From Ignavibacteriaceae bacterium (GTDB taxonomy: Bacteria > Bacteroidota > Ignavibacteria > Ignavibacteriales > Ignavibacteriaceae): 46,906 nt of DNA. Location of the stretch: the NCBI GenBank assembly GCA_014860115.1, contig JACZKK010000110.1:1-46906 (forward strand), in the 5' to 3' direction. Positions 1 to 46,906 of the stretch are shown here, piece after piece. The notes under the pieces are model-generated. The model ran no database searches, was not told where the DNA came from, and was given only the letters and a program-made list of their open reading frames with translations. Within the stretch, counting starts at the first letter, position 1, and every line of letters begins with the position of its first letter. Made by a program: the position numbers and the translations under genes.

Positions 1-13
1 GAAGGGTGTTAGC

Positions 14-40
14 TGTCACACTGAGCCTGTCGAAGTGTGT
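14..40. repeat. Dispersed palindromic repeat remnant (TGTCA family)
   Basis: The stretch starts TGTCACACTGAG and continues CCTGTCGAAGTGTG, so CACACT and AGTGTG form an imperfect palindrome. It resembles the short TGTCAnnCTGAGnnnGTCGAAG repeats that are scattered between genes in many Bacteroidota-related genomes (recalled, not searched). Related TGTCATT-starting elements occur at 1378, 13872 and 24588. It lies just upstream of the FadL-like gene and carries no reading frame. Confidence 0.5.
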
Positions 41-102
41 CTCTTTGAAAAAATAGTTCGTTCTTATTCATAAACACATTCTAAAAATCAAAAAGGGAAA
101 AA

Positions 103-1368
103 ATGAAAAAACCAATTGTTGTTCTCGTATTACTGTTTGGAATATTGGTTCAAACATCATTCGCAACTGATGGCTATTATCGTCACGGTTACGGAATTAA
201 ATATTCTGCACTTGCTGGTTCTGGTATTGCTGTATCTTTAAGTTCTCTCGGCGCAATTAACAATCCTGCATCAATCGTTAATCTAAATGATCAGTTCGAA
301 ATAAATCTTTCTCTGTTTAGTCCGATGAGAGATTATACCATCACCGGTAATCCAAGCGGATTCGAAGGGACATTCGGATTAACTCCGGGACAAATCGAAA
401 GTGATAAGACAATGTTCTTCTTTCCAACGCTTGGTGGAAATATGAAAGTTGCTGATAATATGGCAATAGCACTTTCCATTTACGGTAACGGTGGAATGAA
501 CACAGATTATCCGACACAAACATTTTACGAACAGACTTCACCAAACACAGGTGTAAATCTTGAACAGATGTTTGCAAGCGGAAGTTATGCAATCGAGTTT
601 ATAAAAAATCATTCATTAGGTGCTTCAGTAATTTTTGGATGGCAGAGATTCACAGCTCAGGGAGTTGCTTCATTCGCACCTTTTTCAAGCAGTCTCGAAA
701 ACTTAAGCGGAAATGTAAAATCCACTTCAACCGGATTTGGATTTAAACTCGGTTACCAGGGACAATTAACTGAATGGTTGAGACTTGGAGCAGCATTGCA
801 GACGAGTATGATGATGAGTGAGTTTGACAGGTATGCCGGTTTATTTGCTGAGCAGGGTGATTTTGATGTTCCAGCAAGCTGGACAGCAGGTGTTGCTGTT
901 ATGCCGGCAAAGGATTGGAACCTTCTTCTTGATGTTAAACAAATTTTATACAGTTCAATTAAATCTGTTGGTAATCCTTTTATGCCGAACATTATGAATA
1001 GCCAGCTCGGTAATGATGAAGGTGCAGGATTTGGATGGAAAGATATTCTTGCTGTCAAGTTTGGTGTTATGTATACAGGCTTTTGCGGTTGGGATTTTAT
1101 GGCTGGATACTCATATAATGAAAATCCTATTCCGGACACTGAAGTTATGTTCAATATATTAGCTCCGGCTGTTATTCAGAATCATATCACAGCAGGGTTC
1201 ACAAAACATTTAGGAACCCAGCACGAATTAAGCTTAGCATTTATGTATGCTCTTGATAACAGTGTTACAGGTGCAAATCCGCTTGAGGCTCCGAACCAAC
1301 AGACAATCGAAATTGCTATGAAACAATGGCAAGTTGAAATTGGTTACGCTTTCAGTTTTGTGCAATAA
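103..1368 (+). CDS. FadL/OmpP1-like outer-membrane protein
   Basis: This is a 421-residue outer-membrane beta-barrel protein of the OmpP1/FadL (long-chain fatty acid/hydrophobic compound transporter) type. Residues 1-21 form a signal peptide ending in SFA. The mature start has the family signature: a GYGIKYSALAGSG-like segment followed by NNPAS near residue 55, where proteins of this type have an N-P-A motif. Alternating hydrophobic beta strands continue to the C-terminus, which ends in an aromatic-rich strand (GYAFSFVQ). The start follows AAAGGGA with good spacing. It appears monocistronic, with a terminator hairpin at 1432. The substrate cannot be told from sequence; fatty acids, hydrocarbons or aromatics are all possible. 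Confidence 0.82.
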   Translation: MKKPIVVLVLLFGILVQTSFATDGYYRHGYGIKYSALAGSGIAVSLSSLGAINNPASIVNLNDQFEINLSLFSPMRDYTITGNPSGFEGTFGLTPGQIESDKTMFFFPTLGGNMKVADNMAIALSIYGNGGMNTDYPTQTFYEQTSPNTGVNLEQMFASGSYAIEFIKNHSLGASVIFGWQRFTAQGVASFAPFSSSLENLSGNVKSTSTGFGFKLGYQGQLTEWLRLGAALQTSMMMSEFDRYAGLFAEQGDFDVPASWTAGVAVMPAKDWNLLLDVKQILYSSIKSVGNPFMPNIMNSQLGNDEGAGFGWKDILAVKFGVMYTGFCGWDFMAGYSYNENPIPDTEVMFNILAPAVIQNHITAGFTKHLGTQHELSLAFMYALDNSVTGANPLEAPNQQTIEIAMKQWQVEIGYAFSFVQ

Positions 1369-1377
1369 TTACGTCCT

Positions 1378-1422
1378 TGTCATTTTGAGTTCGCCATCTG
1401 CCGGACGAAGAAACTAAAGATA
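1378..1422. repeat. Degenerate TGTCATT-family intergenic repeat
   Basis: TGTCATTTTGAG followed by a GCCGGACGAAGAAAC-like stretch matches the general plan TGTCATTnTGAG...CGAAGAA of the dispersed repeats also seen at 13872 and 24588. Only one end is recognisable here, so it looks like a truncated copy downstream of the FadL-like gene. Confidence 0.4.
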
Positions 1423-1431
1423 TTTTCTTCC

Positions 1432-1465
1432 AAAGAGCATCACTACGATGCTCTTTTTATTTTCC
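1432..1465 (+). terminator. Rho-independent terminator after the FadL-like gene
   Basis: AAAGAGCATC (1432-1441), a 5-nt loop ACTAC, then GATGCTCTTT (1447-1456) and a T-rich tail. The 10-bp stem is perfect. The same GCATC-loop-GATGC core recurs in terminators at 4312 and 6101. Confidence 0.85.
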
Positions 1466-1531
1466 TGTTATTATTGGCAATTCTATATTTTCATTTAAAC
1501 AGACTTGATATTCAGTAAATAAAAATTTATT

Positions 1532-1556
1532 TTAGATAAGAATAATTCCTATCTAA
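1532..1556. promoter_or_regulatory. PerR/Fur-type operator upstream of perR-katG
   Basis: A 25-bp near-perfect palindrome has outer arms TTAGATA and TATCTAA and an AT-rich centre (AGAATAATTCC). Only one symmetric position pair and the centre base break the symmetry. Size and AT-rich character fit Fur-superfamily boxes. It ends 12 bp before the start codon of the Fur-family gene, so autoregulation of the regulator and its downstream katG is likely (inference). Confidence 0.7.
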
Positions 1557-1568
1557 TAATTTTTATCT

Positions 1569-1997
1569 ATGAAAAAAGAAAAACACGGCATTGACTTGAA
1601 AGACAGCAATTTAAAAGTCACTCCGCAGAGGGTCGCTGTTCTTGAAGCATTAAACAATTTAAAGAATCATCCCACCGCTGATAAGATCAAAGAATATGTT
1701 ATTAAAAATCATCCGAACATAGCTGTTGGAACGATTTACAAAACTCTTGAAACATTTGTCGAAAAAGGATTGGTCAAAAAAGTAAAGACAGAACAAGACG
1801 TTATGAGGTACGATGCCATACTTGACAAACATCATCATCTGTATTGTGAAGATACTGAACGGATAGAAGATTTCTTTGATAATCAGCTAAACGATATGCT
1901 TGAAGATTATTTCAGGAAAAAGAAAATTCCCAATTTTAAAGTGAAAGATATTAAACTTCAGATAATCGGTACATTTAATAACAATAAGAATAATTAA
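1569..1997 (+). CDS. perR: Fur-family peroxide-stress regulator, PerR-like
   Basis: This 142-residue protein is a metal-dependent repressor of the Fur superfamily. The N-terminal winged helix includes TPQRVAVLEAL (residues 18-28) and VGTIYKTLETF (53-63). Candidate regulatory-metal ligands are His34, Asp82, His88/His90 and Asp101. Adjacency to katG, 36 bp downstream, and the palindrome in front of the gene argue for PerR rather than Fur or Zur. Oddity: Cys93 is the only cysteine. The second Cys of the usual CxxC is Thr96, and the C-terminal CxxC is absent, so the structural zinc site of classical PerR/Fur should be missing. The start has no strong Shine-Dalgarno site, and the operator lies immediately upstream. 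Gene name by context; peroxide sensing is inferred. Confidence 0.85.
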   Translation: MKKEKHGIDLKDSNLKVTPQRVAVLEALNNLKNHPTADKIKEYVIKNHPNIAVGTIYKTLETFVEKGLVKKVKTEQDVMRYDAILDKHHHLYCEDTERIEDFFDNQLNDMLEDYFRKKKIPNFKVKDIKLQIIGTFNNNKNN

Positions 1998-2015
1998 ATA
2001 ACTATTAACCTTTAA

Positions 2016-4232
<2,217 letters not shown>

Positions 4233-4242
4233 GAATATCTCA

Positions 4243-4302
4243 GCTGTCACGGACGACTCCGTGACAGCAGAATCAAGTCACGGTACGACCGTGACTTCCT
4301 TG
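4243..4302. repeat. Double-hairpin palindromic element, intergenic copy
   Basis: Two hairpins stand in tandem. The first pairs GCTGTCACGGA (4243-4253) with TCCGTGACAGC (4258-4268) around CGAC. The second pairs AAGTCACGGT (4275-4284) with ACCGTGACTT (4288-4297) around ACG. Both share the head GTCACGG. A second copy lies in frame inside the GNAT gene at 9274-9329. Over the 59 bp from 4244, the copies differ by three substitutions and one 3-nt gap, all in loops or the spacer, while both stems are identical. This copy sits between the katG stop and its terminator. Confidence 0.85.
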
Positions 4303-4311
4303 TGATTTGAT

Positions 4312-4336
4312 GGCATCTCCACGATGCCCTTTTTGG
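4312..4336 (+). terminator. Rho-independent terminator after katG
   Basis: GGCATC (4312-4317), loop TCCAC, GATGCC (4323-4328), then CTTTTTGG. The core, loop and tail nearly match the terminator at 6101, and the core resembles that at 1432. Confidence 0.75.
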
Positions 4337-4505
4337 TTTTAAAGCATAAAATATTTTTATGATGACTGAGCAATGCTAGAATTCCTTTTCAATTAAGGAA
4401 TGTAAATACGTTCTTATATCTTTTAGTTAGTTATTCATAAATTTGTAATGAATCATCCGTAGAAATATCAGACAATAATTATCAATAGGAAAATTTCAAA
4501 TAAAA

Positions 4506-6071
4506 ATGCCTCTGCCAATAAATATAGATGGATTAATCACTGGGAAAACTGTTGAATGGGAAAGAATTGAATTCCGGGAGGGATTTCATCCCGAACGATT
4601 AATTCGAACCATATGTGCTTTCTCCAATGATTTTAATAATTGGGGAGGCGGATATATAATTCTCGGAATTGCTGAAAATAACGGACTACCAGTACTTCCA
4701 CCCACAGGTTTACAGTTAAACCAGATTGATTCGATTCAACAAAATTTAAATCAATACTGTAGAAAAATTATTCCTAATTATTTCCCGATTGTAGAACCTG
4801 TTGATTTTCAGGGGAAGAAAATTATAATCATTTGGTGTCCGGGTGGGAGTAATCGCCCGTATAAAGCTCCTGATAGTTTGGGACAAAATCCGAATTACTT
4901 TTATTATATCCGACGATTCTCATCAACAGTTCAGCCAACCAGAGATGAAGAACGAGAACTAATTTTAATGGCTAACCAAATACCTTTTGATGACCAGGTT
5001 AACCATAACTATCAAATAAATGAATTCGATTTATCCGCAATCAAGACTTACCTCAATGAAGTAAATAGTGATCTTGAATACGAATTACCAAAGTTGACTA
5101 TAAATGAGATCACGAGAAGAATGAACATTGCAGAAGGAGCCAACGAATATTTATTACCTAAAAATGCGGGACTCCTTTTCTTTGCAAAGAATACCCAGGC
5201 AGTTTTTCCTTCTGCAAAAATTGAAGTAATATCATTCAGCGATGAATCGGGTTCAAATTATACTGAAAAAATATTTGAGGGTAATCTGCATCATCAGCTT
5301 CGGAGAGCACTTGATTATCTAAAAGACATGATTGTTAAAGAAAAGGTTGTTAAATCTGCTAAGAAAGCAGAAGCAGATCGATTTTATAATTATCCTTACG
5401 ATGCTTTGGAAGAAGCCCTTTGCAATGCAGTATATCATCGTGGCTATGACAACGATTCTACTATTGAAGTTCGAATTTATCTTTCAAGATTGGATATTAT
5501 CAGTTTTCCGGGACCGCTTCCTCCACTCGATAAAGAAAAGTTAAAGAAGAACCTATTTGATGTACGTAAATATAGAAACAGAAGAATTGGAGAATTCCTT
5601 AAAGAGCTTCATCTTACTGAAGGCAGAGCTACGGGCATTCCTACCATTATCAATGCCATGAAACGGAACAAATCTCCAAAACCAATTTTTGAAACTGATG
5701 ACGATCGTTCGTATTTCAAGACTTCTTTTAAAATTAATTCTTACTTTTTAATTGAAATTGAAAAGGAACGAAGTCGGGTCCAACTTGGGCCTAAGTTGGA
5801 CCTAAGTTGGGACCAAGTCAGCACTAAGTCGGCACTAAGTCGGCACCAAGTCGAGGAAATACTTCGGTTATGTGAAAATGAACAACCAATAACCGCTTTG
5901 ATGAATACATTTGATTGGAAAGACAGAACAAAGTTTAAGAAGAAATTCATTAATCCGATGTTGGAAATGGAGTTGCTTTCTATGACAATACCTGATAAGC
6001 CGCAAAGCTCTAAACAAAAATATATTACTACTGAAAAGGGAATAGAACTACTGCAAAGTGGAGATGAATGA
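4506..6071 (+). CDS. AlbA_2-domain / GHKL-ATPase-like putative regulator
   Basis: This 521-residue protein has the layout of the AlbA_2 (Schlafen-like DNA-binding) family, often annotated as RecG-like or transcriptional regulator. The N-terminal domain (about 15-150) has VEWERIEFREG and NWGGGYIILGI. A GHKL-type ATP-binding N-box is near residues 298-312 (EEALCNAVYHRGY), with a glycine-containing SFPGPLPP segment after it. A wHTH-like C-terminus follows. Between ATPase and wHTH, an 11-bp tandem repeat (5771-5847) encodes 11-residue units of pattern S-x-x-Q-[LV] starting around residue 423. It is a single gene with its own terminator at 6101. Variable Q-V repeats in this linker are common in the family, as I recall. 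Target DNA and ligand are unknown. Confidence 0.75.
   Translation: MPLPINIDGLITGKTVEWERIEFREGFHPERLIRTICAFSNDFNNWGGGYIILGIAENNGLPVLPPTGLQLNQIDSIQQNLNQYCRKIIPNYFPIVEPVDFQGKKIIIIWCPGGSNRPYKAPDSLGQNPNYFYYIRRFSSTVQPTRDEERELILMANQIPFDDQVNHNYQINEFDLSAIKTYLNEVNSDLEYELPKLTINEITRRMNIAEGANEYLLPKNAGLLFFAKNTQAVFPSAKIEVISFSDESGSNYTEKIFEGNLHHQLRRALDYLKDMIVKEKVVKSAKKAEADRFYNYPYDALEEALCNAVYHRGYDNDSTIEVRIYLSRLDIISFPGPLPPLDKEKLKKNLFDVRKYRNRRIGEFLKELHLTEGRATGIPTIINAMKRNKSPKPIFETDDDRSYFKTSFKINSYFLIEIEKERSRVQLGPKLDLSWDQVSTKSALSRHQVEEILRLCENEQPITALMNTFDWKDRTKFKKKFINPMLEMELLSMTIPDKPQSSKQKYITTEKGIELLQSGDE
5771..5856 (+). repeat. 11-bp tandem repeat inside the AlbA_2 gene
   Basis: Seven consecutive 11-mers are visible: AAGTCGGGTCC, AACTTGGGCCT, AAGTTGGACCT, AAGTTGGGACC, AAGTCAGCACT, AAGTCGGCACT and AAGTCGGCACC, followed by a partial AAGTCGAGG. 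Because 11 is not a multiple of three, successive units are read in all three frames, so the protein repeat is 11 residues per 33 bp. Gain or loss of one unit would shift the frame. GTCCAACTT and AAGTTGGAC within the first units also form a 9-bp inverted repeat. Confidence 0.9.
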
Positions 6072-6100
6072 GAAAAATTTGACTTTGCGCGTATAAGATG

Positions 6101-6127
6101 AAGGGCATCACCACGATGCCCTTTTTG
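6101..6127 (+). terminator. Rho-independent terminator after the AlbA_2 gene
   Basis: AAGGGCATC (6101-6109), loop ACCAC, GATGCCCTT (6115-6123), then TTTGG. It is the third member of the recurring GCATC-loop-GATGC terminator type. The rest of the 265-bp gap to the next gene shows nothing I can name. Confidence 0.85.
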
Positions 6128-6335
6128 GTTATAAAGAAAACATTCCTTGAATCTGATTGTAGAGTAACCTAAGTTTCGATTGCAAATATGGGAGGAGTTT
6201 CCGAAAATGGTTATCGTTAGGGAGAATCGATGAATCTTACACTGCATAGATGGGGCCAATCTTAAAATAATTCCTGGTGAAAATTATTAGGAATGAAATC
6301 TTGAAATTGAATACTTTAACAATACATCTGTTAAA

Positions 6336-8351
6336 ATGAAGGCATTCATAAAAATTGTATTAATTTTAATATTAAGTATTCCTTCTCTAAAGTTTGCTCA
6401 AACTCAAAGTATTTATATAACAAATCAAGCTGATTCAGTTAGCATATATAATGAAGGTTGGCTAGTTGCTAAAATATTTTGGCCGGATAATCCCATCATA
6501 GGTCAAAACGATACTATCGATGTATCTGTTAATAATAACTATTTGTTACCACCCTCAGCAGGTGGGTTTAACTATAGCTTAAACCAACCTCTTCACTTTT
6601 CTCTCCGAACTCTGGCTACTATAAATTTTAATTGGGGAGTAATATTGCGTTTGTATGTTGACACAACACAATTTAAAGTTGAAGAAATTATTAGTCATAT
6701 AAATATTTATAAAATTTTTGATGATGATACATTATTTACAAAATTGAATTTTTCTGAACCGTTTCATGGTTCAGATTATGTAGAATTTGAAATTTTGAAT
6801 ATATCCAACGGTCAAAACTATCTTGTTGTTGGTTTTAATCTCCTATTCGGTGTCTTTAATGCTTCACAGTTATCAGAACCTTTCTATGAAAATGTCTTAG
6901 TTCCTCGAAATAAAGAATTAACCTTAAATGAAGGGGTAACATTAACTACAAATAATTATTCAACACTAATTGTCAGAGGAAAGCTCCAATGTAGCGGCTC
7001 AGAAATTCATCCGATAAATTTCAATCAGGTGCAACTTACTATCTGGGGTAATATTGACTCAAGTTTTGTAAATAATATATTGCAACTTGATTGTAACCAT
7101 TCGAATATGACATATATAAATCAGTATTACTCGAATTCAATACTCGAGAATTGTAGTCTACTATCAATTTATGTCGGTAAGTACTCAAATTCCGAGATAT
7201 TAAATTCATATCTTTCATCTGTATCATTGGACCATTCTAAGGGATCGGTAAATAATTGCCATTTTGACTCATCTTATTTTGCAGATTCAGGGAACTCTAT
7301 CTTTGAAATTAAAAATTCCTATTTCGAACATTTATCTAATGAAGTTACATTTCATAACTGTTTAATCAATCTTAAGAATAATACTATTTATGCAGATGCA
7401 TTCGGATCAGCAATATTATTTAGTAACAGTTTAGCTATTGTTGAGGGAAATAAATTAATTTCTACAGATGATGAATACTATAACGATGGATTTGGTATCT
7501 ATGGTGGCAGCTTTGCTATTTTATCGAGGAATATAATCCAAGGGAAATTTCGTGCAGCTATACACTGCGGATATGGTGATACGCTAGTTGCTTACAATAA
7601 TACTATATTAGAAGGAGGCGGAGGATTTAGTGTCAGTTCAAACGTGAATAATAGGATGAGTTTTTTTAATAATATTTTCTATATGCAGTGGGGGTGGGAT
7701 ATAAATCTTGATTATAGCAATTTTCTCCAGGGACAAAATATTACGTATGTGGATAGCAATTTATCCTATCGAGGTGATCCTTATTTAACATATTATATTA
7801 ATAATCCCCAAGACAGTAGTATTGTTTATGGAAATACTAATCCAATAATAGTCGATCCGGAGTTCCTTGACTCGGTCAATTGTTACTTGAAAAGTAGTTC
7901 ACCTGCAATAGATAGAGGATTAAAAAAAATATATTCATTAGGATGTCAGTTTAGTGTACTTGATACAATAGTGGTTATTCCTGATTCAATTAATATCTCA
8001 CCTTATTATGGGTTATTACCTGATTTAGGAGCTAAAGAGTATGATCCTAATATAAATGTTAATGATCACCCAAAAAAAACAGTGCTCAACACTTTTTCTT
8101 TAAGTCAAAATTTCCCTAACCCATTTAATGGTTCATCAATCATTAAATTTTCAATCCCTCAGTTATCCAATGTATCAATAAAAGTATTTAATATGCTTGG
8201 TGAAACTGTAAAAATCCTTGTTGATGAAGAAAAATTTCCAGGCGAATATCAAGTTGAGTTTAATGCAACGGAATTAGCAAGTGGAATTTATTTTTATCAA
8301 TTAAGAGCTAGAGATTTTATTTTTACTAAAAAAATGATGCTTCTCAAGTAA
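6336..8351 (+). CDS. Secreted protein with parallel beta-helix-like repeats and T9SS sorting domain
   Basis: A 671-residue exported protein. A signal peptide covers about residues 1-22 (ending KFAQ). Residues about 200-530 are rich in Asn/Ser with regularly spaced short hydrophobic strands (for example ILNSYLSSVSL and EIKNSYFEHLS), as in right-handed beta-helix (pectate-lyase-like) proteins. The last ~85 residues are a T9SS type A sorting domain, starting QNFPNPFNGSS and ending KKMMLLK. It should be released or anchored at the cell surface. The gene is visibly more AT-rich than its neighbours, which suggests it is a more recent arrival. No catalytic motif was recognised, so polysaccharide binding or cleavage is only a possibility. 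Confidence 0.75.
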   Translation: MKAFIKIVLILILSIPSLKFAQTQSIYITNQADSVSIYNEGWLVAKIFWPDNPIIGQNDTIDVSVNNNYLLPPSAGGFNYSLNQPLHFSLRTLATINFNWGVILRLYVDTTQFKVEEIISHINIYKIFDDDTLFTKLNFSEPFHGSDYVEFEILNISNGQNYLVVGFNLLFGVFNASQLSEPFYENVLVPRNKELTLNEGVTLTTNNYSTLIVRGKLQCSGSEIHPINFNQVQLTIWGNIDSSFVNNILQLDCNHSNMTYINQYYSNSILENCSLLSIYVGKYSNSEILNSYLSSVSLDHSKGSVNNCHFDSSYFADSGNSIFEIKNSYFEHLSNEVTFHNCLINLKNNTIYADAFGSAILFSNSLAIVEGNKLISTDDEYYNDGFGIYGGSFAILSRNIIQGKFRAAIHCGYGDTLVAYNNTILEGGGGFSVSSNVNNRMSFFNNIFYMQWGWDINLDYSNFLQGQNITYVDSNLSYRGDPYLTYYINNPQDSSIVYGNTNPIIVDPEFLDSVNCYLKSSSPAIDRGLKKIYSLGCQFSVLDTIVVIPDSINISPYYGLLPDLGAKEYDPNINVNDHPKKTVLNTFSLSQNFPNPFNGSSIIKFSIPQLSNVSIKVFNMLGETVKILVDEEKFPGEYQVEFNATELASGIYFYQLRARDFIFTKKMMLLK

Positions 8352-8396
8352 TATTAAAATATATTAACGGCGCCTCAATCCATTCGTAAGTCTCCT

Positions 8397-8456
8397 ATGA
8401 AAGCAATCACTTACACAAAATATGGTCCGCCAGAAGTCCTTGAATTGAAGAAATAA
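8397..8456 (+). pseudogene. N-terminal fragment of an MDR alcohol dehydrogenase/quinone oxidoreductase
   Basis: ATG at 8397 opens 19 codons reading MKAITYTKYGPPEVLELKK before TAA. This matches the first residues of the intact MDR enzyme at 10615 (MKTVVYSKYGSPEVLHLKE) and the family's usual opening beta strand. Nothing of the Rossmann domain follows, so it is a remnant of a deleted or interrupted gene. It lies in the 350-bp stretch between 8351 and 8703, which otherwise holds only the small ORF at 8457. Confidence 0.7.
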
Positions 8457-8663
8457 ATGACGAGGTTTAGTAGGAAACGTACAAAGCAAGAAATACATTT
8501 TCTTACAGGGGAAAGTATGGTGGCTTGCAATCCCCGAGACCGTGAAGCTGCTCATCGTGCAGAAGTTGAAAATATTGCAACAGAAAATATTCGTGATGTA
8601 ACTTGCACTAAGTGCTGGAAAATGATTCGTAAAACAGGGAAGTATAGAAAATCTGATAAGTGA
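8457..8663 (+). CDS. Small Cys-motif protein (VTCxxC type)
   Basis: A 68-codon reading frame starts ATGACG right after the stop of the dehydrogenase fragment. The protein has Cys24 (MVACN) and Cys50-x-x-Cys53 (DVTCTKCW), plus His14 on the strand before. The plan H-x(n)-G-x(n)-V-A-C ... V-T-C-x-x-C is one I recall from small putative zinc-binding proteins in phages and actinobacteria; function is unknown. The basic N- and C-termini suggest nucleic-acid contact, but that is speculation. Codon use looks normal, and the frame has no antisense competitor longer than itself. It could be a passenger gene associated with the rearrangement that truncated the dehydrogenase. Confidence 0.55.
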   Translation: MTRFSRKRTKQEIHFLTGESMVACNPRDREAAHRAEVENIATENIRDVTCTKCWKMIRKTGKYRKSDK

Positions 8664-8702
8664 GGTTTATTGATCACTATTATAACTGAGTTTTGAATTC
8701 CA

Positions 8703-9374
8703 ATGAAAGTAGAAAATCTTTACAAAGAAAACATCCCCGAAGTCGCAGACGTATTATGTGAAGCTTTCTACGATTACCCCGTAATGAAATATGTTCTCGG
8801 AGATAAAGAAGATTACGATAACCGGCTTCGCAAAGCTGTTACATTCTTTGTTTCAGCAAGAGCTTTAAGAAAAGAACCTTTGCTCGGTATTTACAATTCA
8901 GAAAAAAAACTAGTTGCAGCAGCGGCTGTAACATTGCCGGGAGAAATTCCTTCACCACCGGAGTTGTTCAAACTTCGTGACAAACTTTGGGCTGAACTCG
9001 GCTCAAAAGAAAAAGCTCGTTATGATAATTACGGGAACGTGGCTTCCGGTTTACTTCCAACAGAACCTCATCACCATTTGAATATGATTGGAGTTAGAAA
9101 TGCATACCAGGGAAAAGGTTTTGCTCGTCAGCTAATCAACAAAGTGGAAGAATTAGTTTCAGAACATCCGAAAAGCGCAGGTTTAAGTCTCAACACAGAA
9201 GTTGAATCAAATGTTAATTTCTATCTTCATCTTGGGTTTGATCTTCTTGGAAAAGCAACTGTTGTTTCCCAGGCTGTCACGGACGAATCCGTGACAGAAG
9301 CAAGTCACGGTACAACCGTGACTTCCTTGAATGATGTTGTCACGTGGGGATTTTTTAAGGCGAGGAAAAAGTAA
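8703..9374 (+). CDS. GNAT-family N-acetyltransferase with an in-frame palindromic insert
   Basis: This 223-residue protein is a GNAT acetyltransferase, transferring an acetyl group from acetyl-CoA to an unidentified amine. Residues about 128-145 contain the acetyl-CoA pyrophosphate-binding loop (GVRNAYQGKGFARQLI), followed by the helix and NVNFYLHLGFDLLGKA, the usual beta-5/alpha-4 motif. The final strand VVTWGFFKA is typical. Oddity: residues about 190-211, between the last two strands, are encoded by a double-hairpin element almost identical to the intergenic copy after katG. Without this stretch, GKATVV would run directly into VVTWGFF. The insert keeps frame, is polar and Thr/Ser-rich, and falls where a surface loop is expected, so the enzyme may still fold. 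Confidence 0.85.
   Translation: MKVENLYKENIPEVADVLCEAFYDYPVMKYVLGDKEDYDNRLRKAVTFFVSARALRKEPLLGIYNSEKKLVAAAAVTLPGEIPSPPELFKLRDKLWAELGSKEKARYDNYGNVASGLLPTEPHHHLNMIGVRNAYQGKGFARQLINKVEELVSEHPKSAGLSLNTEVESNVNFYLHLGFDLLGKATVVSQAVTDESVTEASHGTTVTSLNDVVTWGFFKARKK
9274..9329. repeat. Double-hairpin palindromic element, copy inside the GNAT gene
   Basis: CTGTCACGGA (9274-9283) pairs with TCCGTGACAG (9288-9297) around CGAA. AAGTCACGGT (9302-9311) pairs with ACCGTGACTT (9315-9324) around ACA. Compared with the copy at 4243 it lacks three spacer bases and has three substitutions, none in a stem. It is translated as part of the acetyltransferase, resembling in principle the palindromic elements inserted in Rickettsia proteins. 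Confidence 0.88.
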
Positions 9375-9433
9375 ATCCTGTCCTCAAACATTCTTAATTT
9401 TGCAAGTAAATAATTACAATAAAAATGTAATCA

Positions 9434-9964
9434 TTGGAAACAGAATTAGAACAGAAACTGCTGAACTCAAATAAAAGCGAAATGATTTCATTTATGAATT
9501 CTTATCCTGAGTATTTTGATGAAGCAATTGAACTTGCATTAGCAGATAAGCAGCCATATTCGTGGCGTGCAGCTTTTGTTTTGTGGAGTGTCATCGAAGA
9601 AAATGATAAGCGAATTAAGAAACATATTAATAAATTTGTAAAAGTTGTTAAGAATAAAAATGATGGCCATCAGCGGGAACTTCTCAAAATTCTTCTGATG
9701 ATGGAATTGGATGAAAAGTATGAAGGCGTTCTTTTTGATATTTGTATGAATGTCTGGGAACAGATAGATAAATCGCCTTCAGTAAGAGTTAACGCGTTAA
9801 AAATGATAATCAAGATTGCAGATAAACATCCGGAACTGAAAAAGGAAATTTCATTTCTTGCTCAGGATCATTATCTTGAATCATTGTCACCCGGTGCGAA
9901 GCACTCTGTTAAAAAAATATTGAGTGAATTCAATAATAGTGTTGCTGTTTGTGATAAAGATTGA
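9434..9964 (+). CDS. Hypothetical alpha-helical (HEAT-like) protein
   Basis: A 176-residue cytoplasmic protein with no signal peptide. It is predicted to be almost wholly helical, with repeated amphipathic pairs such as YSWRAAFVLWSVIEE, HQRELLKILLMME and SVRVNALKMIIKIA, suggestive of a HEAT/adaptin-like repeat scaffold. The first W-R-A-A-x-x-L-W motif is typical of small HEAT-repeat proteins. No catalytic residues were recognised. The reading frame opens with TTG at 9434 and has no clear Shine-Dalgarno; ATG at 9482 (codon 17) is the alternative start. The next gene is 33 bp downstream on the same strand, so they may be co-transcribed. Confidence 0.65.
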   Translation: METELEQKLLNSNKSEMISFMNSYPEYFDEAIELALADKQPYSWRAAFVLWSVIEENDKRIKKHINKFVKVVKNKNDGHQRELLKILLMMELDEKYEGVLFDICMNVWEQIDKSPSVRVNALKMIIKIADKHPELKKEISFLAQDHYLESLSPGAKHSVKKILSEFNNSVAVCDKD

Positions 9965-9997
9965 AATATTGTAATAACAATTACCGGGATTAATGCT

Positions 9998-10555
9998 ATG
10001 AACAAAATAATATCAGTTCTACTTTTAAGTTTTATTTTACTTACTGAGTTAGTCTTCTGTCAGGATTCAGTCTCTTTCCCTGTTAAACTGGATGAAACAG
10101 GCTTCAGAGAAGTGATTGCAAAGGTTGATGATCTTTTTATAAGCGGTCAGCCTGACAAAGATTCATTTGCAAAATTAAAATCTGAAGGTGTTACAACGAT
10201 AGTAAATCTTCGTACGCCTTCGGAGATGGAAAACAGAGAATATGTTCCTTTTGATGAACAAGCGGTTGTGGATAGTCTTGGGATGATTTATATTTATATT
10301 CCATTGGGCGGAGATGAATATCCATATACTCCCGAAGCCGTTAAAAAATTTGCAGACGCGGTTGAGAATGCTGAGGGAAAAGTTCTGCTCCATTGTACGG
10401 TTGCACGTCGTGCGAGTCATATGTTTGCAGCTTATTTAATTGAGTATAAAAATTTTACTCCTGAAAAAGCTATTGAATATGCAAAAGCAATCAACTTTGG
10501 TGACTGGCCGCTTGAAGGATTGCTTGGCAGAAAACTGAAAGTCGATTTCAAATAA
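9998..10555 (+). CDS. Exported DUF442/dual-specificity-phosphatase-like protein
   Basis: A 185-residue protein with a signal peptide (about 1-22, ending VFCQ). The mature part has the landmarks of the beta-lactamase-hydrolase-like/DUF442 phosphatase group: FISGQPDKDSF (47-57), TIVNLRTPSE (67-76) and the active-site loop LHCTVARRAS (131-140) with Cys133. The loop has a Cys-x4-Arg spacing (Arg138), as in DUF442, rather than the Cys-x5-Arg of classical tyrosine phosphatases. A GDWPLEGLLGRKL tail follows. Location should be periplasmic. A cysteine at position 21 might also allow lipidation, but the preceding residues (ELVF) fit a lipobox poorly. The substrate is unknown. Confidence 0.75.
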   Translation: MNKIISVLLLSFILLTELVFCQDSVSFPVKLDETGFREVIAKVDDLFISGQPDKDSFAKLKSEGVTTIVNLRTPSEMENREYVPFDEQAVVDSLGMIYIYIPLGGDEYPYTPEAVKKFADAVENAEGKVLLHCTVARRASHMFAAYLIEYKNFTPEKAIEYAKAINFGDWPLEGLLGRKLKVDFK

Positions 10556-10614
10556 TTTTGATTGAAATTGTTAACTATATAAAAAAATCTTAAGTATTGT
10601 ATACAAAGGAAGTA

Positions 10615-11595
10615 ATGAAAACAGTCGTCTATTCAAAATATGGTTCACCCGAAGTTCTTCATCTTAAAGAAATTGAAAAGCCAATCCCAAAAGAAAATGA
10701 AGTATTGATAAGAGTTCACACTTCAACCGTAACCGCAACTGACTGTGTTTTCAGAAGGGGAAAACCGAAATTTTCAAGATTGTTTACCGGAATAACAAAA
10801 CCAAAAAACCAGGTATTGGGCAGCGAGTTTGCTGGAGAAATTGAAACGGTTGGAAGCAAAGTAAAATCATTTAAACCTGGTGATAAAGTATACGGGACAA
10901 CTCCCGGTGCTGGTAGTTACCAGGAATACATTTGTCTTGTTGAAGAAAAAGCAACATTAGCAAAAATGCCTGTTAACAAAACTTATGAGGAAGCTATTGC
11001 CTGCTGCGATGGTTTTTTAACCGCTTTGCCTTTTCTTCGTGATAAAGGAAAAATTCAAAAAGGAAACAAAGTATTAATCATTGGTGCATCAGGTAGTGTT
11101 GGATCAGCAGCAGTGCAGATTGCAGATTATTTTGGTGCTGAGGTGACAGGTGTTTGCAGTACATCCAGTAAAGATTTAGTAAAATCAATCGGTGCTGATA
11201 AAGTAATTGATTATACCAAAGATGATTTTACGAAAAACGGTGAAACATATGATATTATTTTTGATTTGGTTGGGAAGACCAGTTTTTCATATTGTAAAAA
11301 TTCTCTTAAGCAGAATGGAAAATTCCTTCAGGCAGCGATTACTCTTAAAGTTTTTCCTTCTGTTTTGATGAGTGCAATGTTTGGGAATAAGAAAGCAATG
11401 ATAATGGCAACTGGATTAAGATCACCAGTTGAAAGAACTAAAGATTTGAAATTTATTACTGAACTTGCAGAGATAGGAAAAATCAAATCAGTTATAGATA
11501 AGACATTTCCATTGGAGAAAATTGTTGAAGCTCACAAATATGTCGATGCAGGGCATAAAAAAGGAAATGTTGTAATTCAAATAACACATAATTAG
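10615..11595 (+). CDS. MDR-family NAD(P)H-dependent alcohol dehydrogenase/quinone oxidoreductase
   Basis: A 326-residue zinc-less medium-chain dehydrogenase/reductase. The N-terminal GroES-like domain contains VLGSEFAGEIETVG and FKPGDKVYG. The nucleotide-binding Rossmann fold has GASGSVGSAAVQIA near residue 160 and VIDYTKDDF after it. The C-terminal GHKKGNVVIQI is typical of the quinone-oxidoreductase branch. Start chosen: ATG at 10615, preceded by AAAGGAAGTA; an upstream TTG at 10597 in frame would add six residues without a ribosome-binding site. A 19-codon copy of the N-terminus occurs at 8397, so a paralogue once existed nearby. The natural substrate is not predictable. Confidence 0.87.
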   Translation: MKTVVYSKYGSPEVLHLKEIEKPIPKENEVLIRVHTSTVTATDCVFRRGKPKFSRLFTGITKPKNQVLGSEFAGEIETVGSKVKSFKPGDKVYGTTPGAGSYQEYICLVEEKATLAKMPVNKTYEEAIACCDGFLTALPFLRDKGKIQKGNKVLIIGASGSVGSAAVQIADYFGAEVTGVCSTSSKDLVKSIGADKVIDYTKDDFTKNGETYDIIFDLVGKTSFSYCKNSLKQNGKFLQAAITLKVFPSVLMSAMFGNKKAMIMATGLRSPVERTKDLKFITELAEIGKIKSVIDKTFPLEKIVEAHKYVDAGHKKGNVVIQITHN

Positions 11596-11741
11596 TGTTC
11601 TCAATTCATTTCGACTTGCATCTCTTGCAATTCATCCTTGATAATTGACTGTTTATCTCTGGATTTGTAACGGTCATCCTAAAATCTTGCTCACATAATA
11701 TTTTTGATTTTAACTTCTCGGTTAAAAATCGAGGAAAAAAT

Positions 11742-13490
11742 ATGCGAACATCATTACTGGTCTTCTTAATTTTCACTGTAGTAACAGCAAGTCAGGCACA
11801 AATATTTACTAAAATCACTTCCGGACCAATGGTCAATGACGGTGGTGATTCAAGAGCAGTCAACTGGATTGATTATGACAATGATGGAGACATTGATCTT
11901 TTTGTAACAAACGGCCCGCAGGCGGGACAAAATAATTTCTTCTATGAAAATAACGGCGATGGAACATTCACCAAGATTACAAACATTGCTATTACTCAAG
12001 ATGGAAAAGCTTCTGATGGAAGTAGTTGGGGAGACATCGATAATGATGGCGATCTTGATTTATTTGTTGCGAACTGGTGGGGACAACCAAATCTATTATA
12101 TCTGAATAACGGTGATAAGTCTTTTACGTTCCAACAAGGAATACTGATGACTACCGAAACAAGTTATTCAGAAACCGGTTCCTGGGGAGATTACAACAAT
12201 GATGGTTATATTGATTTGTACGTATGTAATAGCGGGGGAAATCTGAGAAACTTTCTATTTAAAAATAATGGCGATGGAACATTCACAAAGTTGAGTGGGG
12301 GTATTTTAACTGAAACATTTGAATCAAGAAATGTTGATTGGATCGATTTTAATAATGATGGATTACCAGACATTTTTGTTACTAACGAAAGTAATCAAAA
12401 TGAAAATCTTTATTTGAATAATGGTGACGATACATTTTCATCCGCGAGTGTTCCTTCTCTACTTCAGAATGGTGGAAGCACGGCTGGAAGCAACTGGGAG
12501 GATTTTGATAATGACGGGGATTTCGATGTATTGCTCGTTAATTGGGGTAATCAACGTAATCAACTTTACTTAAATAATGTAGATGGCACATTCACAAAAC
12601 TAAATGAGGCCCCATTCACAACCGATATCTCAAGTTCGTTTGGAAGTTCTGTCGGCGATATTGATAATGATGGTGATCTTGATATAATTATATCAAAAGC
12701 GTTCACAAGTCAAAAGACCACAAATCTTCTTTACATCAATAACAATGATGGTACTTTTACAAAAAGTAATGATGCTGCTGTTCAAGATTCGGGTTGGACA
12801 TACGGATTAGCATTCGGCGATTACGATAACGACGGTTGGCTGGATTTATTTGAAGCAAGATGTTACAATGCAAGTGAAAACAATGTTCTCTTTCATAATA
12901 ATGGCGGAAGCAATAATTGGGTAATGATGAATCTTGAAGGAGTCATTTCAAATAGATCTGCGATAGGCGCTATTGTAAAAATGAAAGCAGTTATCGGAGG
13001 AAATCCTGTCTGGCAGATGAGAAAAGTAGTTGGTCAAAATGGGTATTGCGGACAGAATCTGCAGGTTCATTTTGGTTTAGGTGCTGCATCGCAAATTGAT
13101 TCTGCGATCATACAATGGCCATCAGGAATTATTCAAAATGTAAACGATTTAAACATTAATAGTTACAATACGGTAGTTGAAGATACTACACTGGTTTCAG
13201 TAAGTACGGAATCAAATCAGCCACCGACTGGTTTCCAATTATTTCAGAATTATCCTAATCCATTTAATCCAACCACGCAAATTGGATTTCAAATTGAGGA
13301 AAGCGGATTTGTAACACTTAAAGTTTATGATGTACTTGGCAATGAAGTGGCAAAACTGGTTGACAATTACAAACCAGCTGGTAAACACTCCGTAACATGG
13401 GATGCCAATGAACAGAAAAGTGGAGTTTATTTTTACACTCTAATTTCCAGTAATTATCAGGAGTCCAAAAAAATGATTTTGTTAAGATAG
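11742..13490 (+). CDS. Secreted FG-GAP/VCBS-repeat protein with ASPIC/UnbV and T9SS sorting domains
   Basis: A 582-residue exported protein. Signal peptide about 1-19. Residues about 30-390 hold seven or so FG-GAP/VCBS repeats with the calcium-binding signature D-x-D-N-D-G-x-x-D (for example DYDNDGDIDLFV and DIDNDGDLDIII), predicting a seven-bladed beta propeller. An ASPIC/UnbV-like segment (about 395-470) has IGAIVKMKAV and LQVHFGLGAASQID ... IQWPSG. The last ~85 residues are a T9SS type A sorting domain (NYPNPFNPTTQ ... KKMILLR). Such CRTAC-like proteins are cell-surface or extracellular. Start ATG follows GAGGAAAAAAT. Ligand and role are unknown. Confidence 0.88.
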   Translation: MRTSLLVFLIFTVVTASQAQIFTKITSGPMVNDGGDSRAVNWIDYDNDGDIDLFVTNGPQAGQNNFFYENNGDGTFTKITNIAITQDGKASDGSSWGDIDNDGDLDLFVANWWGQPNLLYLNNGDKSFTFQQGILMTTETSYSETGSWGDYNNDGYIDLYVCNSGGNLRNFLFKNNGDGTFTKLSGGILTETFESRNVDWIDFNNDGLPDIFVTNESNQNENLYLNNGDDTFSSASVPSLLQNGGSTAGSNWEDFDNDGDFDVLLVNWGNQRNQLYLNNVDGTFTKLNEAPFTTDISSSFGSSVGDIDNDGDLDIIISKAFTSQKTTNLLYINNNDGTFTKSNDAAVQDSGWTYGLAFGDYDNDGWLDLFEARCYNASENNVLFHNNGGSNNWVMMNLEGVISNRSAIGAIVKMKAVIGGNPVWQMRKVVGQNGYCGQNLQVHFGLGAASQIDSAIIQWPSGIIQNVNDLNINSYNTVVEDTTLVSVSTESNQPPTGFQLFQNYPNPFNPTTQIGFQIEESGFVTLKVYDVLGNEVAKLVDNYKPAGKHSVTWDANEQKSGVYFYTLISSNYQESKKMILLR

Positions 13491-13508
13491 AAAAAAGAAA
13501 AACTTTTT

Positions 13509-13817
13509 CTACTCTACGATATCTTCAATCCAGCTCATTGCAGCCATTGTTGCCGGAAAACCTATAGTAGGAAGGGCCAGCATCACAGTCTGTTTTATTT
13601 CTTCACTCGTACAGCCCGCTTCAATTGCTTTGCGAGTATGCGAGTGAACCGCACCTTCCAATCCTGCTCCTGTTGATATTGCAAGTTTAATCAGAGCACG
13701 AGATTTTTCGTTTAAGGGACCAGCTTTGTGTACGGCCGTGCCAAGCTCTTCGTAAGCTTTAGCAATTTCCGGAAAATCTTTTTGAAATTTTAGAAAACGA
13801 TCTGGCAATTGTGTCAT
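13509..13817 (-). CDS. Carboxymuconolactone decarboxylase (CMD)-family protein
   Basis: A 102-residue all-helical protein of the CMD/AhpD fold, with the typical core LNEKSRALIKLAIS, then HSHTRKAIEAGCTSEEIKQTVMLALPTIGFPATM. In redox-active relatives (AhpD) a CxxC precedes the conserved His. Here the corresponding segment reads GAVHSHT, with no cysteine pair; the only cysteine is in EAGCTSEEI. Peroxidase activity is therefore unlikely, and a decarboxylase-like or unknown role is left open. It is on the opposite strand to its neighbours and transcribed toward the FG-GAP gene, with 18 bp between the stops. The start ATG at 13817 is preceded on the minus strand by AAGGAAGAAAAAA. Confidence 0.85.
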   Translation of the reverse strand: MTQLPDRFLKFQKDFPEIAKAYEELGTAVHKAGPLNEKSRALIKLAISTGAGLEGAVHSHTRKAIEAGCTSEEIKQTVMLALPTIGFPATMAAMSWIEDIVE

Positions 13818-13871
13818 TTTTTTCTTCCTTATAAATAATTTAATAATGTTCTCAAAAATATTTATTTAAAC

Positions 13872-13948
13872 TGTCATTCCGGTCAAGCGAAGTGAAGAAC
13901 CAGAATCTAAAAACACATCAATAGATTCCCACTTTCGCGGGAATGACA
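13872..13948. repeat. TGTCATTCC-ended palindromic intergenic repeat
   Basis: A 77-bp element starts TGTCATTCCGG and ends CGGGAATGACA, i.e. short terminal inverted repeats. Internally GCGAAGTGAAGAACCAGAATCT is partly mirrored by AATAGATTCCCACTTTCGC. This is the best complete copy of the TGTCATT family in the window. It lies between the CMD gene and the membrane protein gene. Confidence 0.7.
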
Positions 13949-13955
13949 AAATGTA

Positions 13956-15011
13956 TTAATCGCTTAATAATAAATAATAGAAAGATGTAGATAAAAAATA
14001 CCGAATCCTCTTTATTCCTTTTTTATCCTCTGAATTCTTCCAGCAGTAATTCACGATTTTCTTAAACTTTGGAAACATTAAAATAATTTTATCTAAATCT
14101 GCTGAATACTTCGATTTACTTTTTGCAACGAACTTTTGTAAGAACTTTTTTGAGATCGGGACAAGCAAAGTGTACCAAACAAAAGTAATGACAACAGATC
14201 TGACAAGCATTATAACTACTGAAATCGCAATGTTCTCTTCCAGTCCAGGTGTAAGATAGGAAAGAATTATAACTCCTCCGGAAACAACAATAACAAAAAT
14301 GCCGGTTGGACGTAGGAACCAGTTTTTCTTTTTACTTTTTTCTTTTCGAGGTATTTCTTCAACACTTTCTGATTCAATTGATGATGGAACAATGCTTTTG
14401 TAAAAATTAATTTTTTGAGGAAGTCTGCCTGCATAAATCCCTATGAACAATCCGGCAATCAAATGCAGCAGAACGTACGCCGCAATTAACAAGTATCCAT
14501 AATTTATATCGGGATGAGTGATGTTGAATAATTCAAAAGATAGCTGTTTAATAAATATATCCAATGACTCCCACAGTGTAGTACCGAATAGGATTGTTAG
14601 CACAATGATTTTTTGCAGCCCTGAGAAGAACAAAACCAAAAGTCCGAGCAGCAAAGCAGATAATTTGTAAAAATATTTTGTAGAGAATAATAAAAATCCC
14701 AAAACACCTTGTAATGAAACGGCTAAGTAAGCAGTAAGAGGGGAGTGAGGACTTACGACAGCCTTAATTAATACAACGATTAGTGTTGCCTTAAGTATTT
14801 CTTTACTGTCTTTTGAAAACAATGCGATGAGTGAGATAAAAAGGACTGCTGCAGATGAAATAAATAAACCACGCAAGGGAATTGTGAGTGCGTGAAGAAT
14901 TCCTCCGAAAGCGGCCTCACTAAAAGCCCAAAGAGCAGTTATTTTTAAAACACTGAAGCGATTTTCAGCATCCTCATCATAACTAAACATTTTATCCTGA
15001 TTGGTCTGCAT
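13956..15011 (-). CDS. Integral membrane protein of unknown function
   Basis: A 351-residue protein with about nine predicted transmembrane segments. Residues about 25-200 alternate hydrophobic stretches with short loops (GGILHALTIPLRG, VVLIKAVVSPHSP, AVSLQGVLGFLLF). A hydrophilic, lysine- and glutamate-rich loop (about 208-232) precedes three more helices, and the C-terminal ~50 residues are basic and probably cytoplasmic. The N-terminal helix pattern with small loops containing Pro and His is reminiscent of energy-coupling-factor S components or related vitamin/precursor transporters, but I cannot assign a family. It lies upstream of the CMD gene on the minus strand; the TGTCATT repeat separates the two. 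Confidence 0.7.
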   Translation of the reverse strand: MQTNQDKMFSYDEDAENRFSVLKITALWAFSEAAFGGILHALTIPLRGLFISSAAVLFISLIALFSKDSKEILKATLIVVLIKAVVSPHSPLTAYLAVSLQGVLGFLLFSTKYFYKLSALLLGLLVLFFSGLQKIIVLTILFGTTLWESLDIFIKQLSFELFNITHPDINYGYLLIAAYVLLHLIAGLFIGIYAGRLPQKINFYKSIVPSSIESESVEEIPRKEKSKKKNWFLRPTGIFVIVVSGGVIILSYLTPGLEENIAISVVIMLVRSVVITFVWYTLLVPISKKFLQKFVAKSKSKYSADLDKIILMFPKFKKIVNYCWKNSEDKKGIKRIRYFLSTSFYYLLLSD

Positions 15012-15202
15012 CGAATGAAAAATTGTTATTCTAAATATCAGAAAATGTTCACAACGAAAAAAATATATTGTATTAACTATTCTTCAAATTGAGACCATAA
15101 ACTTTTTTTTTGCTCAAATAGAATCTATGGAACTACTTATTTGAACTTGGTGTTTTCATAGCTGTGTTCATAAATCAATCAATTTCAAACAACGGAGGAA
15201 TA

Positions 15203-17737
15203 ATGAAAAATCTTTTTTTATCCCTGGTAATTCTTTTTTCGGTTACACCCCTATTTTCACAACAAATTACACGACTTCAGGTAATTCATAATGCTGCCGA
15301 TCCATTAGCAGCAGTTGTGGATGTTTATGTAAATGGTGATCTGGCTATAGATAATTTTGAATTCAGAACGGCAACTCCTTTTATCGATATTCCGGCTAAT
15401 ACCTTGTTAAACATAGGAATTGCGCCGGGAAACAGTGGTTCAGTAAATGATACTATCAAAAATTTTCAGGCATCTTTAAACAAAAATAAGAAGTATGTCC
15501 TGATTGCAAATGGTGTTTTAGACCCGACACAGTTTAGTCCAAACCCTGATGGAAAAAGTATAAGCTTCACTTTATTTGCAAAAGATAACATCCGTGAACA
15601 GGGCGTTAGCTGGAATAAAGTTGATTTTGTTGTAGTGCACGGATCAACAGATGCACCGACTGTTGATGTTATTGCAGATCGTGTTTATTCAAGCGTAGTT
15701 ACCGATATATCCCGGGAAGCTCAAGAAGAATTTGTGGAAGAAGGGGATAGTTGGTTTTCAGGTGGAATGAGAATAGTCAATGATGCTTCGTATGGCGACA
15801 TTACAAATTATAAAAGATTATTCCCGGACGAATATATCTTAAAAGTTACTCCCGGAAATAATAATAATATTGTTGTTGCAGAATTTGAAGCTAATCTTAA
15901 TGGTCTGGGTGGTGGTGCAGCAGTTGTTTTTGCTTCAGGTTTTCTTGATCCAGCAGCAAATCAGAATGGTGCAGCTTTCGGATTATTTGCAGCATTACCA
16001 AATGGAACAATTGTAGAATTTCCATTAGTTCAGCCAATGGCAAGATTACAGGTAATTCACAACGCAGCTGATCCAATTGCTTCTTCAGTTGATGTTTATC
16101 TGAATGGAACTTTAGCATTAGATAATTTTGGTTTTAGAACTGCTACTCCATTCATAAACGTTCCTGCTGGTGTCGAGATAAATATTGGAATAGCACCCGG
16201 CACAAGTGGTTCAGTAAATGATACTATAAAGAATTTTCCTGTTACTTTTGAAAATGGAAAAACCTACATTGGTGTTGCGAATGGTGTGATTGATCCTTCA
16301 CAGTTTACAGCAAATCCTGATGGAAGAAATATAGCTTTCACAATATTTGCTAAGGATGGCATCCGTGAATCAGGAATGTATTCAAGCAAAGTTGATTTTG
16401 TTGTTCTTCACGGATCAACAGATGCACCGACAGTTGATGTTATTGCGAGAAATGTAGCTACACTTGTTGATAATGCAGCGTATGGTGATTTTACTGATTA
16501 CATTAGAGTACCTGCTTCTACTTACATATTAGATATCACTCCTGGTGATGATAACAACACAATAGTTGCATCATTCGAAGCTGATCTTTCAGGACTTGGC
16601 GGTGGTGCAGCAGTAGTATTTGCTTCGGGATTTTTAAATCCTTCTGGTAATCAAAATGGTGCTCCATTCGGTTTGTTTGCTGCTCTTCCAAATGGAATAG
16701 TTGTAGAACTGCCAGCCGTCGCTCCATTTGCAAGATTACAGGTTATTCACAATGCAGCTGACCCGATTGCTTCTGCTGTTGACGTTTACTTAAATGGAAC
16801 ATTGGCTTTAGATAACTTTGCTTTCAGAACAGCTACTCCGTTTATTGATGTTCCTGCAGGTGTTGATATAAACATAGGTGTCGCACCATCAACTAGCGGA
16901 TCAGTAAACGATACGATTAAAAACTTTGTAGTAAACTTTGCTAATGGTGGAACATACATCGCAGTTGCAAACGGAGTAGTTGATCCTTCAGGCTTTGCTC
17001 CAAATCCGAATGGAAGAGATATCTCCTTCACGTTATTTGCAAAAGCTGACGCGAGGGAAACATCACAAAATAATAATAAAGTTGATTTGTTTGCAGTTCA
17101 CGGATCTACAGATGCACCGACTGTTAACATTTTGGGACTTGGAATATACTTAACCAATGTTTCTTATGGCGATCTCAGCAATTATGTTTCAGTTCCTGCC
17201 TGGAGAAACTGGATTGTTATCACAACTCCATGGCCAAACTTCTCAGTAGTTGGTGTATGGAGTGCAGACTTAAGAGGTCTCGGTGGCAATTCAGCTGTAG
17301 TTTTTGCTTCTGGTTTCTTAGATCCAACAACAAACCAAAATGGTGAGGCATTTGGATTGTTCGCTGTTTTAGCAAATGGAACTGTTGTAGAATTACCACG
17401 ATTATTTGGTAGAGATGCTCAGAATGCTTTAGACAAAGTTATAGATGAAAACAATGAACAAGTTGCTGTAGTCAGTGATATTAATTTAGAGCAGAATTTC
17501 CCGAATCCATTCAATCCATCAACATCAATTAAATTCACCGTTCCGACAAGTGAATTCGTTTCACTTAAAGTGTATGATGTACTTGGTAATGAAGTAGCTA
17601 CATTGGTAAATGAACAAAAAGCACCGGGTACATATGAAGTTAGATTCGACGCCGGAGATCTTGCAAGTGGAGTTTATGTTTATAAAATGCAAGCAGGAAA
17701 CTTTACTCAGACAAGAAAACTTATGTTGATGAAATAA
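15203..17737 (+). CDS. Secreted protein with three tandem DUF4397 units and T9SS sorting domain
   Basis: Start chosen at ATG 15203, which follows GGAGGAATA; an upstream in-frame GTG at 15164 has no such site. The 844-residue product has a signal peptide (about 1-20). Three homologous units of about 230-260 residues follow. Each opens with RLQVIHNAADP, then a VDVY[VL]NG and SGSVNDTIKNF segment, and a second half marked by VHGSTDAPTV. This is the DUF4397 domain, usual for surface proteins. Unit 1 has an extra ~23 residues (ISREAQEEFVEEGDSWFSG) absent in units 2 and 3. A T9SS type A sorting domain (QNFPNPFNPST ... RKLMLMK) ends the protein. Near-identical DNA segments suggest internal duplication. 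Function unknown; adhesion is a guess. A terminator follows at 17761. Confidence 0.9.
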   Translation: MKNLFLSLVILFSVTPLFSQQITRLQVIHNAADPLAAVVDVYVNGDLAIDNFEFRTATPFIDIPANTLLNIGIAPGNSGSVNDTIKNFQASLNKNKKYVLIANGVLDPTQFSPNPDGKSISFTLFAKDNIREQGVSWNKVDFVVVHGSTDAPTVDVIADRVYSSVVTDISREAQEEFVEEGDSWFSGGMRIVNDASYGDITNYKRLFPDEYILKVTPGNNNNIVVAEFEANLNGLGGGAAVVFASGFLDPAANQNGAAFGLFAALPNGTIVEFPLVQPMARLQVIHNAADPIASSVDVYLNGTLALDNFGFRTATPFINVPAGVEINIGIAPGTSGSVNDTIKNFPVTFENGKTYIGVANGVIDPSQFTANPDGRNIAFTIFAKDGIRESGMYSSKVDFVVLHGSTDAPTVDVIARNVATLVDNAAYGDFTDYIRVPASTYILDITPGDDNNTIVASFEADLSGLGGGAAVVFASGFLNPSGNQNGAPFGLFAALPNGIVVELPAVAPFARLQVIHNAADPIASAVDVYLNGTLALDNFAFRTATPFIDVPAGVDINIGVAPSTSGSVNDTIKNFVVNFANGGTYIAVANGVVDPSGFAPNPNGRDISFTLFAKADARETSQNNNKVDLFAVHGSTDAPTVNILGLGIYLTNVSYGDLSNYVSVPAWRNWIVITTPWPNFSVVGVWSADLRGLGGNSAVVFASGFLDPTTNQNGEAFGLFAVLANGTVVELPRLFGRDAQNALDKVIDENNEQVAVVSDINLEQNFPNPFNPSTSIKFTVPTSEFVSLKVYDVLGNEVATLVNEQKAPGTYEVRFDAGDLASGVYVYKMQAGNFTQTRKLMLMK

Positions 17738-17760
17738 AATCGTCGTTATAATTTATATTT

Positions 17761-17786
17761 AAGCCCTCATTTATAGAGGGCTTTGT
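17761..17786 (+). terminator. Rho-independent terminator after the DUF4397 gene
   Basis: AAGCCCTC (17761-17768), loop ATTTATA, GAGGGCTT (17776-17783), then TG. The stem is perfect but the T-run is short. Confidence 0.7.
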
Positions 17787-17943
17787 ATATTAATCCCACA
17801 CACGCTTGACTCTTACCTGAAAAATTATACATTGTAAGTGGAAAAAAAATAATTGTTGGGGAAGAATCTCATCTTCTCACCTGTTTCTACTGCCTTAATA
17901 GATTCTTTTCCAAATGTAACTATAAATCTATCAGGAGGTTGCC

Positions 17944-18441
17944 ATGAAAAGGTTTTACATCCCCTTACTTGTAGTCACACTTTTATCTTTTCTAGCCTGC
18001 TCGGAAAATAATCAGCTTGATATGGAAACTGAAAGAGACGAAGTATTGAAGGTGCTGGATAATTTTAACCATGCTCACGAAAACAGAGATCTTGAACTTC
18101 TATTGACTTGCTTTTCCGACAAACCAGATATAATCATCCTTGGTACAGATGAAAATGAACTCTGGGTTGATAAGAACTCCATGGGTGAAAGTCAGAAAAG
18201 AGCATATGAGACTTTCAGCACTGTAAGGCTCTCTGTGCGGGATAAAATGCTAAAGATGTGTCGAACTGGTGCTCAGGCCTGGTTTTACATGAAAGTTAAC
18301 TGGTATGTTGAATCGGAAGGAAAACAATTTACTTTTAGTGGAATAAGAACAACAGGTGTTCTGGAAAAAGAAAATGGCTTATGGCAGATTGTTCAACTTC
18401 ATACATCAATGCCGGTTACTGGTCAGGCAGTGAAATATTAG
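17944..18441 (+). CDS. SnoaL/NTF2-like lipoprotein
   Basis: A 165-residue lipoprotein. The signal peptide ends in a lipobox with Cys19 (SFLACSEN), so the mature protein is lipid-anchored. The rest is a small alpha+beta barrel of the NTF2/SnoaL-like type (the DUF4440/SnoaL_3 group): a helix with EVLKVLDNFNHAHENRDLE, CFSDKPDIIILGTDENELW, AQAWFYMKVNWYV, and a final GLWQIVQLHTSMP strand typical of the fold. The start codon follows AGGAGGTTGCC, one of the strongest ribosome-binding sites here. Members of this fold bind small ligands or act as hydrolase-like enzymes; no catalytic set is evident. Monocistronic. Confidence 0.82.
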   Translation: MKRFYIPLLVVTLLSFLACSENNQLDMETERDEVLKVLDNFNHAHENRDLELLLTCFSDKPDIIILGTDENELWVDKNSMGESQKRAYETFSTVRLSVRDKMLKMCRTGAQAWFYMKVNWYVESEGKQFTFSGIRTTGVLEKENGLWQIVQLHTSMPVTGQAVKY

Positions 18442-18539
18442 TAAAAAGTTGAATCGCTCTTTTACTTAATTGAACTCTCGAACGAATCCCTGATTTTAGT
18501 CGGAATATTTATATAACATTTTTTGAAATTTGTGTTATC

Positions 18540-18555
18540 CTGACTAAACAGTCAG
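18540..18555. promoter_or_regulatory. GACT-AGTC palindrome upstream of lpdA (candidate Rrf2/IscR-type site)
   Basis: CTGACT (18540-18545), AAAC, AGTCAG (18550-18555): perfect 6-bp arms. The GACT...AGTC core is what IscR/Rrf2-family regulators recognise (type-1 sites of the general form GACTnnnnnAGTC, from memory). A similar core occurs just upstream of the window's own Rrf2 gene (46814-46826), though there with a 5-bp rather than a 4-bp spacer. It is about 80 bp before lpdA. Confidence 0.4.
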
Positions 18556-18595
18556 AATTCACCTCGTTTTATTTTCTTTTGAATCTTTGCATACT

Positions 18596-18603
18596 TATAT
18601 TTG
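18596..18603 (+). promoter_or_regulatory. Possible -7 promoter element of the lpdA operon
   Basis: TATATTTG matches the Bacteroidota sigma-A -7 consensus TAnnTTTG exactly and lies 33 bp before the lpdA start. A TTG at the canonical -33 distance is not clear, and it is not established that this lineage uses that consensus, so confidence is low. Confidence 0.3.
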
Positions 18604-18636
18604 CCTCAACTTTCAGAAACAGTAAATCCATAACCT

Positions 18637-20040
18637 ATGCAAAAACAATACGATATAGCAATTCTCGGAGGAGGTCCTGGCGGATATGTGGCAGCAATTC
18701 GTGCTGGACAATTAGGTTTTAAGACAGTAGTTATTGATAAAGATAACCTGGGCGGAATCTGTCTTAACTGGGGTTGCATTCCCACAAAATCCCTCCTAAA
18801 AAATGCAGAGATATATGATCATATAAAAAACCATGGTGAAGATTTTGGAATTAAAGCCACAGGTTTATCCATCGATTTCAACAGAGTCATAAAAAGAAGC
18901 CGGGAGATTTCTGATCGTATTTCCAAAAACGTCGAACTACTCATCAAGAAAAATAAAGTTGACCGAATAAGGGGTTTTGGTAGACTAACCGCAAACAATA
19001 CGATTGAGATTTTAGAGGAAAAAGGAAAAGTAACTGAAAGAATAAAAGCTGATAAAATAATTATTGCTACAGGTGCTCGTCCAAGAAATATTCCAGCAAT
19101 CCCTATTGATAGAAAAAATATTATAACAAGTACTGAAGCAATGATTCTTGATAAGCAGCCAAAAGATTTAATTGTAATTGGTGCAGGTGCAATCGGAATT
19201 GAGTTTGCATATTTCTATGCAACTCTGGGAACAAAAGTTACTGTTATTGAAATGCTAAAACATATTCTGCCTATTGAAGATGAGGAAGTATCCGTTGCAT
19301 TAGAAAAGAATTTCAAGAAAAGAGGAATTGATATCTTGACAAATTCTACGGTTGAAAAAGCAGAAGTAAAAGGAAATAAAGTAAATGTGATAGTAAGTGT
19401 TAACGGAGAGAAGAAAGCATTAAGTGCTGAAAAGGTATTGAACGCTATTGGTGTTGTTGGAAATGTAGAAGGAATTGGATTAGAAGAATTAGGTATTCAA
19501 ATCGAAAAAAATCATATCAAAGTAAACAAAGAAACTTATGAGACAAATGTTAAAGGAGTTTATGCGATTGGTGATGTAATTGGTCCACCTTGGTTAGCTC
19601 ATGTAGCCTCTGCAGAAGGAATTCATTGTGTTGAACATATTAAAGGATTACACAATCCGCCAATTGATTATGAAAACATTCCCGGTTGCACGTATTGTCA
19701 GCCTCAGGTCGCAAGTGTTGGTTTGACAGAGTCAAAAGCAAAAGAAAAAGGATATGAAATTAAAGTCGGAATATTTCCATTCTTGGCAAGTGGAAAAGCT
19801 TTTGCGATTGGTGAACGTGAAGGTTTTGTTAAAATGATTTTCGATGCTAAGTATGGTGAGATTCTCGGCGCACACATCATCGGCAGTGAAGCCACTGAAA
19901 TGATAGCCGAGGTTACTTTGGCTCGCTCACTTGAAGCAACGGGAGAATCAATAATAAAAACTATTCATGCACATCCAACTCTGTCGGAATCCGTTATGGA
20001 AGCCGCAGCAAATGCATACGGAGAAGCAATTCACATCTGA
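18637..20040 (+). CDS. lpdA: Dihydrolipoyl dehydrogenase (E3)
   Basis: The 467-residue flavoprotein reoxidises dihydrolipoyl groups of the E2 core with NAD+. FAD-binding GGGPGGYVAA is at residues 11-20. The redox-active disulfide is Cys42/Cys47 (GGICLNWGCIPTKS). NAD-binding VIGAGAIGIEF lies near residue 186, and the second FAD motif is VYAIGDVIG. The C-terminal interface motif HAHPTLSE near residue 444 supplies the catalytic base. It leads a tightly packed operon with lipB, E1 and E2, and has a candidate regulatory palindrome and promoter in the 196-bp upstream gap. It may also serve other lipoyl complexes of the cell. Confidence 0.96.
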   Translation: MQKQYDIAILGGGPGGYVAAIRAGQLGFKTVVIDKDNLGGICLNWGCIPTKSLLKNAEIYDHIKNHGEDFGIKATGLSIDFNRVIKRSREISDRISKNVELLIKKNKVDRIRGFGRLTANNTIEILEEKGKVTERIKADKIIIATGARPRNIPAIPIDRKNIITSTEAMILDKQPKDLIVIGAGAIGIEFAYFYATLGTKVTVIEMLKHILPIEDEEVSVALEKNFKKRGIDILTNSTVEKAEVKGNKVNVIVSVNGEKKALSAEKVLNAIGVVGNVEGIGLEELGIQIEKNHIKVNKETYETNVKGVYAIGDVIGPPWLAHVASAEGIHCVEHIKGLHNPPIDYENIPGCTYCQPQVASVGLTESKAKEKGYEIKVGIFPFLASGKAFAIGEREGFVKMIFDAKYGEILGAHIIGSEATEMIAEVTLARSLEATGESIIKTIHAHPTLSESVMEAAANAYGEAIHI

Positions 20041-20067
20041 TTGTAGATGTATGATGGAAGAAGGTTG

Positions 20068-20769
20068 ATGGAGAAAAAGATACTTACATATTGCGACTTA
20101 GGATTTATTGATTTCAAAGACTCATGGGACCTTCAAAAAGAAATATTTTCGAAAAGAGTCGCCGGAGAAGTTGAAGATTATCTGCTTCTTCTTGAGCATC
20201 CGAACACTTATACTTTAGGAAAAACTGCACACAGAGAAAATTTAAAAGGCTCTGAAGATTATCTGAGAGAAAATCAAATTTCAGTTTATGATATTGATCG
20301 CGGAGGTGATATAACATATCATGGACCAGGTCAGATTGTTGGATATCCTATAATTGATCTTAATAATTGGTTCAAAGACACTCACAAATATTTAAGAGCG
20401 TTGGAAGAGGTGATTATTAAAACCTGCAGCGAATACGGATTGAATTGTGATCGGAATCTAAAACATACCGGCGTTTGGATTGGAGATAAAAAAATTGCTG
20501 CTATTGGAATTAAAGTCAGCAGATGGATAACGATGCACGGTTTTGCTTTTAATGTCAATACAGATCTTAATTTATTTAATGGAATAATTCCCTGTGGAAT
20601 TCAGGATAAATCCGTTACATCATTGAGCAAAGAATTAAATAGTGAAATTAGTATCCAGAAAGTCAAAGATAATTTATTGAATAACTTCTCTAATGTTTTC
20701 AATTACAATAAAGTAATTACTAAACGAGGAGAAGAAGTAATACAAACAAGTTTTACAACCACATTTTGA
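20068..20769 (+). CDS. lipB: Octanoyltransferase LipB
   Basis: Transfers octanoyl from acyl-carrier protein to lipoyl-domain lysines, the first step of lipoate biosynthesis. The start is set at ATG 20068, which follows GGAAGAAGG; an upstream ATG at 20047 would add seven residues. Family motifs are RGGDITYHGPGQ (substrate pocket), GVWIGDKKIAAIGI with the catalytic lysine, MHGFAFNVNTDL, and the IPCGI segment with the catalytic cysteine. The 233-residue length is normal. It lies 27 bp after lpdA and 12 bp before E1, so it is co-expressed with the enzyme that provides the acceptor domains. LipA comes two genes later. Confidence 0.95.
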   Translation: MEKKILTYCDLGFIDFKDSWDLQKEIFSKRVAGEVEDYLLLLEHPNTYTLGKTAHRENLKGSEDYLRENQISVYDIDRGGDITYHGPGQIVGYPIIDLNNWFKDTHKYLRALEEVIIKTCSEYGLNCDRNLKHTGVWIGDKKIAAIGIKVSRWITMHGFAFNVNTDLNLFNGIIPCGIQDKSVTSLSKELNSEISIQKVKDNLLNNFSNVFNYNKVITKRGEEVIQTSFTTTF

Positions 20770-20781
20770 GAAGGTTTTTCT

Positions 20782-22902
20782 ATGGCTAAGAAAAATACAA
20801 ATCATATTGTTGAGACCGGAAAAAAATCCGGTACCAAAGAAAAACCAACAAAAGGAAAAAATCTTAAGGTTGACTCAACTAAAAATATAATGGGATTTGA
20901 AAAAAAACAGCTGGTTGAAATTATGAAAATGATGATTCGTTCAAGAATCATCGACAACAAAGCAATGCGTCTCCTCAAGCAGGGAAAAACTTTTTTTCAC
21001 ATTGCTGCTGAAGGACATGAAGCAGTTCAGATGGCAATTGGCTTACATCTCGATTCAAAAAAAGATTGGTTCTTCCCATATTACAGGGATCTTGGAACAA
21101 TGCTTATAGCTGGTGTTACGCCAGAGGAAGTTTTCCTTGGAACATTTGCAAAAGCAACCGATCCTGCAAGCGGCGGCAGACAGCTTCCTGTTCATTGGGG
21201 AATGATTAATGCACAGATACCTTCTCAATCAAGTCCAACTGGAACACAATTTCTTCAGGCAGTTGGAACTGCACTAGCTTCAAGAAGAAAAGGAATTAAG
21301 AATGTATCCTATGTTAGTAGCGGCGAAGGAACTACAAGTCAAGGTGAATTTCACGAGGCAGTAAACTGGGCGAGCAGAGAAAAACTTCCAGTCCTTTTTG
21401 TGATTCAGAATAACAGGTATGCTATTTCGGTTCCTGTTGAGCATCAGACTGCTGGTAAAGATGGTTCAGTTGCAGAGATGATGGGCGGCTTTCATACTCT
21501 TTATCGAAAACGAATTGACGGAACAGATTTCTTCGAATCATTTAATGAATTGAAAAAGGCAATTGATTATATAAAAAGTGGCAAAGGTCCTGCACTTATT
21601 GAAGCAAATGTAGTAAGACTTCAATCTCATTCATCATCAGACGATCAGAGAAAATATAGAGATCATTCCGAACTTGAAAAAGATAAACAAGACGACCCGA
21701 TAGAAAAGTTTGTTGCAAGGTTGAAAAAGGAAAGCATTCTGAATGACGACGATTACAAAAAAATCTGGAAAGAGATAAACGAAGAAATTGATGAAGCTGC
21801 TGACAGAGCTTTCAAGGCAAATGATCCTGATCCAAAAGATGCAGCAAGATATGTTTATGACGAAAGCGGATTGAAAGAATCTTTGGATTATGAAAAAAAT
21901 GTTCCGGCAGGAGAGAAGATTGTGATGGTAGATGCAATTAACCATAGTCTTCACGAGGAGATGAAAAAAAATAAAGATATGTACATCTTTGGGGAAGACA
22001 TAGCAGATATGAAAGGCGGAGTATTTACTGCTACAAAAGGTTTGTCAACAAATTTTGGTGATGAAAGAGTCTTCAACTCACCACTTGCAGAAGCCAGTAT
22101 TCTGGGGGTAGCAAACGGAATGGCATTGGCAGGATTAAAACCCGTTGTTGAAATTCAGTTTGGTGATTACATCTGGCCGGCTTTTATGCAGATGAAAAAT
22201 GAAACTGCTTCAATGCGTTATCGATCAAACAATGCCTGGTCAACACCAGTTGTTGTTCGGGTTGCCGTTGGCGGATATATTCACGGAGGGCTTTGTCACA
22301 GTCAAAACATTGAATCGATTTACGCACACGTTCCTGGAATATTTATAGCTTATCCAAGTAACGCTGCTGATGCAAAAGGATTACTAAAAACCGCCTGCCG
22401 TATAAATGATCCTGTTCTCTTTTGCGAGCACAAAGGATTATATAGACAAAGTTTTGCAATCACTCCCGAGCCTGATGATAATTATCTTCTTCCATTCGGC
22501 AAAGCTAAAGTAGTAAAAGAAGGAAATGATATAACTGTTGTTTCGTATGGAGTTTCAATGTGGGATTCAGTTTTTGCCGCAAAGAAATTGGAGGAGGAAT
22601 TTGGTTACTCTGTTGAAGTGATAGATATCAGAACTATAATTCCACTTGATGAAGAAACAATTTTCAGATCTGTGAAGAAAACAAATAAAGTTATAGTTAT
22701 TCACGAAGATACATTTACTGGTGGATTCGGAGCTGAAATAGCAGCACGAGTTGCTGATAATTGTTTTCAATATCTTGACGGACCTGTCAAAAGAATAGCA
22801 GCAAAGGATACGCATATTCCTTATGCACCGGTTTTGGAGAATGAAGTTCTTCCATCGAGGCAGCAGATTTATTTAGGTATTAAAGAATTATTAGAATTTT
22901 AA
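20782..22902 (+). CDS. 2-oxoacid dehydrogenase E1, fused alpha and beta subunits
   Basis: A 706-residue thiamine-diphosphate enzyme that decarboxylates a 2-oxoacid and passes the acyl group to E2. Residues about 40-345 form the alpha half, with HIAAEGHEAVQ (73-83), WFFPYYRDLG (96-105) and the ThDP/Mg motif SGEGTTSQGEFHEAVN (180-195) through QNNRYAIS. Residues about 375-706 form the beta half (FGEDIADMKGGVFTATKG, EIQFGDYIWPA, HIPYAP). The two are joined by a charged linker, a fusion usual in Bacteroidota-type complexes. The first ~38 residues are Lys-rich and low-complexity. Pyruvate or branched-chain 2-oxoacids are the possible substrates, and sequence alone does not decide between them. It is 12 bp after lipB and 19 bp before E2. 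Confidence 0.92.
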   Translation: MAKKNTNHIVETGKKSGTKEKPTKGKNLKVDSTKNIMGFEKKQLVEIMKMMIRSRIIDNKAMRLLKQGKTFFHIAAEGHEAVQMAIGLHLDSKKDWFFPYYRDLGTMLIAGVTPEEVFLGTFAKATDPASGGRQLPVHWGMINAQIPSQSSPTGTQFLQAVGTALASRRKGIKNVSYVSSGEGTTSQGEFHEAVNWASREKLPVLFVIQNNRYAISVPVEHQTAGKDGSVAEMMGGFHTLYRKRIDGTDFFESFNELKKAIDYIKSGKGPALIEANVVRLQSHSSSDDQRKYRDHSELEKDKQDDPIEKFVARLKKESILNDDDYKKIWKEINEEIDEAADRAFKANDPDPKDAARYVYDESGLKESLDYEKNVPAGEKIVMVDAINHSLHEEMKKNKDMYIFGEDIADMKGGVFTATKGLSTNFGDERVFNSPLAEASILGVANGMALAGLKPVVEIQFGDYIWPAFMQMKNETASMRYRSNNAWSTPVVVRVAVGGYIHGGLCHSQNIESIYAHVPGIFIAYPSNAADAKGLLKTACRINDPVLFCEHKGLYRQSFAITPEPDDNYLLPFGKAKVVKEGNDITVVSYGVSMWDSVFAAKKLEEEFGYSVEVIDIRTIIPLDEETIFRSVKKTNKVIVIHEDTFTGGFGAEIAARVADNCFQYLDGPVKRIAAKDTHIPYAPVLENEVLPSRQQIYLGIKELLEF

Positions 22903-22921
22903 CGAGGAGGTCGCGAAAAAT

Positions 22922-24583
22922 ATGGAAATAATCATGCCCAAAATGGGTGAAAGTGTGAACGAAGGAACCATTATTAAATGGTATAAGAAAGTTGGAGATG
23001 CAGTTAAGCAGGATGAAATAATTTTTGAGATTAGTACTGATAAAGTTGATACGGAAATTCCATCTCCAGCCGGAGGTGTATTAAAAGAAATTTTGGTGAA
23101 GGAGGGGGATACAGTTGAAGTGGGTACTGTAGTTGCGATAGTTAATGATGGTGATAGTTCTGAAAGAAGTGTTGCTGTAGAAAAAAGAGTTGGAGAAAAA
23201 GTAGTTGAGGAAATACCTGCTGCTAAGGAGAATGTTGTTGAGGAGACAATACCATCTGAAGGGTTGGTTGAAATTGAGATGCCTAAGATGGGTGAGTCCG
23301 TTATGGAAGGAACGATAATCAAATGGTATAAAAAAGTCGGCGAAAAAGTAAAGAAAGATGAAACCATTTTCGAAATAAGTACAGATAAAGTTGATACTGA
23401 AATTCCTTCGCCCGTAGAAGGAACTCTCGCTGAGGTTTTAATTGGAGAACAGGAAACAGTTGCTGTCGGAACAATCGTAGCAAAAATTTCTACTGGTGCT
23501 GGAACAGTCATCTCAGCTAAGAAAGAAATTGCGACTGAAAAAAAAGCTGAGGTTAAAGAACCAGTTTCGATGCACGACAATTTTGTGCAAGCCGAAGCGG
23601 TTGAAAGAGTAAAAATGAAAGGCGAGGGAAGTGGATTCTATTCACCTCTCGTTTTAAGTATTGCAGAAAAAGAAAATGTAAATTTCGCTGAATTGAAGAG
23701 AATTAATGGAACTGGTCTGCAGGGCAGGGTAACCAAAAAAGATATTTTTGCTTACGTTGAGAAAAGAGGCAAGCATGCTGTTTCGTCAAAACCAGTTGAA
23801 GAAAAGAAAGATAAAGTTGCCGCTTCACCATCACCATCTTTCGTTCCATCCGAAGTTAAAACTATTTCTTCCGGTGCTGGAATTGAGAAAATTCCAATGG
23901 ATAATATCCGTCAGAAGATTATGGACCATATGATCGCAAGCCGTGATACTTCTGTTCACGTAATGTCAATGATAGAAGTTGATATGAATCGTGTTCATAA
24001 TTTTATCCAGGAACATAAAGACGAATTCCAGCAGAAATATGATGTGAAGTTAACTTATATGGCTTTCATTGCTCAGGCTTGTGTAAAAGCAATTAAAGCT
24101 CATCCATTAATCAATTCGACAATTGATGGAAATACAATTCTTCAAAAAAGTTTTGTTAATCTTGGTATTGCCGTTGCAATTGAACCAACTGGTTTGATCG
24201 TTCCGAATATCAAAGGTGCAGAGCAGTTAAATCTGATTGGATTAGCAAAAGCAATTAATGATCTCGCATACAAATCAAGAAATAAAAAGCTGATACCGGA
24301 TGATATTTCCGGTGGAACATTTACAATAACAAATTATGGCGTCTTCGGAACTGTTTTCGGAACACCAATTATCAACCAGCCTGAAGTTGCTATACTCGGA
24401 GTTGGTGCGGTTATTAAAAAACCAATTGTAGTCAGCGTTGATGGATCTGATTCTATAGCAATCAGACCTGTAATGGCGTTAACTTTATCACACGATCATC
24501 GGTTAATTGATGGTATGTTGGGCGGAATGTTCCTGAAACATTTGAAAGAAACATTAGAAAATTTTGAATCAGATATTTTATAA
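22922..24583 (+). CDS. 2-oxoacid dehydrogenase E2, dihydrolipoyl acyltransferase with two lipoyl domains
   Basis: The 553-residue E2 core protein. Two N-terminal lipoyl domains carry the lipoylated lysines in EISTDKVDTE: Lys41 and Lys156. Glu/Lys/Val-rich flexible linkers follow, then a peripheral-subunit-binding domain (about 235-275; YSPLVLSIAEKENVN ... GRVTKKDI). The acyltransferase domain occupies about 320-553, with the active-site segment SHDHRLIDGM near residue 523. Start ATG follows the strong site AGGAGGTCGCG. The two lipoyl domains are very similar to each other, indicating duplication. Neighbouring lipB and lipA modify this protein. Confidence 0.95.
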   Translation: MEIIMPKMGESVNEGTIIKWYKKVGDAVKQDEIIFEISTDKVDTEIPSPAGGVLKEILVKEGDTVEVGTVVAIVNDGDSSERSVAVEKRVGEKVVEEIPAAKENVVEETIPSEGLVEIEMPKMGESVMEGTIIKWYKKVGEKVKKDETIFEISTDKVDTEIPSPVEGTLAEVLIGEQETVAVGTIVAKISTGAGTVISAKKEIATEKKAEVKEPVSMHDNFVQAEAVERVKMKGEGSGFYSPLVLSIAEKENVNFAELKRINGTGLQGRVTKKDIFAYVEKRGKHAVSSKPVEEKKDKVAASPSPSFVPSEVKTISSGAGIEKIPMDNIRQKIMDHMIASRDTSVHVMSMIEVDMNRVHNFIQEHKDEFQQKYDVKLTYMAFIAQACVKAIKAHPLINSTIDGNTILQKSFVNLGIAVAIEPTGLIVPNIKGAEQLNLIGLAKAINDLAYKSRNKKLIPDDISGGTFTITNYGVFGTVFGTPIINQPEVAILGVGAVIKKPIVVSVDGSDSIAIRPVMALTLSHDHRLIDGMLGGMFLKHLKETLENFESDIL

Positions 24584-24587
24584 TCAA

Positions 24588-24673
24588 TGTCATTGCGATC
24601 CCGACTTTGGTCGGGAGAACCAATCTATGATCTATGTTGAGATCAATTCATCCCTTTGGGATTCGTGATGACA
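24588..24673. repeat. TGTCATT-family element overlapping the 5' end of lipA
   Basis: It starts TGTCATTGCGATCCC and ends GGGATTCGTGATGACA, so its ends are imperfect inverted repeats, as in the copy at 13872. Inside, CCCGAC-TTTG-GTCGGG forms a 6-bp hairpin. The element covers the region where the longest lipA frame starts. Confidence 0.65.
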
Positions 24674-25596
24674 AAAGGAAAATTACGAGTGTGATTAATA
24701 GTCATCAAAAAGCATTTAAAGAGCAGATAGAAAAAGAAAAAATTCCGTTAGGAAAAAGACCTGATTGGCTGAAAGTTAAACTTCCAACCGGTGATAATTA
24801 TTCCGACGTCCGGAATTTGATGCGAGAAAAAAAACTCAACACTGTCTGCGAAGAAGCTAAATGTCCGAATATTGCTGAATGCTGGAACCATCGAACTGCA
24901 ACATTTATGATTCTTGGTGATACTTGCACACGAAGCTGCGGATTCTGTAATGTAAAACTCGGTATGCCAACTGAGCTTGATCATGATGAACCACGAAGAG
25001 TAGTTGATGCAATTAAGCAGCTTGATTTACGTCATGCAGTTATTACTTCTGTTAATCGTGATGAACTCGAAGATGGTGGTGCATTTATTTTCAGAGAATG
25101 TGTTAGGCTCATCAGAGAAGAAAAACCCGATTGCACAGTTGAGATATTAATTCCCGATTTCAAAGGAGAAGAAAAAGCATTTGAAACAATTATGCAATAT
25201 CCGCCTGATATTCTTAATCATAATCTTGAAACTGTAAAAAGATTGTATCACGCTGTCCGTCCTCAGGCGAAGTATGAAAGAAGTTTAAATCTCATCAAAT
25301 GGTTTAAATCCAAAGGACTAAAAACTAAAAGCGGAATTATGGTTGGAATTGGTGAGAAGACAGATGAAGTTTTAGATTTGATGAAAGATCTTTACGATCA
25401 CGGTTGCGAGATAATGACAATCGGTCAATATCTTCAGCCAACAAAAGTTCATTTAACTGTTGATCGATTTGTTACTCCCGACGAATTCAGAATGTACAAA
25501 GATAAGGGTTTGAAGATGGGATTTAAAGTAGTTGAGTCCTCGCCATTGGTACGTAGCTCCTACCACGCAGACCAGCACGCAAGAAAAGTTTTCTAA
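24634..25596 (+). CDS. lipA: Lipoyl synthase LipA
   Basis: Radical-SAM enzyme that inserts two sulfurs into octanoyl-lysine. Numbering from the ATG at 24634: auxiliary-cluster cysteines Cys72, Cys77 and Cys83 (CEEAKCPNIAEC), then the radical-SAM triad Cys98, Cys102 and Cys105 (CTRSCGFC). The C-terminal RSSY motif (PLVRSSYHADQ), where the serine ligates the auxiliary cluster, is present. Start uncertain: codons 1-13 lie in a dispersed repeat element. A GTG at 24691 with AAGGAA ten bases upstream would give a 301-residue product closer to typical length, and may be the native start. As an Fe-S enzyme it makes the operon dependent on cluster supply. Confidence 0.95.
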   Translation: MLRSIHPFGIRDDKRKITSVINSHQKAFKEQIEKEKIPLGKRPDWLKVKLPTGDNYSDVRNLMREKKLNTVCEEAKCPNIAECWNHRTATFMILGDTCTRSCGFCNVKLGMPTELDHDEPRRVVDAIKQLDLRHAVITSVNRDELEDGGAFIFRECVRLIREEKPDCTVEILIPDFKGEEKAFETIMQYPPDILNHNLETVKRLYHAVRPQAKYERSLNLIKWFKSKGLKTKSGIMVGIGEKTDEVLDLMKDLYDHGCEIMTIGQYLQPTKVHLTVDRFVTPDEFRMYKDKGLKMGFKVVESSPLVRSSYHADQHARKVF

Positions 25597-25633
25597 ACAT
25601 ATAAATAACAAAACAAAAAACTAAGGAGGATCT

Positions 25634-26584
25634 ATGGCTGATAAAAAAGTGATTGCTGTATTGGGCGCAACAGGTGCACAAGGCGGCGGATTAGTTCGGG
25701 CAATACAAGCAGATAAATCAGATGAATTTACTGCAAGAGCATTAACAAGAGATGTTAATTCTGACAAAGCAAAAGCACTTGCTCAAATGGGTGTTGAAGT
25801 AGTTGCAGTGGACATCGATAATTACGAAAGTCTGAAAAAAGCTTTCGATGGTACTTATGGAGTGTTTGCTGTAACTTTTTTCTGGGATCACTTTTCTGCC
25901 GAGAAAGAAATAGAAGAAGCAAAGTTAATTGCACAAGCTGCAAAGGATACAAATGTAAAGCATCTCATCTGGTCAACTCTCGAAGACACGCGCAATTGGA
26001 TCCCTTTGAGTGATAACAGAATGCCAACACTTCAGGGAAAGTACAAAGTTCCTCACTTTGATGGTAAAGGAGAAGCTGATAATATTTTTGTCAACGAGAA
26101 ACTTCCAGTAACATTATTATTAACGAGTGCATATTGGGAGAATATGATTTATTTCGGTTGGAACCCGACAAGAGGTCAGGATGGAAAATTAGCTTTGAAT
26201 TTTCCAATGGGAGATAAAAAACTTCCGGCAATCGCAGTTGAAGATATTGGAAAGTGTGCTTATTCAGTTTTCAAAAGAGGTAATGAATTTATCGGAAAGA
26301 AAATAGGAATAGCAGGTGAACATTTAACTGGTAAAGAAATGGCCGAAGCACTAACAAAAGTGCTCGGTGAAGAAGTTAAATACAACGCAGTTCCTTTTGA
26401 TGTTTACCGTGGATTAGGTTTTCCCGGAGCTGAAGATGTTGGTAATATGTTCCAGTTCAAGCATGATTTTAATGATTACTTCTGCGGTGCGAGGAATATT
26501 GATTTCGTTAAATCATTGAATCCTGAATTGAAAAGCTTTAGTGAATGGCTGAAAGATAACGCAAAGAAAATTCCGCTCGGATAA
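25634..26584 (+). CDS. NmrA/HSCARG-like NAD(P)-binding protein
   Basis: A 316-residue atypical short-chain dehydrogenase of the NmrA group. The N-terminal nucleotide motif is VLGATGAQGGGLVRAI (9-24), followed by ALTRDVNSDKA, where the Arg suits NADP. VKHLIWSTLEDT replaces the usual Tyr-x3-Lys catalytic area. NmrA/HSCARG proteins act as redox-sensing regulators or isoflavone-reductase-like enzymes. The start follows AAGGAGGATCT. It is 37 bp after lipA and probably reads through from the lipoyl operon; a strong terminator closes the unit at 26612. Confidence 0.88.
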   Translation: MADKKVIAVLGATGAQGGGLVRAIQADKSDEFTARALTRDVNSDKAKALAQMGVEVVAVDIDNYESLKKAFDGTYGVFAVTFFWDHFSAEKEIEEAKLIAQAAKDTNVKHLIWSTLEDTRNWIPLSDNRMPTLQGKYKVPHFDGKGEADNIFVNEKLPVTLLLTSAYWENMIYFGWNPTRGQDGKLALNFPMGDKKLPAIAVEDIGKCAYSVFKRGNEFIGKKIGIAGEHLTGKEMAEALTKVLGEEVKYNAVPFDVYRGLGFPGAEDVGNMFQFKHDFNDYFCGARNIDFVKSLNPELKSFSEWLKDNAKKIPLG

Positions 26585-26611
26585 AATTTATTAGAACGAC
26601 TTATAAATGTT

Positions 26612-26642
26612 AAAAGCCAGAATGAAAGTTCTGGCTTTTTTA
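26612..26642 (+). terminator. Rho-independent terminator closing the lpdA-lipA-nmrA unit
   Basis: AAAAGCCAGAA (26612-26622), loop TGAAAG, TTCTGGCTTTT (26629-26639), then TT. The 11-bp stem is perfect. The rest of the 264-bp gap to 26848 is AT-rich, with nothing further I can define. Confidence 0.88.
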
Positions 26643-26847
26643 ATGGATTATTAGGGTAACTAACCGAATTACGTTTAAACCATAAGTGACTAAAAATTTA
26701 GTTTAATATTTTCTGATTTATGTTCTTTCATTTCACCTAAAAACTTAACATTTATTTTATTTACTTACATCTTTTTTCTTTGTATTTTGCCATTGTGTTT
26801 ATAAACCACTCGGATAATTAAAAAGACTTTTTCTACTATTTTATTTA

Positions 26848-28953
26848 ATGAAATTTTTTTATCGGATATTATATCTATCCCTGCTTCTCTGTGCTTTCGC
26901 ATACAGTCAAGGTGATGACGACAGAAGATTTCCCAAAATTCTTGATGATGATAACAGCAAGTACACCAACATTGGCAACATTGGAATTACTATAACTAAT
27001 TTCGGCACGTACGGACACGGCTTTAGCCTTTGGCCAGAACAACCGAGTTGTCAATATCCTATTGGTAGCGGTATTGAACATTTATTTGATGGTGGTTTAT
27101 ATGTAGGTGGATTTATTCGTGGTGTTGGCGGTCCTTTTGTTACAACAGGTGCGGTTGATGCAGCATCTGTTTCAGCTAGAGGAGGTGGATTTGAATTTAC
27201 GAATTCCGCGGGAAGTAATGTCAAGGAAAGATCATCACTTTTCGATTCAAGGTTTTTTAGTCCAGCAGCGATTTCTCATCAAGACTTTTTGATGGACTAC
27301 ACTGATACAAATACGGTATTTCTTAACGGCGAGCCGATCATTGATCACGATCCTCTCGGAATTTCTGTCCACCAGGAAACTTATGCGTGGAATTTTCCTT
27401 TCGCAAATTTCTTTGTGATTTTTAATTATTGGATAAAAAATGTCAGCAACAGAAATATTGATAGTGTTTTTGTTGGAATGTGGACTGATGCCGTAGTTCG
27501 AAATACAAATATTACTGGCAGACCATCAGGCAGTGCATTTTTCAACAAGGGTGGTGATGGATATAACGATTCGATAAAACTAGCATACGAATTTGATGCT
27601 GCCGGTGATCTTGGTTTCAGTGATAGTTATATCGGAGTTCTACACTGTGGCTCAGAACCTAATTTACCAGACAAATATCCAGTTGGATTAATTGATTCAA
27701 TTCCATCTGTGAATTTTGTAACCTGGCAATTTAGAAACACAGACGATCCGGATTTCTTTGCACCGCAAAATGATTTTGATCGTTATGGAAAATTGAGAGG
27801 CTATTTCAGTGGAACCAGCCGTTGGAAAGACGGAATCACACCTGAACAAATAAAAGTACCTTCAAACAGATCAATATTAATTACAAATGGTCACTTTTCA
27901 ACAATAGCTCCCGGTGATTCAATAAATGTTGTGTTTGCAATTGTGTGTGCCAAAAAATTTGGTCCTGATCCGGCAAACCTTGATACCGAAGAACAAAAAA
28001 CTAATTTATATGTAAATGCTGATTGGGCTTTGCGGGCATATTACGGCGAAGACAAAAATAGAAATGGAATACTCGATCCCGGAGAAGACCTTGATTCAAA
28101 TGGAAAAATTACTCGTTATATTCTTCCAGCACCTCCTGTTGTTCCTGTTGTAAAGGTAATTCCGAAAGACAGGGAAGTAGAAATTTATTGGGATAAACGA
28201 GCCGAAAATTCTATTGATCCAATTTCAGGGAAGCGGGATTTTGAAGGTTATAAAGTATATCGAACCCAGGCAGGTTTTGATCTAACCGAAGGTGGACAGG
28301 ATATTTTTAATTCATTAGTAACATTAGCTCAATTTGATAGTGCGGGTAACGGAGTTTCATTTGATACCGGATTTGAATTTGTTAAACTGGAAGAGCCAGT
28401 TACATTCCCGGGCGATACTATTCAATATTATTATAAATATTCTTTAAGCAATCTTTTGAATGGCTGGCAATATTTATTTGCTGTAAGCGCATTTGATGAA
28501 GGTGATCCGGAAAACAATCTTGATATTCTTGAATCATCTCCATTAGCAAACTTTCAAAGAATCCTTCCGGGAACTCCTGCTACTGAAAATCCGGATGTGC
28601 AGATCGGAGTTTACCCAAATCCATATTACGGAAATGCAATTTGGGATGGTAGTTCCGAACGACTGAGGAAAATTTATTTCTTCAACCTGCCTTCCGATTG
28701 CCAGATTACTATCTATACACTTTCAGGTGATATTGTAAAACGAATTGATCATACATCAACCAGTAATAGTTCAGAAGTAAGATGGTTTGAAACTTATGCA
28801 CCGGAGGGTAAACAGAAATTTGCAGGGGGCGAACATGCCTGGGATCTTTTAACAGATAATGAACAGGCAATTGCAACAGGGATGTACTTATTCACCGTTA
28901 AAAACAATAATAGCGGTGATATAAAAACAGGAAAATTTTTAGTAATCAAATAA
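26848..28953 (+). CDS. Large exported protein, probable T9SS cargo, unknown function
   Basis: A 701-residue exported protein. Signal peptide about 1-20 (ending AYSQ). The first ~400 residues are beta-rich with no recognised family (GIGITITNFGTYGHG-like start, GLYVGGFIRGVGGP). A calcium-loop-like stretch DKNRNGILDPGEDLDSNGK is near residue 410. A fibronectin-III-like domain follows (about 430-560; VEIYWDKRAEN and FEGYKVYRTQ). The end (about 585-701) is a variant sorting domain with VYPNPYYGNA and a GMYLFTVKN ... TGKFLVIK finish, less canonical than others here. It is 14 bp upstream of the next T9SS protein, so the two are co-transcribed. Confidence 0.75.
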   Translation: MKFFYRILYLSLLLCAFAYSQGDDDRRFPKILDDDNSKYTNIGNIGITITNFGTYGHGFSLWPEQPSCQYPIGSGIEHLFDGGLYVGGFIRGVGGPFVTTGAVDAASVSARGGGFEFTNSAGSNVKERSSLFDSRFFSPAAISHQDFLMDYTDTNTVFLNGEPIIDHDPLGISVHQETYAWNFPFANFFVIFNYWIKNVSNRNIDSVFVGMWTDAVVRNTNITGRPSGSAFFNKGGDGYNDSIKLAYEFDAAGDLGFSDSYIGVLHCGSEPNLPDKYPVGLIDSIPSVNFVTWQFRNTDDPDFFAPQNDFDRYGKLRGYFSGTSRWKDGITPEQIKVPSNRSILITNGHFSTIAPGDSINVVFAIVCAKKFGPDPANLDTEEQKTNLYVNADWALRAYYGEDKNRNGILDPGEDLDSNGKITRYILPAPPVVPVVKVIPKDREVEIYWDKRAENSIDPISGKRDFEGYKVYRTQAGFDLTEGGQDIFNSLVTLAQFDSAGNGVSFDTGFEFVKLEEPVTFPGDTIQYYYKYSLSNLLNGWQYLFAVSAFDEGDPENNLDILESSPLANFQRILPGTPATENPDVQIGVYPNPYYGNAIWDGSSERLRKIYFFNLPSDCQITIYTLSGDIVKRIDHTSTSNSSEVRWFETYAPEGKQKFAGGEHAWDLLTDNEQAIATGMYLFTVKNNNSGDIKTGKFLVIK

Positions 28954-28967
28954 AAAGGAGTAATAAA

Positions 28968-31118
28968 ATGAAAAAAACTTTGTCAGTTCTGTTATTATCC
29001 TTCATTTTTTTTGTTGGGCTTAACTTTGCACAACAATCAGTAACAATTGAAGAAGTTCAGTACCAGGATTCAGTTTCATTATTGACTAATGGTGATTTGC
29101 CTTCGCCGTACAACGGTCAAACTGTTAAACTGCGAGGTATTGTAATGGTTAGTCCATTAGTAAATCCACAGACAGATCGTAGACCGATAGTATGGGCTGG
29201 TACAAGATGGGTTACTTATTTGCAGGATCCCGATGGACAAGTTTATGAGCGTTTTGATGGAATAAACGTAGTGCAGCAGGATACAACTGGCGCAAACCAG
29301 GGAACTTTTTTCGATCTGGTTGATACAGCGCAGGTTGTCGAGATTACTTTGACAGTTGCTGAATTTAATAACACGACTCAGGGAGATGTTCTTTTAAGTC
29401 CCGTAACTCCGGTTAGCATCATTCAACAATTGCCAAAAAGGCCAGACCCAATTGAATTGAGCATAACTGATTTTTATGATGATAGCGTTCTCGTGCTTTC
29501 TGAGAAGTATGAAGGTGAATATGTAATTATTCGGAATGTTATAACAAGTGATCGTAATACAAGTAATGGTACTTTCAGAATTAACGATGCAGATGGCAAC
29601 TATATGTATATGTATGATCAATCAGGGTATTTTACTCTAAGAACACACCGATTAACAGGCTTAACTACTTATCAGCCACCGGTTGATGGAACTACTTTGA
29701 GTTACATACGTGGTCTCATTCAAACGCGGTTTACTGGGACTGCAGTTGGTTATCATATTATACCACTTTATCCCGGAGATATACAGGTTGGGGTTACACC
29801 TCCAAGCATTAGTACGGTAAAAAGAAATTTACCTCAGGTGATCATGAATCAGGCTGTTACTATCTCAGCAAACGTTACCGATGATGGCGGTGTTGATTCA
29901 GTCAAACTTTTCTATCGCATCGATAGCGGAAATTATACACCTGTTAATATGACTCTTGGCAGTGGGAATAATTATTCAGGTACTATTCCAGGTGTTAATA
30001 GTGATTCAGCTCTTGTCGACTATTACATCTGGTCCAAGGATAATGACGGAAATGTATCTACAATGCCAGCAGCAATTTCAAATGTTCAATACTTCTATCT
30101 CGTTTTGGATAGAAACGTCACCATTCAAGATGTTCAGTATAATCCTTTCGGAACTGATGTTAGTGGGTATAATGGATATAGAGTTCCTCTTACGGGAGTA
30201 GTTACTGCTGATACAAGTGATTGTACTACTTCATTTGCTCTTAGAATTTATATCCAGAATGGTGAAGGACCATGGAGTGGTATTCAAGTTGGAACAAGAG
30301 GAACAAATGGCAGTCAGATACGTGGATTTCAAAAAGGTCAATTAGTAACAGTTAACGGTCTGATTTGGGATGATACTGGAACACCAACATTTAATGTTAC
30401 CAGAATAGATAGCACAACAAGTGTTCAGATTATTTCATCGGGTAATCCATTACCAACTCCACAGGTTGTTCAAACAAATACAATAGGAACACTAGGTAAT
30501 GGCGTTGTTGCAAAAGAACAGTGGGAAAGTGTACTGATGAGATATAATAATGTAACCGTAACTAATGAGAATGCCGACTTCCCAAGTAATTTTGGTGAAA
30601 TGTTTGTAAGTGACGGCAGCGGAGATACCCGCGTTGAACTTGAAGATGGAAGACATGATTATCATAATCTTTCTGATCCAACAAGACTATATTATGTAAA
30701 AACCGGTAGCACTTTCGATGCATTACAGGGAGTTCTTTACTATTCTTTTGGAAACTATAAACTCGTACCGAGAAATAATAATGACTTTATTGGCTACAAT
30801 CCTGTAAGTGTGGAAAATGAAGGTACGATTCCAACGGAGTATGTACTATCACAAAATTATCCGAATCCGTTCAATCCATCCACGAAGATTAATTTTTCAC
30901 TTCCATTCGAATCGAATGTGAGAATGAGTGTATTCAATATACTTGGTCAGGAAGTCAAAGTGCTGGTTGATAGCCAGGTTCAACCGGTTGGCAGCTATAA
31001 CTTAACTTTTGATGCACGTGATCTTCCATCAGGAATTTATTTTTACAGATTGACAGCTTCTTCAATTAGTGAAGGACGAAATTTTGTTGATGTTAAAAAA
31101 ATGATGTTAATCAAATAA
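28968..31118 (+). CDS. Secreted OB-fold/Ig-like multidomain protein with T9SS sorting domain
   Basis: A 716-residue exported protein. Signal peptide about 1-21. Residues about 25-260 carry two segments resembling the OB-fold (YhcR/DUF5689-like) domains found in extracellular nucleases: TVKLRGIVMVSPLVN and EYVIIRNVITSDRN ... YIRGLIQTR. An Ig/fibronectin-like domain (about 275-375) has ANVTDDGGVDSVKLFYRID. Another OB-like region follows (about 380-610; VPLTGVVTADTS, QLVTVNGLIWDD). A canonical sorting domain ends it (NYPNPFNPSTK ... KKMMLIK). No nuclease active site was recognised in this protein, so it is probably a binding or accessory protein. A terminator at 31128 follows. Confidence 0.78.
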   Translation: MKKTLSVLLLSFIFFVGLNFAQQSVTIEEVQYQDSVSLLTNGDLPSPYNGQTVKLRGIVMVSPLVNPQTDRRPIVWAGTRWVTYLQDPDGQVYERFDGINVVQQDTTGANQGTFFDLVDTAQVVEITLTVAEFNNTTQGDVLLSPVTPVSIIQQLPKRPDPIELSITDFYDDSVLVLSEKYEGEYVIIRNVITSDRNTSNGTFRINDADGNYMYMYDQSGYFTLRTHRLTGLTTYQPPVDGTTLSYIRGLIQTRFTGTAVGYHIIPLYPGDIQVGVTPPSISTVKRNLPQVIMNQAVTISANVTDDGGVDSVKLFYRIDSGNYTPVNMTLGSGNNYSGTIPGVNSDSALVDYYIWSKDNDGNVSTMPAAISNVQYFYLVLDRNVTIQDVQYNPFGTDVSGYNGYRVPLTGVVTADTSDCTTSFALRIYIQNGEGPWSGIQVGTRGTNGSQIRGFQKGQLVTVNGLIWDDTGTPTFNVTRIDSTTSVQIISSGNPLPTPQVVQTNTIGTLGNGVVAKEQWESVLMRYNNVTVTNENADFPSNFGEMFVSDGSGDTRVELEDGRHDYHNLSDPTRLYYVKTGSTFDALQGVLYYSFGNYKLVPRNNNDFIGYNPVSVENEGTIPTEYVLSQNYPNPFNPSTKINFSLPFESNVRMSVFNILGQEVKVLVDSQVQPVGSYNLTFDARDLPSGIYFYRLTASSISEGRNFVDVKKMMLIK

Positions 31119-31127
31119 TTATTTTAG

Positions 31128-31160
31128 GAACCCTCTTTATAAGGAAGAGGGTTCTTCTTT
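31128..31160 (+). terminator. Terminator/attenuator hairpin within the exported-protein locus
   Basis: GAACCCTCTT (31128-31137), loop TATAAGG, AAGAGGGTTC (31145-31154), then TTCTTT. The 10-bp stem is perfect. It sits between the 716-residue protein and the lipoprotein gene and may separate two transcription units or reduce readthrough. Confidence 0.8.
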
Positions 31161-31177
31161 AAAAATCAGATAGAGTG

Positions 31178-32716
31178 ATGTCTTATAGAAAGTATTTCCT
31201 GGCAGTTCTCTCAATTTTCATCTCTGCATTTGTGTACTCATGCAAGGAGGAAATAGTAGGTGTCCGGAATAATAATCAGCCACCAGAAACGAAGGTTTCA
31301 CTTATTCCTGACAGTGTAATTACACCTCAGCAAACAAGGCTTTTAGTAAGCTGGTGGGGTGATGATCCTGATGGATTAATTGTTGGTTTTTATTTCAGAT
31401 GGAATGATGAACCGTGGCGGTTTACACCAAGCAATGATAGTCTGTTTGCACTGAAAATTGGTGCTTCTGATACTACATTTAAATTTAATGTAGCCGCAGC
31501 CGATGATGAAGGTAATGGAAAATATGATACGCGGGTTTTTCAATATAATACAGATTATGGACCCGAACCTTTCATTGATAAAAATGGGAATGGCGTTTGG
31601 GATAGCAACGAAAAATATTATGACATCGGTTTGATTGATCCAACACCTGCAGAATTTTTCTTCCCGCTAAAAAATTCAGCTCCAACAATTCAGTGGAATG
31701 AATTGAGCTTTGTTCCAGATACTTCATTCCCTGTTATGTCATTTGGATGGATTGCTGATGATATTGATGGGGTGGAATCAATATTAAAAATCAACATCGC
31801 ACTTAACGATACTTCAAATTTTGAAAATATCATTTCTCTTGATGGAAGTGTGAGAACTGTAACATTGCGTACAAAAGAATTTGCTTCTCAAAATCCTTTA
31901 ATGGAGATATTAATAGAAGGACAGGAGAATAATATTCATCCCGAAAAATTACCGGGGCTAGGATTCGAGGATCTAAATTATTTCTACGTTCAGGCAGAGG
32001 ATATCTCCGGTGCAAAATCCAAATTCATAAGTCTTCCTGGTGACGATCCCGACGACTACTGGTACATTAAAAAACCTATTAGTAATTTTCTTGTCATAGA
32101 TGATTATGCAACCGCTGATAATGCAGCAGCATTTTATACGGCAATGTTCGATAGCCTCGGTTTATCCGGGAGCTATGATATTTTCAATATTAAGACACAG
32201 GAACCACCCTTTAAAAATGTAACTTTCTTCGAAACAATAAAACTATTCGATTATCTTTTCTGGTATACAGATAATAATCCCTCAATTGATCTGGCATCGT
32301 TCTCAACACAGAAGTATTTGAGTCAGGGAGGAAAAGTTGCTTTCTCAATGCAATTTCCTCAAGCTGTGGATCCTGTTGAACTGCAAAGTTTTATCCCTAT
32401 AATCTCAGACAGCATTGGTGTGAAAATCTCTCTTCTGCCCGGAACTGAAATTGCTTCAGATACAACAGATCCATCATATCCAAATTTAAAGTTGACATTA
32501 AATGTATTCCGTGTCAAATCATTTTATTTGAGCGAACTTGCTGCGAACCCCATCTATTATTATCCAAATGGTGAATTACCCGGATTCGCAGGCTTCACAA
32601 ATATTGAAATGACAGAATTTTTCATTGCACTGCCCCTCGATAAATGCAATGGAACAGGAAATGTAAAATCACTTCTTCAAAAAGTTTTCTTCGATGATTT
32701 TGGAATAACAAGATGA
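31178..32716 (+). CDS. Lipoprotein with fibronectin-like and GATase-like regions
   Basis: Start taken at ATG 31178; the frame can be extended one codon to GTG 31175. The 512-residue product has a lipobox with Cys22 (FVYSCKEE), predicting outer-membrane attachment. Residues about 30-130 look like a fibronectin-type domain (LLVSWWGDDPDGLIVGFYFRW). A second similar module is at about 165-280 (MSFGWIADDIDGVE). The C-terminal half starts NFLVIDDYATADNAAAFY and includes FDYLFWYTDN and YLSQGGKVAFSMQ, the pattern of a class-I glutamine-amidotransferase-like Rossmann domain common in secreted Bacteroidota-type proteins. No catalytic triad is obvious. The stop overlaps the TonB-receptor start (ATGA), so translation is coupled. 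Confidence 0.75.
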   Translation: MSYRKYFLAVLSIFISAFVYSCKEEIVGVRNNNQPPETKVSLIPDSVITPQQTRLLVSWWGDDPDGLIVGFYFRWNDEPWRFTPSNDSLFALKIGASDTTFKFNVAAADDEGNGKYDTRVFQYNTDYGPEPFIDKNGNGVWDSNEKYYDIGLIDPTPAEFFFPLKNSAPTIQWNELSFVPDTSFPVMSFGWIADDIDGVESILKINIALNDTSNFENIISLDGSVRTVTLRTKEFASQNPLMEILIEGQENNIHPEKLPGLGFEDLNYFYVQAEDISGAKSKFISLPGDDPDDYWYIKKPISNFLVIDDYATADNAAAFYTAMFDSLGLSGSYDIFNIKTQEPPFKNVTFFETIKLFDYLFWYTDNNPSIDLASFSTQKYLSQGGKVAFSMQFPQAVDPVELQSFIPIISDSIGVKISLLPGTEIASDTTDPSYPNLKLTLNVFRVKSFYLSELAANPIYYYPNGELPGFAGFTNIEMTEFFIALPLDKCNGTGNVKSLLQKVFFDDFGITR

Positions 32717-35514
32717 AGAAATATTTCTTACTTTATTTTTTGTTTTCAATTTCCCTTGTTGCTCAACAAACCGGAAACATTTCTGGTAACGTTACTGATG
32801 CATCAACCGGTGAAACATTACCCGGAGTAAATATTATTTTAAAAGGCACATACTTCGGAGCCGCTTCAGATATAAATGGAAGTTATAACATTACCGGTAT
32901 ACCTGTTGGAACTTATAACGTGGATATTTCATTGATCGGTTACAAAACATATCAGTTTACAGGAACAAAGATTGAGTCGAATAAAACTACAATGCTGGAT
33001 GTAAAACTGGAAGAAACAGTATTAACTCTTGAACAGGATGTGGTTGTAATAGGGGAGAAACCTCTCATGGATGTAGAGGAAACTCAGAGCAAAAGAAGTA
33101 TATCGAAAGAAGAAATCGATCAGCTTATTGTTGAAAATATTCAGAATATTGTATCTCAGCAGTCCGGTGTTGTTGTTAACAATTCTAATGAAGTTCATAT
33201 ACGTGGTGGAAGAACTTATGAAAATGCATTCTTACTTGATGGAGTTTCAGTACAGGATCCTATAGCCGGAACTGGTTTTGGATTACAGCTTAGTGCTTCA
33301 GCAATCGAGGAAGTTGAGGTTATTACTGGTGGATTCAATGCAGAATACGGACAGGCAACTTCAGGAATTGTAAACGTAAGAACCAGGGAAGGTAGCGAAA
33401 AATTCAGCGGAGCAATTACTTACAAACGAGATAACTTTGGCAACACTTCTTCATATCACGTTTTCAACATGGATGTGTTTGAAGCAAACATAAGTGGACC
33501 TGAACCAATTACTTCTTTCATGTTACCGGCATTTGGTGTTAATATTCCGGGTCGACTGACATTCTTTACAAATTTCTATGGTGGAATTAGTGATGGAATT
33601 ACACAGGGCTATAATAAAGTGACCGCTGATCAACTTGTTTCTTCAACGTTTGGCGGAAGCAGGTACGCTCCTCGTGAGGAAAACAGCTGGTTTTGGTTAG
33701 CAAAATTATCATACCTCTATTCACCAACGATGAAGTTTAATTATTCATTTAATCAATCAGTGAACATAAATCAGAACTCACAATCGCTTCAGTCAAATCT
33801 TGAATACGTCGAACCATCACCTGGTTATCAATATACCTTCCAGAACATTCTTGATAATGCTAATACTTTTACACATAATAACCTCTATCATAATTTTAGT
33901 ATAACTCATACATTAAACTCCCGAACTTATTATGAAGTAAAGGCAAATTATTTCTATACAAATCTGAGAGGAGATGCGAACGGACTTTATTACAATCTGT
34001 ATAATGAGCCGAAAGATATTGTAAACTTTCCAATTGAATATTTTAATGAAAACCATGATACAATAGGCGTTATTCCTGGTGATGGCTTCTGGGATGTTGG
34101 GAATCCTTTTACTTGGCATGATCATTTTTTGGAAGAGTTTTCACTTCGCGGAGATTTGACGAGTTTCTTCGATGAAATGAATAAGTTCAAAGCCGGATTT
34201 AATATGCAGTTTCAGCAAATGCAGGTTGTTGATATTTATAAACCATGGATTGGTGAACTTGGATTGAACAATGATATCTACACTGTTTATCCAGCTCTCG
34301 GATCGTTTTATGCTCAGGATAATATAAACTTCGGTGGGATGATTCTTAATTTCGGACTTCGTTTCGACTATTGGTTCCCGGGTAAGTATGTAGACGATGC
34401 AGTTGCAGACACAAATGTAATAACCATTCCAGATGAAATCAGACAGGCTTATTATGATGAAACTTATACCTGGTTTAATGACCAGCAATTCAAGGCGAGA
34501 TTAAGTCCACGTCTCGGAATTTCTCATCCGGTATCAGATTTTCAAACTCTTTTCTTTTCATACGGTCATTTCAGTAAGTGGCCTAAACCACAGTTTGTCT
34601 ATGCAAAGCTAAACCCTGCAAGTGCACAGTCATCATTCCAAAAATTTGGAAACCCGAATCTTGACCCTGAGACTACTGTTGCTTACGAGCTTGGGCTTAA
34701 AACTCAATTTACTCCGGACGATGTATTAACGGTGACGGCTTATTACAAAGACATTTTTGATTATGTGAGCACACGGTCAGCAAAAATCACATCAGCAAGA
34801 TTAGCCGCAGAAAGTTTTATAACCTATGTAAACACAGATTATGCACGCTCAAGAGGATTGGAAGTTGAGTTCAGGAAAAGGATTGGGAGATGGTTTAATG
34901 GGCAAGCATCGTTTGCATATGCAATTGTTACAGGAAAAAGTTCATCTGCTGAAGAAGGAGTTCTGATTGCACGCGGGGATTTGGAAGAATCAATTAGAGA
35001 GGAGTTTCTATCCTGGGATAGACCAATCACAGCCAATTTATCAATAAACTTTTTTGCTGAGAAAGGCAGTTTTGGATTTGCAGAAGAAATAATTGATAAC
35101 TGGAGTTTATACTTAAGAGGATTTTTCCAATCAGGCAAAAGATATACTCCGGCAGTATTCACAGGATCAGTTGATGCACAGGGGCGAAAAGAGTATGAAT
35201 ATGTCAGAGGTGAACGTTATAATGAAATTGCTGATGATTGGTTCTACATAGACTTAAACTTTGAAAAATATTTTGATCTTAGTGGTCTTAGTTTCTCTGT
35301 TTTTTTCGAAGTAAACAATTTACTTGATAATAAAAATTCAGCCATAATTAACCCGGTAACCGGACAAGCATATGAATATGGTGATGATGTTCCGAGCAGC
35401 TGGAACGATCCGAGGTATCCTGATGTACAGGCACCAATTTCCCCATATCCAATAAATCCAGCAAGATATTTAACTAAGCGTAATTTGAAATTCGGAGTTT
35501 CTTTTAATTTCTAG
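32713..35514 (+). CDS. TonB-dependent outer-membrane receptor
   Basis: A 933-residue receptor for active uptake across the outer membrane. Signal peptide about 1-18. A carboxypeptidase-regulatory-like beta-sandwich (about 20-105; GNISGNVTDASTGETLPGVNI) precedes the plug (about 120-225), which includes VHIRGGRTYENAFLLDGVSV. A 22-strand-type barrel follows, ending with the aromatic C-terminus FGVSFNF. No SusD partner is next door. The adjacent EEP and phospholipase-D-like proteins suggest a substrate released from nucleic acids or phosphodiesters, but this is inference. The start overlaps the lipoprotein stop; the stop abuts the next ATG directly. Confidence 0.92.
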   Translation: MKKYFLLYFLFSISLVAQQTGNISGNVTDASTGETLPGVNIILKGTYFGAASDINGSYNITGIPVGTYNVDISLIGYKTYQFTGTKIESNKTTMLDVKLEETVLTLEQDVVVIGEKPLMDVEETQSKRSISKEEIDQLIVENIQNIVSQQSGVVVNNSNEVHIRGGRTYENAFLLDGVSVQDPIAGTGFGLQLSASAIEEVEVITGGFNAEYGQATSGIVNVRTREGSEKFSGAITYKRDNFGNTSSYHVFNMDVFEANISGPEPITSFMLPAFGVNIPGRLTFFTNFYGGISDGITQGYNKVTADQLVSSTFGGSRYAPREENSWFWLAKLSYLYSPTMKFNYSFNQSVNINQNSQSLQSNLEYVEPSPGYQYTFQNILDNANTFTHNNLYHNFSITHTLNSRTYYEVKANYFYTNLRGDANGLYYNLYNEPKDIVNFPIEYFNENHDTIGVIPGDGFWDVGNPFTWHDHFLEEFSLRGDLTSFFDEMNKFKAGFNMQFQQMQVVDIYKPWIGELGLNNDIYTVYPALGSFYAQDNINFGGMILNFGLRFDYWFPGKYVDDAVADTNVITIPDEIRQAYYDETYTWFNDQQFKARLSPRLGISHPVSDFQTLFFSYGHFSKWPKPQFVYAKLNPASAQSSFQKFGNPNLDPETTVAYELGLKTQFTPDDVLTVTAYYKDIFDYVSTRSAKITSARLAAESFITYVNTDYARSRGLEVEFRKRIGRWFNGQASFAYAIVTGKSSSAEEGVLIARGDLEESIREEFLSWDRPITANLSINFFAEKGSFGFAEEIIDNWSLYLRGFFQSGKRYTPAVFTGSVDAQGRKEYEYVRGERYNEIADDWFYIDLNFEKYFDLSGLSFSVFFEVNNLLDNKNSAIINPVTGQAYEYGDDVPSSWNDPRYPDVQAPISPYPINPARYLTKRNLKFGVSFNF

Positions 35515-36492
35515 ATGAAGACGTTTTTTTACATAGTGCTTTTATTATTGATATATACATCTGCTAATGCTCAGTTATTTCCAGTACTTGGAGATCAAAG
35601 AGCAGGAATCTCCACAGCGCAGTTTTTAAAAATTGGAGTTGGCGGAAGGGCAGCAGCACTTGGTGAATCTTTCATAGCGATCTCTGATGATGCATCTGCA
35701 TTATACTGGAATCCTGCCGGTTTATCGCAATTCGATAAAAATCAGGTGATCATCTCTCACAATATCTGGGTAGCGGATATAAATCATGATTTTATAGGTG
35801 TAGTTTATCATTTAGACAGCGAAAATTCATTTGGCGCATCCTTGACTGCGGTTACGATGGATGATATGCCGGTTACCACTGAGTTTGCTCCATTCGGCAA
35901 CGGTGAATATTTTGGTTTCAGCGATATTGCTGTTTCACTTTCTTATGCCAGGAAGATGACAGAACAATTTAGTTTTGGTGGAACGGTTAAATACATAGAG
36001 GAAACTCTGGATAAATTAAAAATGCGTGGAGTTATGATAGACCTAGGAACTTATTACAGGACAGGGTTGGGTTCAACACGTTTTGCCGTTACAGTTTCTA
36101 ACTTTGGTGCAGAACTGGCTCCGGATGGTGAGGTAATTTTAATAGGTAATAGATCAAATTCCGAATGGCAATCATTTGCACCGCCCACGATTTTCAGAGT
36201 GGGATTTGCTTTTGAACCCTACGAGACTGAAGATCACAGAGTAACTACTTCTATTCAACTAAATCATCCAAATGATAATAGTGAAAACATTGTTGTGGGA
36301 GCAGAGTACGCCTGGCATAAAATGTTTTTCTTGAGAGCTGGTTATAAATTTAATGTTGATGAGCAGAATTATTCCTTTGGGTTAGGTTTGAATGTGCCAA
36401 TCAGTTTAGCTGAATTTACAATTGACTATGCTTTCACAAATTTTCAACGACTTGGTTCTGCCCATAGATTTTCAATAACGCTTGGACTATAA
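35515..36492 (+). CDS. PorV/PorQ-family outer-membrane protein
   Basis: A 325-residue beta-barrel protein with a signal peptide (about 1-20, ending ANAQ). The opening GISTAQFLKIGVGGRAAALG and SALYWNPAGL segments are the hallmark of the PorV/PorQ family (UPF0164-like). In Porphyromonas, PorV is the T9SS shuttle that brings cargo to the attachment complex. Ignavibacteria carry several paralogues, so this one may be a dedicated shuttle for the neighbouring cargo rather than the housekeeping PorV. It begins immediately after the TonB-receptor stop and overlaps the next gene by one base, so it belongs to the same polycistronic message. Confidence 0.88.
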   Translation: MKTFFYIVLLLLIYTSANAQLFPVLGDQRAGISTAQFLKIGVGGRAAALGESFIAISDDASALYWNPAGLSQFDKNQVIISHNIWVADINHDFIGVVYHLDSENSFGASLTAVTMDDMPVTTEFAPFGNGEYFGFSDIAVSLSYARKMTEQFSFGGTVKYIEETLDKLKMRGVMIDLGTYYRTGLGSTRFAVTVSNFGAELAPDGEVILIGNRSNSEWQSFAPPTIFRVGFAFEPYETEDHRVTTSIQLNHPNDNSENIVVGAEYAWHKMFFLRAGYKFNVDEQNYSFGLGLNVPISLAEFTIDYAFTNFQRLGSAHRFSITLGL

Positions 36493-37586
36493 TGAATTTA
36501 AGAAAAAACATAGAAGTTATTATATTATTTATACTTATAGTTTTCTTCACAAGTTGTACCGAGAAGTTCGATCTAACTGGTATTGATACAGGTGATGGGA
36601 ATGTTAATATAGGCGGTGATACTGTCTACATTCAACTTAATCCAGTATGGGAAGGATTCAACAGACCTCAGGATATTATGGTCGGTAGAGAGCCATTTAT
36701 CTATGTAGCTGATACTGAGAATAACCGTGTAGTGATGCTTAATCTGAATGGTGATGTACTGGGATCAAGGGCGATAAATCGACCTGTTGCTCTTGCACAA
36801 GATTACAAACTCAACTTAATTGTTTGTGCACAATTTGATACTGTTGTTGGTGGTGTAAGTCAAACATTTAGTGCAGTATATAAAATTGATCTGGTATCTT
36901 CATCTCACCAACTAAGTTCTGCAAATATTAAAAGATTACTTCCAAGACCTGCAGATCTAAACAGACCTTTAGTTAAGTACACTGGAACCTGTGCTTTCTT
37001 TAACAATGTTTTCTATATATCCAGGAAAGGACCTAATAATACAAGCTTTGTCGATCCCGATAATTCCATATTAATTTTCAGCCCTAAGAAATTACTGGGC
37101 GTACCGAGTGAAGAAGATACGCTGATTGGTAGAGTTCCTAATATTGATCCACTCGGTCAAGGGTTGGTTTCTGCTAATGAGATAAGTTCCTTAGCGTCAT
37201 TTAATGATCAGACAATAGATATGATCGTTACTTTAACCGGTGAGAATAGTTTTAAATCCCAGTGGCTGAAATACGTGATTAGTCCTATTGATCAAAGATA
37301 TTTAAGTAACTATTCGCCAAATTCTGTTCCTTTTATGATACCAAATAAATTTTCGAGACCCGAAGGCAGCGCTGTTGATCAGAGCCGAAATATTTTCATT
37401 GCTGATGCAGATAGAGACAGCATTTATAAGTTTAATTCCTTCGGAGATGAACTCCAGTCTTTTGGAAGCTTTGGCGATGACTCTTTTAATGAACCTCACG
37501 GTGTTGCTTTCTTCGATAAAACACTGTATGTAGCAGATACTGGAAATAATAGGATAGTAAGATTTATATTATCAACTGAACAATAG
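36492..37586 (+). CDS. NHL-repeat lipoprotein
   Basis: A 364-residue lipoprotein: the signal ends in a lipobox with Cys22 (FFTSCTEK). NHL/beta-propeller repeats are visible as FNRPQDIMVGREPFIYVADTENNRV near residues 55-80, FSRPEGSAVDQSRNIFIADADRDSI, and FNEPHGVAFFDKTLYVADTGNNRIV at the end. The propeller probably mediates binding at the cell surface. Its start overlaps the PorV-like stop by one base, and it ends where the next frame begins. Confidence 0.85.
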   Translation: MNLRKNIEVIILFILIVFFTSCTEKFDLTGIDTGDGNVNIGGDTVYIQLNPVWEGFNRPQDIMVGREPFIYVADTENNRVVMLNLNGDVLGSRAINRPVALAQDYKLNLIVCAQFDTVVGGVSQTFSAVYKIDLVSSSHQLSSANIKRLLPRPADLNRPLVKYTGTCAFFNNVFYISRKGPNNTSFVDPDNSILIFSPKKLLGVPSEEDTLIGRVPNIDPLGQGLVSANEISSLASFNDQTIDMIVTLTGENSFKSQWLKYVISPIDQRYLSNYSPNSVPFMIPNKFSRPEGSAVDQSRNIFIADADRDSIYKFNSFGDELQSFGSFGDDSFNEPHGVAFFDKTLYVADTGNNRIVRFILSTEQ

Positions 37587-37597
37587 TGAACAACATT

Positions 37598-38839
37598 ATG
37601 AAAAATTTAAATATTCTTGTGGTTGTAATTTTGACATTTACAGCTTCAATGGTTTATTCGCAGGATAGAGTTAAACTTCTCACTTATAATATTCTTAATT
37701 ATCCTAATTTTTCTTCCACAAAAAATGTGAAATATCAGCAAATATTTGCTGAAGCAAAACCAGATATTGTTGCTGTGCAGGAGATATTATCACAGTATGG
37801 TGTTAACTTATTTCTGAGTGATGTTTTGGGAATTTCATTTAAAGCGGCTACATTTTTTGATGGACCCGATACTGATAATGCTCTTTTCTATAAAGATTCT
37901 CTCCTAACATTATTGTCTGCTAATATTATCACAAACACACCTAGATATATAACAAGGTATGTTCTTCAACATAATTTCACACAGGATATTCTTATTATCT
38001 ATGTCGCTCACTTTAAAGCCGGAGATACGCCTAGTGATGAAAACACGAGAGAACAGGAAGTCGCGAGGCTGCGAATTTACACGGACCAATTATCTGCAGG
38101 AACCAATTTTATTGTTGTTGGTGATTTTAATTTGTATCGGGCTACTGAACCTGCATATATCAGGTTACTTGACCAAACAAATCCTGGTTACTTTCTGGAT
38201 CCAGTGAACAGATATGGAAATTGGCATGCCTCATCTAATTTTTCCGATGTTCATACTCAATCAACAAGAACATTCCAATTAGCTGATGGTGGTTCAACTG
38301 GGGGTCTTGATGACAGGTTCGATTTTATTCTGGTTTCTCAATCATTAAAGATTCCCGGAGGAGTTGATTATGTGCCTGGCACATATTGGGCATACGGTAA
38401 TGATGGTCAGCATTTCAATCAGCAGATAGTTAATCCACCTTATCCGATATCTGAACAAATCGCATTTGCTTTACATGACGTCTCGGATCATTTACCTGTT
38501 GTTGCCGAATTTGATTTTGGCGTTGTTAACGATGTTGAAAATACTCTAGATCCTGTGCTGTTAACATTTCATCTTTCACAGAATTATCCTAATCCATTCA
38601 ATCCTAATACATTGATTTCGTATACAATTCCACATACATTAAACGGAAATAGTCAGTTCGTAAGTCTGGTAATTTATGATCTTTTGGGAAATGAAATAAC
38701 CAGACTAGTAAATGAAGAAAAACATCCCGGGAGTTATACAGTTGAATTTAAAGCTTCTTATCTACCGAGTGGAGTTTACATATATCGTTTAACGACTCCT
38801 GATTATGCTTCTGCTAAAAAGATGTCACTTATCAAATAA
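37598..38839 (+). CDS. Secreted endonuclease/exonuclease/phosphatase (EEP) protein with T9SS sorting domain
   Basis: Start chosen at ATG 37598 (signal peptide MKNLNILVVVILTFTASMVYSQ); GTG 37586 would add four residues. The 413-residue protein has the EEP/DNase I-like metal-dependent hydrolase motifs in order: LLTYNILNYP, PDIVAVQEIL (metal-binding Glu), YVAHFKAG, VVGDFNLY (Asp and Asn) and VSDHLPVVAEF (catalytic His of SDH). A short PWYP-type stretch precedes the sorting domain NYPNPFNPNT ... KKMSLIK. DNA, RNA or phospholipid could be the substrate; family members include nucleases and sphingomyelinases. It is co-transcribed with the LTD/PLD protein 21 bp downstream. Confidence 0.9.
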   Translation: MKNLNILVVVILTFTASMVYSQDRVKLLTYNILNYPNFSSTKNVKYQQIFAEAKPDIVAVQEILSQYGVNLFLSDVLGISFKAATFFDGPDTDNALFYKDSLLTLLSANIITNTPRYITRYVLQHNFTQDILIIYVAHFKAGDTPSDENTREQEVARLRIYTDQLSAGTNFIVVGDFNLYRATEPAYIRLLDQTNPGYFLDPVNRYGNWHASSNFSDVHTQSTRTFQLADGGSTGGLDDRFDFILVSQSLKIPGGVDYVPGTYWAYGNDGQHFNQQIVNPPYPISEQIAFALHDVSDHLPVVAEFDFGVVNDVENTLDPVLLTFHLSQNYPNPFNPNTLISYTIPHTLNGNSQFVSLVIYDLLGNEITRLVNEEKHPGSYTVEFKASYLPSGVYIYRLTTPDYASAKKMSLIK

Positions 38840-38860
38840 CCATTTCACCAGATTTTACTT

Positions 38861-41800
38861 ATGAAAAAAATTATAATATTGTTTGTACTCCTGATTGTTT
38901 CATCTACATATAGCCAACCAGTTGTAATTAACGAGTTATATAACTCAGTTAGTAACGACGAATGGCTTGAACTGCTCGTTGTTGAAGATAGCCTCGATTT
39001 GAGGAATTGGGATATCCGGGATTTCAGTAGTAGTGGATCACCTCAACAGCCATTAGTTTTCTCTAACCATTCTCTTTGGAATAATCTGCGTAAGGGTACA
39101 ATAATAATCATTGCACGACCTGAAAATCCTTTTGCTGAAGATTTAGATCCAGCTGATTATTTATTGATTGTAAAATCAAGTAATGCAGTTTATTTCTCCG
39201 GAAATGTTTTTCTAATCGCTGGAAGTTCAGAAGCCATTCAGATAAGAAATACTTCACAGACACATATCTTTGGTGTATCGTGGGGTTCAGCTAATATTAA
39301 TAGTTTACCACAGCCGAAAGTTCATGTTACTGGTTCTTCCTCCAGCAATACATCTGTCTATTTTAAAGAGGATAGCTTACCAGAAATTGTAATAGCTACT
39401 AATTGGGCGATGAATGGAACACCAACAATGGGTGCCGGCAATACAGCAAACAATATTGCATGGATACTGTCTCTGAGAGCAAAGCCTGAAGGTTCGGGAA
39501 TTATTTATCTTGATCCGATTGTTGCCTCAGGAAGTGAAGTTCTTAATCTAAAATTTATGTATAAACGAGATGTTCAATATAATATTGATGCACTTAAAAT
39601 TATTTTTCCAGAAGGATTTTCTTGGTCGCATAATTTAGCGCAGATATTATTAGAGAATTTTACTTCGGCAATAACAATTGGCTCGGATACCATTAGCTTT
39701 AACAATGTAAATTTTTTTACTGATTCAATCTCAATAACTATCCAGGATGTTACAACTCCGACTTTTACAGGAAATTATAAATTTAAATTTCAATCCGGCA
39801 TAGGTTCCATAGTTGATGATGTTAATCCTCCTCCAATACTTACAGTTTATGGTGCTCCTATACCAATAGCTCAGGCAAAAGAAAATGATACTTCAGGAAT
39901 TGCATTATACTATGGAGATTTAGTTTCAATCAGGGGAATTGTAATGGTAGCAAATCAATTTGGAAGTCCAAGCTATGTGCAGGATAATAGTGCTGGTATT
40001 TCAATCTTTGGTTCAATATTTTCTGATTCAGTTCAAATCGGGGATGAAGTATTTATTTCAGGAACAATAACCCAGTTTAATGGACTAAACCAGCTTGAAT
40101 TCCCGCTGCTGCATGAAATATTAAGTTCCGGAAATATTGTTGAACCGATACTAACAACGCCGTATGACCTGGCTCATGATGGTCAGGGTGGTTTTGAAAA
40201 TTTTGAAGGTAGGTTCGTACGCTTAAATGGCGTATTAGTAACCGAGCTTAATGGAACACCGGTATCGAATTGGGCTTATAAAAACTACAGATTGACAGGT
40301 TCAAACCCGGGTGATACAGTGCAAATAAGAATTGATAACAATACGAATATCATTGGTTCAGTGGCACCTGCGGGAAGATTTGATTTAGTTGGAGTTTTAA
40401 GCCAGTATAAAACCTCATTACCATTTATTGGTGGCTATCAGCTAATGCCGAGAATGTCAACAGATATTATTTCGAGTGGACCATTGTTTGAAGAATTTCC
40501 GGAGGAATCAGATATAACTTCAGGCTCCATAACATTGGATTGGAAAACAATTAATCCCGGAACGTCTAGGATGAGATATGGGCTCACAACAAATTATGAA
40601 CTTGGTATTATTGAAGTTGATGACAGCTTAAGAAAATTTCACAGCGTTAGTGTGAACGGATTGCAGACGGCTACCATTTATAATCTGCAAGCGTATTCAG
40701 TTGCAAATTCGGATACAAGCTTTTCAAGTAATATCATTTCCAGCACAAGTTCAGATTTTCCGACTACTGGTGAAATAAACGTTTATTTTAATAAGAATGT
40801 TTACTTTGGTGTTTCATCAGGAGTTAATGCAAATCAAAATGTTGATTTTTTGAGCAAGATTGCAGAAAGAATTAATAACGCAAAGCGATCCATTGATATT
40901 GCACTGTATAGTTTAAGTGGTTCAGTCGGTGATAATCTGGCTAACGCGATTGTTAATGCAAAGAACCGAGGAGTAAAAGTTCGTGTGATTGGCGAATATG
41001 ATAACAGGAATTCCACATCGTATCAATATTTAAATAGTAATGGAATCCCATACATAAATGATCGATTCGGTACTAATGATGGCACTGGCTTACACCATAA
41101 TAAATTTTTTATAATTGATTATCGTGGGGGTGCTCCTGATAGTATTTGGCTAATTACGGGTTCATGGAATCCAACTGACCCGGGCACAAACGATGATCGA
41201 CAAAACCTTATCGAGATTCAGGATGTTGCGCTGGCCGGTGCATACACAGTTGAGTTTAATGAAATGTGGGGAAGTAATACTGAAGTTCCTGATGCTCAAT
41301 ATTCAAAATTTAGTTCAAGGAAAGTGAACAATACTCCCCATACATTTTTTATTAATGGAAGTAAAATTTATAGTTATTTCAGTCCGAGTGATTTAACAAC
41401 ATCTAAAATTGGTAAGACTCTGGGAAAGGCGGAAAAGTCAATTAATGGTGCAATTATGACCTTTACAAGACGTGACTTAGCTGATACTGTAATTACAATA
41501 AAGAATGATGGAAAGAAAACAAGAATTATTTTAAGCAATAATACCGATACAGGTTCTCAGTTTAGTTACCTTCAGGCAAATGGAGTAGACATTCGATTGA
41601 AAGGATTCAGTGATGGTTTATTGCATCATAAATATGCTATTGTTGATGCGGAACCTTATGGCTATACAGCATCTGTAATTACTGGTTCGCATAATTGGTC
41701 GTCCTCTGCTGAAAACAGTAATGATGAGAATACATTGATATTACAAAATGATCAAGTTGCAAATTATTATTTGCAGGAGTTTGCTGCAAGGTATTATGAA

Positions 41801-42121
41801 GCTGGAGGTCTGGATTCTATATTGATCTCAAATATCGAAGACGAATTCTCAGTCCCGAATTCTTTTTCATTGTATCAAAATTACCCTAATCCATTTAATC
41901 CTGTAACATCTATAAGATTTCAAATTCCATATCTGCAAAAAGTTGAACTCAAAATTTTTGACATTCTTGGCAGGGAAGTGACAACACTGGTTAATGAGGA
42001 AAAATTAACTGGGGTTTATGAAGTTAAATTTAATGCTTCTAATCTTGCCAGCGGTGTATATTTCTATCGATTAAAAACTCAGGATTTTATAGCGTCAAAG
42101 AAGCTTTTATTGCTCAAATAA
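38861..42121 (+). CDS. Secreted lamin-tail / OB-fold / phospholipase-D-like protein with T9SS sorting domain
   Basis: A 1086-residue exported protein. Signal peptide about 1-18. A lamin-tail (LTD) domain follows (about 20-150; VVINELYNSVSNDEWLELLVV), then a beta-rich linker, then an OB-fold (DUF5689/YhcR-like) region about 340-540 (YGDLVSIRGIVMVANQ, QIGDEVFISGTITQF). A fibronectin-like module is near 545-625. Two phospholipase-D-superfamily halves follow, each with an intact HxKx4D: His746-Lys748-Asp753 and His922-Lys924-Asp929, with ITGSWNPT and ITGSHNWS after them. Two HKD motifs form one active site, so a phosphodiesterase/nuclease is predicted. The sorting domain is NYPNPFNPVTS ... KKLLLLK. 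The LTD+OB combination resembles extracellular nucleases such as ExeM-type enzymes (recalled), but with PLD instead of EEP. Confidence 0.9.
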   Translation: MKKIIILFVLLIVSSTYSQPVVINELYNSVSNDEWLELLVVEDSLDLRNWDIRDFSSSGSPQQPLVFSNHSLWNNLRKGTIIIIARPENPFAEDLDPADYLLIVKSSNAVYFSGNVFLIAGSSEAIQIRNTSQTHIFGVSWGSANINSLPQPKVHVTGSSSSNTSVYFKEDSLPEIVIATNWAMNGTPTMGAGNTANNIAWILSLRAKPEGSGIIYLDPIVASGSEVLNLKFMYKRDVQYNIDALKIIFPEGFSWSHNLAQILLENFTSAITIGSDTISFNNVNFFTDSISITIQDVTTPTFTGNYKFKFQSGIGSIVDDVNPPPILTVYGAPIPIAQAKENDTSGIALYYGDLVSIRGIVMVANQFGSPSYVQDNSAGISIFGSIFSDSVQIGDEVFISGTITQFNGLNQLEFPLLHEILSSGNIVEPILTTPYDLAHDGQGGFENFEGRFVRLNGVLVTELNGTPVSNWAYKNYRLTGSNPGDTVQIRIDNNTNIIGSVAPAGRFDLVGVLSQYKTSLPFIGGYQLMPRMSTDIISSGPLFEEFPEESDITSGSITLDWKTINPGTSRMRYGLTTNYELGIIEVDDSLRKFHSVSVNGLQTATIYNLQAYSVANSDTSFSSNIISSTSSDFPTTGEINVYFNKNVYFGVSSGVNANQNVDFLSKIAERINNAKRSIDIALYSLSGSVGDNLANAIVNAKNRGVKVRVIGEYDNRNSTSYQYLNSNGIPYINDRFGTNDGTGLHHNKFFIIDYRGGAPDSIWLITGSWNPTDPGTNDDRQNLIEIQDVALAGAYTVEFNEMWGSNTEVPDAQYSKFSSRKVNNTPHTFFINGSKIYSYFSPSDLTTSKIGKTLGKAEKSINGAIMTFTRRDLADTVITIKNDGKKTRIILSNNTDTGSQFSYLQANGVDIRLKGFSDGLLHHKYAIVDAEPYGYTASVITGSHNWSSSAENSNDENTLILQNDQVANYYLQEFAARYYEAGGLDSILISNIEDEFSVPNSFSLYQNYPNPFNPVTSIRFQIPYLQKVELKIFDILGREVTTLVNEEKLTGVYEVKFNASNLASGVYFYRLKTQDFIASKKLLLLK

Positions 42122-42150
42122 AGAATCATTGATATTTGAATATATATCAC

Positions 42151-42189
42151 GAGGTTATCTAAGATTATTCACTTGATAACCTCTTTTTA
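42151..42189 (+). terminator. Rho-independent terminator closing the exported-protein locus
   Basis: GAGGTTATC (42151-42159), a 15-nt loop, GATAACCTC (42175-42183), then TTTTT. The 9-bp stem is perfect. Confidence 0.85.
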
Positions 42190-42231
42190 TGTACTAAATT
42201 CTACAAATTTTTACCTCAGAAATACTTGTTT

Positions 42232-42248
42232 AAGTTGACTCTCAACTT
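42232..42248. promoter_or_regulatory. 17-bp palindrome upstream of atpD
   Basis: AAGTTGA (42232-42238), CTC, TCAACTT (42242-42248): perfect 7-bp arms, 45 bp before the atpD ATG. It could be an operator or a small 5'-UTR hairpin; no regulator can be assigned. Confidence 0.35.
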
Positions 42249-42289
42249 TAATTTTACAATTCAATTTTCTTAAAACTATCCAGGATTAA

Positions 42290-43702
<1,413 letters not shown>

Positions 43703-44113
43703 ATGTCAGAACTGAATCTTGAAATAATCACTCCCGAAAAGCCAATCTTCAAAGATCAGATTGAAGCCGTTACAATTCCAGGAACACTGGGTAGTTTTCA
43801 AATCCTCAGAGATCACGCACCAATAATAAGTTCGTTTGAAATTGGTATAATAAAAATTAAGACAGCTTCTGCGGAAACATTTTACACTACTTCCGGCGGA
43901 ACAGTTGAAGTCAATAAAAACCAGGTTTTAGTTCTCGCTGATTCGATAGAAAAGATTACTGATATTAATCTTGACAGAGCAGAACAAGCTAAGAAACGGG
44001 CAGAAGAGAGGCTTCAGAAGAAGCACGAGGAAAATATTGATGAAGCAAGAGCAAATGCGGCGCTGAACAGAGCTTTGAATAGATTAAATGCAGTAAAAAA
44101 GTATAGTAAATAG
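43703..44113 (+). CDS. atpC: F1-ATPase epsilon subunit
   Basis: A 136-residue epsilon subunit, the rotary-stalk and inhibitory component. The N-terminal beta-sandwich has LEIITPEKPIF and VTIPGTLGSFQILRDHAPII, both diagnostic. The two C-terminal helices carry the typical alanine- and charge-rich ERLQKKHEENIDEARANAAL ... RALNRLNAVKKY. The ATG follows immediately after the atpD stop, so translation is coupled. Its stop is only 3 bp from the stop of the converging LON-domain gene, leaving no room for a terminator between them. Confidence 0.97.
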   Translation: MSELNLEIITPEKPIFKDQIEAVTIPGTLGSFQILRDHAPIISSFEIGIIKIKTASAETFYTTSGGTVEVNKNQVLVLADSIEKITDINLDRAEQAKKRAEERLQKKHEENIDEARANAALNRALNRLNAVKKYSK

Positions 44114-44116
44114 GAA

Positions 44117-44740
44117 TTAGTTCAGGTATCCATCCCCAAGGATCAGTTCTCTCATCGTCCGGTTTTCCTCTAACTTTTGCTCCAGTTTTTCGAAGTGATC
44201 CAGGAGGTAGCTGAGTCTCTTATTTTCACTCTGTATTGTCAGCAGTTCCTGCTGCTGGAGAATTGATAAACCTGATTTCTCAGCTATCTTAAAAGACTTA
44301 AGGTTTGTCTTTTCAAGAGTATCCCAAAATCCCTGATTAACATTAAAGTTAACCAATTTTAACATCTCCTGTACACGCTGCTTGAGTACAAAAAATAAAT
44401 TGTAGTTTAGTTCACTCTCAGTGTCATTATCTTTTATTCTACTTACATCACTAAGATAATATCCATCAGGATGCATTTCGATATTCATTCTCTTAAATCT
44501 CCATTTTCCTGCTACAACAATATCAAGCTCACCGGATTCATAAATCTTTATTACCTCAGCTATCTCTACATAAACACCGACTTCGGAAATTGTATCACCG
44601 ATTTTAGAAACAATCCCAAATCCTGTACTATTTCCGAGACATTTGTTAACTAATATTTTATATCTTTCCTCAAAAATATGAAGAGGATATTTTGAATTTG
44701 GAAATACTACTAATGCGATAGGGAATACTGGTATTTGCAT
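44117..44740 (-). CDS. LON substrate-binding-domain protein
   Basis: A 207-residue cytoplasmic protein that matches the N-terminal domain of Lon protease without its AAA+ and peptidase parts. The opening PVFPIALVVFPNSKYPLHIFEERYKILV is split over residues 4-31 and is characteristic, followed by GFGIVSKIGDTISEVGVYVEI and IVVAGKWRFKRM. The C-terminal ~80 residues are a helical bundle (LLTIQSENKRLSYLLDHFEKLE) with coiled-coil character. Stand-alone proteins of this kind are common; substrate recognition or chaperoning of proteolysis is suspected but not established. It is separated from sod by 168 bp holding a structured element. Confidence 0.88.
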   Translation of the reverse strand: MQIPVFPIALVVFPNSKYPLHIFEERYKILVNKCLGNSTGFGIVSKIGDTISEVGVYVEIAEVIKIYESGELDIVVAGKWRFKRMNIEMHPDGYYLSDVSRIKDNDTESELNYNLFFVLKQRVQEMLKLVNFNVNQGFWDTLEKTNLKSFKIAEKSGLSILQQQELLTIQSENKRLSYLLDHFEKLEQKLEENRTMRELILGDGYLN

Positions 44741-44785
44741 TTTTTGTTCACCCTGTTTTTAATCTAAGGCTGACTCACAAGGTTC

Positions 44786-44869
44786 TCTCGATATATTTCA
44801 TTACTCGAAAACCTTTTATCTTCTTTGGTTTTCGAGTTTTTTCTGATGGAATCAGAAAAATTATCGAGA
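44786..44869. other. Three-way-junction palindromic element (candidate structured RNA or cruciform)
   Basis: Three perfect stems nest exactly. P1 pairs TCTCGATA (44786-44793) with TATCGAGA (44862-44869). P2 pairs ACTCGAAAACC (44803-44813) with GGTTTTCGAGT (44827-44837). P3 pairs TTTTTCTGAT (44838-44847) with ATCAGAAAAA (44851-44860). P2 and P3 abut, one base separates P3 from P1, and nine bases separate P1 from P2. It lies between sod and the LON-domain gene. Being palindromic it can fold on either strand. P2 followed by its T-run could also terminate plus-strand transcripts coming from atpC. Confidence 0.65.
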
Positions 44870-44908
44870 AAACATTGCATGTGAGACAGCCCATTGAAAT
44901 AATATAAT

Positions 44909-45634
44909 TTACTTTGCTTCGCTGAATCTTTTAGAAGCTTCAGCCCAGTTAATTACATTCCACCAGTTTTCAATGTATTCTGGTCTTCTGTTCTGATACT
45001 TGAGATAATAAGCATGTTCCCAAACATCTAATCCTAAAATTGGTATTCCTTTTAAATCTGAAACATCCATTAAAGGATTATCTTGGTTTGGTGTAGATCC
45101 GATAACCAATTTACCTTTTTGTGCAACAAGCCAGGCCCAGCCGGAACCAAATCTGGTTGCTCCAGCATTGCTGAACTGAGTTTTGAATTCTGCAAAAGAA
45201 CCGAATGCAGATTTAATTGCATCTGCAAGTGCTCCGGTTGGTTCACCACCACCGCTCTGCTTCATTAAAGTCCAGAAGAGAGAATGATTCCAGTGTCCGC
45301 CGCCATTATTTCTAACTGCAACCGGAAACTTTGAAATATTAGCCATCAAATCTTCAAGAGACTTGCCTTCCATCTCCGTTCCTTCGATTGCTTTGTTAAG
45401 ATTTGTAACATACGCATTGTGATGTTTTGTATGATGTATTTCCATTGTCATTTTATCAATGTATGGTTCCAACGCATCATATGCGTAAGGTAAAGCGGGC
45501 AATTCGAATTTTGCCATTGTTGTTTCACTCCTGTTTTTATTGTTTGAAAAATTAGAAATAGTTTTTGCAAATGGTTCCAACGCCGAAGCAGCACTTAATG
45601 CTGCTACTGAGTAAATAAATTTTCGTCTATCCAT
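44909..45634 (-). CDS. Superoxide dismutase (Mn-type) with Tat-like leader and internal start
   Basis: A 241-residue superoxide dismutase. Metal ligands are His67 (EIHHTKHH), His117 (HWNHSLFW), Asp203 and His207 (DVWEHAYY). Gly113 and Gln184 (PNQDNPLM) are the residues favouring manganese rather than iron. The first 39 residues are an extension: a twin-arginine-like motif (MDRRKFIYS) plus a hydrophobic stretch ([10 protein letters not shown]), suggesting Tat export. Codon 40 is ATG at 45517, 10 bases after AGGAG (45528-45532), and opens the usual [13 protein letters not shown] start. Both an exported and a cytosolic form could be made. It is 14 bp after the HesB-like gene and likely in one operon with it. 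Confidence 0.93.
45528..45532 (-). promoter_or_regulatory. Internal ribosome-binding site for a short SOD form
   Basis: On the minus strand AGGAG stands ten bases before the internal ATG at 45517, inside the leader-coding part of the superoxide dismutase gene. It would allow initiation of a 202-residue product lacking the Tat-like leader. Confidence 0.5.
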
Positions 45635-45648
45635 ATCTTAATTCCTTT

Positions 45649-45999
45649 TTAAACTCCAAATGATTCACCACAGCCGCAGGTTTTTGTGGCGTTGGGATTG
45701 TTGAATAGAAACCCTTTTCCGTTCAATCCATCGCTGAAATCGAGTTGTGTTCCCATCAGGTAAAACAGACTTTTACCGTCCACGAATAACTTCACGTTTT
45801 CAGATTCAACTACCGTATCTCCATCTTTTAAATTCTCATCAAAGTTAAGAGTATATGTCAATCCCGAACATCCGCCGCCTTTTACACCAACTCTAAGTCC
45901 ATAATTATCAGGAATGTTATTCGATAACATTATGCGGAGGATTTCATTCCTCGCTTTGTCTGTTATTGTGATTTCAGATTTTATATTTGTTTCAGTCAT
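45649..45999 (-). CDS. HesB/IscA/ErpA-type iron-sulfur carrier
   Basis: A 116-residue A-type carrier that delivers Fe-S clusters to apo-proteins. The three conserved cysteines are Cys44 (GGGCSGLTY), Cys108 and Cys110 (TCGCGESF). LDFSDGLNGKGFLFNNPNA is the usual lead-in to the C-terminal motif. The start follows AGAGGTTTAAT on the minus strand. It sits between the small unknown protein and sod, downstream of an Rrf2-type regulator with cysteines, consistent with cluster-dependent control. SufA, ErpA or IscA assignment cannot be decided. Confidence 0.93.
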   Translation of the reverse strand: MTETNIKSEITITDKARNEILRIMLSNNIPDNYGLRVGVKGGGCSGLTYTLNFDENLKDGDTVVESENVKLFVDGKSLFYLMGTQLDFSDGLNGKGFLFNNPNATKTCGCGESFGV

Positions 46000-46025
46000 A
46001 TTAAACCTCTATTACTTATTAATAA

Positions 46026-46331
46026 TTAAAATGGATCACCAGGCGCAGCAGTTACGAATTCCTGCTTATGAACCTTCCACGTCTGGTGATTAATTTTTAC
46101 AAAAAGATTTTTCTCTTCGTAATGTTTAGCCATATTTTCGGCTAGCTTTTCCGCCATTTGATAGCTTGTTTTTATTTCTTTCTTCTCAAGGAAGCTTCTT
46201 ATTCCATATTGAAAATCCCTGAAGAAAAAATTCGAATTATGAAAAACAGGAAACTTTGCTTTCAGATAGTTCAGCAATTCCTCTTCGTTATTTTTCAACA
46301 GCTCAAGATTGTTTTGATATTTATCAGCCAT
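46026..46331 (-). CDS. Small conserved-looking protein of unknown function
   Basis: A 101-residue hydrophilic protein without signal peptide or cysteines. It is helical in the N-terminal ~80 residues (NNEEELLNYLKAKF, YQMAEKLAENMAKHYEEK) and ends in a beta-like tail (VKINHQTWKVHKQEFVT) finishing APGDPF. I do not recognise a family. It is 26 bp upstream of the HesB-like gene and 66 bp after the Rrf2-type gene on the same strand, so a role in Fe-S or oxidative-stress metabolism is plausible from context only. Confidence 0.65.
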   Translation of the reverse strand: MADKYQNNLELLKNNEEELLNYLKAKFPVFHNSNFFFRDFQYGIRSFLEKKEIKTSYQMAEKLAENMAKHYEEKNLFVKINHQTWKVHKQEFVTAAPGDPF

Positions 46332-46397
46332 TATGTCCTCAATGTGTTACTATTTCTTTTTATGATATTTCGAAAATTAATCAAACTTTGTTATTAT

Positions 46398-46805
46398 TTA
46401 TAAAATTTGAACCAATAAAGTTTCGGTAAATACTTTATCAATTTTTCTCTGCACTTCAGCAAGCGGATCTTTAATTTTACAGCAGTCAAAATGCTCGCAA
46501 TCTGCTGAAGAACTATTTAACTGCATGCAATCTACAATCTTAAAATTCGTTTCAACTGCGCGGATAATATCTATCAATGAGATATTATTTGCCTTTCTTG
46601 CGAGAGAAAATCCACCGTTGACACCTTTGGCAGAAACAGCAATATCACTCTTGACAAGATTCTGAAGAACCTTCGCAACAAGCTGATATGGAATCTGATA
46701 ACTCTCTGAAATTTCCTTCGCGGTTGAAAATCCTGAGTGATTTTTCAGAGCCATATACTTGGCTGCCATAAGGGCATATTCTGCTTTTTTTGATAATTTT
46801 AGCAT
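46398..46805 (-). CDS. Rrf2-family (IscR-like) transcription regulator
   Basis: A 135-residue winged-helix regulator. The N-terminus KLSKKAEYALMAAKYMAL, the recognition helix region STAKEISESYQIPYQLVAKVL and KGVNGGFSLAR are diagnostic of Rrf2. Cysteines 93, 103 and 108/109 lie in the region where IscR and NsrR ligate a cluster, though the spacing (C-x9-C-x4-C) differs from IscR. So an Fe-S-sensing role is likely but not certain. A GACT-GATTT-AGTC palindrome is only 9 bp upstream of the start codon, suggesting autoregulation. It heads the minus-strand group with the HesB-like gene and sod. Confidence 0.9.
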   Translation of the reverse strand: MLKLSKKAEYALMAAKYMALKNHSGFSTAKEISESYQIPYQLVAKVLQNLVKSDIAVSAKGVNGGFSLARKANNISLIDIIRAVETNFKIVDCMQLNSSSADCEHFDCCKIKDPLAEVQRKIDKVFTETLLVQIL

Positions 46806-46813
46806 ACAAAAAG

Positions 46814-46826
46814 GACTGATTTAGTC
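46814..46826. promoter_or_regulatory. GACT-N5-AGTC palindrome in front of the Rrf2 gene
   Basis: GACT (46814-46817), GATTT, AGTC (46823-46826) lies 9 bp from the start codon on the minus strand, where a repressor would block transcription or initiation. The core matches that of IscR-type sites and resembles the palindrome upstream of lpdA at 18540. Confidence 0.5.
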
Positions 46827-46906
46827 TGACATTAAACTAAAGATTATGAGTTTTAAATGCAAGTCGGATGTCTGTGATTTAAATTAAAATATGTTATTTC
46901 CCCTCC

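Follow-up and report, generated by a model that had tools for sequence, protein, structure and literature searches.

The GNAT acetyltransferase gene of this Ignavibacteriaceae bacterium carries an in-frame insertion of 63 nt that contains two short inverted hairpins. The hairpins belong to a repeat family dispersed among related genomes, where the same structures bracket the genes of one clade of RAYT-type Y1 transposases. We consider it likely, with a probability of roughly 85%, that the element is a REPIN of a GG-tagged REP family and that it was moved by a RAYT-type Y1 transposase not found in the bacterium's own genome.

Paired hairpins in the GNAT gene and behind katG

The window, i.e., the whole stretch of DNA that was analysed, is 46,906 nt long. 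Hairpins were located with R1, a covariance model built from 41 distinct hairpin units of the own genome and its relatives. The features of the window are as follows:

2034..4232, + strand: katG-type peroxidase gene, upstream of the intergenic doublet copy (ORF; Pfam peroxidase, E 1.8e-70; the name katG is from the earlier note)
4242..4299, no strand: intergenic doublet copy, 9 nt 3' of the katG stop codon (R1 matches 4242-4267, +, and 4275-4299, -)
8703..9374, + strand: GNAT acetyltransferase gene with the 63-nt insert (223 aa, uninterrupted frame; Pfam Acetyltransf_10, _7 and _1 within residues 119-185)
9270..9332, + strand: 63-nt in-frame insertion, residues 190-210 (MAFFT alignment; boundaries taken from the alignment, to within a few nt)
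9272..9326, no strand: REPIN-like doublet of two inverted GG-tagged hairpins, GG ... CC (R1 matches 9272-9297, +, and 9302-9326, -, with E 4.5e-7 and 5.7e-6, both units having been among those used to build R1)
9272..9297, + strand: hairpin unit 1 of the GNAT copy (GG foot, 10-bp stem CTGTCACGGA/TCCGTGACAG, loop CGAA)
9302..9326, - strand: hairpin unit 2 of the GNAT copy, inverted (GG foot, read as CC at 9325-9326; 10-bp stem, 3-nt loop)

A sequence-only reading of this DNA had described paired hairpins in the GNAT gene that are nearly identical to a copy behind katG, and both doublets were found in these places. Each consists of a + strand unit followed by a - strand unit, with the stem core GTCACGG/CCGTGAC. 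In the GNAT copy, the GG at 9272-9273 is followed by the first stem and loop (9274-9297), the second hairpin (9302-9324) and the inverted foot CC (9325-9326). It matches the katG copy up to the TTG at 9329, the identity reaching 4302 in the latter, in which AG takes the place of GG in the first foot. Three substitutions and one 3-nt gap separate the two doublets, and our comparison reproduced the claim that all of these fall in loops or the spacer. The stem pattern occurred 7 times in the 3.93-Mb genome and the reversed control pattern 0 times, which together with the E values of the covariance model excludes a chance origin of the window doublets. An Rfam scan of the window gave 0 matches at the gathering score, and no T-run was found 3' of either doublet.

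The katG copy is absent after katG in the same-genus genome G002, and R1 has no match in the part of G002 where katG and the GNAT gene are located. The two genes lie close together there, so about 4 kb were either gained in the own genome or lost in G002. In the window, two terminator-like 33-nt repeats (4312-4344 and 6104-6136, 94% identical) flank an AlbA_2/Fic-like ORF (4506-6071).

The GNAT insertion is in frame and missing in relatives

Relatives of the GNAT protein were present in 5 of 59 genomes, including the own one, and a contig scan gave seven loci. The alignment comprised the own protein and nine rows, representing eight distinct genes as L032 and L197 are one gene and were counted once; the weak matches L033 (35% identity) and L034 (29%) were left out. 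The aligned relatives come from the same-genus genomes G002 and G004 and from records named Ignavibacteriales, BMS3Abin03, Lysobacterales, Gemmatimonas, Vicinamibacterales and Acidobacteria, with identities to the own protein from 73% down to 37%. All nine lack the 21 residues 190-210 at one exact place. The proposal that GNAT orthologues are without a segment near residues 190-211 was therefore confirmed, also for the distant relatives.

We regard it as hardly credible that the segment is an ancestral loop lost by the other relatives, its likeness to the katG spacer being secondary. Such a reading could appeal to the own genome being the only carrier seen and to the small number of aligned relatives (9), but these relatives represent several phyla and agree on one exact place, and the DNA of the segment belongs to a hairpin family with dispersed copies.

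The structure of the GNAT protein was modeled using AlphaFold2 with an alignment of nine proteins, giving a mean pLDDT of 91.9. The last two beta strands of the model are formed by residues 180-187 and 212-220, and the segment between them has no assigned structure, with pLDDT below 50 at residues 196-205. In the model, the 21-residue insert thus lies exactly between the last two beta strands and is predicted to be unstructured. This placement agrees with the sequence-only reading, as does the preserved frame of the ORF at 8703-9374. Since 63 nt is a multiple of three and no stop codon occurs through both hairpins, 21 residues were gained and the gene stays open; the protein presumably still works. 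Of the three plus-strand frames, two are open in every one of the four clear doublets of the own genome, and a doublet whose length suits will therefore often keep the frame open. As to the extent of the insert, the in-frame hairpin pair stood, while the net insertion (63 nt, 21 residues) turned out longer than the unit originally claimed. It also exceeds the 55-nt doublet, counted from GG to CC, by a surplus that is unexplained; with no relative closer than 73% identity, the junctions can be placed only approximately.

The doublets belong to a dispersed and patchy repeat family

The 41 units share a 10-pair stem in which 98.8% of the cells are paired. Six of the ten stem pairs have changes on both sides, and the covariation score is 0.319 versus a shuffled mean of 0.084. 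The family is characterized by a GTCACGG-type stem, two freely covarying outer pairs and an unpaired 5' GG foot.

R1 detected four clear doublets in the own genome, two in the window contig, one in contig C105 and one at C79:37515, and each of them consists of paired + and - matches, i.e., inverted REP pairing. Weaker signals were a decayed doublet at C79:1714 and single matches in C221 and C53. The genome therefore holds more than the two copies known from the window. At E 0.1, 24 of the 59 genomes, which are mostly drafts and include the own, had R1 matches, with 1 to 122 matches per genome; these numbers are not copy counts, as the palindromes are usually matched on both strands. A scan of 164 genomes for the doublet pattern returned nine positives including the own genome. 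Six of these (G076, G021, G012, G104, G137 and G154) were rejected as a single longer or unrelated palindrome.

The C105 doublet sits between convergent open frames and is present at the same place in G002, where it is split by another insertion. As it is common to both genomes, this copy is old. The presence of the C105 copy and the absence of the katG copy in G002 indicate that the family has old and younger copies. In G002 (L278, C1, ~1043588-1043790), about 140 nt of other DNA lies within the loop of the first hairpin of the equivalent doublet.

The relatives also offered a different kind of carrier. In G034 (L065-L089), an element of about 107 bp with terminal inverted repeats (TIRs) and TGTTGCAGAACT ends often lies inside CCTGCCGGTAGGCAGG-like palindromes, i.e., as nested mobile palindromes. 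Many hairpin copies of G034 are found inside this TIR-bounded element (21 copies displayed), and several elements show short direct repeats beside the TIRs, as judged by eye. The doublet could accordingly be the payload of a DDE-type MITE, moved by the transposase of the MITE and not by a RAYT. We consider this very unlikely as an account of the own copies, since those TIRs are absent from both window copies and from the C105 and C79 copies, the likeness between the own copies ends at the feet plus 2-3 nt, and by eye the hairpins of the other genomes displayed are without those TIRs.

Among 133 distinct hairpins, an open frame of at least 120 codons spans a few others besides the GNAT pair:

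L018, L027, L069, L084, L095, L101, L153, L154, L185, L188: hairpins spanned by an open frame of at least 120 codons

On close reading, L018 and L095 were rejected as in-frame copies, being a gene end and a stretch between genes. The hairpins of L154, L185 and L188 adjoin RAYT genes. In L185 (G131:C18, ~598-617), the RAYT unit of the clade described below appears to truncate a protease-like ORF (likeness by eye), with the hairpin in the last codons. The GNAT insert is the sole copy for which an in-frame position within a conserved protein was demonstrated. The idea that the palindrome is able to enter protein genes thus holds for the GNAT gene, which is the one case here.

The hairpins bracket a clade of RAYT genes

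The sequence-only reading had noted a resemblance to REP doublets mobilised by RAYTs. In the related genome G046, an R1 match lies just upstream of a Y1 transposase gene and a second, inverted one just downstream. A search of 164 genomes of the order for homologues of the G046 protein provided the clade, taken as 35 loci with at least 50% identity among the matches listed. Nine short fragments with at least 50% identity, also among the matches listed, were left out, as were L191 (35% identity) and L195 (34%), neither of which has an R1 match. Counted with a hand-typed subset of the R1 matches, an R1 match (E 0.01 or better) lies at most 200 bp from the gene in 24 of the 35 loci and on both sides of it in 14, and in 13 of these 14 the left match is + and the right one -. 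When the three loci that supplied R1 units (L170, L180 and L183) are removed, the numbers are 21/32 near the gene and 11/32 on both sides. Of the 11 clade loci without an R1 match within 200 bp, six contain a fragment of the gene, and in the other five a hairpin is present that has diverged and is missed by R1.

Two controls were negative. No R1 match at E 1 was found in 20 other class-2 RAYT loci (25-38% identity, same search), which were picked by hand from the match list with some second copies skipped, and no R1 hairpin was found in 34 other Y1 loci, in which the Y motif is mostly of another class. For the more distant RAYTs outside the order, there was an R1 match in 1 of 23 loci (L247, tandem hairpins). 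Several more distant RAYTs of the class and phylum (L247, L249, L251, L254, L265 and L266) have flanking hairpins with GTCACGG-, GTCAGG- or GTCGGG-like cores, so the GTC core is perhaps not confined to the GG-tagged clade.

In a tree of 52 rows, the 26 clade rows form one side of a branch with support values of 87/75, recovered in 88% of 200 bootstrap trees, which gives moderate support for the clade as one group. Three clade proteins were scanned and are members of Pfam Y1_Tnp, and the sole PDB match of the G046 protein at E 1 is 4ER8, TnpA-REP. In the same-genus genome G003, a clade RAYT with one internal stop is still flanked by hairpins.

The own draft genome gave 0 matches to the clade RAYT. 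By a hand count among the matches listed, a clade RAYT (at least 50% identity) is present in 6 of 24 R1-positive versus 1 of 35 R1-negative genomes (P 0.015). The other 18 R1-positive genomes, the own included, have no clade RAYT among the matches listed; G018 has a 32-residue fragment. The four Y1 genes of the own genome were rejected as mobilisers, as their loci (L041 and L090-L092) have no R1 hairpin. Near the own RAYT at C128 (L092, G000:C128:30200-34200) there are GTAG-tagged hairpins (GTAGGGATYGRTC TCCC ...), which are unlike the GTCACGG family. The RAYT hint was thus borne out in the relatives, where a clade RAYT is bracketed by the same hairpins, and not in the own draft genome.

These data also bear on a regulatory origin. 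The hairpins could be regulatory or terminator structures kept for the host and copied by recombination, with the GNAT copy as a chance gene conversion. The location of the katG copy just behind a stop codon, at a distance of 9 nt, would suit this explanation, and so would the old C105 copy, placed between convergent open frames and common to G002. We nevertheless find it very unlikely: the hairpins are linked to the flanks of one RAYT clade, with an R1 match in 0 of 54 control loci, the numbers of R1 matches are patchy among relatives (0 to 122), one copy is inserted into coding sequence, and the T-run is missing after both window doublets. Altogether, the reading of the doublet as a mobile palindromic element is supported by the relatives' gene without the segment, by the dispersed and patchy family and by the RAYT clade bracketed by the same hairpins.

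Most of the hairpins carry a GG foot

R1 cannot show conservation of the foot because its units had been chosen for a GG or AGC foot, and the foot was therefore tested with stem-only definitions. Among 52 GTC...GAC hairpins located at most 200 bp from clade genes (28 of the 35 loci), 38 have GG as the outward foot and 2 have it as the inward foot. The 88 distinct GTCACGG hairpins of all loci have GG on at least one side in 66 cases and on neither side in 22, while the GG foot expected from base composition is about 0.036 per side. Restricted to loci gathered before R1, GG is present on at least one side in 47/55 hairpins, and in 26/34 when G034 with its many near-copies is also removed. A relaxed hairpin finder detected hairpins in 4 of the 20 class-2 controls and in 0 of the 34 other Y1 loci; judged by eye, a GTAG foot was present in two of the four and a GG foot in none.

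The commonest foot is thus GG, two bases outside GTC, and not the 5' tag of the GTAG superfamily (GTAG or GT[AG]G). The family also differs from the CGTC superfamily, as the units listed have no unpaired CGTC end and a RAYT clade is linked to them. The stem letters vary between RAYT lineages, e.g., GTCAAGG, GTCACGA, GTCAGGG and GTCGAGG, and this variation is as would be expected if hairpin and protein diversify together.

Comparison with known systems

The published systems are compared here on the basis of excerpts of the cited articles. Like the GTAG REPINs or BIMEs of RAYTs (TnpA-REP), the elements described here are short, dispersed pairs of inverted palindromes with an unpaired 5' foot that bracket a Y1 transposase gene, and in both systems the hairpin letters differ between transposase lineages. 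Unlike in GTAG REPINs, the foot is GG, located two bases outside the stem GTC, and the stem core is GTC(A/G)NG(G/A).

Another close description is that of TnpAY1 subclass 2.6 (Bertels group 5), the genes of which are flanked by 'atypical secondary structures' according to Quentin et al. 2018 (PMC6006769). The clade RAYTs resemble this subclass, which is mostly from Bacteroidetes, with a median of 179 aa, the motif YIH[QN]NP and non-GTAG flanking hairpins that have copies elsewhere. Their length and their Y motif, which is of the YIHNNP type, fit the subclass. On the other hand, by eye the clade proteins mostly have [ST]HFH, not NH[LIV]H, and WM or WI, not WQ. The excerpted account of subclass 2.6, compared by description only, gives no GG foot or GTCACGG stem.

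In-frame REPs have precedents in other lineages. They are reported inside RAYT genes of subclass 2.4 (PMC6006769), and in-frame intragenic REP dimers of the GTAG and CGTC families encode 20-30 amino acids in protein genes (Di Nocera et al. 2013, PMC3733652). The GNAT insert is likewise an in-frame dimer, with neither a GTAG nor a CGTC tag. According to the same excerpt no linked transposase was found for the CGTC repeats, whereas the family of the GNAT element has one. That article does not contain the word Ignavibacter.

The sequence-only reading had likened the element to the Rickettsia palindromic elements (RPE). The likeness lies in behaviour, as in both cases a palindrome is translated as part of a gene in its reading frame (PMC3733652), while foot and lineage differ. 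Homology with RPE might draw on the CGTC repeats, including RPE-4 and RPE-6 by assignment, that the same source reports in Chlorobi, Bacteroidetes and other phyla. Those repeats end in an unpaired CGTC, in contrast to the GG foot and GTCACGG stem of the GNAT-element family, and we judge homology to be highly improbable. An 18-nt palindrome of Caldithrix abyssi, a species discussed beside Ignavibacteria, is dispersed like the GNAT element and was likened to REPs by its authors, but it has another length and the sequence AACCGTT..AACGGTT (PMC5317091, in the part excerpted).

Within the open-licence literature, no report on RAYT or REP elements of Ignavibacteria was found among the works listed, and none of those listed for GTCACGG, judged by title, described GTCACGG hairpin repeats. 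In the excerpts of PMC3534657 and PMC6902462, the overlap of terms with Ignavibacter was due to a CRISPR reference only and to an author's name. Therefore, with in-frame REPs known in other lineages, it is the GG tag and the host lineage that appear to be new.

A model for the movement of the doublet

For the preferred reading, a REPIN moved by a RAYT-type transposase, the following course of events can be proposed. The clade Y1 (HUH) transposase, of the RAYT/TnpA-REP type, most likely recognises the GG hairpins as single-stranded DNA. By analogy with TnpA-REP, it would cut beside the GG hairpin, and two inverted hairpins would form the moving unit. According to the excerpt of PMC8266576, the E. 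coli TnpA-REP depends on the GTAG foot and cuts REP in single-stranded form, at a CT next to the structure. The RAYT would then copy or move the doublet, and one copy would have entered the loop between the last two strands of the GNAT acetyltransferase, adding 21 residues to a gene that stayed open. We infer that the RAYT moves the doublet and that this movement happened in the ancestry of this genome.

Since no clade RAYT was matched in the own draft genome, the copies there are probably orphans left behind by a lost mobiliser; alternatively, the absence may reflect a gap in the draft assembly. REPs without a RAYT have been reported. REPs usually reach 100 or more copies per genome (PMC2817692, as excerpted), a number that the own genome falls far short of, and no target-site rule for the insertion was found.

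More tentatively, GG-tagged REPs could be a third REP superfamily. The clade RAYTs and their hairpins would have diversified together across Ignavibacteriales and perhaps beyond, the GG foot would pick the cleavage site instead of GTAG, and REPINs would occasionally become translated segments, here a tolerated 21-residue loop. This broader proposal is possible, and clearly less certain than the reading of the element itself.

With these results, a RAYT clade without GTAG repeats gains a defined REP consensus. More than two dozen natural RAYT/hairpin loci, with stem letters differing by lineage, make hairpin recognition and the choice of the cleavage site directly testable. The GNAT insert, for which the insert-free gene is available in relatives from several phyla, is a clean case of mobile DNA becoming protein.
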